From Treponema sp. (GTDB taxonomy: Bacteria > Spirochaetota > Spirochaetia > Treponematales > Breznakiellaceae), in contig JAITCL010000038.1 of the NCBI GenBank assembly GCA_031283105.1, positions 1-49,734 of the forward strand: 49,734 nt of DNA, in the 5' to 3' direction. How positions within the stretch are numbered: the stretch's first letter is position 1; every line of letters begins with the position of its first letter. Of the stretch, positions 1 to 49,734 are shown in pieces. Made by a program: the position numbers and the translations under genes. The notes below the pieces were generated by a model. The model was given only the letters and a program-made list of their open reading frames with translations, did not search any database and was not told the DNA's origin.

Positions 1-593
1 TCGCAAGAATTTATGAAAAAATAATCGGAGAAAAAAACATCTACGCCTCGCGGCTTATACCCATTCCCCGGCCTGAATTTTTCGCGCTGTACAACGGAGT
101 CAGCCCCTATCCTGATGAAGAACTCATAAAGTTATCTGACGCTTTTGAGAGCGGCTTGTTGCCGGAAGAAATAGAAAAGAAGATACCCCTTGCGCTGGAA
201 TTGGAAGTAAGGGTAATCAATATCAATCAGGGGCGGAACACAGAGATAGCGCAGAAGTGCAAAACGCTGGGGGAATACAGCGCGTTTGTTGAGAAGGTAA
301 GGGAGTTTGAAAAAGGCACGGACAATCTGGAAGGGGCGGTAAAGAAAGCGGTAATCTACTGCCGGGATCACGAAATACTCAAGGAATTTCTTGAGAAAAA
401 TGCGACGGAGGTACTGAATATGTTAATGACGGAATGGAATTGGGATGACGCCCTTGCTTTTCGTTATCAAGAAGGCAAAGAAGAAGGCAAAGAAGAAGTT
501 GCACGTAACGCTCTTGCACAAGGGGCTACACCTGATTTTATACAGAAAATTACTGGTCTTGATATTCAAACCATTGCCAGTCTGAGCCAGTAA
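1..593 (+). CDS. Rpn family / PD-(D/E)XK nuclease-type transposase, C-terminal part (5' end outside window)
   Basis: The reading frame is open from base 3 and runs to a TAA at 591-593, so the gene starts upstream of the window. About 196 residues are visible. The start of the visible part carries the motif EFFALYNGVSPYP, which matches the 'YNG' strand of the Rpn (recombination-promoting nuclease)/PDDEXK_2 family. The end carries an EGKEEGKEE run, then a small helical ARNALAQG-x-PDFIQKITGLD motif, typical of the family's C-terminal tail. Family members are DNA endonucleases related to transposases; the catalytic residues lie in the missing N-terminal part. An ATG at 156 gives a shorter frame but the homology extends well upstream, so it is not the start. 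A rho-independent terminator follows at 636-667. Confidence 0.8.
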   Translation, partial: ARIYEKIIGEKNIYASRLIPIPRPEFFALYNGVSPYPDEELIKLSDAFESGLLPEEIEKKIPLALELEVRVININQGRNTEIAQKCKTLGEYSAFVEKVREFEKGTDNLEGAVKKAVIYCRDHEILKEFLEKNATEVLNMLMTEWNWDDALAFRYQEGKEEGKEEVARNALAQGATPDFIQKITGLDIQTIASLSQ

Positions 594-635
594 TCAACTG
601 TGCTCCCTAAGCCTGTCGAAGCCCCCCCACCAAAA

Positions 636-667
636 AAAAACCGCCCGGCAGAACCGAGCGGTTTTTC
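636..667. terminator. Bidirectional intrinsic terminator between convergent genes
   Basis: The hairpin AAAACCGCcCGG-cagaa-CCGaGCGGTTTT has an A-run on its left and a T-run on its right, so it can end transcription from both sides. It lies between the convergent Rpn-type gene (ends 593) and the lipoprotein gene (ends 685). Confidence 0.8.
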
Positions 668-684
668 CATACACAAACCGTTAA

Positions 685-1668
685 CTAGAAACCATTACTA
701 ATAGGAGAATCACCTAAAGTATTGACAAGGTCAGTGAGTAATGTAGCACCATTATATCCCCTTATGGTAAATTTTACTTTATTCTTGTCATCACCTTGCC
801 CGTTATACACTACAAGATCACCATAATTGGAACCGCTCAAGCCGTCGGCAGAACGGGCGCCCCCCTCCGTCTTATCAGCCGCGGAATAAATGAATTTCGC
901 GCTGTTGGTGCCGTCGCTGATTGACAACGCTATCGCCACCGTTCGTAAACCATTGCCGGACGTTTTATATTTAGCAGCTTCACCGGTTGCACTCTTCTTA
1001 TCCACCGCGCTTGAACCTTGACCCGATGCTGTCACGGTGATATACCCCGCTACGGTGTAAGTAGAAGAAGCATAAGCAAAGGTCGCATCGTCAGCAACAC
1101 CGAAGGAAATAGTTTTGTCCATTGAATAGCTAGTGTTTTGATTAAAGGCCAGTGCACCGTCAGTGCTTAAGTCTATAGCCAAGAATTCTGTACCAGTCTT
1201 GCTGCCCTTCCATGAGCCGCTCGACTTACCCGTTAGGGTAGCCTTGGGGTCTTCCTCATCATCAATGAGGGCTGCACTCAATACATCATCATCGTCATCA
1301 AGGGTTACATCATAACTAACATCAGCCTTAGTTATATTAAACACAGTAATGGCAGCATAAGATGTCAGCAGTTCGGTTTTATATTTGTCTTCAAAAGCAG
1401 CTTCAAAGACATCGCTGTTTGCACTACCTATAGCCGTAAGAAGGGCGCCAATAGCACCTTCAAACGCGTTTTTCGCATTGGTTTCGCTTGTAAAAGCAAC
1501 CTCTTCAGTATCAGGAAGATCAGTAGCCACTTTGGTGGCGGGCAGACTGGGCAGCCCAAAACCACCGCCGCCGCCGCCTGAACTGCCGCCATCATCACTT
1601 GAACATCCTATCATCGCCATACCACATACCAGCGCAATTATAAGCGCTACTAAAACAGGTTTCTTCAT
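685..1668 (-). CDS. Hypothetical lipoprotein
   Basis: The protein has 327 residues when started at the ATG at 1668, which has a GAGGAG ribosome binding site at 1675-1680. The frame extends upstream to 1740, but that stretch has no binding site and would put residues ahead of the signal peptide. Residues 1-22 form a lipoprotein signal: basic KK start, hydrophobic core and AMIG|C, so Cys22 would be lipidated. It is followed by an SSDDGGSSGGGGGG linker. The rest is rich in Ser, Thr, Ala and Asp with no motif I recognise; the composition suggests a beta-rich extracytoplasmic protein. It stands alone, with AT-rich direct repeats upstream (1824-1901) that could hold its regulatory region. Confidence 0.75.
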   Translation of the reverse strand: MKKPVLVALIIALVCGMAMIGCSSDDGGSSGGGGGGFGLPSLPATKVATDLPDTEEVAFTSETNAKNAFEGAIGALLTAIGSANSDVFEAAFEDKYKTELLTSYAAITVFNITKADVSYDVTLDDDDDVLSAALIDDEEDPKATLTGKSSGSWKGSKTGTEFLAIDLSTDGALAFNQNTSYSMDKTISFGVADDATFAYASSTYTVAGYITVTASGQGSSAVDKKSATGEAAKYKTSGNGLRTVAIALSISDGTNSAKFIYSAADKTEGGARSADGLSGSNYGDLVVYNGQGDDKNKVKFTIRGYNGATLLTDLVNTLGDSPISNGF

Positions 1669-1823
1669 AAGAAACTCCTCTTTTTTTATGTCTGCCTCAA
1701 AGCCAGCCATAATAATTTTCCCCGCTGTGCAGGATTTCACCTAACAGGTGATATATAAAAGACGCCCCTCCCGGGAACGGCCTTTTATTCGCAAACGCAT
1801 AAGTATGGTTTGTACATACTTAT

Positions 1824-1901
1824 ATGATTTATACATTATCATGATTTATACTATATTTCATGATTTATACAATGTATAAATTACACATTTAATGTATAAA
1901 T
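1824..1901. repeat. AT-rich iteron-like repeats upstream of the lipoprotein gene
   Basis: ATGATTTATAC occurs three times in direct orientation (1824-1834, 1841-1851, 1860-1870). AATGTATAAAT occurs twice (1871-1881, 1891-1901) and is the reverse complement of the ATTTATACATT contained in the first copy. This gives five half-sites of one ATTTATAC motif within about 80 bp. They lie about 160-230 bp upstream of the lipoprotein start codon. Confidence 0.6.
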
Positions 1902-1988
1902 CCAACATTTTCTCAAAAAAAAAGGTAAAAATCCGTGAAACAGGTATCGGTTGGGGTGGAATGGGGGGTATGGATGGTCGCTGAGGTC

Positions 1989-2015
1989 GCTCCCTGAGCC
2001 TGTCGAAGGGAGCGA
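1989..2015. repeat. REP-like palindrome (GCTCCCTGAGCCTGTCGAAGGGAGC)-type, copy 1
   Basis: This is a short palindromic unit whose ends GCTCCCT and AGGGAGC pair. Related copies lie at 3473-3498 and 3511-3536, with a degenerate one near 600-622. The core GAGCCTGTCGAAGGG is a widespread intergenic repeat in bacterial genomes. Confidence 0.6.
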
Positions 2016-2052
2016 GATAGCGGGGGGGTAATATGGGGGCAGGAAGGCAAAT

Positions 2053-2107
2053 GGTGACTGTCACTTTTTTATAGGGGATTTTCCCTATGGTGACTGTCAC
2101 TTTTTTA
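2053..2107. repeat. Paired GGTGACTGTCACTTTTTTA repeats
   Basis: The palindrome GTGACTGTCAC (GTGAC-T-GTCAC) occurs at 2054-2064 and 2090-2100, each followed by a run of T. A second inverted repeat, ATAGGG-GATTTT-CCCTAT, lies between them. Further copies are at 3322-3332 and 3585-3595, with partial ones near 2168 and 3672, so the family surrounds the 2296-3250 cassette. Confidence 0.7.
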
Positions 2108-2134
2108 GTAAAAGCCACCGCTTACAGTAATGCC

Positions 2135-2152
2135 GGCTGGATTTATCCAGCC
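2135..2152. repeat. Perfect 8-bp inverted repeat
   Basis: GGCTGGAT-TT-ATCCAGCC forms a perfect 8-bp stem with a 2-base loop. It has no T-run after it, so it is not an ordinary terminator. It sits in the repeat-rich leader of the two-gene cassette that begins at 2296. Confidence 0.55.
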
Positions 2153-2295
2153 GAGTGCGCGGCGGAAACTGTCACCGATTCGAAAGGTTTTGGTTTCGGG
2201 TGGAAGATGGGGGGCTACCATAATTTATGCCGAAGCTAACCCTGTTGAAAAATTTTTAGAAGCTATAGACAAATTTGTCAAAAGAGGTTATAGTA

Positions 2296-2928
2296 ATGGT
2301 TAAATATATTGTTGCCGAAAATATCATTAAGGAGGTAGTTTATGAGAAAACAGGAAAGAAAACCCGTATTAAGAGGGCTATTAAAATGAATCAAACAATA
2401 AGGGTTCATCGTGGCAATGTCGTGGGGATTGGCAGAATCAAAATCCCCAAAACACAGGAATTCGACTATGAAATTCAACTGCTCTCATATTTGGACATTC
2501 AAGAGTCCGAGGCGTCGTTTATTGCGACCTGTATCCATTTGCACATTGACGGTTATGGTAAAACCATAGAAGAAGCCGAAGAGGATATGGTAGAAAATAT
2601 TTATTATTTTTTGTGCGAAAATTTTAACCAACTTTCTCTTGAGGACGCATGGGATAATTTAAGGGATCTTTTCAAGTCCGATGACTGGTCAAATGAATTA
2701 TGGGGGGCATACCATGAAGTTCAGATCCGGTTATCCATGCGGGGAGAATCAACAGATAATACCGCAAGTCTTTTAAAGCGGCTTAACCAACTGGCAAGGA
2801 GGGTTAAGGAATTGGAAGCAAAGGTAAGAGATTCCGAAGAAACAGAAGTCCGCATTATAGCATTCGAGATACGAAACCTTGCAAAAGATTTAATTGTAGA
2901 TAATACACGTTTGGGGGAGGTTGCATAA
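2296..2928 (+). CDS. Hypothetical protein with a HicB-like segment and a C-terminal coiled coil
   Basis: The start is taken at the ATG at 2296, preceded by AGAGG at 2284-2288; a TTG at 2275 in the same frame has no binding site. This gives 210 residues. I do not recognise the family with certainty. The middle part (FIATCIHLHIDGYGKTIEEAEEDM) resembles the HicB antitoxin fold, where a beta-strand is followed by GxTxEEA and a helix. The last 50 residues are charged heptad-like helix (LARRVKELEAKVRDSEE). The next gene starts one base after its stop codon, so the two are almost certainly co-translated. Function is unknown; an antitoxin-like or partner protein is only a possibility. Confidence 0.55.
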   Translation: MVKYIVAENIIKEVVYEKTGKKTRIKRAIKMNQTIRVHRGNVVGIGRIKIPKTQEFDYEIQLLSYLDIQESEASFIATCIHLHIDGYGKTIEEAEEDMVENIYYFLCENFNQLSLEDAWDNLRDLFKSDDWSNELWGAYHEVQIRLSMRGESTDNTASLLKRLNQLARRVKELEAKVRDSEETEVRIIAFEIRNLAKDLIVDNTRLGEVA

Positions 2929-2929
2929 G

Positions 2930-3250
2930 ATGTATTCGTCTGAATCTGTTATTAGTGAGCTTAAAAAGAATACTATATTAAGCTTCGAAGACAGCAAGAT
3001 AGGCTGTCCATCCCCAATACCACATCAAGGTTGTGAAGGCAAGCCTGAATGTTGTGAATTATGCATAACCCAAAGATGCAAACAACCTCTATCCATTCAT
3101 CGTGATTATAAGAAGTTTACTGTTTTAAATTTCAGATTCATGGTTTCTCCCACGAATTATGGCGGATTTATTCGGAAGAACGACTCCACATTAAAACAGT
3201 TAATAAACCTTAAATTGATTGATGAAACAAAATTAAAACCTGCCGTATAA
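2930..3250 (+). CDS. Hypothetical cysteine-rich small protein, second gene of a two-gene cassette
   Basis: The ATG at 2930 has a strong GGGGGAGG binding site at 2913-2920, inside the end of the preceding gene; an in-frame TTG at 2921 abuts that site and is unlikely. The protein has 106 residues. Residues about 26-52 hold six cysteines and two histidines (GCPSPIPHQGCEG...CCELC...RC), suggesting a metal-binding knuckle or disulfide-rich segment. The C-terminal part is basic. I recognise no family. It forms a closed pair with the upstream gene and is followed by a terminator at 3264-3304. Confidence 0.55.
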   Translation: MYSSESVISELKKNTILSFEDSKIGCPSPIPHQGCEGKPECCELCITQRCKQPLSIHRDYKKFTVLNFRFMVSPTNYGGFIRKNDSTLKQLINLKLIDETKLKPAV

Positions 3251-3263
3251 TTTTTGAAAAAAC

Positions 3264-3304
3264 AAAAAAAGGCTGCTCAAAAGACAAAGAGCAGCTTTTT
3301 TTTG
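3264..3304 (+). terminator. Intrinsic terminator of the two-gene cassette
   Basis: The stem GCTGCTC / GAGCAGC, flanked by an A-run on the left and nine T residues on the right, follows the stop codon at 3250. Confidence 0.85.
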
Positions 3305-3321
3305 GACTCAAATCATAAAAA

Positions 3322-3620
3322 GTGACTGTCACCTCCAGTACCTAAAAAAATTTTTAGGTACTGGATGCTTTCGGGTGGAATCCGCCGTAGGCGGACGGTG
3401 TGAAAATCCCAGCCGGAGGGGTGGACAGGATTACAGGAGGCGGGCAGACAAGTTCAGCCACCGGATTGAAGTCGCTCCCTGAGCCTGTCGAAGGGAGCAG
3501 GGACGCTTCGCTCCCTGATCTTGTCGAAGGGTCGAAGCGCCGAAGCGCCCGTAGCGCCCCTTCCGGCTGGAGTTTCTGTAAATGGTGACTGTCACCATAG
3601 GAAAAAATGGGGCTATCCAA
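3322..3620. repeat. Composite palindromic repeat region
   Basis: No gene is supported here. The stretch contains GTGACTGTCAC at 3322-3332 and 3585-3595, a perfect 15-bp inverted repeat at 3334-3365, two CCTGAGCCTGTCGAAGGG-type palindromes (about 3473-3498 and 3511-3536), and an AGCGCCCCTTCCGGCTGGAG segment whose reverse complement recurs near 13516-13536. Open frames across it are created by the palindromes. Confidence 0.65.
3334..3365. repeat. Perfect 15-bp inverted repeat with 2-base loop
   Basis: TCCAGTACCTAAAAA and TTTTTAGGTACTGGA flank two A residues. The structure is symmetrical and has no trailing T-run outside the stem, so it is not a canonical terminator. It directly follows a GTGACTGTCAC copy. 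Confidence 0.75.
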
Positions 3621-3679
3621 TACTCAAATAGCCGATGGAACCGGCCTCCCTATAGAAACCATTGAACAAATATAGACAG

Positions 3680-4462
3680 TCACCCAAGCCAGCGCTCGAT
3701 GAGGCAGCGTGACAGCGAGCCGGGGCCGGGAAGCGCGGGCAGCGAGTCGCGGCTGAACCAGCGGGCGTCTTCAATTTCAACGCCGTCGGGTTTCAGAATG
3801 CCGGCAGTGTAACGGGCGGAAAAACCTGTCATCAGAGAATGGGGGAAGGGCCAGGGCTGCGAGGCAATGTACCGTATATCGCCAATTTCAATGCCGGTTT
3901 CTTCGCGGGTTTCGCGGGCGGCGGCTGTTTCAAGATTTTCTCCCGCCTCGACAAAACCGGCGATAAGGCTGTATACGCCGGAGGCGAATTTTTTGTTGTG
4001 GGCAAGCAGGATTTTTCCTTCATCGTTGGTGATGAGCGTGATGACCGCCGGGGCGATGCGGGGGAATTCTACGCGGCCGCAGGCGGGGCAGAAGCGGGAC
4101 AATTCAACATCTGAATCGCTGTTTTTGGCCCCGCAGCTTCCGCAAAAAAGGGATTCCCGCCGCCATTGGGCAACGTGAAAAGCCCGCAGCAGCCGGCTTG
4201 CCGGGACGGGAAGCATGGAGAGCAGTTGGCGCACGGGGATTGTCTGCCAGAGCGGGGGCAGGGAGGCTCCCATCGGGACGGAAACGCCGGTAAGACCGCC
4301 GCCGGCGGCGACATTCAAAGTGTCTGCGGGAATGGTAAAAATGTCAGAAGAAGGGAATTTGCCGGCATGGGCGAGCGGTATTTCCAATTCCGGCGCGGCG
4401 GCGGATACATCCTGATCCGTCAAAAGTGAGACCCCCTGGAAGAAAAACGCGCAATTATTCAA
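3680..4462 (-). CDS. nudC: NADH pyrophosphatase (NAD-capped RNA decapping hydrolase) NudC
   Basis: This 260-residue Nudix hydrolase cleaves NAD(H) to NMN(H) and AMP and removes NAD caps from RNA. The zinc ribbon is complete (C107, C110, C125, C128). The Nudix box spans about 169-191, with RETREETG at 184-190, followed by SQPWPFPHS at 201-209, the NudC signature. Length matches the E. coli protein (257). The start is a TTG at 4462 supported by GGAG at 4470-4473; later in-frame starts would cut into the N-terminal domain. It is divergent from the TPR-mreB operon, and the two 5' regions share about 60 bp. GTGACTGTCAC-type repeats lie just beyond its 3' end. Confidence 0.93.
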   Translation of the reverse strand: MNNCAFFFQGVSLLTDQDVSAAAPELEIPLAHAGKFPSSDIFTIPADTLNVAAGGGLTGVSVPMGASLPPLWQTIPVRQLLSMLPVPASRLLRAFHVAQWRRESLFCGSCGAKNSDSDVELSRFCPACGRVEFPRIAPAVITLITNDEGKILLAHNKKFASGVYSLIAGFVEAGENLETAAARETREETGIEIGDIRYIASQPWPFPHSLMTGFSARYTAGILKPDGVEIEDARWFSRDSLPALPGPGSLSRCLIERWLG

Positions 4463-4479
4463 AAAATCACTCCAAAGAA

Positions 4480-4506
4480 TTGACTTTTTTCTCGAAAAAA
4501 TATACT
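4480..4506 (+). promoter_or_regulatory. Candidate promoter of the TPR-mre operon
   Basis: TTGACT at 4480-4485 and TATACT at 4501-4506 resemble sigma-70 -35 and -10 boxes. The spacer is 15 bases, short of the optimum, so the call is tentative. It lies in the divergent gap before the start at 4522. Confidence 0.4.
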
Positions 4507-4521
4507 ACAATGAGGGGGACA

Positions 4522-5517
4522 ATGTACAGTAAAAAAATCAGGTACGATTACCGAAGTTATATTCGCCGGAAACGGCTTATATTTTCCATTGCGGCGCTGG
4601 CGGTTACCGGTCTGATTACTGCGGCGGCGGTTCAGTTTATGGGGAGGATAACGGGCACGGCGCGGGGGGAGCGCACGGAACTTTTACGGTTATGGGAATC
4701 CGGTTCTTTCAACGAAGTGTATGACCGGAGTCAGGCCGCCCTTGCATTCCGCCCGCTGGACTATTTTCTGCTGACCATGAACGGGTTTTCCGCCTATCAA
4801 CTGGGCATTTCCCAGATAAACAACCTGAATGCGGAGCGTTATTTTGATGATTGTATACGGTCGCTGCGCAAGGCCTTATTGCTTAAAAATTCATTGAATG
4901 ACGGGCGGCTGTACTATGTTCTGGGAAAAGCCTACAACTACCGGGGCGGGAGTTATGCCGATCTTTCGGTGAAATATCTGGTGAAGGCCGGAAACTTGTC
5001 GTATAACGCGGCGGATATTCCTGAATATCTGGGGCTGGCTTACGCCGCGGTCGGAGATTACCGGAACAGCGTGGTGGCTTTTTCCGAAGCGCTGGTAATG
5101 CAGAGCGGCGGAAACGACACGCTGTCGGAGGAATGGCCGTTAGGTGAAACATCGTCAGGCGGAAGACCTTCGGGACTTTTGCTTCTTTCCATCGCGCGGT
5201 CTTATTGCGCCCTCGGTGAATTTGAACAGGCGCGGGCGTACCTGCAGCGGTGCATAGAAGTTTCCCCGGATTCCCGGACTGTTCTTGCGGCGCGTCTGTT
5301 GTTATCGGATGTTTTACAAAAAGCCGGCGACAGCGACGGGGCGAAACGGCAGCTTATGGATATACTGGGGGAGGCGGGCGAAAATGCCGAGGCCCATTAT
5401 CAGTTGGGGGAACTGTACGCCCTCCAGGGGGAGACAACCCGCGCCCGCGCCGAATGGCGGCTCGCGCTCAGGGCTGACCCGGCGCACCTCAAGGCGAGAA
5501 CGCGGCTTTCAATGTGA
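4522..5517 (+). CDS. Membrane-anchored TPR repeat protein upstream of mreB
   Basis: The ATG at 4522 follows GAGGGGG at 4512-4518; the frame is open back to 4426 but that would run through the promoter. The protein has 331 residues. A basic start (KKIRYDYRSYIRRKR) precedes one membrane segment at about 18-40, so the remainder probably faces the periplasm. That remainder contains tetratricopeptide-like helical repeats, clearest near the end (EAHYQLGELYALQGETTRARAEWRLALRADP) and around the motifs LLLLSIARSYCALGEFEQARAYLQRCIEVSP. Such repeats bind partner proteins. It is 18 bp ahead of mreB and co-directional with the elongation genes, suggesting a scaffold role, which is an inference. Confidence 0.75.
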   Translation: MYSKKIRYDYRSYIRRKRLIFSIAALAVTGLITAAAVQFMGRITGTARGERTELLRLWESGSFNEVYDRSQAALAFRPLDYFLLTMNGFSAYQLGISQINNLNAERYFDDCIRSLRKALLLKNSLNDGRLYYVLGKAYNYRGGSYADLSVKYLVKAGNLSYNAADIPEYLGLAYAAVGDYRNSVVAFSEALVMQSGGNDTLSEEWPLGETSSGGRPSGLLLLSIARSYCALGEFEQARAYLQRCIEVSPDSRTVLAARLLLSDVLQKAGDSDGAKRQLMDILGEAGENAEAHYQLGELYALQGETTRARAEWRLALRADPAHLKARTRLSM

Positions 5518-5535
5518 ATTTTTTATGGAGGAATT

Positions 5536-6564
5536 ATGTTTGGCAGTACTTCATCTGACCTGGGTATTGATTTAGGGACTTGTAACACCATTATTTATAT
5601 TCGGAATAAAGGCATTGTGCTGAATGAGCCGTCCGTGGTGGCGGTTGAATTGGGAACGAAAAAAATTGTCGCGGTAGGGGCGGACGCAAAACGCATGCTC
5701 TGCAAAACGCCGGGGCATATCCGCACGATCAGGCCATTGCGGGACGGCGTTATTGCCGACCTTGAGTCCACCGAAAAAATGATTCGCTATTTTATTTCCC
5801 GCGTCCTGCCCCGTTACCGTTTTATAAAACCCCGCATGGTGGTTGGCATTCCGTCCTGCATAACAGAAGTTGAACGCAGAGCGGTGGAGGAAAGCGCCTA
5901 TAAAGCCGGGGCGCGGGAAGTCATTGTAATCGAGGAAAGTCTGGCGGCGGCGATTGGCGCGGATATTCCCATTAATGAGCCGGCAGGCCACATGGTCTGC
6001 GACATTGGCGGCGGAACCACGGAAATATCGGTTATCTCGCTGGGGGGAATGGTAGTTACCAACGCCATCCGGCTGGGCGGCGATGAATTTGACGAAGCAA
6101 TTATCAAATATGTCAGAATGGTTAACAATCTTATCATCGGGCAGCAGATGGCGGAACATCTCAAAATCGAAATCGGCAATGCCGTTCCCGACAAAAATAT
6201 TGAAGAAATTGAAGTGAAGGGAACCAATGCGGCTAACGGCCTGCCCCAGCGTTTCAAAATCGGCTCCGATCAAATCAGGGAAGCCCTGCGTGACCCCATT
6301 AATCAAATCATTGACAATATTAAATCAACTCTGGGGCAGACGCCGCCCGAGCTTGCCGCCGACATTGTTGAACGGGGCATAGTGATGACCGGCGGCGGGT
6401 CGCTGCTGAAGGGCCTGGACAAACTGATTGCCAGCGAGACCGGCGTTCCGGTGTTTATCGCTGATCGTCCGCTGGACTGCGTAGCGCTGGGGGCGGGCAA
6501 GTATTTTGATTATACCAGAGGCGTTGACAGCTCAAAAAATATTTATGACAGCCTGAACGGATAA
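5536..6564 (+). CDS. mreB: Rod shape-determining protein MreB
   Basis: This is a 342-residue actin-like ATPase that polymerises under the inner membrane and directs lateral cell-wall synthesis. The phosphate-1 loop ([23 protein letters not shown] in two overlapping parts), the phosphate-2 loop ([17 protein letters not shown]), and the adenosine motif ([15 protein letters not shown]) are all present. Length is standard. The start ATG has GGAGG at 5527-5531. mreC follows after 3 bases. It is the first of a canonical mreBCD-mrdA-rodA run. Confidence 0.97.
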
Positions 6565-6567
6565 AGT

Positions 6568-7428
6568 ATGAAGAAAAAGAGGTGGACGCCCAAAAACCGT
6601 TTGCCATTGGAACTGTATGTTTTTTCGGCGCTCATGGCGGTTTCGTTTTCCCTGCTTCTTTTTTCTACCCGCAGTTTGATTCTCAATGTTCGTGACGCGA
6701 GCCTGTCTGTTTTTTCCGGTGTGCGCGGCAGGGTGGACGATCTTTCTTCGGTGGCTGCCCGGACGATTCTTTCCGTACAGGAACTTGCCAAACTGAGGAC
6801 GGAGTACAGCGAACTGCTGGAGCGTGTCGCCCGCTATGAACGGCTTGAGCGGAGCGCGGCGGAAATAAATCAGGAAAATACCCGCCTGAAAGAACAACTC
6901 GCTTTTTCACAGGGCTTAACTTACCGCCACATACCCGCCAAACTTATCGGCAGGGATCCTGATAACCTCTATTCCGCGCTGGTGATTAACAAGGGCAGCC
7001 GTTCGGGAGTTGCGCGGGATATGGCGGTTATTGCATGGCAGGGGGGCAGTCAGGCGCTGGTGGGCAAAGTTATTCAGGTAAGGGCTTATGAAAGCCTGGT
7101 GATGCCCCTGTATGATTCCAGCCTGCTGGTCGCTTCCCGTTTTGCCGCTTCCCGTTATGAGGGTATTGTCGAGGGGCAGGGCAATCCCGATTTGCCCCTG
7201 AGAATGCGGTTTATCCCCAAAAGGGCCAGGGACATGATAAGCCAGGGCGATCTGGTTGTTTCCAGCGGTATGGGCGGAGTGTATCCGCCGGATATAAATA
7301 TAGGCAGGATAAGCTATGTATCCTACCATGAGTATGAAATTTCAATGGAAGCGGAACTGGAACCGCTGATTGATTTTTCCCGCCTTGAATATGTGTTTGT
7401 GATAGAAGAAAAAGATAACGATGATTAA
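6568..7428 (+). CDS. mreC: Rod shape-determining protein MreC
   Basis: The 286-residue protein has a basic N-terminus (KKKRWTPKNR), one membrane segment at about 13-32, a coiled coil at about 70-112 (ELAKLRTEYSELLERVARYERL...) and the beta-barrel domain characteristic of MreC (IGRDPDNLYSALVINKGSRSGV, VSSGMGGVYPPDINIGRIS). MreC links MreB filaments to PBP2 in the periplasm. Its stop codon overlaps the start of mreD by 8 bases. Confidence 0.93.
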   Translation: MKKKRWTPKNRLPLELYVFSALMAVSFSLLLFSTRSLILNVRDASLSVFSGVRGRVDDLSSVAARTILSVQELAKLRTEYSELLERVARYERLERSAAEINQENTRLKEQLAFSQGLTYRHIPAKLIGRDPDNLYSALVINKGSRSGVARDMAVIAWQGGSQALVGKVIQVRAYESLVMPLYDSSLLVASRFAASRYEGIVEGQGNPDLPLRMRFIPKRARDMISQGDLVVSSGMGGVYPPDINIGRISYVSYHEYEISMEAELEPLIDFSRLEYVFVIEEKDNDD

Positions 7429-7930
7429 GAATATTATTTGGACGGTGATTTTTGGCCTGGTGGCGGCTATTCTCCAGTCGACGCTGCTGTCCCACTTTGC
7501 CCTGTACCGCGCCGTTCCCGATATTGCCCTGGGAATCATCGTCTACTCCGCTTATGTCAACGGCACCATGACCGGGCAGTTTTCCGGTTTCTTTTACGGA
7601 ATAGCGCTTGATCTTCTTTCCGCCGCCCCCCTGGGCCTTAATGCCTTTGTCCGCACAATTATCGGTGCGCTTACCGGCCTGATGAAAGGAACTTTTTTTC
7701 TGGACGTTTTTCTGCTTCCCATGTTCCTCTGCGCCTCTGCGACTCTTATCAAAGCGCTAATTCTCTTTTTGCTGAGCTTATTGATGGCCGGCATCATTCC
7801 GTCTTATCCGCTTGCCTCCCCCCTTTTGTGGACGGAACTGGCCATGAACACTTTTATCGCGCCGTTCCTCTTTGCCCTGCTCAAGCGGTTCAATTCCCTG
7901 CTTACCAATGAACGGGGAGGCGGAATGTGA
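7421..7930 (+). CDS. mreD: Rod shape-determining protein MreD
   Basis: The 169-residue protein is nearly all hydrophobic with about five membrane segments, the usual MreD size and topology. FALYRAVPDIALGIIVYSAYVNGTMTGQF and ALDLLSAAPLGLNAF carry the conserved 'P-D' and 'D-hydrophobic-G-N-F' features of the family. It overlaps mreC by 8 bases, and its TGA overlaps the GTG start of the PBP2 gene. Confidence 0.9.
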   Translation: MIKNIIWTVIFGLVAAILQSTLLSHFALYRAVPDIALGIIVYSAYVNGTMTGQFSGFFYGIALDLLSAAPLGLNAFVRTIIGALTGLMKGTFFLDVFLLPMFLCASATLIKALILFLLSLLMAGIIPSYPLASPLLWTELAMNTFIAPFLFALLKRFNSLLTNERGGGM

Positions 7931-9798
7931 CGCCTTCCTACAACAACGATCCCCGGCAGGGCGGATCGGAAACCCGCATCAGCCTTTTGCGGATTCTTTT
8001 TCTTGCGCTGTTTTGCGTTTATGGCCTGCGCCTCTTTAATATGCAGATACTTTCCGGCGAACAGTACCGTTCCCATGCCCAGGACATTTCCCGCCGCACG
8101 GAAATATTGCCGTCCCAGCGGGGGGAGATTTATGACCGCAGCTACACCCATGCTCTGGCGCTGAACGCCGATTCCTTTGCGGTCAGCATTGTTCCCGGCG
8201 AAGTCCCCCGCGGCCAAATACCGGAACTGATAGCCAGTGTCGCGGCGGTTCTGGAAATCCCCGCGGACGAAATAGAGGCAAAAATACCCTCCCGCTACTA
8301 CCACCTGTATCAGCCGGTGGAAATAGCGGTCAATGTCCCCTACCAGTTGATAGCTGCCCTTGCCGAGCGGAAAGATTCCCTGCCGGGCGTTTCATGGAAC
8401 AGCAAGCCGGTACGAAATTATGTTGATATAGGAAGCCTTTCCCACATTGTAGGATATGTCGGCGACATAACCAGAGATGAATTGACCCAACTGTACAATC
8501 AGGGCTACCACCAGGGAGACGTAATCGGGAAAACGGGAATAGAGCGCCAGTATGACGATTTGCTGAAAGGCAAAGAAGGCAGGGAAACAAGAACGGTCGA
8601 TGTACGGGGCAAGAGAGTCGCCGGTCACGGGGAGCGCGTTCCTCCCGAAATGGGAAAAAATCTGGTGCTGACCATTGACCGGCGGATTCAAACGCTGGCG
8701 GAAGAGGCTCTGGGAGAGCGGATTGGCGCTGTGGTGGTGATGCGTCCCGCCACGGGGGAAATACTTGCCCTCGTTTCATATCCCTGGTTCGACCCCAATA
8801 TTTTTACCAGAGGGGAACGCGACGTGTATCAAACTCTGGTCAGCGATCCCAACAAGCCGTTTATCAACCGGGTGATACAGTCAAGTTACCCTCCCGCCTC
8901 AACTTTTAAGGTGATAATGACCACGGGGATACTGGCGGAAAACGCCTTTCCCGTTGACCGGCTTGTCGATTGTCCCGGTGAAATTGAATACGGCAACCGG
9001 CAGTGGCGCTGCCATGTACGCCGTCCCGGTCACGGACGGATGAACCTGCACCGGGCAATGGCCCAGTCCTGCGACATTTATTATTGGCAGGTCGGGCGCG
9101 ACGCTCTGGGTGCGGAACGGATTGTTTCGTATGCTAAAGATTACGGTTTTGGCGCGGTGACCGGCATTGACCTTCCCGGCGAAATAGAAGGTTTTATTCC
9201 CACTCCCCAGTGGAAAACCCGGCGCTTCCACGAGAAGTGGCTGGGCGGCGATACGATGAATATGTCCATTGGGCAAGGTTATACTCTGGTAACGCCCATC
9301 CAGATGGCCAACATGGTGTCGATGGTGGTGAATAACGGCAGGGTATATAAACCCTATGTGCTTAAAGAAGTGAGAGACCCGGTTTCGGGGGCGATAGAAC
9401 ACCAGACAATGCCGGAGCTGCTCCATAAAAGCGACATTGATCCCAAAATTTTTGAAGCCGTCCGGCGGGATATGCGGGGGGTAATCAGCGAAGGAACCGC
9501 CCAATTTCCCCTGAATATTAAAACCGTTGAAATTGCCGGTAAAACGGGAACCGGCGAAGTGGGTCTGCCGGATCGCTGGCATTCATGGTTTGCCGCCTAT
9601 GCGCCCTATACGACCAATAATCCCGAAGAGCAGATTGTCGTGTCCATTATTGTGGAAGCGGCAAATCCCTGGGAGTGGTGGGCGCCCTATGCGTCGGCAA
9701 TTATCTTTCAGGGAATTTTTGCGGGGCAAAATTGCGATGAGGCGGTGCAGAGTCTGGGGCTGCGTTATATGATGCCGGTACAGGGGCGCAGGGAATGA
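7927..9798 (+). CDS. mrdA: Penicillin-binding protein 2 (MrdA), elongation transpeptidase
   Basis: This 623-residue class B penicillin-binding protein crosslinks peptidoglycan in the elongasome. One membrane anchor lies at about 20-38, followed by a dimerisation domain (LPSQRGEIYDRS). The transpeptidase motifs are present: STFK with catalytic Ser325, SCD at 381-383 and KTG at 539-541. The start is GTG at 7927, overlapping the mreD stop by 4 bases. It overlaps rodA by 4 bases; PBP2 and RodA work as a pair. Confidence 0.96.
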   Translation: MTPSYNNDPRQGGSETRISLLRILFLALFCVYGLRLFNMQILSGEQYRSHAQDISRRTEILPSQRGEIYDRSYTHALALNADSFAVSIVPGEVPRGQIPELIASVAAVLEIPADEIEAKIPSRYYHLYQPVEIAVNVPYQLIAALAERKDSLPGVSWNSKPVRNYVDIGSLSHIVGYVGDITRDELTQLYNQGYHQGDVIGKTGIERQYDDLLKGKEGRETRTVDVRGKRVAGHGERVPPEMGKNLVLTIDRRIQTLAEEALGERIGAVVVMRPATGEILALVSYPWFDPNIFTRGERDVYQTLVSDPNKPFINRVIQSSYPPASTFKVIMTTGILAENAFPVDRLVDCPGEIEYGNRQWRCHVRRPGHGRMNLHRAMAQSCDIYYWQVGRDALGAERIVSYAKDYGFGAVTGIDLPGEIEGFIPTPQWKTRRFHEKWLGGDTMNMSIGQGYTLVTPIQMANMVSMVVNNGRVYKPYVLKEVRDPVSGAIEHQTMPELLHKSDIDPKIFEAVRRDMRGVISEGTAQFPLNIKTVEIAGKTGTGEVGLPDRWHSWFAAYAPYTTNNPEEQIVVSIIVEAANPWEWWAPYASAIIFQGIFAGQNCDEAVQSLGLRYMMPVQGRRE

Positions 9799-11102
9799 GG
9801 CCGAAAGATCTGCTTGAAATTGATTTTGTTATTCTCCTGCCGGTGATAGCGCTGATGGTGCTGGGCATACTGTTCATTTATTCATCGGGAACAAGTTCTA
9901 CCAGCGCTCTGGCTTCCACTGAATATATACGCCAGATTATATGGGCTTCTATCGGATTGATTATGGCTTTGGCATTGGCTCTGGTCAATTACCGCCGTTC
10001 TTACGACGTTGCCCTGTACCTGTACCTTATTATTCTGGTTCCCCTGTTGTACACCTGTGTTTTTGGCCGGGTGGTTCATGGCACCCGCTGGCTCAGGATA
10101 GGCATCTTTGGCATTCAGACATCAGAATTTGCAAAAATTTCTACCATTGTTTTTCTGGCGCGTTATCTGACAGACACGCGGCTCAGCGGAAATATTTTTG
10201 GCCGTTTTTTAACATCCTGTTTTATCGTACTTGTTCCGATGGGAATTGTGCTGGTGCAGCCGGATTTGGGCACCTCGCTGGTGTTTATCCCGATACTGCT
10301 TTCCATGACGTTTGTCGCCGGCGTATCAACCCGTTATATTTTGTTTTTAATTTCCTGCATTTTGCTGACCGGCCTCTTAACGGTTCTTCCGTTCTGGCAG
10401 ACCTACATTCTGCGGAGATCCATGCCCGCCATTATCATGCTGACCAATCCCCGCCTTATCGTCATTATTATTCTTGCCCTGGGACTTATCATGGCGATTG
10501 CCCTGTTTGGTCATCTGAAATACAAGAAGCGGTATTTTTACTGGCTGCTGTACGCTGCCGCGATTATTGTTTTGTCGCTGGGCGCTTCTTATGCCGCGCG
10601 CAGGGTGTTAAAAAATTACCAGATCATGCGGCTCATCGTATTTCTTGACCCCAATGTGGATCCGCGGGGCGCGGGCTGGAATATTATCCAGTCCGTTACC
10701 GCCATCGGCGCGGGCGGCTTTACCGGTAAGGGATATTTACAGGGTACCCAAAGCCATTACCGCTTCCTTCCCGAACAAAGCACCGATTTTATTTTTTCGA
10801 TATTTTCCGAAGAAATGGGATTTATCGGCGGGATTGCGGTTTTTATTTTGTTTCTGATTATCTGTCTGCGTCTTTTGCGAATCATAAAAATAACCGCCGA
10901 TCCTTTTGCCGCCTATATCTGCGCCGGACTGGTCGGCGTATACAGTTTTCATTTTTTGGTTAATATCGGTATGACGATGGGCATTATGCCGGTTACCGGC
11001 ATCCCCCTGCTGTTTATGTCTTACGGGGGTTCTTCTTTAATGTCGGCAATGCTGGGAATAGGGCTGGCCCTGAGTATACATGTCAGAAGGTACAGCCATT
11101 AA
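9795..11102 (+). CDS. rodA: Peptidoglycan glycosyltransferase RodA (SEDS family)
   Basis: The 435-residue polytopic membrane protein polymerises lipid II into glycan strands together with PBP2. SEDS-family signatures include the region GAGGFTGKGYLQGTQS, then FLPEQSTDFIFSIFSEEMGFIGG, and the C-terminal GIPLLFMSYGGSSLMSAMLGIGL. It is slightly longer than many RodA proteins because of extra hydrophobic segments in the middle (about 215-260). The 3' end overlaps the next gene by 23 bases, so translation is coupled. Confidence 0.95.
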   Translation: MRPKDLLEIDFVILLPVIALMVLGILFIYSSGTSSTSALASTEYIRQIIWASIGLIMALALALVNYRRSYDVALYLYLIILVPLLYTCVFGRVVHGTRWLRIGIFGIQTSEFAKISTIVFLARYLTDTRLSGNIFGRFLTSCFIVLVPMGIVLVQPDLGTSLVFIPILLSMTFVAGVSTRYILFLISCILLTGLLTVLPFWQTYILRRSMPAIIMLTNPRLIVIIILALGLIMAIALFGHLKYKKRYFYWLLYAAAIIVLSLGASYAARRVLKNYQIMRLIVFLDPNVDPRGAGWNIIQSVTAIGAGGFTGKGYLQGTQSHYRFLPEQSTDFIFSIFSEEMGFIGGIAVFILFLIICLRLLRIIKITADPFAAYICAGLVGVYSFHFLVNIGMTMGIMPVTGIPLLFMSYGGSSLMSAMLGIGLALSIHVRRYSH

Positions 11103-13512
11103 CACCGGGTATGTTGATCCTGTTAATGATTTAGGGGCGCTTCTGTTGGAGGTGGAAAAACCCGCCCGCTATACAGGCGGCGAATACGGACGCCTTGCCC
11201 GCCGGGACGCTCCCCTGCAAACCCTTATCGCTTTTCCCGACCTCTACGAAATTGGAATGTCCAATCAGGCCCTGCGGATAATCTACAACGGTCTTAACCG
11301 GATTCCCGGCGTTTCCTGCGACCGCGCCTTTGCCCCCGCGCCGGATTTTGAGCGGCTGCTCCGCGAGCGGGGTCTGCCGCTGTACGGCCTGGATACCGGC
11401 GTCAGTTTAAAAAACCTCGACCTCCTGCTGTTTACCTTGGGCTATGAACTGGGAATATCCGGCATTCTTGCCATACTTGACGTTTCCGGTATCCCCCTGC
11501 GTTCAGACCAGCGCGGCGAACATGATCCGCTGATAATAGCCGGAGGGCCCGCCGTGTCCAATCCCCTGCCCTACAGCGCCTTTATCGACGCTTTCTGGAT
11601 AGGCGAGGCGGAAGCGGGTTTTTTTGATTTAGCGCAAGAATTATTAACCATACGACAAAACGGCGGAAGCCGCGCCGCCCTGTTTGAGCGTATAAAGAAT
11701 CATCCCCATATATGGGTAAAGGGAAAGGAACGGGCTGTCCGCGCCGTGGATTCCTGTTTTGCCCGGCGGGAAACAGCGTCTTCTTTAGAAGTTGCAGTAT
11801 ATCCCGTTCCCAGCATGAAAACCGTGCAGCACCACGGCATACTTGAAATTATGCGGGGCTGTCCCAACGGCTGCCGTTTTTGTCACGCGGGGTACTGGTA
11901 CCGCCCGATGCGGCAAAAAACGCAGGACGCCCTTGTCCGCGAAGCAGAGGCTTTCATTACCCGGGGCGGTTACCGCGAGATAAGCCTTTCCTCGCTTTCC
12001 AGCGGAGACTATGCCGGCATTGGGGAACTGGTTGATGCTTTGAACCGGCGTTTTTCCGGCAGACACGTTTCGTTTCAACTGCCTTCGCTGCGGGTATCAA
12101 GTTTTTCCCTTTCCCTGCTGGAAAAAATTTCCCAAACACGCAAAAGCGGCCTGACCTTTGCCGTTGAAACCCCCCGCGACTTTTGGCAGTTGGCAATCAA
12201 CAAGCAGGTAACGGAAGATTCGGTGGTGGAGATTTTAAAAGAAGCGAAACGAAACGGTTGGCGCGGGGCAAAATTTTATTTTATGATCGGCCTGCCCGTT
12301 CCTGCCGGGGAATATTCCGAAGAAGTTGAAATTGTTAATTTTATTACTGCTGTTGCCCGCAAGACCTCCATGCACTTCAATGTTAATGTGGGGATATTTG
12401 TACCCAAACCCCACACACCCTACCAGTGGGCGCGGCAAATTGACAGCGAGAGCGCCGCCGCAAAACTTGAATTTATCCGCTCGCGGCTTAAACCTCTGGG
12501 ACACAAGGTAAGCGTTTCCGATCCTTTCGTGTCCATGCTGGAGGGTATCTTGAGCCGGGGAGACGCGCGCGCGGGGGATTTGGTTGAGCAGGCGTTCCGC
12601 GCGGGGAGCAGGCTTGACGCATGGCAGGAATTTATCGCCAAAGACGTCTGGCGGGGCATACTGGAACACCATGCGGCGCTTACCGGTGAATTTCTTGCTG
12701 AAAAAAATATTGAAGCCCCGCCGCCCTGGCAACATATTCTTTCCGGCGTTTCATCGGCGTATCTGCGCACGGAATTTGAAAAATCCCATAAAGCCGCATT
12801 AAGCCCCCCTTGTGCGGAAAACTGCACCGCCCCCTGCGGCGTTTGCAAGCGCGATACCGGCATTATGCGCAACGAAAACTCTTGCGGCGCGGAAAGTCCC
12901 GAACATCCGCCTGAACCGGAAAATACCGCCCACAGCGATCCCGCCATTTGGCGGCTTCTGTTCAGTTTTACCAAAGAGGGCAGCGCCGTCTTTCACGGGC
13001 ATTTAAGTCTTATAGAAATTTTTTCCATGGCGATGGGCCGCGCCGGTCTGGACGTGCTCTACACCCAGGGCTTTAACCCCCTGGCAAAAATGGAGATTGT
13101 TTCCCCCCTGTCCATCGGTATCGCCGCCGGCGCGGAAATGGCCGCCGTAGAATTTTCCCATGAATTTTCCCCCGGCGAATTTACGGAAAAAATGAACGCC
13201 GCCCTGATTGAAGGCATAAGGGTTAACCGGGCGGAGATTTACCGTATCCCCGGCGGCAGCAAAAAACACTCGCTTTCCTCCCTGCTCTGGGGCTTTGGTT
13301 ACGCCGACCCGGACGGTGAAACAGCGTATGTACCAGCATCGGAGGAAAAGGCCTACCGTAAAAAACACCTGGACGCGGGGGCTGCGCTTTTTTCACTGCA
13401 CCGTACCTGTGTGCTGGCAAAAAACATCATCATCGACGATTCAAAACAGTCCGCGGCCTTACCCTGGGCATCATATTTTGACGTATACCGGCATTTGTAT
13501 ATGACCATATAA
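11080..13512 (+). CDS. TIGR03960-type radical SAM protein fused to a TIGR03936/DUF2344 domain
   Basis: The 810-residue protein has an N-terminal part (about 1-240) resembling the B12-binding-like region of TIGR03960 proteins. Next comes a radical SAM core with GCPNGCRFCHAGYWYRP, whose CxxxCxxC cysteines bind the 4Fe-4S cluster. From about 625 onward (WRLLFSFTKEGSAVFHGHLSLIEIFSMAMGRAG, in pieces) is the 'radical SAM-linked' DUF2344 domain, often a separate gene elsewhere. A cysteine-rich joint at about 580-605 (CAENCTAPCGVC) could hold a metal. The start ATG lies inside rodA. The reaction is not known; in other bacteria the family is a neighbour of ribonuclease G, which is absent here. Confidence 0.88.
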   Translation: MSEGTAINTGYVDPVNDLGALLLEVEKPARYTGGEYGRLARRDAPLQTLIAFPDLYEIGMSNQALRIIYNGLNRIPGVSCDRAFAPAPDFERLLRERGLPLYGLDTGVSLKNLDLLLFTLGYELGISGILAILDVSGIPLRSDQRGEHDPLIIAGGPAVSNPLPYSAFIDAFWIGEAEAGFFDLAQELLTIRQNGGSRAALFERIKNHPHIWVKGKERAVRAVDSCFARRETASSLEVAVYPVPSMKTVQHHGILEIMRGCPNGCRFCHAGYWYRPMRQKTQDALVREAEAFITRGGYREISLSSLSSGDYAGIGELVDALNRRFSGRHVSFQLPSLRVSSFSLSLLEKISQTRKSGLTFAVETPRDFWQLAINKQVTEDSVVEILKEAKRNGWRGAKFYFMIGLPVPAGEYSEEVEIVNFITAVARKTSMHFNVNVGIFVPKPHTPYQWARQIDSESAAAKLEFIRSRLKPLGHKVSVSDPFVSMLEGILSRGDARAGDLVEQAFRAGSRLDAWQEFIAKDVWRGILEHHAALTGEFLAEKNIEAPPPWQHILSGVSSAYLRTEFEKSHKAALSPPCAENCTAPCGVCKRDTGIMRNENSCGAESPEHPPEPENTAHSDPAIWRLLFSFTKEGSAVFHGHLSLIEIFSMAMGRAGLDVLYTQGFNPLAKMEIVSPLSIGIAAGAEMAAVEFSHEFSPGEFTEKMNAALIEGIRVNRAEIYRIPGGSKKHSLSSLLWGFGYADPDGETAYVPASEEKAYRKKHLDAGAALFSLHRTCVLAKNIIIDDSKQSAALPWASYFDVYRHLYMTI

Positions 13513-13757
13513 ACCAGCCGGAGGGAGCGCTACGGGTGAACGGGGGGCTATGCGAATGAGAAAGCAGGGAAGAATTTTCACCACGGAGGACACGGAGAAA
13601 GAAGGGGAAATTGTTGTTTGAAATCTAATCGTGAGCCTTACGAAAAGATAACGGACAAAAACCTTTTCTTTTCCCTTTTGTATTTTTGTGTGTAATTCTT
13701 GGGACTAAATTATAAAATTTTAGTTGTTACAAAGTAGTAGAACCGTCTTTTTTTCCC
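13513..13757. other. Intergenic stretch with dispersed repeats
   Basis: No gene is seen. Bases 13516-13536 (CAGCCGGAGGGAGCGCTACGGG-type) repeat a module also present, inverted, near 3545-3572. Bases 13542-13607 carry the ACCACGGAGGACACGGAG repeat, which recurs inverted at 23019-23100. The remainder is AT-rich and leads into the 33-bp array. Confidence 0.55.
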
Positions 13758-14120
13758 TACAAAAAGGTGCTACAAGCAATACATTTTCATTATAAAAAAG
13801 TGCGAGAATGGTCTTATTTTCCATATAAAAAGGTGCAATATCTGTCCATTTTTCCCTATAAAAAGGTGTTACAACCACCTTATTTTCATTATAAAAAGGT
13901 GCAATAGCTGTCTATTTTTCCCTATAAAAACGTGTTACATCCGTCTCTTTTTCCTTATAAAAAGGTGCAATACCTGCCCATTTTTCCCTATAAAAACGTG
14001 TTACAACCACCTTATTTTCATTATAAAAAGGTGCAATAGCTGCCTCTTTTTCCCTATAAAAAGGTGTGAAAACCTTCTCATTTTCCCTTGAAAAAGGTGC
14101 AAACTCATAATATATTTATA
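13758..14120. repeat. Exact 33-bp tandem repeat, 11 units
   Basis: Units begin with TATAAAAAGGTG (or a one- to three-base variant) at 13758, 13791, 13824, 13857, 13890, 13923, 13956, 13989, 14022, 14055 and 14088: eleven units with exactly 33 bases between starts. Two sub-types alternate, one continuing CAATA-CTG and one continuing TTACAACC. Units 3-5 and 7-9 match almost base for base, giving a higher-order 132-bp repeat. The first, second and last units are the most diverged. Both strands contain an open frame across most of the array but neither has a start codon, so I treat it as non-coding. No spacers of CRISPR type exist. Confidence 0.9.
14088..14116 (+). promoter_or_regulatory. Promoter in the last repeat unit, probable leaderless start
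   Basis: TTGAAA at 14088-14093 and TATATT at 14111-14116 are separated by exactly 17 bases. The predicted transcription start falls at or beside the ATG at 14123. No Shine-Dalgarno sequence precedes that ATG, which fits a leaderless mRNA. The -35 box arises where the last repeat unit has TTGAAA instead of TATAAA. Confidence 0.6.
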
Positions 14121-14122
14121 GC

Positions 14123-15457
14123 ATGCAAAGGAAAGAGATACATTCCCTGTTAGCATGGAAAAATTCACCCGGCAGGAAACCCCTGCTGCTCAAAGGCGCA
14201 CGGCAGGTCGGTAAAACCTGGCTAATGAAGGAATTCGGAAAAACTGCCTACCGTAACACGGTGTATATTGATTTTTTCAATAACCTGCGGGCGCGGCAGA
14301 TATTTGACGGCGATCTTAAGCCCTTGCGTATCATTGAAGAATTGGGGTTTATCACAGGCGAATCTATTTCCCCGGGAGAAACACTGATTATTTTTGATGA
14401 AATTCAGGAATGTAACCGGAGCCTCAATTCCCTGAAATATTTCTGCGAAGAAGCGCCGGAATACCACATTATCGCGGCAGGCAGTTTTCTGGGCATTGCG
14501 CTGCACGAGAATGAATCTTTTCCGGTTGGGAAAACCGACAACCTCACTTTGCACCCATTAACATTTTCCGAATTCCTTAACGCCCTGGGCGAACAGCAGC
14601 TTATTACCGCAATTGAAAACCGGAAGCCGCGCCTGACCGCTCTGGTGAAGGACGAACTTTCAAAATATCTGAAATACTATTTCTATGTCGGCGGAATGCC
14701 CGAAGTCGCGCTTGCTTTTGCCAAAGAAAAAAATTTTAAGGCTATACGAAAAATACAAAAAAGAATCATCAGCAATTACGAAGATGATTTTTCAAAGCAC
14801 ATTGGCATGGGGTCTTCCGAAAAGGTGATACGCCTCTGGAATTCCATTCCACGTCAGTTAGCCAGAGAAATGAAAAAATTTGTCTATACCGATGTAAAGC
14901 CCGGCGCAAAGTCACGCGATTACCGTTCTTCGCTGTTTTGGCTTATCAAATGCGGACTGGTACATGAAGTTAACCGCATTACCCTGCCCCACTATCCCCT
15001 TGCAAGTTACGCCGAACCTGACCATTTCAAATTGTATATGCTGGACATTGGCCTTCTCTCCGCCATGTCCGGCCTGGACATTGAGGCTTTTCTGGACCGC
15101 GACGCGGCTGTCTTTGATCATTTCCACGGGGCGCTGGCGGAACAATATGTGCTGGGGGAATTAAAGGCTCTGGGAGACATACCAATTTTTTATTGGGCGC
15201 GGGAAGGATCGGCAAAAGCGGAAGTAGATTTTATTATTCAATTTGGAAACAAGGTAATTCCCCTTGAAGTAAAAGCGGAAAGAAATTTAAAAGCAAAAAG
15301 CCTGAAATCATTTATAAATATTTATAATCCCCCAATGGCAGTCCGTTCATCCATGTCGGATTTAGGGCGCGGCAATTATGCAGACTGCGTTATTCACGAT
15401 ATTCCTTTGTACATGATTAGCGGCCTGGAGTCCGTTATAAGCCAGCCGCCGCCGTAA
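14123..15457 (+). CDS. AAA+ ATPase with DUF4143 domain
   Basis: The 444-residue protein belongs to the AAA_14/DUF4143 family of ATP-binding proteins. The Walker A motif is GARQVGKT at 25-32, Walker B is TLIIFDEIQEC with D92 and E93, and the C-terminal DUF4143 part ends in a PD-(D/E)XK-like pattern (EVDF at 367-370, then EVK at 382-384). Family members are common in accessory DNA and some are suspected in defence or mobile functions; the exact role is unknown. The N-terminus (MQRKEIHSLLAWKN) matches the usual family start. It ends 8 bases before the convergent CPBP gene, with no terminator between them. Confidence 0.85.
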   Translation: MQRKEIHSLLAWKNSPGRKPLLLKGARQVGKTWLMKEFGKTAYRNTVYIDFFNNLRARQIFDGDLKPLRIIEELGFITGESISPGETLIIFDEIQECNRSLNSLKYFCEEAPEYHIIAAGSFLGIALHENESFPVGKTDNLTLHPLTFSEFLNALGEQQLITAIENRKPRLTALVKDELSKYLKYYFYVGGMPEVALAFAKEKNFKAIRKIQKRIISNYEDDFSKHIGMGSSEKVIRLWNSIPRQLAREMKKFVYTDVKPGAKSRDYRSSLFWLIKCGLVHEVNRITLPHYPLASYAEPDHFKLYMLDIGLLSAMSGLDIEAFLDRDAAVFDHFHGALAEQYVLGELKALGDIPIFYWAREGSAKAEVDFIIQFGNKVIPLEVKAERNLKAKSLKSFINIYNPPMAVRSSMSDLGRGNYADCVIHDIPLYMISGLESVISQPPP

Positions 15458-15464
15458 AAAATTT

Positions 15465-16115
15465 CTATGCCGTACCCATGACATATACCATAACATTATA
15501 CAGGGCATGGCCAAACGCTATGCCATGCAGGGAACGGAAGCGTAAAAAAATAAAAGCAAGCACGACGCCCGAAAGCGCCGCGTTCAGAAATCCCCAGGGG
15601 CCTTCATAGATATGGCACAGCGAAAACGACACCACGGAAACCAAAACCGCGCGGTGGGGGCCAAACCCCATTTCTTTCCGTTTTGACAGCAGGTAAAACC
15701 GAAAAAAACTCTCTTCAAGGTAAGCGGTGCTGATACAGGAAATAATCAATATGATCCATGAGATAAATTCTTGCGGAGGCAGAAACCGGGAACCGGAAGG
15801 AATTTCATTAAAATGACGGGAAGCTATTGAAATGGTCAGGCCGATAAGTATGAGGGCGGGAGGCGCCATGACCGCGGGGATAAAATCCCTTTTCCCCGGA
15901 AGGGTAATGCCCCATTCTTTTAAACTTTTTACCTTGAGCAGGAGATACCAGACAAGGGCCAGTGAGGGGATATTATACAAAAAAATCCGGGCGGTTTCGG
16001 CCAGCGTGGAAAATTCTACGGCATTTTCCGCCGCTTCTCCCGACAGCATGGATCCGGTAGAAATACGGAAAAAAAGAACGGCATATAGTATCAAAGGTTC
16101 GATAAATGTATTCAT
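15465..16115 (-). CDS. CPBP family intramembrane metalloprotease
   Basis: The 216-residue membrane protein carries the CPBP/Abi motifs: EESFFRF (EExxxR), a histidine in FSLCHIYEGPWGFLNA, and the final FGHALYN (HxxxN). These residues form the active site of Rce1-type intramembrane endopeptidases. About six membrane segments are predicted by eye. The start is taken at the ATG at 16115, with GGGAAAG just upstream; a TTG at 16130 extends the frame by five residues without a better site. It is divergent from the PilZ gene, with CTATAATTATAG (16145-16156), which offers a TATAAT box on each strand, between them. Substrate unknown. Confidence 0.85.
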   Translation of the reverse strand: MNTFIEPLILYAVLFFRISTGSMLSGEAAENAVEFSTLAETARIFLYNIPSLALVWYLLLKVKSLKEWGITLPGKRDFIPAVMAPPALILIGLTISIASRHFNEIPSGSRFLPPQEFISWIILIISCISTAYLEESFFRFYLLSKRKEMGFGPHRAVLVSVVSFSLCHIYEGPWGFLNAALSGVVLAFIFLRFRSLHGIAFGHALYNVMVYVMGTA

Positions 16116-16171
16116 ACAAGGCTTTCCCAATTACAATATATTCGCTATAATTATAGTGGTGAGGTAAAATT

Positions 16172-17329
16172 TTGACTATACTGGTTATAGCAGTAATAGT
16201 GCTTGGACTGCTTTTTTTTGTGGTTTCCCGTTCAAAAAAAGAGGGGGGGGCAAGCTGGGTACAGTTCTTTGTTAAAGGCAGGGAAGCGGGTTTTTCCTTC
16301 AAAGAAACAGAAATGCTCCGCCATCTTGCCATTCAATGCAACCTTGAATTCCCCAATACCCTTTTTGAGTCCCAAAGCCAGCTTGACAAATGTATCCATT
16401 CACTGGTTCGGAGCGTTAAGATGTCCGGCGAGAATGAGGAACAGGGAGCCCAGGATTTTCTTTCCAAACTGTACGACTACCGTAAAAAAATCGAAATCGA
16501 CAAATCCGCGATAAGAAACAGCATTTCCAATTCCCGTAATATAAGCGAAAGCCAGACGCTGAGGGTTCTTGTTGCCGGAAGCGGGGTTTTCAGGTCTCAT
16601 GTTATAAAAAATACCAACGAATATATGACCATCTCCCGTCCGGTAAATAAAAAGAATCCTTCCAATATGCCCTGGATAGGAACGAAAATTTCGGTTTATT
16701 TCTGGAGGGAAGATGACGCGGGTTATGTATTTGATTCAGAGGTGATTGATGAAGTTTATTCACTGGGGTTTCCTGCGCTTAAAATAATACAGGGTGAATC
16801 GCTTTTCAGGACACAGAAACGCAAATCCATCAGAACAAAATTGCACAAAGCGGCTTTTCTTTACCTTGTTCCGGCCCATGAGCCGCCGCATAAAATAGAA
16901 ATTGATCCGGGCCTCAAATGCTTTCTGGAGGATATCTCCGATACCGGCTGCGCGGTTACCGTAGGCGGCAAGGCTGATCCGGGTTTAAGGGTTAAAGTTC
17001 AGTTTGCACTGAGTAACGCCGCTGTGTGCATGACCGGCACTGTCCGTTCAACAGAATTCAAGGAAGATGCCAACCGCTCGACTCTGCACATAGAAGCGGA
17101 AACCCTGCCCATAGAAATACGAAACCATATTCTGGGCGAAGTATTTGGCCTGCTGCCGGAGGAAGACGAGGATGAATTGCCGTTCCGTGTCCTGGACGGT
17201 GAAACGGCAAGTTCCGGTACGGATGGCGGTTCTGCGGACATTGAACAGGGCGGCGATCTATCTGCGGATTTGGACGGCGCCATATCCAGTAATGTGACTG
17301 TCAGCGTGGCTGATGCGGAAATCCAATGA
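16172..17329 (+). CDS. PilZ-domain c-di-GMP receptor protein with N-terminal membrane anchor
   Basis: The 385-residue protein begins with one membrane segment (about 2-19). A helical cytoplasmic part follows, then a YcgR-N-like beta domain and a PilZ domain. The c-di-GMP binding signatures are RKSIR (R217-R221, RxxxR) and DISDTG (254-259, D/NxSxxG). The last 60 residues are acidic and low in complexity. Spirochaete relatives act in motility or surface control, but the specific output here is unknown. The start is TTG at 16172 with GGTGAGG about 8 bases upstream. Its TGA is 21 bases ahead of the ComEC-like gene. Confidence 0.85.
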   Translation: MTILVIAVIVLGLLFFVVSRSKKEGGASWVQFFVKGREAGFSFKETEMLRHLAIQCNLEFPNTLFESQSQLDKCIHSLVRSVKMSGENEEQGAQDFLSKLYDYRKKIEIDKSAIRNSISNSRNISESQTLRVLVAGSGVFRSHVIKNTNEYMTISRPVNKKNPSNMPWIGTKISVYFWREDDAGYVFDSEVIDEVYSLGFPALKIIQGESLFRTQKRKSIRTKLHKAAFLYLVPAHEPPHKIEIDPGLKCFLEDISDTGCAVTVGGKADPGLRVKVQFALSNAAVCMTGTVRSTEFKEDANRSTLHIEAETLPIEIRNHILGEVFGLLPEEDEDELPFRVLDGETASSGTDGGSADIEQGGDLSADLDGAISSNVTVSVADAEIQ

Positions 17330-17350
17330 CGGCTAACGGTCTCCCTGACT

Positions 17351-18868
17351 ATGCCAAACGCTAAAATCAGCCCGCCGCCGGCTGCGGCCTGCGGCGCGGT
17401 TGTGGCTTATTACTGCCTGTTTCCCCTGTACCGTTCCGAATTAATTACCCTTAACGTACTGCTGGCGCTGGCTTTTATCCCCGTAGGGGTTCTGTGCTTT
17501 TTCAGAGTGCTGGTTTCCTGGCCTCTTATGGGAGACGTTAAACCGCAAACAGTGCGGACTTTACGCCTAACGCCGTTAATTCTTACCGCTTTTACGGCGG
17601 GCCTGTCGCTGGGTATCGGCGCCGGGGCGCAGGCAACGCAAAATATCAGTTTTGGAATCCCTGAAAATAATGTGCAGGGAATTTCCGGCGTTTTGCTTGA
17701 TGACCCCCGGCTGGTCTCCGGCGGCAGGGCAATGACGACGCTTTCGATGAGAATGATTGCCGGCGCCGGAAATGTAAGGGTTGGAACGCGCGGGGAAATA
17801 ACGGTCTTTTTTCCGGAAGAAAACGCCGAACGCTTGAAGGAATTCGGCAGGGGAACGGAAGTTTTTGCCGAAGGGGTTTTGCGCGACGGCAACACCGGCG
17901 GCGCTTATTTGTTTGCCGCCGAATCGCTGCACATTACCAAACAGGCGCCGCCTCTTGAACATTTCCGCACCGGACTGCGGGCAAGTCTTGCGCAGCGTTT
18001 TACCCAGCCCCCCGCCGGTAACCCTTCATGGGGCGGTCTTGCCCTGGCCCTGCTTTTGGGCATACGCGACAATCTTGACGCGGGCATTGCCGTGTTGTAC
18101 CGTGACGCGGGCTGTTCGCATATCCTTGCCCTTTCCGGCATGCACCTTGCGGTGCTGGTTGCGCTGATTTCTTTCCTGCTTAAAAGAATACTGGGGCTGC
18201 GGCTTTCGGCGATTTGCGGCGCTGTCTTTATTCTTGTCTACTGTTATATTGTCGGCCCGCTGCCCAGCCTGAACCGCGCAGCCCTTATGTATTTGGTGGG
18301 AGTTTTGGCCATACTCGGTATGCTCAAACGGGAAGCGCTTTCACTGTTGTGTATGGCCTTTCTGATTCAATTGATCATTACGCCCAAAGCGGGACTTTCC
18401 CTGTCGTTCATTCTTTCATACCTCGCCCTTGCGGGGATTCTGATCATCGGTGAAGCGCTTAACCGTATTTTCAAAGGCAAAGTACCCACCGCGCTCCTCT
18501 TGTCCATTTCCGCTTCGCTGGGGGCTTTCATTGCCACCGCCGGAGTAACGGCGTGGTTTTTCGGCATCCTGCGTCCGGTGGGCATAATAGCCAGCCTGAT
18601 ACTAACCCCTCTGACCACGGTATTTATGATCGGATCGATGGCATGGCTCGCCCTGAATCTGGCGCTGCCCTCGATTTCGCCTTTACTGAGTTATCCCCTT
18701 TTACTGCTGTACCGGCTTATGGAAAAATCCGCCTTCTTCGCGGCGAAGATGCCCGGTATCAAGGGGCAGCCCTGGCTGGTTATAGCGTTGTCGCTGTTGT
18801 GCATGGCAGCGATACTTTGGTTTGAATACCGCCGCCCGGCGGCGCACAGCATGGAACCTTTTGCCTGA
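17351..18868 (+). CDS. comEC: ComEC/Rec2-family competence membrane protein
   Basis: The 505-residue polytopic protein matches the ComEC channel region: GIRDNLDAGIAVLYRDAGCSHILALSGMHLAVL (in overlapping pieces) contains the 'H-L-L-A-(I/L)-S-G-x-H' family signature, followed by PLPSLNRAALMYLVGVLAI. An N-terminal beta domain (DUF4131-like, about 85-200) precedes the membrane core. There is no C-terminal metallo-beta-lactamase domain, so it is the short form, which transports single-stranded DNA in competent bacteria. Its stop overlaps the start of rsmA by one base (TGATG). Confidence 0.88.
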   Translation: MPNAKISPPPAAACGAVVAYYCLFPLYRSELITLNVLLALAFIPVGVLCFFRVLVSWPLMGDVKPQTVRTLRLTPLILTAFTAGLSLGIGAGAQATQNISFGIPENNVQGISGVLLDDPRLVSGGRAMTTLSMRMIAGAGNVRVGTRGEITVFFPEENAERLKEFGRGTEVFAEGVLRDGNTGGAYLFAAESLHITKQAPPLEHFRTGLRASLAQRFTQPPAGNPSWGGLALALLLGIRDNLDAGIAVLYRDAGCSHILALSGMHLAVLVALISFLLKRILGLRLSAICGAVFILVYCYIVGPLPSLNRAALMYLVGVLAILGMLKREALSLLCMAFLIQLIITPKAGLSLSFILSYLALAGILIIGEALNRIFKGKVPTALLLSISASLGAFIATAGVTAWFFGILRPVGIIASLILTPLTTVFMIGSMAWLALNLALPSISPLLSYPLLLLYRLMEKSAFFAAKMPGIKGQPWLVIALSLLCMAAILWFEYRRPAAHSMEPFA

Positions 18869-19719
18869 TGGAACTCAATTACAATTCGGCGGCGGAATTG
18901 CGGGCCTTTCTTGACAAAAACGGCTTGGGCATGAGAAAAAAATTCGGACAAAATTTTTTGTTGAATCCCGCTGTACGCGAATCTCTTGTCCGCGCTCTGG
19001 AAGCGGAGGCGGGAGACGCTGTTTGGGAAATCGGCCCCGGTCTGGGGGCGATGACATCCCTGCTGCTTGAAAAAGGCCTTGCTGTCCGCGCCTTTGAACT
19101 CGATGCGGGTTTTGCGCGGACGCTCAGGGAACTTTTTGCCGGTAATGCGGACTTTACTCTGGTTGAAGGAGATGTACTGAAAACATGGACTGCCGAACCT
19201 CCCGCTCCGTACCTTTTGGGAAACCTTCCCTACAATATCGCCGCGGTATTATTGGCCGGTTTTATTGAGCAGGGGCGTTTTTTCAAACGGATTGTTGTCA
19301 CCGTCCAGCGCGAAGTCGCCCTGCGCATGGCGGCTGTTCCCGGTTCTGCCGATTATTCTTCTTTTTCGGTTGTCTGCGCGTCGGCATACCGTGTAAAACT
19401 TTTGATGATTATTAAAAGCGCTTCTTTTTATCCCCGGCCCAATGTGGATTCACAGGCCGTCCTGCTGGAACTGCGGGAAGACGCCGCCCATAAACGTCCC
19501 GCCTGTTTTTATCCGCTGGTACGGCGGCTTTTTTCATCACGAAGAAAAACGATAAAAAACAATCTGACTGGTTTCTTCAGCCCCGAACGGGGCGCACCGG
19601 CGGCAATGGCGCTTGAAGCGCTGGAAAAAAGCGCCCTTGACGGCAACAAACGGGCGGAAGACCTGACCCTTGAAGACTTTGCGGCACTTGCAAAAACAAT
19701 TGAAGATATGGGAATATGA
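18868..19719 (+). CDS. rsmA: 16S rRNA (adenine1518/1519-N6)-dimethyltransferase RsmA (KsgA)
   Basis: The 283-residue protein has KFGQNFLLNPAVRESLV at about 26-42, the SAM-binding motif EIGPGLGAMTSLLLEKG, and the catalytic NLPYNIAA. These define KsgA, which dimethylates two adenines in helix 45 of 16S rRNA during 30S assembly. The C-terminal helical domain (FYPLVRRLFSSRRKTIKNNL) is complete. Translation is coupled to the ComEC-like gene upstream. YggS follows after 6 bases. Confidence 0.96.
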   Translation: MELNYNSAAELRAFLDKNGLGMRKKFGQNFLLNPAVRESLVRALEAEAGDAVWEIGPGLGAMTSLLLEKGLAVRAFELDAGFARTLRELFAGNADFTLVEGDVLKTWTAEPPAPYLLGNLPYNIAAVLLAGFIEQGRFFKRIVVTVQREVALRMAAVPGSADYSSFSVVCASAYRVKLLMIIKSASFYPRPNVDSQAVLLELREDAAHKRPACFYPLVRRLFSSRRKTIKNNLTGFFSPERGAPAAMALEALEKSALDGNKRAEDLTLEDFAALAKTIEDMGI

Positions 19720-19725
19720 TAACGG

Positions 19726-20424
19726 ATGTCAATCGCCAAAAATATTGAAGCACTGGAAGAGCGTATAGCCCAAGCCTGTCTGCGCTGCGGCAGAAAACGG
19801 GAAGAGATAACCCTTATGGGCGTAACCAAATTTCAGCCTGTGGAAGCGGTTGATGAAGCGTGGAAGGCGGGTCTACGCTGTTTTGGAGAAAGCAGGGTGC
19901 AGGAGGCCGCCGCCAAATTTGAAGATTTCAGGGAACAGCATCCTAACACGGAACTGCATTTGATTGGCGCCCTGCAGCGGAACAAGGCAAAACTTGCCGC
20001 TTCGCTGTTTGATTGCATTGACTGTCTGGACAGGGAATCCCTTGCGGCGGAGTTGGCAAAACATACATCAGCCCGCGGCAGTCCTTTGCCGCTGTTGCTG
20101 GAATTCCGCACCGGGGAAGATTCAAAAAGCGGCTTTACCGGCCTTGACGATATTTTCAAGACAGTCGATTTTATTCTTGCCTGTCCTTCATTAAGCATCC
20201 GGGGTCTGATGACTATAGCGCCTAACACCAGCGATGAGGGGGTTCTGCGTTCCGCTTTCAGGAGTTTGGTAAAAGTACGGCAGGAACTGGAACGGCGCTT
20301 TCCCGCTGAAAGCCGGGATTGGTCCTGCCTTTCAATGGGAATGTCCGGCGATTTTGAAACAGCCATAGAAGAAGGCTCTACCCTGCTGCGCATTGGCAGC
20401 GCCATTTTTGGAGAGAGAATTTGA
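19726..20424 (+). CDS. yggS: YggS/PROSC family pyridoxal-phosphate homeostasis protein
   Basis: The 232-residue protein has the YggS fold: LMGVTKFQPVEAVDEAW with the PLP-binding Lys in VTKFQP, then GLRCFGESRVQEAAAKF, HLIGALQRNKA, and the phosphate-binding LSMGMSGDFETAIEEGSTLLRIGSAIFGER. The normal family sequence HFIGxLQxNK is nearly kept. Family members buffer free PLP and affect amino-acid metabolism without a known catalytic reaction. It overlaps the next gene by 4 bases. Confidence 0.95.
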   Translation: MSIAKNIEALEERIAQACLRCGRKREEITLMGVTKFQPVEAVDEAWKAGLRCFGESRVQEAAAKFEDFREQHPNTELHLIGALQRNKAKLAASLFDCIDCLDRESLAAELAKHTSARGSPLPLLLEFRTGEDSKSGFTGLDDIFKTVDFILACPSLSIRGLMTIAPNTSDEGVLRSAFRSLVKVRQELERRFPAESRDWSCLSMGMSGDFETAIEEGSTLLRIGSAIFGERI

Positions 20425-20957
20425 ATCCGGGAAAAAAATTAATACTATTGTTTCTCCTAACGGCAGTTTCCGTCATGTATGTTCCGGCACAGACAAAAGA
20501 TAAAGATACCCCGGGCGCATTTGATACAACCGGTTTTCCCCAATGGGCAAAAGACCTGCGCCGTTGGGAGATAGTTGCTTTTGGTTCAATCCCCTTTACC
20601 ATGTTTTTTACCACTTTTGGCATGGATATGCACCGGTGGTCAAATGCCAACGGCATGGACATGAGCGAACAGGGAAGGCAGTATGCTCCCTGGCCCTTAA
20701 AAAGCGCCGGGGCTGCCCTGATGGACAGCGGGGAATTTGAAACGATGTTTAAAATTGCCGCCTGCGTGTCCGTGGGTATTGCATTTACCGACTTCGTTAT
20801 TGTTAAGATAAAGCGGTACAAGGCGCGGAAAAAGGCGGAAGCCCTGCCGGCCGGCACCATCATTATTAACCGTCAACCCTGGCCTGAGGAGCAGGACGGT
20901 GATAATACGGATGAGGATACGGCCTCTCCGGAGTCACCTTCCCCTGAAAAACCCTGA
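20421..20957 (+). CDS. Hypothetical membrane protein
   Basis: The 178-residue protein starts at a TTG at 20421 that overlaps the yggS stop; GGAGAGA lies just upstream. A signal peptide is seen at about 1-23 (LILLFLLTAVSVMYVPAQ). Two further hydrophobic stretches follow, around 53-66 and 115-130, the second ending in the basic IKRYKARKKAE, and the tail is acidic and proline-rich. I recognise no family. It is embedded between yggS and rluD in a co-directional run with 1-4 base overlaps, so it is probably expressed with them. Confidence 0.7.
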   Translation: MNPGKKLILLFLLTAVSVMYVPAQTKDKDTPGAFDTTGFPQWAKDLRRWEIVAFGSIPFTMFFTTFGMDMHRWSNANGMDMSEQGRQYAPWPLKSAGAALMDSGEFETMFKIAACVSVGIAFTDFVIVKIKRYKARKKAEALPAGTIIINRQPWPEEQDGDNTDEDTASPESPSPEKP

Positions 20958-21901
20958 TGCCTTCATTCAACCATACCGTTACCGGTATTCTTCCCGCCGG
21001 CGGGATGCGCCTTGACCGCTATATTGCGGAAAATCTGGGACTGCTTTCCCGTTCGCAGATTAAAGCGCGGGAACTCAAAGCCGCCATTAACGGCAAAGAG
21101 GCAAAAATTTCCCGCACGGTAAAAAATGGCGATCTGCTCGAATTGGTTTGGCAAGAGGCGCAGCCGCTTAATATCATTCCTGAAAACATACCGCTTGATA
21201 TTATGTATGAAGATGAACGGACGGTGGTAATCAACAAAGCCCCGGGAATGGTGGTTCATCCCGGCGCGGGAAACCGGAGCGGAACTCTCGCCAACGCGTT
21301 GTATTACCGCAGACTGAAACGGGGCGGCCTTTCCGGCACAGAACCCGAAATGGGCGGACTCAGACCCGGCATAGTACACCGGCTCGACAAGGAAACATCA
21401 GGCGTCATTATTGCCGCTTATGATGATGAGGCTCTGGCCTTTCTTGCCCATCAATTCAAATCGAGAAAAGCTAAAAAAACCTACATCGCCATTGTCAACG
21501 GAATTCCAAAAGAAAAAAAAGGGCGCATAGAAACTTTTATCGCCCGCGATTCCAAAGACCGCAAGCGTTTTGCAGTAGCCGCGCAGGGCAGGCTTGCGCT
21601 CACTTATTACTCGGTTATTAAAACATGGCGGACACATTCGCTGATCCTGCTGCGGCCCAAAACAGGACGGACGCACCAACTCCGCGTCCATCTGCGCTAC
21701 CTCGGCAACCCCATTACAGGTGATCCCCTGTATGGTTTTACCGATGATCTTTTCCCAAAGGCAAGCCTGATGCTCCATGCAAAGAGCCTTGCGATTATTT
21801 TGCCGGGTGAAGATACCGAACGGGTTTTTAAGTCACCCTTGCCGGAGCGTTTTACCGTCATGATCCACAGCCTTAACGATTTAGAGGCACAGCATGGCTG
21901 A
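20957..21901 (+). CDS. rluD: 23S rRNA pseudouridine synthase, RluD-type
   Basis: The 314-residue protein has an N-terminal S4 RNA-binding domain (about 12-75: MRLDRYIAENLGLLSRSQIKAREL) and a pseudouridine synthase core. The catalytic Asp is in IVHRLDKETSGVIIAAY; the second signature is LLRPKTGRTHQLRVHLRYLG and NPITGDPLYG. RluD modifies helix 69 of 23S rRNA. The S4 domain and length favour RluD or another long RluA-family enzyme. It overlaps the next RluA-type gene by 8 bases. Confidence 0.92.
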   Translation: MPSFNHTVTGILPAGGMRLDRYIAENLGLLSRSQIKARELKAAINGKEAKISRTVKNGDLLELVWQEAQPLNIIPENIPLDIMYEDERTVVINKAPGMVVHPGAGNRSGTLANALYYRRLKRGGLSGTEPEMGGLRPGIVHRLDKETSGVIIAAYDDEALAFLAHQFKSRKAKKTYIAIVNGIPKEKKGRIETFIARDSKDRKRFAVAAQGRLALTYYSVIKTWRTHSLILLRPKTGRTHQLRVHLRYLGNPITGDPLYGFTDDLFPKASLMLHAKSLAIILPGEDTERVFKSPLPERFTVMIHSLNDLEAQHG

Positions 21902-22652
21902 ACAAGAAAAACCCTATGTCCTTGATGAAACCGAAGATTTTGCGGTTGTTTATAAACCGCCCCGTATGCACAGCATTCCGTTAAAAAACAATTGCGGCGA
22001 TACCCTGCTTGAATGGTACGCGGCGCTGTTTCCTGCGGTTATGGATATTTCCGGCAGAAGGGGGGAAAGGGAAGGACTACTGCACCGGCTTGATTTCGAA
22101 ACTCATGGTTTGGTTCTTTTCGCAAAAAACCAACAGTCACTGGATTATTTATTGACATTACAAAATGAAGGAAATTTTATCAAAGAGTATAGCGCGATGT
22201 GCCGCAAAAATTGCACCCTACCCTCATCCTTCCCCGCTCCGCCTTCCGGCTTTCCGTTAGCTGAATTTTCAGGACAGACAGAATTTGCCATTGAAAGTTT
22301 TTTTCGCCCCTTTGGCCCCGGCAGAAAACAGGTTCGTCCGGTAACTGACGCCTGCGGCAAAAACCGTAAAATTACCCATAACGAAGTTGCGAAAGACCGC
22401 GACGGCTATTATCGGACAGAAATTATCAATGTTACAGAGAACGAGTATTACACTTTTACCATAAGACTGAAACGGGGTTTCCGTCATCAGATACGCTGCC
22501 ACCTTGCCTGGATAGGCTGTCCGGTGCTCAACGATCCATTGTATGGGGATCAGCCCGCAAACGGCTTTCTTGCCCTCCGGTCAAACGGGCTTATTTTTAC
22601 CGACCCCCGCAGCGGCAAGCTCCGCGAATACCGCATTGAACCGCCAGGGTAA
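21894..22652 (+). CDS. RluA-family pseudouridine synthase without S4 domain
   Basis: The 252-residue enzyme contains the catalytic LLHRLDFETHGLVLFAKN and the second motif RGFRHQIRCHLAWIGCPVLNDPLYG. It lacks the S4 domain of its upstream neighbour. An internal stretch at about 108-140 (SSFPAPPSGFPLAEFSGQTEFAIESFF) is less conserved and longer than in short RluA enzymes. The RNA target cannot be told from sequence. It is translationally coupled to rluD and ends a run of overlapping genes, followed by 560 bases of repeat DNA. Confidence 0.88.
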   Translation: MAEQEKPYVLDETEDFAVVYKPPRMHSIPLKNNCGDTLLEWYAALFPAVMDISGRRGEREGLLHRLDFETHGLVLFAKNQQSLDYLLTLQNEGNFIKEYSAMCRKNCTLPSSFPAPPSGFPLAEFSGQTEFAIESFFRPFGPGRKQVRPVTDACGKNRKITHNEVAKDRDGYYRTEIINVTENEYYTFTIRLKRGFRHQIRCHLAWIGCPVLNDPLYGDQPANGFLALRSNGLIFTDPRSGKLREYRIEPPG

Positions 22653-23210
22653 CAGCAGTTAGTTTTTGACCTACACACTAATAATGCGTAAACCGGCACA
22701 GGGGACAGCGCCGGGGCTGCCAAAATAGATGGGGGAACTCAACTACGCAGCCCCCGCACGGCTTCTGTGCATTATTGAGAACTATGGGTAATTCCATTAT
22801 CAGCGTGTTCTCTTGTTTTCCGTGCCGTGCGGCTGTTACTGTACACTTAGTTTTTGCTTTTATTCCCTGGTCTGCTCCGTCGAAGAACCCCATAATATTT
22901 TGGCAACCCCGCACTGTCCCCCTGTGCCGCCCTATTTCACCCTATAACCGATGTAACAGGGTAAATGCTGTTACCCTATACTGGTAGAGGTCAGCCGGAT
23001 GGGGCGCATTGTTTGCTCCCCTTTTCCTCTTCCTCCGTGTTCTCCGTGTCCTCCGTGGTGAAAATTCTTCCCTGCTTTCTCATCTCGCATAGCGCCCCGC
23101 TACCCCGGCGCTGCCCCCCCCTGTGCCGGTTTACGCGCTATGTGCGTATATAAAAAAATTAAATGCTGTTACCGCTTGAAATACCGTCAAATCCAATGTA
23201 ACAATTAAGT
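22653..23210. repeat. Repeat-rich intergenic region bounded by long inverted repeats
   Basis: No gene is supported. The sequence GCGTAAACCGGCACAGGGG (from 22686) continues into ACAGCGCCGGGG and is found inverted at 23103-23136. A related inverted copy of GGCACAGGGGACAG...TGCCAAAAT (22696-22727) lies at about 22886-22933. TAAATGCTGTTACC occurs at about 22963 and 23160, the first inside GGGTAAATGCTGTTACCC. Bases 23019-23100 are an inverted copy of the repeat at 13542-13607. The end just before murC is AT-rich and may hold its promoter. Confidence 0.6.
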
Positions 23211-24677
23211 ATGGAATCTTTTTCCGGCATACTTCATCCCGGCGCTTCGGTTTACTTTGTCGGCATAAAGGGGACGGGGGTCTGCGCCCTTGCCGAATTG
23301 TTTCACAACAGGGGAGTAAAAACCGGCGGTTCCGACATACCTGAAATTTTCTATACCGACGCGATTCTGAAAGAACTCGGCATACCCTATTATGAAACGT
23401 TTGATTCCGCCCATATTACCGATGATATTGATATGGTGATTTATTCCGCCGCCTATAGCGAGGAAAATAATGTTGAGCTTGCCGAGGCCGGGCGGAAATC
23501 CATCCCCCGTGTCAGCTATCCCGACGCTCTGGGCGCCTATTCCGCCGCGTTTGATTCAGCCGGTATTGCCGGCGTTCACGGCAAAACCACAACCGCCGCA
23601 ATGAGCGGCTGCCTGATACAGGGACTGGACATTCCGGCGCAGGTTCTCGTGGGCAGCGCCGTGGCGAATTTTAAGGGAAGATCAACCATCGCACCGGGGA
23701 ACAAGTATTTCATTGCGGAAACCTGCGAATACCGCAAACATTTTCTCGCGTTCCGTCCTCAGCGGATTGTTTTGACCGCGGTGGAAAGCGATCATCAGGA
23801 TTTTTTCCCCACTTATGAATCAATTCGCGACGCTTTTGTCGAGTATTGCCGCCTTATCCCCTCAGGCGGTGAATTGATATACTGCGCTGATGATCCCGGG
23901 GCCAATGAAGTCGCCCGCATCATCGAAAAGGAAGACCGGGGCGTTGTTCTGATACCCTACGGCTTTACCGCTGAAGGCGATTACCGCATCGGCGATTACC
24001 GTGTTGAAAATGACCGGGCGCTGTTCACGGTTGCGGCTTTTCCCGAAGAACTGTGCCTGCGTGTTCCGGGCAGACATCAGGCCATGAACGCGGCAGCCGC
24101 CCTTGCCCTTGCTTCCGTCCTGCTAAAAAAAGAATGCGGCGGCTGGAATGAATCTTTGCGGCTTGCCGCTCAAAAAGCGTTGGCGGAATTCAGCGGCTCA
24201 AAACGACGTTCCGAAATTATCGGCAGCGCGGGCGGCATCATTTTTATGGACGATTACGGCCATCACCCCACGGCGATTACCACAACGTTGGAAGGCCTCA
24301 GAAACTTTTACCCGTCCAGGCGGCTGATAGTAAGTTTTATGTCGCATACCTATACCAGAACCGCCGCGTTACTCGATGATTTTGCGGCATCACTTGCCGC
24401 CGCCGATGTGCTGTTCCTGCACAAGATATACGCTTCCGCGCGGGAACAATTTAACGGAACAATAAGCGGTAAAAGCATCTACGAAAAAGTTAATAGTCTG
24501 TGTGACAAAAAAGCAGACGCGGTATATTATGTTGATGAACCAATGGACGCTGTTGAACCGCTGAAAAAAATCCTCAAACCCGGCGATCTTTTCCTTACCC
24601 TGGGCGCGGGAAACAACTGGCCGCTTGGAACAACGCTTTATAAGTATTATCATAATCATAAAGGGGATTCTCCATGA
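23211..24677 (+). CDS. murC: UDP-N-acetylmuramate--L-alanine ligase (MurC)
   Basis: The 488-residue Mur ligase has an N-terminal Rossmann domain (YFVGIKGTGVCALAELF), the ATP-binding loop GVHGKTTTAAM, and the C-terminal DDYGHHPTAITTTLEGLR and SFMSHTYTRTAALLDDF, diagnostic for MurC, which adds L-Ala to UDP-MurNAc. The Mur-ligase-typical CEYRKHFLAFRP and AVESDHQDFF are present. A Mpl-type recycling ligase is less likely because DDYGHHP with this length fits MurC. It starts after a long repeat region, so it probably has its own promoter, and overlaps yicC by 4 bases. Confidence 0.9.
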   Translation: MESFSGILHPGASVYFVGIKGTGVCALAELFHNRGVKTGGSDIPEIFYTDAILKELGIPYYETFDSAHITDDIDMVIYSAAYSEENNVELAEAGRKSIPRVSYPDALGAYSAAFDSAGIAGVHGKTTTAAMSGCLIQGLDIPAQVLVGSAVANFKGRSTIAPGNKYFIAETCEYRKHFLAFRPQRIVLTAVESDHQDFFPTYESIRDAFVEYCRLIPSGGELIYCADDPGANEVARIIEKEDRGVVLIPYGFTAEGDYRIGDYRVENDRALFTVAAFPEELCLRVPGRHQAMNAAAALALASVLLKKECGGWNESLRLAAQKALAEFSGSKRRSEIIGSAGGIIFMDDYGHHPTAITTTLEGLRNFYPSRRLIVSFMSHTYTRTAALLDDFAASLAAADVLFLHKIYASAREQFNGTISGKSIYEKVNSLCDKKADAVYYVDEPMDAVEPLKKILKPGDLFLTLGAGNNWPLGTTLYKYYHNHKGDSP

Positions 24678-25540
24678 TAAGTATGACGGGTTTTGCCTAC
24701 CGGGAATGGGCGGGAGACAACATTTCACTCTCGGTAGAAATAAAGGGCTGCAATAACCGTTTTCTGGAATTACAGGTGTATCTTCCCCCCTGGCTTTCGT
24801 ACATGGAACCGAAGGTGCGCGGCATCATCGGCGGTATCTGCGGCAGGGGAAAAGTTGAAGTTGCAATCAGGATAAAGGAAATAAACGCACCGTTAAACGT
24901 CACGGTAAACACCAGTGCCGCCCGCGCCTATATGAACGTCCTCTCCGCTCTTGCCGTCGATCTGGGCATTGACGCGCACTTGAGCGTACCGGTGTTAACC
25001 GGAATGGAAGGGGTTCTGGATGTTGAAAAAAAACATGACGAGCAGCGGTACTGGAGCGTGATAGAGCCGGTTTTACAAGAGACTGCCTCCCTTTTTAAGG
25101 CGGAGCGCGTCAGGGAAGGAAAGCACACAGAGGAGGATATCCTCAATTCAATAAGCGTTATTGAATCGGCGCTGCAAACCGTATCCTCCCATATCGGCGA
25201 ACTTGAAAATTCCATTAAAGAAAATATTAAAACGCGTTTTAAGGAAATTTCAGGCGATGCCATTGATGAGAATCGTATCCTTGCGGAAACCGCCGTGCTG
25301 CTGATGAAGTACACCATTTCCGAGGAGGTTTCCCGGCTTTCAGCTCATCTTGCCGAATTCAGAGCGGAGGCCGCGAGAAATGAACGGCCCGGAAAAAAAC
25401 TCGATTTTCTCTGTCAGGAAATTAACCGTGAGATTAATACCATAGGCTCGAAAAGCGCCATACTGGAGGTAAGCCGCGCCGTGGTGGAGATGAAAGAATC
25501 GCTTGAAAATGTCAGGGAACAGTTAAGAAACGTTGAGTAG
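24674..25540 (+). CDS. yicC: YicC family endoribonuclease
   Basis: The 288-residue protein opens with MISMTGFAYREW and ends with GKKLDFLCQEINREINTIGSKSAILEVSRAVVEMK, the two blocks that define YicC. Family members are endoribonucleases that act on small RNAs and mRNAs. The middle part (about 150-215) is predicted coiled coil. It overlaps murC by 4 bases, and the cytidylate kinase-type gene follows 16 bases downstream, suggesting one operon with mutY. Confidence 0.93.
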   Translation: MISMTGFAYREWAGDNISLSVEIKGCNNRFLELQVYLPPWLSYMEPKVRGIIGGICGRGKVEVAIRIKEINAPLNVTVNTSAARAYMNVLSALAVDLGIDAHLSVPVLTGMEGVLDVEKKHDEQRYWSVIEPVLQETASLFKAERVREGKHTEEDILNSISVIESALQTVSSHIGELENSIKENIKTRFKEISGDAIDENRILAETAVLLMKYTISEEVSRLSAHLAEFRAEAARNERPGKKLDFLCQEINREINTIGSKSAILEVSRAVVEMKESLENVREQLRNVE

Positions 25541-25556
25541 GGGGATGGGCGGGAAT

Positions 25557-26090
25557 ATGAAAAAAGACATAAAAATTGCTGTGTCGGGAAAAAGCGGCTG
25601 CGGAAACACAACTGTCAGCAGAATGGTTGCGGACAAACTGGGGCTGCGGTTTATTAATTTTACTTTCCGCTCATTGGCGCAGGAAAAGGGCATTACCCTT
25701 AACGAAGTGCTTGACCGCGCCGCCACAGATGATTGGTGGGACAGGGAAGTGGACAGCCGCCAGGTACAGCTTGCCCGTGAAAGCGGCGGCTGCGTGCTTG
25801 GTTCGCGGCTTGCCATCTGGATGCTGGAAGACGCTGATTTAAAAGTGTATTTAACGGCAAGCGCCGAAACCAGAGCGGCACGGATTGCAAAAAGGGAGGG
25901 GGGAAGTCTTGAAGCGGTGGCGGCGTTTACCGCCGAGCGTGACCGTCAGGATCGCAGCCGTTATGTGCGCATATACAATATTGACAATGATAATTACCAA
26001 TTAGCCGGCATGGTCATCAATACGGACAATCTTGAGCCGGATGCAATAGCCCGAATGATAACAGCGGAGGCGGAAAAAATACAAGAATGA
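25557..26090 (+). CDS. cmk: Archaeal-type (short) cytidylate kinase-like protein
   Basis: The start is the ATG at 25557, with GGCGGGA just upstream; an ATG at 25545 and a TTG at 25533 also lie in frame. The protein has 177 residues. The P-loop reads SGKSGCGNTTVS at 10-21, with Asn where most P-loops have Lys, similar to the Thr found in archaeal CMP kinases (GSGTTT). RLAIWMLEDADLKVYLTASAETRAARIAKREG matches the lid region and ERDRQDRSRYVRIYNID the CMP-kinase C-terminus. It should phosphorylate CMP or dCMP, though a related nucleoside monophosphate is possible. It overlaps mutY by 4 bases. Confidence 0.82.
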   Translation: MKKDIKIAVSGKSGCGNTTVSRMVADKLGLRFINFTFRSLAQEKGITLNEVLDRAATDDWWDREVDSRQVQLARESGGCVLGSRLAIWMLEDADLKVYLTASAETRAARIAKREGGSLEAVAAFTAERDRQDRSRYVRIYNIDNDNYQLAGMVINTDNLEPDAIARMITAEAEKIQE

Positions 26091-26890
26091 AAATTACTGA
26101 ATTCAGGAAAATGATTCTTTCCAATTACCGGCAGGCGGGAAGGAAATTTCCCTGGCGGGGAGCTGACCCCTGGGGGGTAATGGTTTCCGAATTTATGTTA
26201 CAGCAAACGCAAACCGAAAGAGTTATGCGCTATTGGGAAGAATGGATGCGGCGCTGGCCACAACCGCAGGATCTCGCGGATGCCTCAATGGAAGAAGCCC
26301 TGCGCCTGTGGTCGGGACTGGGCTACAACCGCCGCTGTTATAACCTGAAAAACAGCGCCGCCATGATTACGGCGGAATATGACGGCAAAGTGCCCGAAAC
26401 TCCCCCGGAATTGCGTTTGCTTCCCGGAATCGGCCCCTACATAGCCGGGGCAATAGCCTGTTTTGCCTACAATTATCCGTCTGTTTTTATAGAAACCAAT
26501 ATCCGCTCAACCGTGATTCACTGTTTTTTCCCCGGCAGGGACGATGTCAAAGACTCCGAAATTTTTCCCATTCTTGAATCGGCGTTGTATAAAAAAGACC
26601 CCCGAACCTGGTATTACGCCCTGATGGACTACGGCGTGTCATTAAAAAAACTTACGGAAAACCCCGGACGCCGCAGCGCCCACTATGCCCGCCAAAGTTC
26701 CTTTATCGGTTCTTTCAGGCAGGCAAGGGGCAAAGTAATAAAGGCTTTGGCTTCGATAGGCTCAAGCAATACGGAAGAATTAAGAATGGCTTGCGGGTTA
26801 GAAGAAGAAAAATTGTACCGTGTTTTGGACAGACTGGAAGAAGAATCTCTGGTAGCGGAAGAAGGCGGAATTTACAGGATTAAAGATTAG
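26087..26890 (+). CDS. mutY: MutY-like A/G-specific adenine glycosylase, short form without Fe-S cluster
   Basis: The 267-residue protein has a HhH-GPD DNA glycosylase core: FPWRGADPWGVMVSEFMLQQTQTERV contains the catalytic-type Glu35, and LLPGIGPYIAGAIACFA (111-127) is the helix-hairpin-helix. Two features depart from MutY. The catalytic Asp position reads FIETNIR with Glu136, and the usual C-x6-C-x2-C-x5-C cluster after the core is absent (ENPGRRSAHYARQSSF instead). The C-terminal 8-oxoG-recognising Nudix-like domain is replaced by a short winged-helix-like tail (VIKALASIG...EGGIYRIKD). It probably still excises bases, but specificity is uncertain. Confidence 0.8.
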   Translation: MKITEFRKMILSNYRQAGRKFPWRGADPWGVMVSEFMLQQTQTERVMRYWEEWMRRWPQPQDLADASMEEALRLWSGLGYNRRCYNLKNSAAMITAEYDGKVPETPPELRLLPGIGPYIAGAIACFAYNYPSVFIETNIRSTVIHCFFPGRDDVKDSEIFPILESALYKKDPRTWYYALMDYGVSLKKLTENPGRRSAHYARQSSFIGSFRQARGKVIKALASIGSSNTEELRMACGLEEEKLYRVLDRLEEESLVAEEGGIYRIKD

Positions 26891-26926
26891 ACTCCAGCGG
26901 CTGACATTAGCAGACGCTTCATCTCC

Positions 26927-26953
26927 TTTTTTTGAAGCGGAGCTTCAAAAAAA
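26927..26953. repeat. Symmetrical 12-bp hairpin between mutY and tRNA-Gly
   Basis: TTTTTTTGAAGC-GGA-GCTTCAAAAAAA is a perfect 12-bp inverted repeat with a 3-base loop. On either strand the T-run comes before the GC stem, the wrong order for a standard terminator, but it sits where both convergent transcripts would end. Confidence 0.7.
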
Positions 26954-26966
26954 TACCTATATAAGA

Positions 26967-27038
26967 AGCGGCTGATGGGAGTCGAACCCACGTCTCCAGC
27001 TTGGAAGGCTGGGGTAATAGCCGTTATACGACAGCCGC
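26967..27038 (-). tRNA. tRNA-Gly (anticodon TCC)
   Basis: The 72-base minus-strand sequence folds as a cloverleaf: acceptor stem GCGGCTG/CAGCCGC, anticodon stem CCAGC/GCTGG with loop CTTCCAA (anticodon TCC, so GGA and GGG codons), and T-arm GTGGGTTCGACTCCCAT. CCA is not encoded. The gene lies at the boundary between the housekeeping block and the glycan locus. Confidence 0.95.
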
Positions 27039-27085
27039 ATAAAATAAAATATCTATACTAATCTAACAAAAAACAGGGATGCTTG

Positions 27086-27886
27086 TCAAGCGCCATGTTT
27101 GGCGGCGCCCTTGGCGGTAATCCCTTCCGCAACCCAGCCAATAATCACCGCCAGCCGCTTGCCAATTGCCGAAGCCATGTCAAGTTTGGAAGACACAAAA
27201 TCGGAAACATCAACGCCCGCAAGAGCATATATCAGGATTCCTTCCTCTATCGGTTCAAAATACAACTGGGCGATAAACTTTTCTTCTTTAATAACCGGAA
27301 CAAAAAAGTAGGTCACGTTTCTGTTATTGGACAGGCTGTAACGCAGGCCATGATGGACAAGCGCTATATCTCCCCGGTAATAGGTATTCCCGAAATTCAC
27401 ATCCTTAAGCCGCACATAGATCGTCTCGGAAGACGGAATTTTTGAAGCGGACGGAGGATCCGCAACGGGATTATTTTTTTGGGCGCTTTGTATCCGGGTA
27501 ACATCTTCAAACAGGGGAATATTTTCATTACGGGTAGCTGAATGATAAAGCCTTCCCTTAAGCCCCCTGATTTTTCCCAGGGCGTTGTAAACATCCAGCA
27601 GAGAATATTGACCCGCATCACCGGGAACAACCACAATTGATTCAACCAAAAACCGGGGCTGCCTTAAAAACACCGCTTCAATAATCTGAGGGTCAATAGC
27701 GCTCTGACCTGAACCGGCAAGAACGGAAGACGATGCTTTTTCACTGGACCGGTAAAAGCCTTCACTTGAGAATGCCGCATCGCGAACGGTGGCAGAAATC
27801 CCCGGAAAAATTTCATTAAAGGAACGCTGCGCCGAAAGCGGAAACAGGCTCAGAAGGAAAAGAAAAAAACAACACAGGAAACGCAC
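27086..27886 (-). CDS. Secreted hypothetical protein (DUF6675-like)
   Basis: The 266-residue protein starts at a GTG at 27886 with AGAGGAG upstream; the start overlaps the WbaP stop by one base (TAGTG), so the pair is co-translated. A signal peptide spans about 1-19 (FLCCFFLFLLSLFPLSAQ). The remainder is beta-rich and soluble, with YVRLKDVNFGNTYYRGDIALVHHGLRYSLSNNR and FEPIEEGILIYALAGVDVSDFVSSKLDM as the best conserved-looking blocks. It looks like a treponemal secreted family (DUF6675) from memory, not from a search. It is the last gene of the locus; a role in glycan export is only inferred from position. Confidence 0.65.
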   Translation of the reverse strand: MRFLCCFFLFLLSLFPLSAQRSFNEIFPGISATVRDAAFSSEGFYRSSEKASSSVLAGSGQSAIDPQIIEAVFLRQPRFLVESIVVVPGDAGQYSLLDVYNALGKIRGLKGRLYHSATRNENIPLFEDVTRIQSAQKNNPVADPPSASKIPSSETIYVRLKDVNFGNTYYRGDIALVHHGLRYSLSNNRNVTYFFVPVIKEEKFIAQLYFEPIEEGILIYALAGVDVSDFVSSKLDMASAIGKRLAVIIGWVAEGITAKGAAKHGA

Positions 27887-29343
27887 TAATACGCTCCTCT
27901 GCCGCGCACAATTGCGCCGAAAGTTTTAAACATCACCCAAAGATCCAGCCAGCCTGACCAGCTTTGCAGATAATAGGTATCATAAGCAACCCGCGCATTA
28001 TAATCGGTATTTGATCTTCCCGATACCTGCCAAAGCCCTGTCAATCCCGGCCTGACGGAAAAAATGCGGTTAAAATCTTCACCATATTTTTCTTTTTCCT
28101 CGTCAACAATGGGACGGGGGCCTACCAGACTCATTTCCCCCTTCAATATATTGATAAGCTGGGGAAATTCATCAATACTGGTTCCCCGCAAAAATCTGCC
28201 GATTTTGGTTACCCTTGGATCTTTGGCGAGCTTGTGGTTTTGTTCCCATTCTTTTTTTATTTCAGCATTCGTTTCCAAAAGTTTTTGGAGCCGCTCCTGC
28301 GCATCAATTACCATGGAGCGAAATTTATATGCGTAAAAATGTTTGCCGTTCATTCCCAGCCGCTTGTGCCGATAAAGAACCGGTCCGGGTGAATTTATTT
28401 TAATCAAAAGCGCAATAAAGAGGAGGAAGGGCAGTATAAAAATACCGCCTGCACAGACAATAACCATATCCATAAAACGCTTAATCTTCAAATTCCACCA
28501 CATTTTAAGTTTATTGCTGGTCACAAAACCCAGTACGCCGCCAAAATCACGGATAGACATCCATATATTGGCAGCGCTAAAAAAATCAGGGATAAGAACG
28601 CTGTACCTGAAGGCCGAAACCGAAGTGTTCATAATATGTTTCAGTTTTTGATTATCAAGTTTGGACATAGCCATCATTGCCATTTTTATCCGGTAATGTT
28701 TAACAATTTCAGGCCCTATGGAGGTATCGTGAATCACCGGAATACCCCGGTACTCGTCAATGCCCGCAGGATCATCATCCAGAATTAGTACCGGCACATA
28801 ACCAGTCCTGATATTACCAAGCAGACAGTCTACAACCCGCCTTCCGGTATTATCCGATCCGTAAATAACCGCGGGAATACCTCCAAGCCGCGTTTTGTAG
28901 AGCAGCCAGTGAGTTATGCTTCGTGCCGTGAGCAAAATCACCGTTGAAAAAAAACAACTGATAATAAGGGCGGCCGATATGGAGTCCCAACTGTCTTTCT
29001 CAATATACCGTGACAAAATAATGCCGCCATGAGCCATAAAAGAGCCGATGCAGAAACGCCTCAATTCTTCGGCGGGAGCAAGAGATATTCCGGGATACAG
29101 TTTCAGGATCTGAAAGATAAGCAAAAAAACCGGCAGATAGGGCCAATAGGTTATAAAGGATTTAAAATTAATCCCGCCATAATCGAAGAATAAAATATAG
29201 TATATCCTGACCCAAAAGAAGCCCCATCCGATGGATAACATGACCCCCAGCATATCCGAGATGATGGAAGCGGAAGTAGTAAGGGCGGAACTCGTACGGC
29301 GGTACTTGGTACGATACCACACATCAAACTCAGATATGCTCAT
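27886..29343 (-). CDS. wbaP: Undecaprenyl-phosphate sugar phosphotransferase, WbaP-type
   Basis: The 485-residue polyprenyl-phosphate hexose-1-phosphate transferase starts surface-polysaccharide assembly on the lipid carrier. It has four N-terminal membrane segments (about 28-145), a central Rossmann-like domain with YGSDNTGRRVVDCLLG, and the C-terminal catalytic domain (from LKIKRFMDMVIVCAGG) with SPGPVLYRHKRLGMNGKHF, YKFRSM, STDEFPQLINILKGEMSLVGPRP-type (here GTSIDEFPQLINILKGEMS and LVGPRP) and RPGLTGLWQVSGR. All catalytic motifs look intact. It is followed by the secreted protein gene and preceded by glycosyltransferase genes. Confidence 0.95.
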   Translation of the reverse strand: MSISEFDVWYRTKYRRTSSALTTSASIISDMLGVMLSIGWGFFWVRIYYILFFDYGGINFKSFITYWPYLPVFLLIFQILKLYPGISLAPAEELRRFCIGSFMAHGGIILSRYIEKDSWDSISAALIISCFFSTVILLTARSITHWLLYKTRLGGIPAVIYGSDNTGRRVVDCLLGNIRTGYVPVLILDDDPAGIDEYRGIPVIHDTSIGPEIVKHYRIKMAMMAMSKLDNQKLKHIMNTSVSAFRYSVLIPDFFSAANIWMSIRDFGGVLGFVTSNKLKMWWNLKIKRFMDMVIVCAGGIFILPFLLFIALLIKINSPGPVLYRHKRLGMNGKHFYAYKFRSMVIDAQERLQKLLETNAEIKKEWEQNHKLAKDPRVTKIGRFLRGTSIDEFPQLINILKGEMSLVGPRPIVDEEKEKYGEDFNRIFSVRPGLTGLWQVSGRSNTDYNARVAYDTYYLQSWSGWLDLWVMFKTFGAIVRGRGAY

Positions 29344-29355
29344 ATTTACAGGTTA

Positions 29356-30453
29356 TTATATCCTTCTTTTTTCTTCAAGGACTCTGCGCATACGTTCAAT
29401 AAAGGCTGATTGGGAAAATTGTTGTACATGATCATAAAACAACCGGCGTTCCCTGAATGTTACTTCAATTTGTTCAAACCGATCAATCGCCTTAATCAGG
29501 GATTCCGGCGTTTGTTCGTCAAAAAAAATGCCGGTAACATTTTCATTTACCGTTTCTACCGCCCCCCCTTCCCGAAAGGCGATTACCGGACAACCCGCCG
29601 CCTGGGCTTCTATGGGCACAAGCCCTAAATCCTCAATACCCGGATACAACAGGGCGCGCGCGCCGGTGAACAGGGCCGCCGCTTCATCATCGGAAACTCT
29701 GCCGGTAAAACGGATCAGGCCGTTTTTTTTATATTTTTTGGTATTTTTTTTGCCGGCTCCCGCTCCGGCGATAATCAGCTTCCTTCCCGATTTGACACAG
29801 GCTTCAATGGCAATATCAGCCCGTTTGTAGCCGGTAATCTGACCGAAAAACAGGTAATAATCAGACGGTTTTCGTTCTATGGCAAAAAACCGTTCAATGG
29901 GCGCCGGGCCGTATACAACTTCCGCTTCGCGGTTATAAATGCGGCAAATTCTTTTTGCCACATAATGTGAATTGGTAACAAAACGATCCACCAGATTGGC
30001 GGAACTTATATCCCATAATCTGAGAGAAGGAATAAGGCGCTTCATAAAGAAACGGACAAACGGGTTACTACCCCGAAAATATTCATGGTACATATCCCAA
30101 AGATAGCGCATGGGACTGTGGCAATAGCAGAGGTGATAGGCATTGGGATTGGCAACCACGCCCTTTGCCGGACCCGCTTCGCTGGAAATTACCAAGTCGT
30201 ATTGCTGTAAATTAAAATCCATGAGCGCGTTGGGCATTAAAGGCATATAAAACTGATAAAGTTTTTTTGCAAAAGGCAGACGGTTTATGCGTGAAGTGAT
30301 TACGCGCCTGTTTTTTATCAATGCTGAAACCGCTTTGGGGTTATACACATGGGTATAAACATCGGCCTGAGGAAACATCTCCAGCAGGGCTTCGAGCATT
30401 TTTTCCCCGCCGCGCATATTGACCAGCCAGTAGTGAATGATGGCAACTTTCAT
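29356..30453 (-). CDS. Glycosyltransferase family 4
   Basis: The 365-residue GT-B enzyme has N-terminal MKVAIIHYWLVNMRGGEKMLEAL and a nucleotide-sugar part with YYLFFGQITGYKRADIAIEA, the KK-rich KKNTKKYKKNGLIRFTGRVSDDEAAALFTGA and the E-x7-E block ALLYPGIEDLGLVPIEAQAAGCPVIAF. The pattern resembles mannosyltransferases acting on polymers. Sugar donor and acceptor are unknown. Its start overlaps the stop of the upstream gene by 4 bases. Confidence 0.88.
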   Translation of the reverse strand: MKVAIIHYWLVNMRGGEKMLEALLEMFPQADVYTHVYNPKAVSALIKNRRVITSRINRLPFAKKLYQFYMPLMPNALMDFNLQQYDLVISSEAGPAKGVVANPNAYHLCYCHSPMRYLWDMYHEYFRGSNPFVRFFMKRLIPSLRLWDISSANLVDRFVTNSHYVAKRICRIYNREAEVVYGPAPIERFFAIERKPSDYYLFFGQITGYKRADIAIEACVKSGRKLIIAGAGAGKKNTKKYKKNGLIRFTGRVSDDEAAALFTGARALLYPGIEDLGLVPIEAQAAGCPVIAFREGGAVETVNENVTGIFFDEQTPESLIKAIDRFEQIEVTFRERRLFYDHVQQFSQSAFIERMRRVLEEKRRI

Positions 30454-31553
30454 TTCATTTCCCCTAAAATTACCGAAGCAGTTTTTTCAAACGTATATTT
30501 ATATAATAAATCATCTGGTAAGACAGGGGAATATGGTTTTTTATTAACCAATAGTTCCATTAATTTTTCCTTTAAGTCTGATGAGTCTCCGCTGCGGAAG
30601 AATGTTACAGGAAAATCCGCATAAACTTCTTTTAATACGGGAATATCCGAAACCAGCGCGTGTGTGCCAACAACCATCGCCTCAAGCGGCGGCAGGCAAA
30701 AACCTTCATAAAGCGAGGGCTGTACCAGCAGCGCGGCGGCGGAAAGATATTCCATAACTTGCTCATCTGAAATAAAGCCGGTAAATGTTACCGCTTCGCC
30801 GCCAAGGGCTTCTATTTTATGTAAAACTGCGTTATCTGTTGTGCGAAATTTATCTTGTGAGCCAATGACAACTAACCTGTGGGGCAGTCCCTCATTTCTT
30901 GCCAGACGAAAAGCGTCAAGCAGAAGGTCAAGCCCTTTGTGCTTTTTTATGTTGCCTACAAACACAATGGTTTGCGTTTTTTGTATATTGTGGACATTAG
31001 CGCGGTACGCAAGGAACATAGGTTGAATCGCCGAATGGGTAACAATAACCGGCTTTGTTGCACTCTTGAAACTTCGCCCTACGGGCTCGTTGAGAGTTCC
31101 CAGATGATGCTGTATTCTTGATTTTGAAAATTCTGAAACCGTAAATATTTTTTTTGATTTTTGGTAAGCCCTGCGGTAAAAACACATACGCGCAAAAAGA
31201 CCGATTTTAGATGTCAGTTCAGGCATATCGGGAAAAATAATGTCGTGAATAGTGGTGAAAACGGGAATAATTATAGATTGTGGGATATTAAAAAAAGGCG
31301 AAAAATAAAGGTCAGCGCAGTTGATTTGCCGCGCTGTTTTGGAAGGAAAAAAGAAAAGTTCCTTAATGGAAAACGGATTTATAGCACATTCAATTATTTT
31401 TACATTTGCGTTTGACGAGAAACAGTTTAATCGCCGGGGATCTCCCAACAATAGAAAATTATTTTCTGATTGCAGGAACCGAGGCAGACATTCCCGCAGG
31501 TATACCCCAATGCCGCTTGCGTCTATCATCCGGCAATCGATACAGATGGTCAT
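30450..31553 (-). CDS. Glycosyltransferase family 4 with a palindrome-derived in-frame insert
   Basis: The 367-residue GT-B enzyme starts MTICIDCRMIDASGIGVYLRECLPRF, with FVGNIKKHKGLDLLLDAFRLAR and LLVQPSLYEGFCLPPLEAM typical of GT4. Between SRIQHHLG and KPVIVTHSAIQPMF, where relatives run straight on, there is an extra TLNEPVGRSFKSAT. It is encoded by a palindromic segment (about 31061-31100, GCCCTACGGGC core), looking like an in-frame insertion of a repeat. The reading frame stays open. The ATG overlaps the HddC-GmhB stop by 4 bases. Confidence 0.85.
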   Translation of the reverse strand: MTICIDCRMIDASGIGVYLRECLPRFLQSENNFLLLGDPRRLNCFSSNANVKIIECAINPFSIKELFFFPSKTARQINCADLYFSPFFNIPQSIIIPVFTTIHDIIFPDMPELTSKIGLFARMCFYRRAYQKSKKIFTVSEFSKSRIQHHLGTLNEPVGRSFKSATKPVIVTHSAIQPMFLAYRANVHNIQKTQTIVFVGNIKKHKGLDLLLDAFRLARNEGLPHRLVVIGSQDKFRTTDNAVLHKIEALGGEAVTFTGFISDEQVMEYLSAAALLVQPSLYEGFCLPPLEAMVVGTHALVSDIPVLKEVYADFPVTFFRSGDSSDLKEKLMELLVNKKPYSPVLPDDLLYKYTFEKTASVILGEMK

Positions 31554-32863
31554 GGATATTCTTCCGGCCTGACCCAGTTATTTTCATCCTGAGATAAAAA
31601 CCGTCCGGCGAAATCCCCCAAACTGTCAAAAATTTTAATATTATTCATACCTTCGCAGGGTTTGTTATTTGTCAGAAATACCGGAATACAGCCAGCATTG
31701 ATTCCCGCATTGACATCGCGCATATCATCGCCGACCATATATGACTGTGAAAGATTGATGTTATATTTTTCCGCCGCCTGTAAAATCATGCCCGGTTTTG
31801 GTTTGCGGCAATCACAGTCAATCTTGTATTCGGGGCGCTCGCCGTCAAATCCTTTGTCGGGATGATGTGGGCAATAAAAAAGATCGTCAATGTACGCGCC
31901 GTGTTTGCCCAAATCGGTTTCCATTTTCATGTGAATCATATCAAGCGTTTGGAAATCAACATCACCGCGGGCGATAACCGGCTGATTGGTAATGACAATG
32001 GCAAGGTATCCCAAACTGTTTATTTTTTTGATAGCCTCCGCCGCGCCATCGATTAATTCAAAATCTTCCGGTTTTGTGATAAAATCATTGAATTTATTGA
32101 TAGTGCCGTCCCTATCTAAAAATACGCACTTTTGCTTAACCGCCAGATTTTTTTGTCTGACAATTCCATTTTCAATATCGGATGTAACTTGCGCGTAACG
32201 TTCCGGCGTACCCATATCTTTTATGTATTCGGGAGTAGAGTAGGCAAAAATTCTGCCTGATGAAATCGAAGGTTTCAGCATGTCGCGGTCAAGGTCTATT
32301 TTTTCTTTGGATTGCGGACAGTTTTTCAAAAATTCGGCGGACATGATATGAATTCCCGCGTTCACCCGATTTTTGTACCATGTGCGCTCGTCTTCCTTGT
32401 TCAACCAGCCGGTAACCTGATTATTGTTGTTTGTGGTGATTAAAGCGCTGTCAAAAGGGTGGCTGTTGGGATGTACCGCAAGCGTAACCTGGGCTTTTTT
32501 TCCCGCATGAAACGCAATCATACGCGAAAAATCAATATCAAAAATAACATCGCCGTTCAACAAAATAAAATCATCTGAAAGATTTTTCAGCTTATAGAGC
32601 ATTCCGGCAGTTCCCAGCGGCTCGGTTTCGGTATAGTAAGAAATAGCGCATCCAAAACGGCTGCCGTCTCCAAAATAATCCTTGATATGCCAACCGAGAT
32701 GTCCAACACCGATGGTAATACCGGTTAAACCATTTTTTTTCAGACACTCAATTTGATGTTCAAGTATCGGCTTGCCGCAGATGGGAATCATCGGTTTGGG
32801 AATATCGCTTGCTATCGAAGAAACGCGAGTCCCTTTTCCGCCCGCCATTATTACAACTTGCAT
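31550..32863 (-). CDS. HddC-GmhB fusion: heptose 1-phosphate guanylyltransferase plus heptose 1,7-bisphosphate phosphatase
   Basis: The start is the ATG at 32863, overlapping the gmhA stop by one base; the frame is open to 32935 but lies inside gmhA. The protein has 437 residues. Residues 1-235 form a sugar nucleotidyltransferase (VVIMAGGKGTRVSSIASDIPKPMIPICGKP, then ILLNGDVIF), the HddC type. From about 245 follows a HAD phosphatase of the GmhB type: FLDRDGTINKFNDF, ITNQPVIARG, the cysteine-rich YCPHHPDKG...CDCRKPKPGMI and YMVGDDMRDVNAG. The order of activities matches two steps of GDP-D-glycero-alpha-D-manno-heptose synthesis. GDP rather than ADP is inferred from the adjacent HddA kinase. 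Confidence 0.87.
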   Translation of the reverse strand: MQVVIMAGGKGTRVSSIASDIPKPMIPICGKPILEHQIECLKKNGLTGITIGVGHLGWHIKDYFGDGSRFGCAISYYTETEPLGTAGMLYKLKNLSDDFILLNGDVIFDIDFSRMIAFHAGKKAQVTLAVHPNSHPFDSALITTNNNNQVTGWLNKEDERTWYKNRVNAGIHIMSAEFLKNCPQSKEKIDLDRDMLKPSISSGRIFAYSTPEYIKDMGTPERYAQVTSDIENGIVRQKNLAVKQKCVFLDRDGTINKFNDFITKPEDFELIDGAAEAIKKINSLGYLAIVITNQPVIARGDVDFQTLDMIHMKMETDLGKHGAYIDDLFYCPHHPDKGFDGERPEYKIDCDCRKPKPGMILQAAEKYNINLSQSYMVGDDMRDVNAGINAGCIPVFLTNNKPCEGMNNIKIFDSLGDFAGRFLSQDENNWVRPEEYP

Positions 32864-33501
32864 TAAAAAAAACGATTCTCCAGCATCTGACACAGACAAT
32901 GATATACCGGCAAATGCAATTCCTGAATTTTCCATGTTTCCGTTTCAGGAACACAAATACAAACATCTGCATATTGTTTTAATTTACCGCCGCCTTCTCC
33001 TGTAAGCGCGATTATTCTTAATTTTTTTACACGCGCAACTGCCGCGGCATACAGCACATTTTTTGAATTTCCCGAAGTTGATATTGCAAGTAACACATCG
33101 CCTTCCTTTCCGTAACCGTAAACCTGCTGGGCAAAGGTAATATTCCCGTCAATATCGTTGATACACGCGGTGCTCAGTGAAGCATGACCGGAAAGCGCAA
33201 TGGCGGGAAGGCCCGGCTGAAGACGCGGAATAAGGTATTCGGCAATTTCAGAATCAACTTTTTTAATATCAGTAATAAAAGAATCAGGCAGATTCCTTTG
33301 TTTGGCGAAAGTTTTCATCAATTCACCCGCGATATGTTCTGCGTCGGAAGCGCTGCCTCCGTTACCCGCTATCAGCAGTTTCCCGCCGTTCGCGTAAGAA
33401 TGAGCGATAATGTCAAATGACGCGCTTATATTGCTTTTGACGGACTCCAGTGACGGATAACGCTCAATGAGCGTATTTAAATAATTTATTTCTATATCCA
33501 T
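32863..33501 (-). CDS. gmhA: Phosphoheptose (sedoheptulose 7-phosphate) isomerase GmhA
   Basis: The 212-residue SIS-domain protein has LLIAGNGGSASDAEHIAGELMKTF, LLAISTSGNSKNVLYAA and a late TWKIQELHLPVYHCL that carries the metal-binding E and H residues of GmhA. It turns sedoheptulose 7-phosphate into D-glycero-D-manno-heptose 7-phosphate, the first step of the heptose pathway. It lies between the kinase and the fused nucleotidyltransferase/phosphatase genes. Confidence 0.93.
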   Translation of the reverse strand: MDIEINYLNTLIERYPSLESVKSNISASFDIIAHSYANGGKLLIAGNGGSASDAEHIAGELMKTFAKQRNLPDSFITDIKKVDSEIAEYLIPRLQPGLPAIALSGHASLSTACINDIDGNITFAQQVYGYGKEGDVLLAISTSGNSKNVLYAAAVARVKKLRIIALTGEGGGKLKQYADVCICVPETETWKIQELHLPVYHCLCQMLENRFF

Positions 33502-33523
33502 AATAAGTACTCCAAACTGTGTG

Positions 33524-34558
33524 CTAAATCAGGCGCCAAGCCTGCGTTCCTATCTCTGTAAAACTGGGCGTTAATACCATTCCCTGTTTTTCTTTCAATG
33601 CGCGGATAAGCGCGATTCTTTTGCAAGGGTTACAGTATATCATCATAAAACCGCCGCCGCCCGCGCCTGAAATTTTCGCCGATTCCGCGCCGTTGTCAAT
33701 AGCGTATTGATACAATTCATCCAGAAAGGAATTAGAAATTGAGGCTGCGGCGTTTTTTTTCGCAAGCCAGCCGTTCAAAAGGCAATCTGAGAAACCCTTA
33801 AAATCCCCTTTCAACAATGCCTCTTTCATAATAACCGACTGCCTCTTCATTTCGTGCATACTTTCAATATTTTTCGCATCGCCTTTTTGCGTATGCTGAA
33901 TTTGTTCGTTAATGATATTCGCGCTTTCCCTTGAAACACCGGTATAGTATAAAATCAGCGACGATTCAATTTCGTTTCTAATCCAGCGTTTTAGGCGAAG
34001 CGGGTTTACAATTACGCGCTCTTTTTCATAAAACTCCATAAAATTAAAACCGCCGAATGTCGCCGCATACTGGTCTTGTTTGCCGCCCGCAAGCCCAATG
34101 TCCTCGCGTTCAATTTTACAGGCAAGGGCGGCGATATCGTATTCACCTAACGGCAGATTAAGCCATTCTTCAAAAGCCTTGATTATCGCCACGACCATTG
34201 TGGAAGACGAGCCAAGTCCTGAACCGGCCGGCGCGTCAGAGTAAGTGGTCATTTTGAAAGAAAGCGGTTTTTTTACAAAATCAGAAATTATTTTGTTGTA
34301 AATGCCGCAATGAAGAGGCAAGGCAGGAGATATGGTGATTTTTTCTTCGGCGGAGTATTCCTCCTGTTTGCCCAAATCGGCGGCAATAAATTCTATTTTG
34401 CCCGAATCATTTGGTTCGATAGTACAGTAGGCGTACATATCGACCGTAGCGTTCAGCACATAACCGCCGAAACGGTTGTAGTAATCGGCGATGTCTGTTC
34501 CGCCGCCTGCAAGACCAAGACGCAATGGCGCTTTGGATCTGATTATTAGACTACCCAT
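33524..34558 (-). CDS. hddA: D-glycero-alpha-D-manno-heptose 7-phosphate kinase HddA (GHMP kinase)
   Basis: The ATG at 34558 has GGAAG about 8 bases upstream; a GTG at 34573 in frame would use no better site. The 344-residue protein has the three GHMP motifs: [39 protein letters not shown] (ATP loop) and [13 protein letters not shown]. The family phosphorylates the anomeric carbon of sugar phosphates; HddA makes heptose 1,7-bisphosphate, the substrate of the GmhB half of the fusion downstream. A related fucokinase-type function is less likely beside gmhA. Confidence 0.9.
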
Positions 34559-34636
34559 AATATTCACTTCCACCCAATTGAATCCAGATAATTTTTTAGT
34601 ACTTTGACAAATCTTTTCATCTCGTGCAGCTTATAA

Positions 34637-35977
34637 TTATATTTTTGTAATACGCGGAGTATCCGTTCCCTGCCATGTAATAATCAAAGGTTTATCTCCA
34701 ACATCAAGAAAAGCGTTAGATGATAAAAGATTATTTTGCCCGGTGGAAATATCGTGAAGCAAGGCAGGCGACGAAATATTAAATTCAATTTTTTGGATAC
34801 GTTTTTTGTCATTCCAAATTATAAGGGTATTGTTACCTGAAATACCGTCCAAAAAACAAAATGAGACAATATTTGAAGGTATGTTTTCTTTCTGAGGTAA
34901 TTCGGGGACATAACGCGAACCGGGCAGAAAACGCGCACAGAGTTCATAAGCCCAGGAGCCGGCTTTTCGGCTGAAATCCTTATGAATTAATCCAAAATAA
35001 TTTTCAGAATCCAGGTTTTTTTTGCCAACATCCAAACTATCAAACATATGATACCATAAAAGAACCCTTGCCCCTCTGGCCGCCATTCCGGTAATGGTTT
35101 TTACTATATATGCGGGAAATTTATTTTCTGATACTCTATTGGGATACCATCCCCCGGTTGGAAAACCCACTTCTGTTACCCACACAGGACCTGCATAATC
35201 AATTTCTGAAAGTGTTTTTGTAAAATTATCATAAATCCTCAGGGAACCGGAAGGATTAAGATCGTATGGATGAAAGGAAAGGGCATCCAGTTCTTTTATT
35301 GCTCCGGCTTTATGCATTTTTTTGATAAATCCGGCAGGGCTGCGGCAAAATGCGCCGCCAATAATATAAACATTTGGATCGGTCTCACGTATTTTGTCAG
35401 CAGCAAGTTTTGTTAACTCATAATATTCGCTATTTGATCCTTTCCAAAATCTGATATTTGGTTCATTCCAGATACACCAGACATCAACCTGTCCTTTATA
35501 ATGACGCACTGTTTCTTCGACAAAACGTAAAAAGAACGGCATATTTTCCGGCGATATGTAATTTCTTGCCCTTCCTTTTGGGTATAAATAATTCGCGGAA
35601 TAACCCAGTACGCCAACAATTTTTAACCCATGATTTTTTGCGCCGGATACAAATAAATCGTAGTTAACAAAATTGAAAGTATCTTTTTCAGGTTCAATGC
35701 TGCTCCAATAAAAAGTATTTAGTACCCATTTACATTCCATTTGCTCCAAAAGTTTATATTCTTCTGCTTTTCGGGTTCTGGCGGCATGGACTATTCCAAA
35801 AAAATCTTCAGGTATGGTAACCTGCCCACCGGAAGGAAACTTAGTGGAAGAGCAGGATAAAATAAGAATTGAAAATAGAAACCCGTAGAAACATACCGTA
35901 AAGGTTCTATGTTTAGAAGATATAGAACGAATAATCAACAACCTCGCCCTGAAGGGCGTGGTATGTACCCTTCGCAT
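34637..35977 (-). CDS. Lipoprotein glycoside hydrolase, clan A (GH39/GH5-like)
   Basis: The 446-residue protein has an N-terminal membrane signal with a lipobox (FLFSILILSC), so it is probably surface- or periplasm-anchored. The barrel contains VWCIWNEPNIRFW with the acid/base Glu, and VWVTEVGFPTGGW with the likely nucleophile Glu. Both are typical of clan GH-A. Substrate is unknown; a role in trimming or releasing the glycan made by this locus is inferred. The start is uncertain: the first codons (MRRVHTTPFRARLL) are read from a palindrome CCTCGCCCTgaAGGGCGTGG-type, and the signal could begin at a TTG just after it. Confidence 0.82.
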   Translation of the reverse strand: MRRVHTTPFRARLLIIRSISSKHRTFTVCFYGFLFSILILSCSSTKFPSGGQVTIPEDFFGIVHAARTRKAEEYKLLEQMECKWVLNTFYWSSIEPEKDTFNFVNYDLFVSGAKNHGLKIVGVLGYSANYLYPKGRARNYISPENMPFFLRFVEETVRHYKGQVDVWCIWNEPNIRFWKGSNSEYYELTKLAADKIRETDPNVYIIGGAFCRSPAGFIKKMHKAGAIKELDALSFHPYDLNPSGSLRIYDNFTKTLSEIDYAGPVWVTEVGFPTGGWYPNRVSENKFPAYIVKTITGMAARGARVLLWYHMFDSLDVGKKNLDSENYFGLIHKDFSRKAGSWAYELCARFLPGSRYVPELPQKENIPSNIVSFCFLDGISGNNTLIIWNDKKRIQKIEFNISSPALLHDISTGQNNLLSSNAFLDVGDKPLIITWQGTDTPRITKI

Positions 35978-35981
35978 GCAA

Positions 35982-37064
35982 TCATAAGTTATTTCCTAAT
36001 TCCTGAATTTTTGCGTATTCCCGTATTAAATTACATACCATAGGGGCCGAAGTGTCATAGGAATATTTCGCAAGAATCGCGTCCGGTTTTTCAACCGGTT
36101 CACGAAGCAGCGCGTCAAGATTAACATCGGTGTTAAACGGATCGATATAATGCGCCGTGTTTCCGTAGATTTCAGGCAGACTTGCCGCCTTTGCGACTAT
36201 TATTTGCGCACCGCAGGATAAGGCTTCAAGCGGGGTAAGGCCAAAACCTTCATAATAGGAAGGCAGGATAAACGCTTTGCATTGCGTCATAAGGGCTTTT
36301 ACTTTGGAATCGTCTAGATAGCCCAAAAGGATTATGTTTTGCGGCGTTAAATTATCCAACTCATCTGCTTTTACGGTAGGCAGACTGACGCCTGAAATAG
36401 CAAAAAGTGAATCGGGATTTTTTCGCGCATATTCGATTATCCATTTGATATTTTTGCGTTTTGAAAGACTCCCAAGCGAAAAATAAAAAGGCTTTGAAAG
36501 TACGGCAAAATCATTAAAAATAGAATAGTCTGCCGTTATATTTTTAAAATGAAACCAACTGCTATAAATAACAGATATGCTTTCCGGTTTTGCTTTACAA
36601 TATTGAATAATTTGATTTTTACTAAAGCTGGATACAGTAACAATATGTTTTGAATGTCTTGCGATTAAACGGTATTGCCAACGGTTATATATTCTCGCTA
36701 TTTTGTCGCGAAGGCCCTTAAAATCATCATGGAAAAATTCGCAGTAAATATCGTGCAGAAAAACAATACCGGAAGCGAAAGGCAGGGCAGTATTGCCGAA
36801 TTCAAGAACGGTATATTCCCTGTGGGTAACAAGAAACCATTGCAGGGTAACCATTTGCCATAAGATATGCTGAATGGTTTTCCCATGTCGAATGATACGG
36901 ATATTTTCATATTTTGGGATATTAACCGCATCAACAGGTATAATTATAGCGATTTCACCATGCCTACATAGTTTATCCAGACGGGATGTAATTTCATGCG
37001 CATAACGTTCAATGCCGGTAAGGCGGCGGCATAGGAAATAACCGTTAATAAGAATGGTTTTCAA
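35982..37064 (-). CDS. Glycosyltransferase family 4
   Basis: The 360-residue GT-B enzyme begins MKTILINGYFLCRRLTGIERYAHEI, a typical start for GT4 enzymes that bind a lipid or sugar acceptor, and has FYFSLGSLSKRKNIKWIIEYA and ILPSYYEGFGLTPLEALSCGAQIIVA (E-x7-E region). The start is TTG at 37064, 20 bases inside the preceding gene. Its sugar donor cannot be told from sequence. The start and stop overlaps suggest tight co-expression. Confidence 0.87.
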   Translation of the reverse strand: MKTILINGYFLCRRLTGIERYAHEITSRLDKLCRHGEIAIIIPVDAVNIPKYENIRIIRHGKTIQHILWQMVTLQWFLVTHREYTVLEFGNTALPFASGIVFLHDIYCEFFHDDFKGLRDKIARIYNRWQYRLIARHSKHIVTVSSFSKNQIIQYCKAKPESISVIYSSWFHFKNITADYSIFNDFAVLSKPFYFSLGSLSKRKNIKWIIEYARKNPDSLFAISGVSLPTVKADELDNLTPQNIILLGYLDDSKVKALMTQCKAFILPSYYEGFGLTPLEALSCGAQIIVAKAASLPEIYGNTAHYIDPFNTDVNLDALLREPVEKPDAILAKYSYDTSAPMVCNLIREYAKIQELGNNL

Positions 37065-37905
37065 TCTTTTTTACTTTGGCCAAAGGTTTATATTGCAAAA
37101 AACCGGATAGTCGCCCAGCGACAAGCGCACGGGCGATTTTATCACCGGGGCGCAGAGATAGTTTGACTATGTTACGAAAAATGCGATACAAAAAAATAAA
37201 AAACATTGGATACAGACGGTACACAAACAGCGCTTTTTTGAAAAGAGCGCCAAAACCCATGCTGTATGAATAAACCCGCTGTGGAATTTCTGTTTTTCCG
37301 GGATGGTAGATATAATGCCCAGCGTGGTATTTTCCTTTTTTTTTATTTTTAATCAGGTACAGTAATAAATCGCTTTCTTCAGCCGAACCAAAAGCCGCCC
37401 CAACCCCCAGTTGCTCATCAAAAGCAAATCCGGCGAATGTTTCAGAACGAACAAAAATGGTAAATGATATTCCAATGCTCAAGAAATTGAAAATTCCAAT
37501 ATCACAATCATTCTTTCCGGTTTCCAAAGCGGCGTTGTTTCCGTTTTTTTCTTTGGTATTACAGGTATAGAAACTGTAATGGGGATTTTTCTCAAAAAAC
37601 TCAGCCGTTTTTTTAAGGGTATCCGTTTCATATTCACAGTCATCATCGGGAAACGCGATAATGTCGCCTGATGTATGTTCAAGCCCAATATTCCGCCCCA
37701 AGCTCAATCCTTTTTTATCGCATCGGTAATAGTGTAGATTAAGTTTATCTTTATATTGGTCACATACTTTCTCTACCTGGTCATCATCATTTTGATCGAT
37801 AATGATTAATTCAAAATTCTTATAAGATTGTGAAAGAAGTGAATCCAGCAGAATGATGATTTCATCGGTTCTGCCAAGCGTAGCCATAATGAGTGAGAAT
37901 TTCAT
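37045..37905 (-). CDS. Glycosyltransferase family 2
   Basis: The 286-residue GT-A enzyme has MKFSLIMATLGRTDEIIILLDSLLSQSYKNFELIIIDQNDDD and the metal-binding AFPDDDCEYETDTL (DDD). The C-terminal part has a hydrophobic stretch (about 228-245, YRLYPMFFIFLYRIF) and a basic tail, compatible with attachment to the membrane. It begins exactly where the next upstream gene stops (one-base overlap). Confidence 0.87.
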   Translation of the reverse strand: MKFSLIMATLGRTDEIIILLDSLLSQSYKNFELIIIDQNDDDQVEKVCDQYKDKLNLHYYRCDKKGLSLGRNIGLEHTSGDIIAFPDDDCEYETDTLKKTAEFFEKNPHYSFYTCNTKEKNGNNAALETGKNDCDIGIFNFLSIGISFTIFVRSETFAGFAFDEQLGVGAAFGSAEESDLLLYLIKNKKKGKYHAGHYIYHPGKTEIPQRVYSYSMGFGALFKKALFVYRLYPMFFIFLYRIFRNIVKLSLRPGDKIARALVAGRLSGFLQYKPLAKVKKIENHSY

Positions 37906-38732
37906 TATTTCTTGCCCAAATGAAGTATTCTTTTGATTTTATGCTGTAACCAGTGTATAACTGCCAACAATTTGAGCATCAGTCCCATAAATTTTCCCGG
38001 TTTTATGATAGTGCAGTAATCATCCAAAGAAAGATTTCTTCTTTTACAGGCATTACTGTTTGCGTATATATGCCATGCCTGCGCCTTATATTCATTATTG
38101 CTTAATGAAATTGAATTGATATTGTGGCGATATAAATACAGTATCTCAGGAATAAATATTACTGCCCCTTTCTCTTCCAGTTTCAGATATAAATCCTGGT
38201 CAACGGCGCGTTTCATATAAGTATCAATACCAGTTGTTTGATCATACATTTTCTTTTTAAATGACGCAAAATGGTTAATTAAAGGCGTTGCAAGCTGGGA
38301 GACAAATTTACCGGTATTATCAGGGGAAATATCCCGTATTTTCAGATTTTTACTACAATGGTAGCGCCGTGAATACACTATTGCCGTGTCAGGGTGCGCT
38401 GTATGCTTTTGCACCATTATTTCAAGAGCGTTTGGCATTAAGGCATCGTCCGTATCCAGAAAACCGCATATCTCACCGGACGCAAGCTGTATACATCGTG
38501 CTTTTGTAAAACCGCAGCCTTTATTTGTTTCATTTACGAAAACTATGATTCTGTTATCTTTGCTTGCATAATTATTAATAACACCAAGTGAATCATCATT
38601 TGAACAATCGTCAATAAAAATGACTTCCCAGTTTTTGTATGACTGTTTGTAGATGCTTCCCAAACAATCATCAAGAAAGGATGAATTATTGTAATTCGCA
38701 AGTAATATTGAAAAGAGGGGTGTTGTATTCAT
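37905..38732 (-). CDS. Glycosyltransferase family 2
   Basis: The 275-residue GT-A enzyme opens with PLFSILLANYNNSSFLDDCLGSIYKQSYKNWEVIFIDDCSNDDS and has the DxD-type GFLDTDDALMPNAL. The end of the protein (LLKLLAVIHWLQHKIKRILHLGKK) is amphipathic and basic. Sugar specificity is unknown. An 80-base AT-rich gap precedes it. Confidence 0.87.
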   Translation of the reverse strand: MNTTPLFSILLANYNNSSFLDDCLGSIYKQSYKNWEVIFIDDCSNDDSLGVINNYASKDNRIIVFVNETNKGCGFTKARCIQLASGEICGFLDTDDALMPNALEIMVQKHTAHPDTAIVYSRRYHCSKNLKIRDISPDNTGKFVSQLATPLINHFASFKKKMYDQTTGIDTYMKRAVDQDLYLKLEEKGAVIFIPEILYLYRHNINSISLSNNEYKAQAWHIYANSNACKRRNLSLDDYCTIIKPGKFMGLMLKLLAVIHWLQHKIKRILHLGKK

Positions 38733-38812
38733 TTTGAATTTCTAATGAGAATTTTTATAATATATATTTGATTCATACTGGTGAAAAACATTAATTATAT
38801 CCTCCTTGATAA

Positions 38813-39772
38813 TTATTGGTGTTTCCCTAGAATAAATCCATAAAAGGTGAGTTTTTCTTCAGGAGTTCTAATGGGATAGTTCTGTTTCCAAGTCAATTTA
38901 TGAAAAATGGTGTTTTCACAAATTTCATCCAAAAAGCTACTGGCTGCCTCATTTCCAAGATTATCCCGCATTACATACAGATTTGAATTGTTAAGCGGTA
39001 CATTGTCGATCATCTGTTTTATTCCCGAAATCGACCTATATGCTATATCTATTACATAATCAATAAGAAAATAATCAATCATATCATTATATTTTTTCCA
39101 ATATTCATAGAAGAAATTTTTTGCAAATTCAAACAATATATTATTTTTTGTTCCTCCAATACAAAAACCTGTCCATCTCCGTTTGGAAACATATTCTCCG
39201 ACATAATCCCTTTTTATAGTAAAAAAACAATCGTTCTTCGATTGTATAGAGCCTGTTACAAAAACAGTTGCGTCAAGCCAAAGCCCTCCATGTTCGGCAA
39301 GTAATGCCATTCGCAAAATATCAGATAAATGCGTTCTTGATATTATGTTTAAATTAAATTTATTTAAAATATGATTCGGAATAGAAACAAATTCATGAAA
39401 ATTATTTTTAGTAATCAAATGAATATTGTTTTTTCCGGCATTTTCATTAACGGAATTATAACAAGCTCTGACCAAAGGTGGCATAGTATCTATTCCATCC
39501 CACCAGCAAATCCAGATTTGCTCCGGAATATTACATTGCAAAGGGATAGTTTCTGTATATTGTTTCACAAATTCAGAAATGAAAAACTGGAATTTTATTG
39601 TTAACCATTTGACTATCGCGGAATGTTTTTTATCATTGACAAAATCCGCAAACAGGCCAAGTCTGCGTCTTTGGGAATTTAAAAAGTCCCAACAAGCTAC
39701 CGAAGGTCCGTAATATACCGATTTATGAAGAAGAATATCAAACAAATATATAATTTTATTCAGCTGCTTCAT
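38813..39772 (-). CDS. Capsular polysaccharide synthesis protein (GT32-like glycosyltransferase)
   Basis: The 319-residue protein has IPEQIWICWWDGIDTMPPLVRACYNSV, then RTHLSDILRMALLAEHGGLWLDATVFVTGSI with the DxD-like WLDAT. These are the features of the Caps_synth family related to GT32. The sequence is AT-rich and its 3' end is adjacent to a GT2 gene. It overlaps the first GT92 gene by 17 bases. Confidence 0.82.
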   Translation of the reverse strand: MKQLNKIIYLFDILLHKSVYYGPSVACWDFLNSQRRRLGLFADFVNDKKHSAIVKWLTIKFQFFISEFVKQYTETIPLQCNIPEQIWICWWDGIDTMPPLVRACYNSVNENAGKNNIHLITKNNFHEFVSIPNHILNKFNLNIISRTHLSDILRMALLAEHGGLWLDATVFVTGSIQSKNDCFFTIKRDYVGEYVSKRRWTGFCIGGTKNNILFEFAKNFFYEYWKKYNDMIDYFLIDYVIDIAYRSISGIKQMIDNVPLNNSNLYVMRDNLGNEAASSFLDEICENTIFHKLTWKQNYPIRTPEEKLTFYGFILGKHQ

Positions 39773-40712
39773 TTTTTTTCTTTAAATTTTCTTTTATAAT
39801 AGGGATATATTTATCCATAATGGCATCATTTTTTATTTCATTATGATCACGGTTAAAAAATTCTTTAATCGGTAATTTTCCGGGTGAAGATGTTCTTCCC
39901 AAGTCTATTCTTGAAGTAAATTCCTCAAGAGATTTTACTCCGTAATGATTAATTCGCATCTTATCATGTAAAGACAGACGATCTAAAGACCCTTCAATAT
40001 TTTTGATTTTTTCAGTACTTACGCTATGTTCTCCGTTGTAGTATTCCGCTACATGGGCGGTTGCCATATAAAAAACATATCGGGGATTTACAATGGATTT
40101 TACTCCGCGATTAATTGGATGATCATACGGTGAATGATCCTTAAAACGCTCAATCACAAGACCAGCGGTCTTTTTCAGATGCCCGCTGCTGCCGTACAAC
40201 ATCTGATTAATTTCGATACCGGGAATATCCTCAAAATCGTGAAGAAATTCAGAAATAGTTTCTGCCAAAATAGGTACAAGAAATTCATCAATATCAATAA
40301 AAACAATCCAAAAGGAAGAATATTTGTATCGTGAAATTATCTCATTATACGCAACAAGCTGCTGCCGCTTTCCGGAAAAATAAGTGTATTCAACAATACC
40401 ATCTTTGATATAAGATTCAAGATATTCCCGCAAGTTATCGGTAGATTCATTGTCATATATGAAGAACTTCTGTACCCCTACAAGCAGGTGGTATTCTATC
40501 CATTCGGCAATATACGGGGTTTCATTTTTTACAATTGCTGCAATAGATAGATAAAGAGGAAAATCAGAAGGTATATAATTTTTATCATTTTTAAATTGCT
40601 TTATTTCTGTGATGTATTCCCTAAAACGACCATTGCGTATAATGCGAATGAAGTAACGTAACTTATAAGGGGTTATTTTTCGGATTAAATATTTAAAACA
40701 TCCTTTTTTCAT
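39756..40712 (-). CDS. Glycosyltransferase family 92 (paralogue 1)
   Basis: The 318-residue protein shows the GT92 (former DUF23) blocks: IAAIVKNETPYIAEWIEYHLLVGVQKFFIYDNESTDNL, IVFIDIDEFLVP with the DID motif, NQMLYGSSGHLKKTAGLVIERF and KMRINHYGVKSLEEF. GT92 includes galactosyltransferases. The next gene upstream is a clear paralogue, suggesting tandem duplication. Confidence 0.85.
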   Translation of the reverse strand: MKKGCFKYLIRKITPYKLRYFIRIIRNGRFREYITEIKQFKNDKNYIPSDFPLYLSIAAIVKNETPYIAEWIEYHLLVGVQKFFIYDNESTDNLREYLESYIKDGIVEYTYFSGKRQQLVAYNEIISRYKYSSFWIVFIDIDEFLVPILAETISEFLHDFEDIPGIEINQMLYGSSGHLKKTAGLVIERFKDHSPYDHPINRGVKSIVNPRYVFYMATAHVAEYYNGEHSVSTEKIKNIEGSLDRLSLHDKMRINHYGVKSLEEFTSRIDLGRTSSPGKLPIKEFFNRDHNEIKNDAIMDKYIPIIKENLKKKNEAAE

Positions 40713-40755
40713 AATTGAGTATCCATCGAAGTATAAGCCTATAGATAGCTTACAT

Positions 40756-41781
40756 TTATTGTTTAGTATCTAAAGTTTTTTTTATAGGTTCAATATATTT
40801 AAACATTATTATATCATCTTTTACAACGTTTCGTACTGATTGTTCTTTATTAAATTCATCAATAAAGGCAGGACTGTTACTTTCTTTTAACAAAATTCCT
40901 TTCCTTCTTTTTAGCCATTCTTCAAAAGACTTCGTCTCATAATGATTGCATCGAATTTTGTCATGTGTTATAGAATATCCGGGTTGTCCGCAAATAAATC
41001 TATTGCTGTTTACTGCCTTTCTCCCATCGAAGAACCAAGCATCATGATTACGTTTCAAGAAAACATGCCGAGGATTAAAAATTAATTTTATAAGACGATT
41101 TTCCCAATATTCAGACAGCGAATGATATTGAAAGCGCTCAATGACCAATTGATTAGTCTTTTTTATATGCCCGCTGTTACCATATAACAACCAAAACACT
41201 TCTATCCCTGCTTCGTCTTCAAAATCATATAAAAATTCAGGGATAGTTCTGGTTGAAACCGGAACTATAAATTCATCTAAATCTATAATTGCAAGCCAGA
41301 ACGTACTGTATTTTGATCTATTAATGGCATCAAAATATGCAGAATGCTGTTTTTTATGCCATTTTTTTTGTACTCTTCGTTTTTCTTTTTCTGTTTTATA
41401 TTTATAATATTCACGCTTTTTCCCCGGCCAATAATGATATTCAACAATACCCCGCTCCATATATGGCATTAATATATCTTTTGTATTATCTTCAGATCCA
41501 TTATCGTAAATATAGAATTTTTGGATGCCAACGTATAAATGATACTCTATCCATTCTGCTATATAATCTGCTTCATCACGTACAATAGCGGCGATACAAA
41601 TATAATATTGAAAATCGTCTTTAGAGAAATTCTTTTTGAGATCATTTTTATATTTCTTCTTTTCTTTATAATATTTTAAAAGCTTTAACGGATTTTCACG
41701 AGACAACTGATGTCGAAAATCTCTAAGTTCATCTGATATCTTGTTACGAATAAACAATTTTATAGAATTGTGAAACTTCAA
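40756..41781 (-). CDS. Glycosyltransferase family 92 (paralogue 2)
   Basis: The 341-residue paralogue shares IAAIVRDEADYIAEWIEYHLYVGIQKFYIYDNGSEDNT, AIIDLDEFIVPVSTRTIPEFLYDFEDEAGIEV and YGNSGHIKKTNQLVIERFQYHSLSEYW with its neighbour. It carries an extra lysine-rich insert of about 20 residues near 125-145 (KYKTEKEKRRVQKKWHKKQ). The start is TTG at 41781 supported by AGGAG 6 bases upstream. A 143-base AT-rich gap precedes it. Confidence 0.85.
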   Translation of the reverse strand: MKFHNSIKLFIRNKISDELRDFRHQLSRENPLKLLKYYKEKKKYKNDLKKNFSKDDFQYYICIAAIVRDEADYIAEWIEYHLYVGIQKFYIYDNGSEDNTKDILMPYMERGIVEYHYWPGKKREYYKYKTEKEKRRVQKKWHKKQHSAYFDAINRSKYSTFWLAIIDLDEFIVPVSTRTIPEFLYDFEDEAGIEVFWLLYGNSGHIKKTNQLVIERFQYHSLSEYWENRLIKLIFNPRHVFLKRNHDAWFFDGRKAVNSNRFICGQPGYSITHDKIRCNHYETKSFEEWLKRRKGILLKESNSPAFIDEFNKEQSVRNVVKDDIIMFKYIEPIKKTLDTKQ

Positions 41782-41924
41782 GGAATACTCCTTATTCTGT
41801 TTATTTTTTCATAAATAATAAACTAATGAAAAACATCGGTGTTTCTTTCACTAATATCAAAAAATATTGTATATTTTGTATTTTTGAACAAACGCCTAAT
41901 CGTAATCATCACGTATTTAAAGAC

Positions 41925-42863
41925 TTATTGCTCCATAAATCGCTGAATCCATGCTTCAACGGAGTAACTTTTTAATATTTCTTCATCAATTGGTACAAAA
42001 GGCTTTTCCAGAAAATCTTTTATACCATCTAAAAAATCAGGCCTTGAATAATCAATTATATACACATTATCCGGGTGATAATAATCACGTTCTTTTACAA
42101 AACTATTATCAGTGATTAATTTTTTTTTCAAAAAAAACGTATCTATCTCTCGTATGGTCTGACCATACACATCATTATAATTGATATCTAAAATAGCTCT
42201 GGACTTCATATATTCAACAAGAACTTCTTCATAAGGTATACCTTCTGTATATATACCTTGATTTGAGAATTCTTCAGCTCCTGTACAAATAAATTTATAA
42301 CGAATTCCCAGCTTATCAAATTCTTGTTTGATTTCCATTAGTCGTTTAATCCGTCCTTTATTATTACCAATAAAAATAATATCCTGTTGTATTTCCTGTA
42401 TATTTAATAAACAATAATTATTGGCAATATTAACAAACATTTTACTGTATTTAAGTTTATACTTATGGCAATCATTCTCATCAAAACTGAATGTATTCCA
42501 TAACGGTCTGAAATAATTAATTATTTTTTCTTTCTCATTATCAATTAAATCCCAATAGTAAAACATAAGTTTTGAATTCTTTAAATAACGTTGTAAAAAA
42601 CTACAAAAATAATATTCAACTGAACCATTAAAAACTATTATATATGCTGCTTTAGACAAATTAGAAATATCTATATTCCAAAATATCTTGGATAAAAAAG
42701 GGTGATATATTCTTAATTTTCGGCATACTTTGAAAAAAAATCTTAACAATTTAGATTTTATTTCTGTCTCATAAACTTGAAAACCACTGGAAACAAGAAA
42801 TTTGTACCCAAGCCTACGAGGTTTGTTCTCTTTAAATATTACAATATCAGAATACATATACAT
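41925..42863 (-). CDS. Putative GT-B glycosyltransferase (CgeB-like), uncertain
   Basis: The 312-residue protein is AT-rich and I recognise its family only loosely. IIFIGNNKGRIKRLMEIKQEFDKLGIRYKFICTGAEEF and IPYEEVLVEYMKSRAILDINYNDVYGQTIREIDTFFLKKKLITD are reminiscent of CgeB-like glycosyltransferases, whose C-terminal half reads 'G-Q-x-x-R-x-x-E'. It has neither a signal peptide nor a clear membrane segment. It sits between a GT92 gene and the epimerase gene, 96 bases downstream of the latter. Confidence 0.6.
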   Translation of the reverse strand: MYMYSDIVIFKENKPRRLGYKFLVSSGFQVYETEIKSKLLRFFFKVCRKLRIYHPFLSKIFWNIDISNLSKAAYIIVFNGSVEYYFCSFLQRYLKNSKLMFYYWDLIDNEKEKIINYFRPLWNTFSFDENDCHKYKLKYSKMFVNIANNYCLLNIQEIQQDIIFIGNNKGRIKRLMEIKQEFDKLGIRYKFICTGAEEFSNQGIYTEGIPYEEVLVEYMKSRAILDINYNDVYGQTIREIDTFFLKKKLITDNSFVKERDYYHPDNVYIIDYSRPDFLDGIKDFLEKPFVPIDEEILKSYSVEAWIQRFMEQ

Positions 42864-42959
42864 TACCTATCATCCTTTTTAAAAATCACAAATTTTATAA
42901 ATTTATTCTTCGATTTTGATATGTAACAGTACACAAACAAAATATCAGATTAGAAGCAA

Positions 42960-44102
42960 CTATTTGTATAATCCTTTACGTTTCATTTCTTCAATAGATT
43001 CATTGTAGCGATCCTTCTGTATATCTTGAGTATTTACCCAATCACAGAAATGACCAATACCTTCAATAAAATTCACCTTGGGTATATATCCTAATACCTG
43101 TTTTGCCAATGTGATATCAGCATAGTTGTGGCGAATATCACCTAAACGGAAGTTTCCGGATATATTTATTTTGATAGTTGAATTATAATTTTCACGTAGT
43201 TTACGAGCAACGGTGATTACATCAATCGGTTTGTCGGCTCCGATATTGAATGACAAGCCCGCAGCTTCTTTTATTTCGAGCCCTAGTATTGTAGCATCTA
43301 CAACATCATCAATATAAACAAAATCACGACTTTCGAGGCCATCCTCAAATATAGTTATAGGGTTGGAGTTCTTGATTTGAGTAGAGAATATTGATAATAT
43401 TCCGGTATAAGGATTACTAAGCGATTGACCGGGCCCATAAACATTTTGATAACGAAAACTAACGGCATCTATTCCAAGAGATTTACAAATAACCATAACC
43501 ATCTGTTCTTGATTTTGTTTAGTAATTCCGTACAGCGATGTAGGGTGAATTTTGCTATTTTCAGTCGTCGATAAAAGTTCAACAGTTCCACTACAAAACG
43601 GACATTTGCACTCAAAATCACCTCGACACATATCTTCTTCAAGGCGTTGGGTTGGGTAAACTTCACCATGAGAAGGACATTTATATCTCCCTTCTCCATA
43701 GATTGCCCTTGATGACGCAACTACAACCCGTTTTATGCCATGCTTTTCATTTGTAAGAATGTCCAGCAGCAGGCCAGTACCCATTATATTAACATCTATG
43801 TATTTTTCAATTTCATACATACTTTGTCCTGTACCTGTTTCTGCAGCGAGATGTATGATGGCATCAATTCCATTCAAAACTTTACGCCAATCATTACGTA
43901 ATGTTATAGTGCCTTTTATGAATTGAATTTTGGGATTTTTCAAAATGGAACAAAATAGAGGCGAATTTTCTTCAGGATTATCACCATGTATCTGAGGGGA
44001 AAGGTTATCCAAAATTACAACTTCATATTCTTTTGCTGTAAGTTTATGTGCAATGTTAGAACCTATAAATCCCGCTCCTCCAGTAATAAGTATTCGTTTC
44101 AT
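42960..44102 (-). CDS. NAD-dependent sugar epimerase with cysteine insert (dTDP-L-rhamnose 4-epimerase-like)
   Basis: The 380-residue SDR protein has ITGGAGFIGSNIAHKL at the NAD site and the catalytic YGITKQNQE (YxxxK). Between about residues 138 and 175 it has an insert with cysteines (YKCPSHGEVYPTQR...CRGDFECKCPFCSGT), a zinc-ribbon-like element that I associate with dTDP-L-rhamnose 4-epimerases. The nearby rfbA and rfbB supply dTDP-sugars, but no rmlC or rmlD is in the window. A different 4-epimerase reaction therefore remains possible. Confidence 0.82.
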   Translation of the reverse strand: MKRILITGGAGFIGSNIAHKLTAKEYEVVILDNLSPQIHGDNPEENSPLFCSILKNPKIQFIKGTITLRNDWRKVLNGIDAIIHLAAETGTGQSMYEIEKYIDVNIMGTGLLLDILTNEKHGIKRVVVASSRAIYGEGRYKCPSHGEVYPTQRLEEDMCRGDFECKCPFCSGTVELLSTTENSKIHPTSLYGITKQNQEQMVMVICKSLGIDAVSFRYQNVYGPGQSLSNPYTGILSIFSTQIKNSNPITIFEDGLESRDFVYIDDVVDATILGLEIKEAAGLSFNIGADKPIDVITVARKLRENYNSTIKINISGNFRLGDIRHNYADITLAKQVLGYIPKVNFIEGIGHFCDWVNTQDIQKDRYNESIEEMKRKGLYK

Positions 44103-44108
44103 ATCTGT

Positions 44109-45254
44109 TTACCATCCTCCTTTTATTATTTCGCAAATTCTATAAACTTCTTCTTCTCTGACTTTTGTATGCAGAGGTAAAATAAGATATTTGTCTTCGA
44201 CCGTGTCCATATTGGGTAAATTATCACGCCTTCTACCAAATATAGAGTATCTGTCATTCCTGTAATGAACCTGGTTTGATTCTATGTGGTGTTCCCGCAG
44301 CATTTTTTGAAGATTAACTCGCCTCTCAACGACTACAGTACATAACCATGCCGCATGTTCTCGATCCTTGAATCCACCGCCTATAAAAGTCAGTCCGGCT
44401 ATGTTTTGTAATTCTTTTTCATATATGGAAAAAAGTTTGCGTCTGTAGGCAATGATATTATCAAATTCCTCAAGACCTGCCAGTCCCAGCGCGGCAGCTA
44501 TATCGGTCATTTGGTACTTGTAACCGACTTCTTTTATATCATTATCCCAATGCCCTTCCTGTTTTGCTGTACGATCTATACCAAACCAGCGAATCCTTTC
44601 TGCCTTGGCCCGTAGTGTTTGATCATTTAATGAAACCATACCACCATCGCCTGTTGTTATATGCTTGATTGCTTGAAACGAAAACATGGTAAAATCGGAA
44701 ATAGCGCCTATAGGAATGCCTTTATAGGAAGCACCTAAAGCATGCGCCGCATCTTCGATAACAGGAATATTCCATTTTTTTGCTATAGAATTCAACTCAT
44801 CCATATCACATGGTAAACCTGCATAATGTACACAAACAATTGCCTTCGTTCTTTCATTGATTAATTCACGAACATGATCAACAGAAATATTAAGAGTATT
44901 CTTGTCAACATCGGCAAAAACAACTTTAACGCCCATATACAAAAATGGAATGTTTGTCGCGGTACAGGTAAAGACAGGCGAAATAATTTCATCGCCGGGT
45001 TTTAGTCCGGATAAGATATACGAAAGATGCAGGGCATCGGTACCTGACCCCACTGCTACAGCGGTTTGCCCATTACAGAATTTCTTGCTGAACTCATTTT
45101 CGAATTGTTCAACTTTTGGACCCTGTCCAATCCACCTGGTAGACAAGGTGTCAGTTACATATTTTACGGCATTTTTTGGAATATGAGGATGAAATAACAC
45201 GATATTATCACCTCCAACTTCTAAAGTCGGAAGGTCATTCTGAATTTTTTCCAT
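44109..45254 (-). CDS. DegT/DnrJ/EryC1 family PLP-dependent sugar aminotransferase
   Basis: The 381-residue protein has AVAVGSGTDALHLSYIL, VCVHYAGLPCDMDEL, VIEDAAHALGASYKG and FSFQAIKHITTGDGGMVSL, where the Lys is the expected PLP-binding residue. Such enzymes aminate keto-sugars on nucleotides. The rfbA-rfbB pair upstream would give dTDP-4-keto-6-deoxyglucose as a possible substrate. Position 3 or 4 specificity is unknown. A strong promoter sequence lies upstream at 45295-45323. Confidence 0.9.
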   Translation of the reverse strand: MEKIQNDLPTLEVGGDNIVLFHPHIPKNAVKYVTDTLSTRWIGQGPKVEQFENEFSKKFCNGQTAVAVGSGTDALHLSYILSGLKPGDEIISPVFTCTATNIPFLYMGVKVVFADVDKNTLNISVDHVRELINERTKAIVCVHYAGLPCDMDELNSIAKKWNIPVIEDAAHALGASYKGIPIGAISDFTMFSFQAIKHITTGDGGMVSLNDQTLRAKAERIRWFGIDRTAKQEGHWDNDIKEVGYKYQMTDIAAALGLAGLEEFDNIIAYRRKLFSIYEKELQNIAGLTFIGGGFKDREHAAWLCTVVVERRVNLQKMLREHHIESNQVHYRNDRYSIFGRRRDNLPNMDTVEDKYLILPLHTKVREEEVYRICEIIKGGW

Positions 45255-45294
45255 TTTCTGCTCCTTGTAAAATAAACATTAAAATAGTATCAAC

Positions 45295-45323
45295 ATTTTA
45301 CCTTTTTTCGTAATCATTTTCAA
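45295..45323 (-). promoter_or_regulatory. Promoter for the DegT aminotransferase and downstream glycan genes
   Basis: On the minus strand, TTGAAA (45318-45323) and TAAAAT (45295-45300) are separated by 17 bases. The box lies about 40 bases upstream of the DegT start, in a 133-base AT-rich gap after rfbA, and would serve the long leftward operon. Confidence 0.6.
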
Positions 45324-45387
45324 TCGATTCTTTTATTTACTGTTAAGAATATATATAAAGTAGAACATTGTTTAAAAGTGAACGGTA

Positions 45388-46263
45388 TCAGGCATTCTCC
45401 GCAATCCAGAAAAGATAATCGCCGTAATCGGTTTTATAAGTTGAGGCAAACTCCAGCAAAGAATCGCGTGTTATCCAGCCGTTTTTATAGGCAATCTCTT
45501 CTATACAGGCAACATAAAGACCCTGTCTTTTTTGGATAGTAGAGATGAAATTGGAAGCTTCAAGCAAACCGTCGTAACTGCCTGTATCCAGCCACGCCAT
45601 GCCTCTTCCAAGAATTTCAACTGAAAGATTTCCCTGTTCAAGATAGATATTGTTAACGGTGGTTATTTCTATTTCTCCTCTGTCCGATGGTTTTATGCTC
45701 TTTGCGATTTTAATTACATTGTTATCATAAAAATAAAGACCGGGTATGGCGTAATGCGATTTTGGTTTAACGGGTTTTTCTTCGATGGAAAGCACCTGGC
45801 CGCTTCCGGAGAATTCTACAACGCCGTAAGCGCCCGGATCTTTTACATAATAGGCAAAAATAAGTCCGCCCTTTGATTGGGTTATTTTTGAAACAGCGTT
45901 TTTAAGAGAATCAGTAAAACCCATTCCGTAAAAAATATTGTCCCCTAAAACAAGCGCGCAACTGTCCCCGTCAATAAATTTCCCCCCCAGAATAAAGGCG
46001 TCCGCAAGTCCCCGTGGACTTTCTTGTATAGCGTAATCAAACCGCATCCCTAACCATGCGCCGTCTGAAAATAACTCTTTGAACAGGGAAATATCCCGCG
46101 GCGTGGAAATAATAAGCACATCTCTAATTCCCGCAAGCATTAAAACCGAGAGGGGGTAATAGATCATCGGTTTATCATAAAGAGGAAGTATCTGCTTTGA
46201 TATTGCTTTTGTCAGGGGATAGAGTCTTGTACCGGCGCCGCCGGCTAAAATTATTCCCTTCAC
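45388..46263 (-). CDS. rfbA: Glucose-1-phosphate thymidylyltransferase RfbA/RmlA
   Basis: The 291-residue enzyme makes dTDP-glucose from dTTP and glucose 1-phosphate. [54 protein letters not shown] and [19 protein letters not shown] are diagnostic; the length is standard. It follows rfbB on the minus strand by 22 bases. Confidence 0.96.
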
Positions 46264-46285
46264 TGTTTATACCTCTATATACATT

Positions 46286-47386
46286 TCAGATAACTGTTTC
46301 TCTTTCGGTATAGTTTTTTGCTATCCATTTCCGGTATTCACCATTTCGGATGCTGTTGATCCAATCAAGATTGCAAAGATACCATTCAACAGTTTTTTCA
46401 AGTCCAGTCTGGAAATCCACCAGTGGTTTCCATCCCAGTTCTTTTTTTATTTGGGAAGAATCAATGGCATAACGGCGGTCATGACCGGGCCGGTCGCATA
46501 CATAAGTAATGGTATTCTTGACCGCTACGGGATCTATCCCCGCTTTTTTCGCGGTAATATCAATAAGCAAATAAAGAAGATTAATATTTTCCCACTCGTT
46601 TTCTCCGCCTATATTGTACTTGCAGCCCCTTTCTCCCCGGATTAATATATCCACTATTGCGCGGCAATGGTCTTCTACGTAAATCCAATCCCGGATATTT
46701 TTACCGTCACCATAAACAGGCAGTGGTTTCCCCTCCAGTATATTCAGGATCATCAGGGGAATCAATTTTTCCGGGAATTGATAAGGGCCATAATTATTGG
46801 AACAGTTTGAAATAGTGACAGGGAGTCTATAAGTATGATTGTAGGCCATAACTAAATGATCGCTTGCCGCCTTGGTGGCAGAATAGGGAGAGCGGGGATC
46901 ATAAGGGGTTGTTTCGGTAAAATAGCCTGTTTCTCCGAGAGAGCCGTACACTTCATCGGTGCTGATATGGTGAAAAAGTACCCCCGTCTCCATAGATGAA
47001 TCACTGATTTTCCAATAATTCCTTGCCGCATCCAGCAAGGTATATGTTCCCATAACATTGGTTTTAATAAAATCTCCGGGCCCCAGAATAGAACGATCTA
47101 CATGGCTTTCGGCGGCGAAATGAACTACCGTGTCAATATCGTATTTATTAAAAAGGTCATGAACCAAAACGGCATCACAAATATCTCCCTTCACAAAGAA
47201 ATAGCGTTTTCCTCCCCATTTTTCTTCAACATCATTCAGGTTCATGAGGTTACCGGCATAATTCAAGGCGTCAATATTTATTATCCTGTAGTTAAAGTTT
47301 GAATCTTTTTCAAAAAGATAGTGTATAAAATTACTGCCAATAAAACCGGCGCCGCCGGTAACAAGAATGTTTTTTAAGGTGCGCAT
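46286..47386 (-). CDS. rfbB: dTDP-glucose 4,6-dehydratase RfbB/RmlB
   Basis: The 366-residue SDR enzyme converts dTDP-glucose to dTDP-4-keto-6-deoxyglucose. It has VTGGAGFIGSNFIHYLFEKD, VVHFAAESHVDRSILGP, HISTDEVYGSLG, YSATKAASDHLVMAY (YxxxK) and IRDWIYVEDHCRAI. Its ATG overlaps the stop of the AbiEii-type fragment by one base (TAATG), an unexpected coupling to a toxin-gene remnant. Confidence 0.96.
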   Translation of the reverse strand: MRTLKNILVTGGAGFIGSNFIHYLFEKDSNFNYRIINIDALNYAGNLMNLNDVEEKWGGKRYFFVKGDICDAVLVHDLFNKYDIDTVVHFAAESHVDRSILGPGDFIKTNVMGTYTLLDAARNYWKISDSSMETGVLFHHISTDEVYGSLGETGYFTETTPYDPRSPYSATKAASDHLVMAYNHTYRLPVTISNCSNNYGPYQFPEKLIPLMILNILEGKPLPVYGDGKNIRDWIYVEDHCRAIVDILIRGERGCKYNIGGENEWENINLLYLLIDITAKKAGIDPVAVKNTITYVCDRPGHDRRYAIDSSQIKKELGWKPLVDFQTGLEKTVEWYLCNLDWINSIRNGEYRKWIAKNYTERETVI

Positions 47387-47796
47387 TAAAAAACTTCTCC
47401 GCTTATCATTGCGTGTACAATCCGGTCAATGTCATTGCGGAATTCTTCCCAAGAAGGTTTCCTTGTCCATGCGACAGTTTCAAATTTGCTTTGGGGCATT
47501 CCATGGAGAATGTCGCAAACAATTGGTATTTCTACACCCGCTTCCTTTTGCCTTGCATCATTAATAGCTTGCTGCCAATCTATTTTTTCATGCAATGCCA
47601 TTTCCCGAATATCAGCCACATCTTTTGCGGCAAAACGGAATAAAGCGGTTAATTTATTGGAAAGCATATTGCGAATTGAATCCGTCCTGACAAATAATTC
47701 TGTTTTAACAATATCTCCAAAATGATACTTTACATCATTTACAAAATCAAGTTTTAGTAAGGTATTTGATTTATCCCAATACACTATGATTTGCAA
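47386..47796 (-). pseudogene. AbiEii-type nucleotidyltransferase, C-terminal fragment
   Basis: The fragment (136 residues from a TTG with no binding site) contains LKLDFVNDVKYHFGDIV and SNKLTALFRFAAKDVADIREMALHEKIDWQQAINDARQKE, matching the second half of the AbiEii/AbiGii toxin family, where a 'K-x-D-F-V' strand is followed by KL-x-AL and KD-x-x-D-I. The N-terminal GG-T-AL and DLD active site is absent here, but it is present in the same orientation at 49300-49677. An in-frame TGA lies about 30 bases upstream of the TTG. I interpret this as the 3' part of a split gene. Confidence 0.75.
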
Positions 47797-48050
47797 GAAA
47801 GCAGGGATTTTCTCCCTTCATAGAAAAAAAATAATGTATTACATTAGCAGTATTAAGATATCTTATCCCTTCATCTGCCAGTATTTGACAATTCCATTCC
47901 CCCGAAAGTTCCAAAATTATATTACCATAGGTGTTGTCGCATTGATGTTTTCAACCATCGTGAACGGGCCTTTTTATTAAAATGACCGTCAATAGTTATA
48001 ATTTTTAGTTCATTAACATGACTGAGTATCTCTTTCCGTTTACCAATCAT
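47771..48050 (-). pseudogene. Decayed coding sequence, family unknown
   Basis: Short frames follow one another on the minus strand. From an ATG at 48050, one reads MIGKRKEILSHVNELKIITI and on to a TAA at 47932-47934. An overlapping frame, open from about 47960 to a TAA at 47771-47773, reads NIILELSGEWNCQILADEGI and more. The residues look protein-like in each frame, as if one gene had been broken by a frameshift. I do not recognise it. Confidence 0.35.
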
Positions 48051-48144
48051 GTCTGCCTCAGTATTATCATCAAAATATTTATCCTAACAGTAACTTAAAG
48101 ATATTTTTTGTTTAGAATTGTATAATAATTATCAGACTTAATTA

Positions 48145-49074
48145 TCATCTTTTATCTGATATGCCGCTTCGTAAAATAGAAATAACTTTCCTTAATTTCA
48201 ATAACATATACCTTATTCTCGGCGCATAGTATCGTCTTCCATCTATAGCGATAATACCATTATAAACATTCATAGTATGCATTCCGGTATTCCATTTTCG
48301 ACTTGTTGGATAAAAACGCTTTAACTCTTTAAATGAAAATTTATTATCTTTGAATAAAACTTCTTGTAATACTAAACCTTTGCCATATTTGCCATTGCAA
48401 TCCTGGGCCGGGCGAATATGCTTATCATTTATATAAAATAGCTCGCCACCATTACGAGCACAATTATCCTCAAAAACGAAAGTATGATCCATTGAATATA
48501 CACCATCTATTTTATTGGAACTGTAAATATTTAGTATATTCTTGTTTTGAATGGGTTTTTTTGTTGAAAGAACGTAAAACTTATTAAAAAAAGTCGTAAT
48601 TATTGCATCTGTCAATGGCTCATTTATTAGCTCAGAAACCATTTCTGCTTTATTTGATTCTTCAAAGTATTTGTATAATAATAGTTTCCCTATATTTGAA
48701 TTTTCAGGATAAATATATATTTCTTGACCAATTCTAAAAATTGCGGGAAATGACAGATGGGATGCTAATTCAAGAACAACATCACATGATAACAGCCGAT
48801 ATTTTTTTCTATCAATGATCAATCTTGAAATCCTTCCTTTTTTAAGCGGTAGATAATACTCTTCTACAAGTAGAATAATCTGTTCGGGGGTTGTACTCAA
48901 AATAAAAGGATCCGCAAACCAGCGATCATTATAAGAATGTTTCATCCATATGGTATTCAAAGTATCAGCTTCAAGAATGTTTTGTATATCAAGGTTAACA
49001 AAACCAATATTCCAAATCTCAGTGTTAGAAATATACTTATCATAAATATATTTTTTTAATTTTGTCGTTTTCAT
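48145..49074 (-). CDS. GINT1/GH43-fold-like sugar-related protein (putative glycosyltransferase-associated)
   Basis: The 309-residue protein starts at the ATG at 49074, with a weak GGTGA about 8 bases upstream; TTG and GTG codons just ahead give a slightly longer frame. Its pattern WNIGFVNLD, then WMKHSYNDRWFADPFIL, LLVEEYYLPLKKGRISRLIID, and HLSFPAIFRIGQEIYIYPENS resembles the beta-propeller domain found beside formyltransferase-type and inositolphosphoceramide glucosaminyltransferase N-terminal proteins (fold related to GH43). Function is unknown. It is AT-rich and stands between the two halves of the AbiEii-type gene. Confidence 0.6.
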   Translation of the reverse strand: MKTTKLKKYIYDKYISNTEIWNIGFVNLDIQNILEADTLNTIWMKHSYNDRWFADPFILSTTPEQIILLVEEYYLPLKKGRISRLIIDRKKYRLLSCDVVLELASHLSFPAIFRIGQEIYIYPENSNIGKLLLYKYFEESNKAEMVSELINEPLTDAIITTFFNKFYVLSTKKPIQNKNILNIYSSNKIDGVYSMDHTFVFEDNCARNGGELFYINDKHIRPAQDCNGKYGKGLVLQEVLFKDNKFSFKELKRFYPTSRKWNTGMHTMNVYNGIIAIDGRRYYAPRIRYMLLKLRKVISILRSGISDKR

Positions 49075-49299
49075 AATAAAAATCACCAATAATAAAGTGG
49101 ATGCTGAATAAACATAAATAACTTCCTATCTATTCTATCCAGATCTGGTATTGACCGATATTAAGTTCCATTTATTCATAAACAACCTATTTCTGGAATA
49201 TCTATTGTTTGTTTCTTCCAACCACTGTTTACAACTCATTATTATTGATATTTTCGATAGTCAGATACACCCGGAAAAGCCGATGGATTACCTATGTAT
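49075..49299. other. AT-rich gap upstream of the GINT1-like gene
   Basis: No gene is supported. It contains the 5' region of the 48145-49074 gene and the probable right junction of the segment inserted into the AbiEii-type gene. On the minus strand a short open frame (about 20 residues) follows the N-terminal piece in a shifted frame. Confidence 0.4.
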
Positions 49300-49458
49300 T
49301 TACAAAAACTCTTCTAATTTTATAAAAACTTCTTTTACCTGAGCCGGATAATCATTATCGTCATTCAAGAAAAAATCAAGATCGTCAGAATAACGATGAC
49401 TATAATAAAGGGTATTATACCGTAGGGCAAAGCCCTGCAAGGAAGTTGCATACGCAAA
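49300..49458 (-). pseudogene. AbiEii-type nucleotidyltransferase, second N-terminal piece
   Basis: In the minus strand, YYSHRYSDDLDFFLNDDNDY continues to a TAA at 49300-49302. HRYSDDLDFF is the nucleotidyltransferase active-site strand (DxD) of this family and normally follows directly after GGTALSRAY, which is found at 49552-49677. The frame is open further into the intervening palindromic element (back to a TAA at 49459-49461), so its first 17 codons are element sequence. Confidence 0.7.
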
Positions 49459-49552
49459 TTACAAATGTTCGGTAAGATATTAAACCCTTCGTTTCCTCAC
49501 TCGCTCAGTCATGTCCGTGCAAGCACGGACGCGACTTCGCTCCGTTCGTCAA
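49402..49552. mobile_element. Small palindromic element inserted in the AbiEii-type gene
   Basis: About 150 bp separates two halves of one conserved motif. The segment has no coding capacity of its own. It contains GTCCGTGC-AA-GCACGGAC (49513-49530) and AGGGC-AAA-GCCCT (49424-49436), and GACTTCGCTCCGTTCGTCA at its right side. Exact ends and target duplication cannot be fixed by eye; it may be a MITE- or REP-type unit. Confidence 0.55.
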
Positions 49553-49677
49553 TATGCCCGGCTGAGCGCCGTTCCACCGGTCAGAAAAAAGCGGACGCCA
49601 CATTTGCTTATAGTGTTCATCACCCCATCTTGCAGGGGGTAAAGGTTCTCTTCGTAATACTGCGAGGGCAAAATCAA
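49549..49677 (-). pseudogene. AbiEii-type nucleotidyltransferase, first N-terminal piece
   Basis: It begins at TTG 49677 with AGGAGG at 49685-49690 and reads MILPSQYYEENLYPLQDGVM, then FFLTGGTALSRAY before a TGA at 49549-49551. LYPLQD and the GGTALSR loop are the N-terminal hallmarks of the family. The downstream half of the motif is at 49300-49407. A frame running through the same DNA from the right edge of the window also exists (see rejected items). Confidence 0.75.
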
Positions 49678-49734
49678 AATGGTACCTCCTGTCTTTTGGC
49701 CAGATACGCTTCGCTATTTCCGGCGTGTATAATT

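What the first reader, a model, noticed from the sequence alone, without database searches (positions are those of the whole stretch)
47386..49677. An AbiEii-type toxin gene split into three pieces by the edge of a glycan locus
The sequence shows three collinear minus-strand pieces of one nucleotidyltransferase: 49549-49677 (GGTALSRAY), 49300-49407 (HRYSDDLDFF) and 47386-47796 (LKLDFVNDV, KL-x-AL, KDVADI). Between the second and third lies about 1.5 kb with a GINT1-like gene and decayed frames. From family knowledge, these motifs lie close together in intact AbiEii proteins. I infer that a 1.5-kb block entered the toxin gene and that the glycan locus grew at this point. It may mark a recombination hotspot for surface-glycan genes.
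Basis: partly seen in the sequence, partly recalled or inferred. Interest (0 to 1): 0.7.

Follow-up and report, generated by a model that had tools for sequence, protein, structure and literature searches.

The report
Toxin gene broken by two insertions
A bacterial toxin gene next to a rhamnose-sugar gene, in what is probably a gut spirochete, has been broken at two places, by a small repeated element and by a 1.5-kb piece of sugar-coat genes; the dead gene itself is ordinary, but in two relatives the toxin and its partner gene sit inside a sugar-synthesis operon.

Summary
The three minus-strand pieces, aligned one by one, fall in order on intact AbiEii-family proteins of relatives (residues 1-42, the next ~33, then ~130 at the C-terminus; ~20 missing). 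The two gaps are separate events. Between pieces 1 and 2 lies a 147-bp dispersed repeat (47 matches in this genome), inserted between catalytic motifs I and II, where the overlapping upstream partner frame would end. Between pieces 2 and 3 lie 1,525 bp (~30% GC) in place of ~60 bp: a GINT1_N-domain gene, matched in no other same-genus genome searched, and fragments of a decayed GT8-like gene. The gene is most likely a pseudogene. 'Edge of a glycan locus' needs correction: in two relatives the partner-toxin pair lies inside the rhamnose operon, rmlA-C-D-[partner-toxin]-rmlB; 16 other genomes examined have rmlD directly before rmlB. The four rml-linked toxins are not one clade, so at least two toxin lineages probably reached this place. 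A hotspot is plausible, not shown: most junctions are empty. Reads to exclude misassembly were not available.

The parts
49549..49677 (-). piece 1: toxin residues 1-42 (TTG start, AGGAGG upstream), catalytic motif I GGTALS; ends at the repeat
   Evidence: motif definition from PMC3985639 passages, placing it here is my reading
49551..49734 (-). 3' part of the upstream partner (antitoxin-like) frame, overlapping the toxin start out of frame; now runs on into the repeat to 49505
   Evidence: ORF 49505-49732; matches over up to 61 aa to partner ORFs of relatives; overlap of 116 or 131 nt, start codon counted, in 17 of 17 relatives with a readable start
49404..49550 (-). 147-bp dispersed repeat (MITE-like) separating motifs I and II; TATT at both junctions
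   Evidence: 47 matches in the own genome, alignment of 25 copies, hairpins
49300..49407 (-). piece 2: next ~33 toxin residues with motif II (HRYSDDLDFF); DNA homology ends at 49304-49310
47779..49303 (-). 1,525-bp low-GC block in place of about 60 bp (59-70 by six alignments) of the toxin gene
48145..49089 (-). GINT1_N-domain gene (PF24793), 314 aa, open
47922..48050 (-). fragment of a decayed GT8-like gene (aligns to residues ~52-95 of ~340-aa proteins; no shuffle control made)
   Evidence: family of the homologues PF01501
47774..47944 (-). second fragment of the GT8-like gene (aligns to residues ~198-257), in another frame; ~100 residues between are missing
47386..47796 (-). piece 3: toxin C-terminal ~130 residues with the motif III/IV region (KLTALFRFAAKDVADI, my reading); DNA homology from 47776-47779; stop overlaps the rmlB start by one base; GGAG before rmlB
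46286..47386 (-). rmlB (dTDP-glucose 4,6-dehydratase homologue); rmlB follows the toxin also in G016 and G001, and the toxin remnant in G023

Best explanation
This is the remnant of an AbiE-like toxin-antitoxin pair that stood directly upstream of rmlB. A 147-bp non-coding repeat inserted at TATT between motifs I and II of the toxin. The partner frame would end there, so it was only extended by ~14 residues while the toxin was cut. In a separate event, in unknown order, a 1.5-kb scrap of glycan genes took the place of ~60 bp between motif II and motifs III/IV. No piece holds all motifs, so no nucleotidyltransferase should be made. The C-terminal piece persists because the break is recent and because its end holds the ribosome-binding site and start of rmlB. 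Shown: homology, order, the two inserts, the layout in relatives. Inferred: loss of function, recency, the role of the 3' end, and that the partner is an antitoxin.
For: Separate mapping of the pieces in order. The repeat occurs at many other places in the genome; the frame runs unbroken through its site in 18 of 19 relatives' loci (in the 19th, G019, the site is not covered) and in the own-genome partial copy on contig C32. The block's GINT1_N gene has no match in the other same-genus genomes among 146 searched, its tail DNA only ~38-bit matches in 38 other genus genomes, and it holds decayed glycan-gene frames. Toxin directly before rmlB in G016 and G001, remnant in G023. Published mutants in each of motifs I-IV of an AbiEii abolished toxicity, one G50A mutant excepted (PMC3985639, passages). 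GGAG and a stop/start overlap at rmlB in the window; the same in G001; similar in G016 and G023.
Against: Piece 3 still shows dN/dS 0.16 against G016, so a residual role cannot be excluded. The contig ends at 49734, so the 5' part of the partner gene is unseen. The assembly has 167 contigs and 7.1% contamination; without reads a chimera at 47779 or 49303 is not excluded. The partner has no known antitoxin profile.
Confidence: 0.85

Rival explanations
1. Assembly artefact: the block or the repeat was stitched in from another strain or a contaminant, and the real gene is whole.
For: Contamination 7.1%, 167 contigs. 8 of 47 repeat matches lie within 60 bases of a contig end (lengths). A second partial copy lies at the end of contig C32, uninterrupted at the repeat site, 94% identical over 127 nt.
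Against: The C32 copy differs in sequence, lies by other genes (ABC exporter, epimerase, ugd) and lacks ~25 codons of its partner gene. The repeat junctions carry the TATT seen at other copies. The tail DNA of the block has no second copy in the own genome; its head was not searched.
Confidence: 0.1
2. Piece 3 is retained as a working short gene, for instance as a leader for rmlB translation.
For: 136 codons still open; dN/dS 0.16 against G016; stop overlaps the rmlB start and GGAG lies in its end; in G023 too only C-terminal parts were found before rmlB.
Against: It lacks motifs I and II. The G023 remnant carries an insert and a frame change. Low dN/dS is also expected if the break is recent.
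Confidence: 0.15
3. The pieces are unrelated fragments or separate conserved genes.
For: Pieces 1 and 3 have no AbiEii profile match alone; against another AbiEii-family protein of the own genome (L001) the pieces score only 28-37 and out of order.
Against: In-order mapping on one intact protein in 17 of 19 relatives' loci, the other two being partly covered; scores far above shuffles.
Confidence: 0.02

Closest known systems
AbiE type IV toxin-antitoxin system, AbiEii/DUF1814 toxin (Pfam PF08843; PMC3985639)
   Same: Two intact relatives tested pass PF08843 (41.4 and 51.7 bits, cut-off 22.5) and match PADLOC AbiEii models; GG...DLD motif present; small upstream partner gene in the same direction.
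   Different: The window copy is broken in three. Three partner ORFs tested have no Pfam match, so the partner is not a recognisable AbiEi. Partner and toxin overlap by 116 or 131 nt out of frame. Some copies lie between rmlD and rmlB.
Bacterial MITEs; IS200-type or REP hairpin elements
   Same: Short, dispersed, no long frame, hairpins; TATT at the left junction in 23 of 25 copies and at the right in 15 of 18 with a full right end; Y1 transposase genes exist in the genome.
   Different: Only 11-12-nt chance-size matches beside the three Y1 genes found, so the mobilising enzyme is unknown and the class is not assigned.
GINT1_N-domain proteins of bacterial glycan loci (PF24793)
   Same: GINT1_N domain, 68.6 bits, cut-off 27.
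   Different: Distant: best-ranked plasmid match 31% identity (8 of 45 records seen); 25-31% in the 14 other matching genomes of 390 in the order.

Membership tests
AbiEii (PF08843), intact relatives | profile match over the gathering score | tested here: met
   L061 41.4 bits and L060 51.7 bits against 22.5; two proteins tested
AbiEii (PF08843), window gene | profile match over the gathering score by a piece alone | tested here: not met
   piece 2 19.1 bits, pieces 1 and 3 none. It is filed here through homology to intact relatives
AbiEii (PF08843), window gene | motifs I-IV in one protein | tested here: not met
   motif I on piece 1, II on piece 2, III/IV region on piece 3; motif definitions from PMC3985639 passages; their placing here is my reading
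AbiE two-gene system | AbiEi-type antitoxin next door | tested here: inconclusive
   a partner ORF lies next door in relatives, but three tested have no Pfam match at E 10 and L068 none in PADLOC or NCBIfam
AbiE two-gene system | toxicity neutralised by the partner | not testable with these tools
   needs expression tests
MITE | short multi-copy element without a gene, with precise junctions | tested here: met
   47 matches; 25 copies aligned; 12 of 39 genus genomes, own included, hold matches
IS200/IS605-type MITE | ends shared with an autonomous Y1 element | tested here: not met
   no ends within ~1.5 kb of the three Y1 genes found in the own genome

The most novel reading that the evidence does not exclude
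The rmlD|rmlB junction of these spirochetes is a recurrent docking site: toxin-antitoxin pairs enter exactly between the two genes, in operon phase, and tie the cell to the rhamnose operon; later they decay through repeats and glycan-gene scraps, while their 3' end stays on as the translation start region of rmlB.
Probability: 0.2. Interest if true: 0.6.

Novelty: new variant of a known kind. Interest (0 to 1): 0.35.

Why it matters
As a pseudogene it is ordinary. The setting matters more: a toxin-antitoxin-like pair in phase inside a dTDP-rhamnose operon, from more than one toxin lineage, with two genes that share 116-131 nt of DNA in different frames. If the pair is active in relatives, losing or swapping the sugar operon would expose the cell to the toxin, which would link surface-glycan variation to addiction modules.

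Tried and rejected
One insertion for both gaps: rejected, since the first gap is a dispersed repeat. RNA gene in the repeat: the only Rfam match in the window at the gathering score is a tRNA elsewhere. Y1 transposase with the same ends: not found beside the three genes. Source of the block among relatives: no close source. No solved structure matches the GINT1_N protein at E up to 1. PHROGs gave nothing for four block frames, NCBIfam nothing over a cut-off for six proteins. Selection on piece 3 was inconclusive. The RmlB tree was too weak to judge one origin (p-AU 0.099). Literature, in the held open-access library only: no paper holds AbiEii, capsular polysaccharide and nucleotidyltransferase together; none holds Treponema, termite and miniature inverted-repeat; the listings (titles and abstract starts only, many hits not listed) showed me no report of such a pair in an rml operon.

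Full report
Setting. The window is a whole contig (C125) of a 2.79-Mb, 167-contig assembly, 94.6% complete, 7.1% contaminated. One relative, G010, has a contig of the same length as the public record JAITFY010000032.1, 'Treponema sp. isolate Pal332_bin4', found by the same protein match; that accession falls in the range JAIRJQ-JAITXW deposited with a termite-gut study (PMC11257099, passages). That the window's host is a gut spirochete is inference.

Observation. The three pieces exist. Each was aligned on its own to 22 loci: 19 from relatives and 3 from the own genome. In 17 of the 19 relatives' loci piece 1 aligns whole (42 residues), piece 2 next to it, piece 3 at the C-terminus; G016 (L032) takes piece 1 only from its residue 13; G019 (L042) holds only the C-terminal part. 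In G014, piece 1 covers residues 13-54 of the open frame, piece 2 54-86, piece 3 108-236. The one-residue overlap of pieces 1 and 2 reflects the TATT on both sides of the repeat. Of the own-genome loci, L003 (contig C32) takes piece 1 and the start of piece 2; L001 and L002, other AbiEii-family genes, give only weak scores, in L001 out of order. Scores on G026 are 220, 139 and 525, against at most 45, 50 and 58 in 1000 shuffles each. Two intact relatives' proteins match PF08843 above the cut-off and PADLOC AbiEii models.

First gap. 49404-49550 is a 147-bp repeat: 47 matches at E <= 0.1 in the own genome, the window's own included, halves counted apart, 40 of 67 candidates scored. In 25 aligned copies the left junction reads TATT in 23. 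A full right end is seen in 18, of which 15 read TATT; 2 copies are short variants and 5 are cut off by contig ends. It folds better than shuffles as single-stranded DNA (z -2.4, 3 of 200 as good). 12 of 39 genus genomes, own included, hold matches, most in the own one (24), G016 (14) and G007 (12). The mobilising enzyme is unknown: three Y1 transposase genes are present, without shared ends.

Overlap. The partner ORF upstream of the toxin continues 116 or 131 nt into it, start codon counted, out of frame, in 17 of 17 relatives with a readable toxin start (19 loci given; G019 lacks the 5' end, G016 was skipped for want of the standard start). Synonymous difference in the overlap is lower than downstream (mean pS 0.446 against 0.663; 66 pairs of 12 genus sequences), but nonsynonymous difference is lower too (0.107 against 0.205). 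Under synonymous recoding the frame stays open that far in 3-14% of trials per sequence. This supports double coding and is not proof. In 10 of the 17 the partner stops at the TATTATAA-like site where the repeat sits in the window, in 7 it stops 15 nt earlier; the window lacks the earlier stop. So the repeat extends the window's partner frame by about 14 residues, to the stop at 49505, while cutting the toxin.

Second gap. DNA homology ends at 49304-49310 and resumes at 47776-47779 in six relatives compared; 59-70 bp of theirs are not matched and 1,525 bp stand in their place. GC of the block parts is 30-31%, against 41% for rmlB and 37% for piece 3; piece 2 itself is 28%, so GC alone does not mark the block. 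GINT1_N gene: 4 of 146 relatives match, own included, none of the others in the genus; 15 of 390 in the order, own included, the others at 25-31% identity. The tail frame 47774-47944 matches 53 of 390 genomes at E <= 0.05, own included. Both tail frames align to separate parts of ~340-aa proteins, of which two of three tested are over the Glyco_transf_8 cut-off. The stretch 49090-49303 remains unassigned.

Locus in relatives. G016 and G001: rmlA-rmlC-rmlD-partner-toxin-rmlB, one direction; G001's contig ends in rmlB. In G016 a frame change puts partner and toxin in one 315-codon frame. G023: only damaged C-terminal parts before rmlB. The RmlC and RmlD proteins of G016 have no match among the window's frames of 70 codons or more. 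Of 35 loci with rmlB examined, 17 loci from 16 genomes have rmlD within 60 bp upstream; 2 hold the pair; 1 (G023) the remnant; 1 (G229) has rmlD 596 bp away with a DUF1016_N-like frame between (23.5 bits, below that cut-off); 2 have rmlA upstream; 12 show none of the reference genes, 5 of them with under 700 bp of upstream sequence. rmlB-like genes are in 77 of 195 family genomes, so most were not examined. Homologues of this toxin are in 44 of 195 family genomes, own included. Most loci examined show no rml gene in the stretch fetched, often only 1.5 kb a side; in G066 the pair lies ~3 kb from an rmlACDB operon, and copies in G031, G073 and on C32 lie within some kilobases of ugd.

Lineages. 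In a tree of 20 C-terminal sequences the four rml-linked copies are not one clade: p-AU 1.9e-5, and one origin in 0% of 200 bootstrap trees. Only 2 of 17 inner branches are well supported, however, and those alone do not force more than one change. The window groups with G016; G001 and G023 lie near G003, G010 and G031. So at least two toxin lineages probably reached the place before rmlB, by insertion or replacement. The RmlB tree (11 rows) does not decide this (p-AU 0.099).

State of the gene. Motif I, motif II and the C-terminal motifs are on different pieces; published mutants in each motif of an AbiEii lost toxicity, a G50A mutant excepted (PMC3985639, passages). Piece 3 against G016: dN/dS 0.16; third positions hold 14 of 22, 9 of 17 or 14 of 28 changes unique to the window, by outgroup. 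So the break is recent or some constraint remains. GGAG and the TAATG stop/start overlap at rmlB lie in piece 3, a plain reason to keep its end.

Noticed in passing
L064:1-360 (G000:C32, contig end): Second partial copy of the pair in the own genome: toxin start 94% identical to piece 1 over 127 nt, uninterrupted at the repeat site; its partner gene lacks ~25 codons, and the toxin runs off the contig.
   Followed up: partly
L001:1501-2163 and L002:1501-2007 (G000:C80, C161): Two other AbiEii-family genes without stops in the own genome (139.7 and 48.9 bits), only distantly like the window gene.
   Followed up: no
L059:12234-13181: In G016 a frame change puts partner ORF and toxin ORF into one 315-codon frame; real or sequencing error not decided.
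   Followed up: no
L080:3343-3782: G023 toxin remnant before rmlB carries a ~15-residue in-frame insert and a later frame change.
   Followed up: partly
L155:951-1424: A DUF1016_N-like frame on the opposite strand between rmlD and rmlB of G229, below the family cut-off.
   Followed up: partly
own-genome contigs C24, C28, C76, C85, C104, C138, C144, C155: 8 of 47 matches of the 147-bp repeat lie within 60 bases of a contig end, so the repeat probably breaks the assembly.
   Followed up: no
L090:7665-8033 and L064:428-865: A small nucleotidyltransferase (PF01909) beside the G031 toxin, and a frame with a sub-threshold HepT-like match beside the C32 copy; possibly further toxin-antitoxin genes near ugd.
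   Followed up: no
window 49090-49303: Low-GC stretch at the head of the block with short frames; no family found for the 34-aa frame 49135-49239.
   Followed up: no
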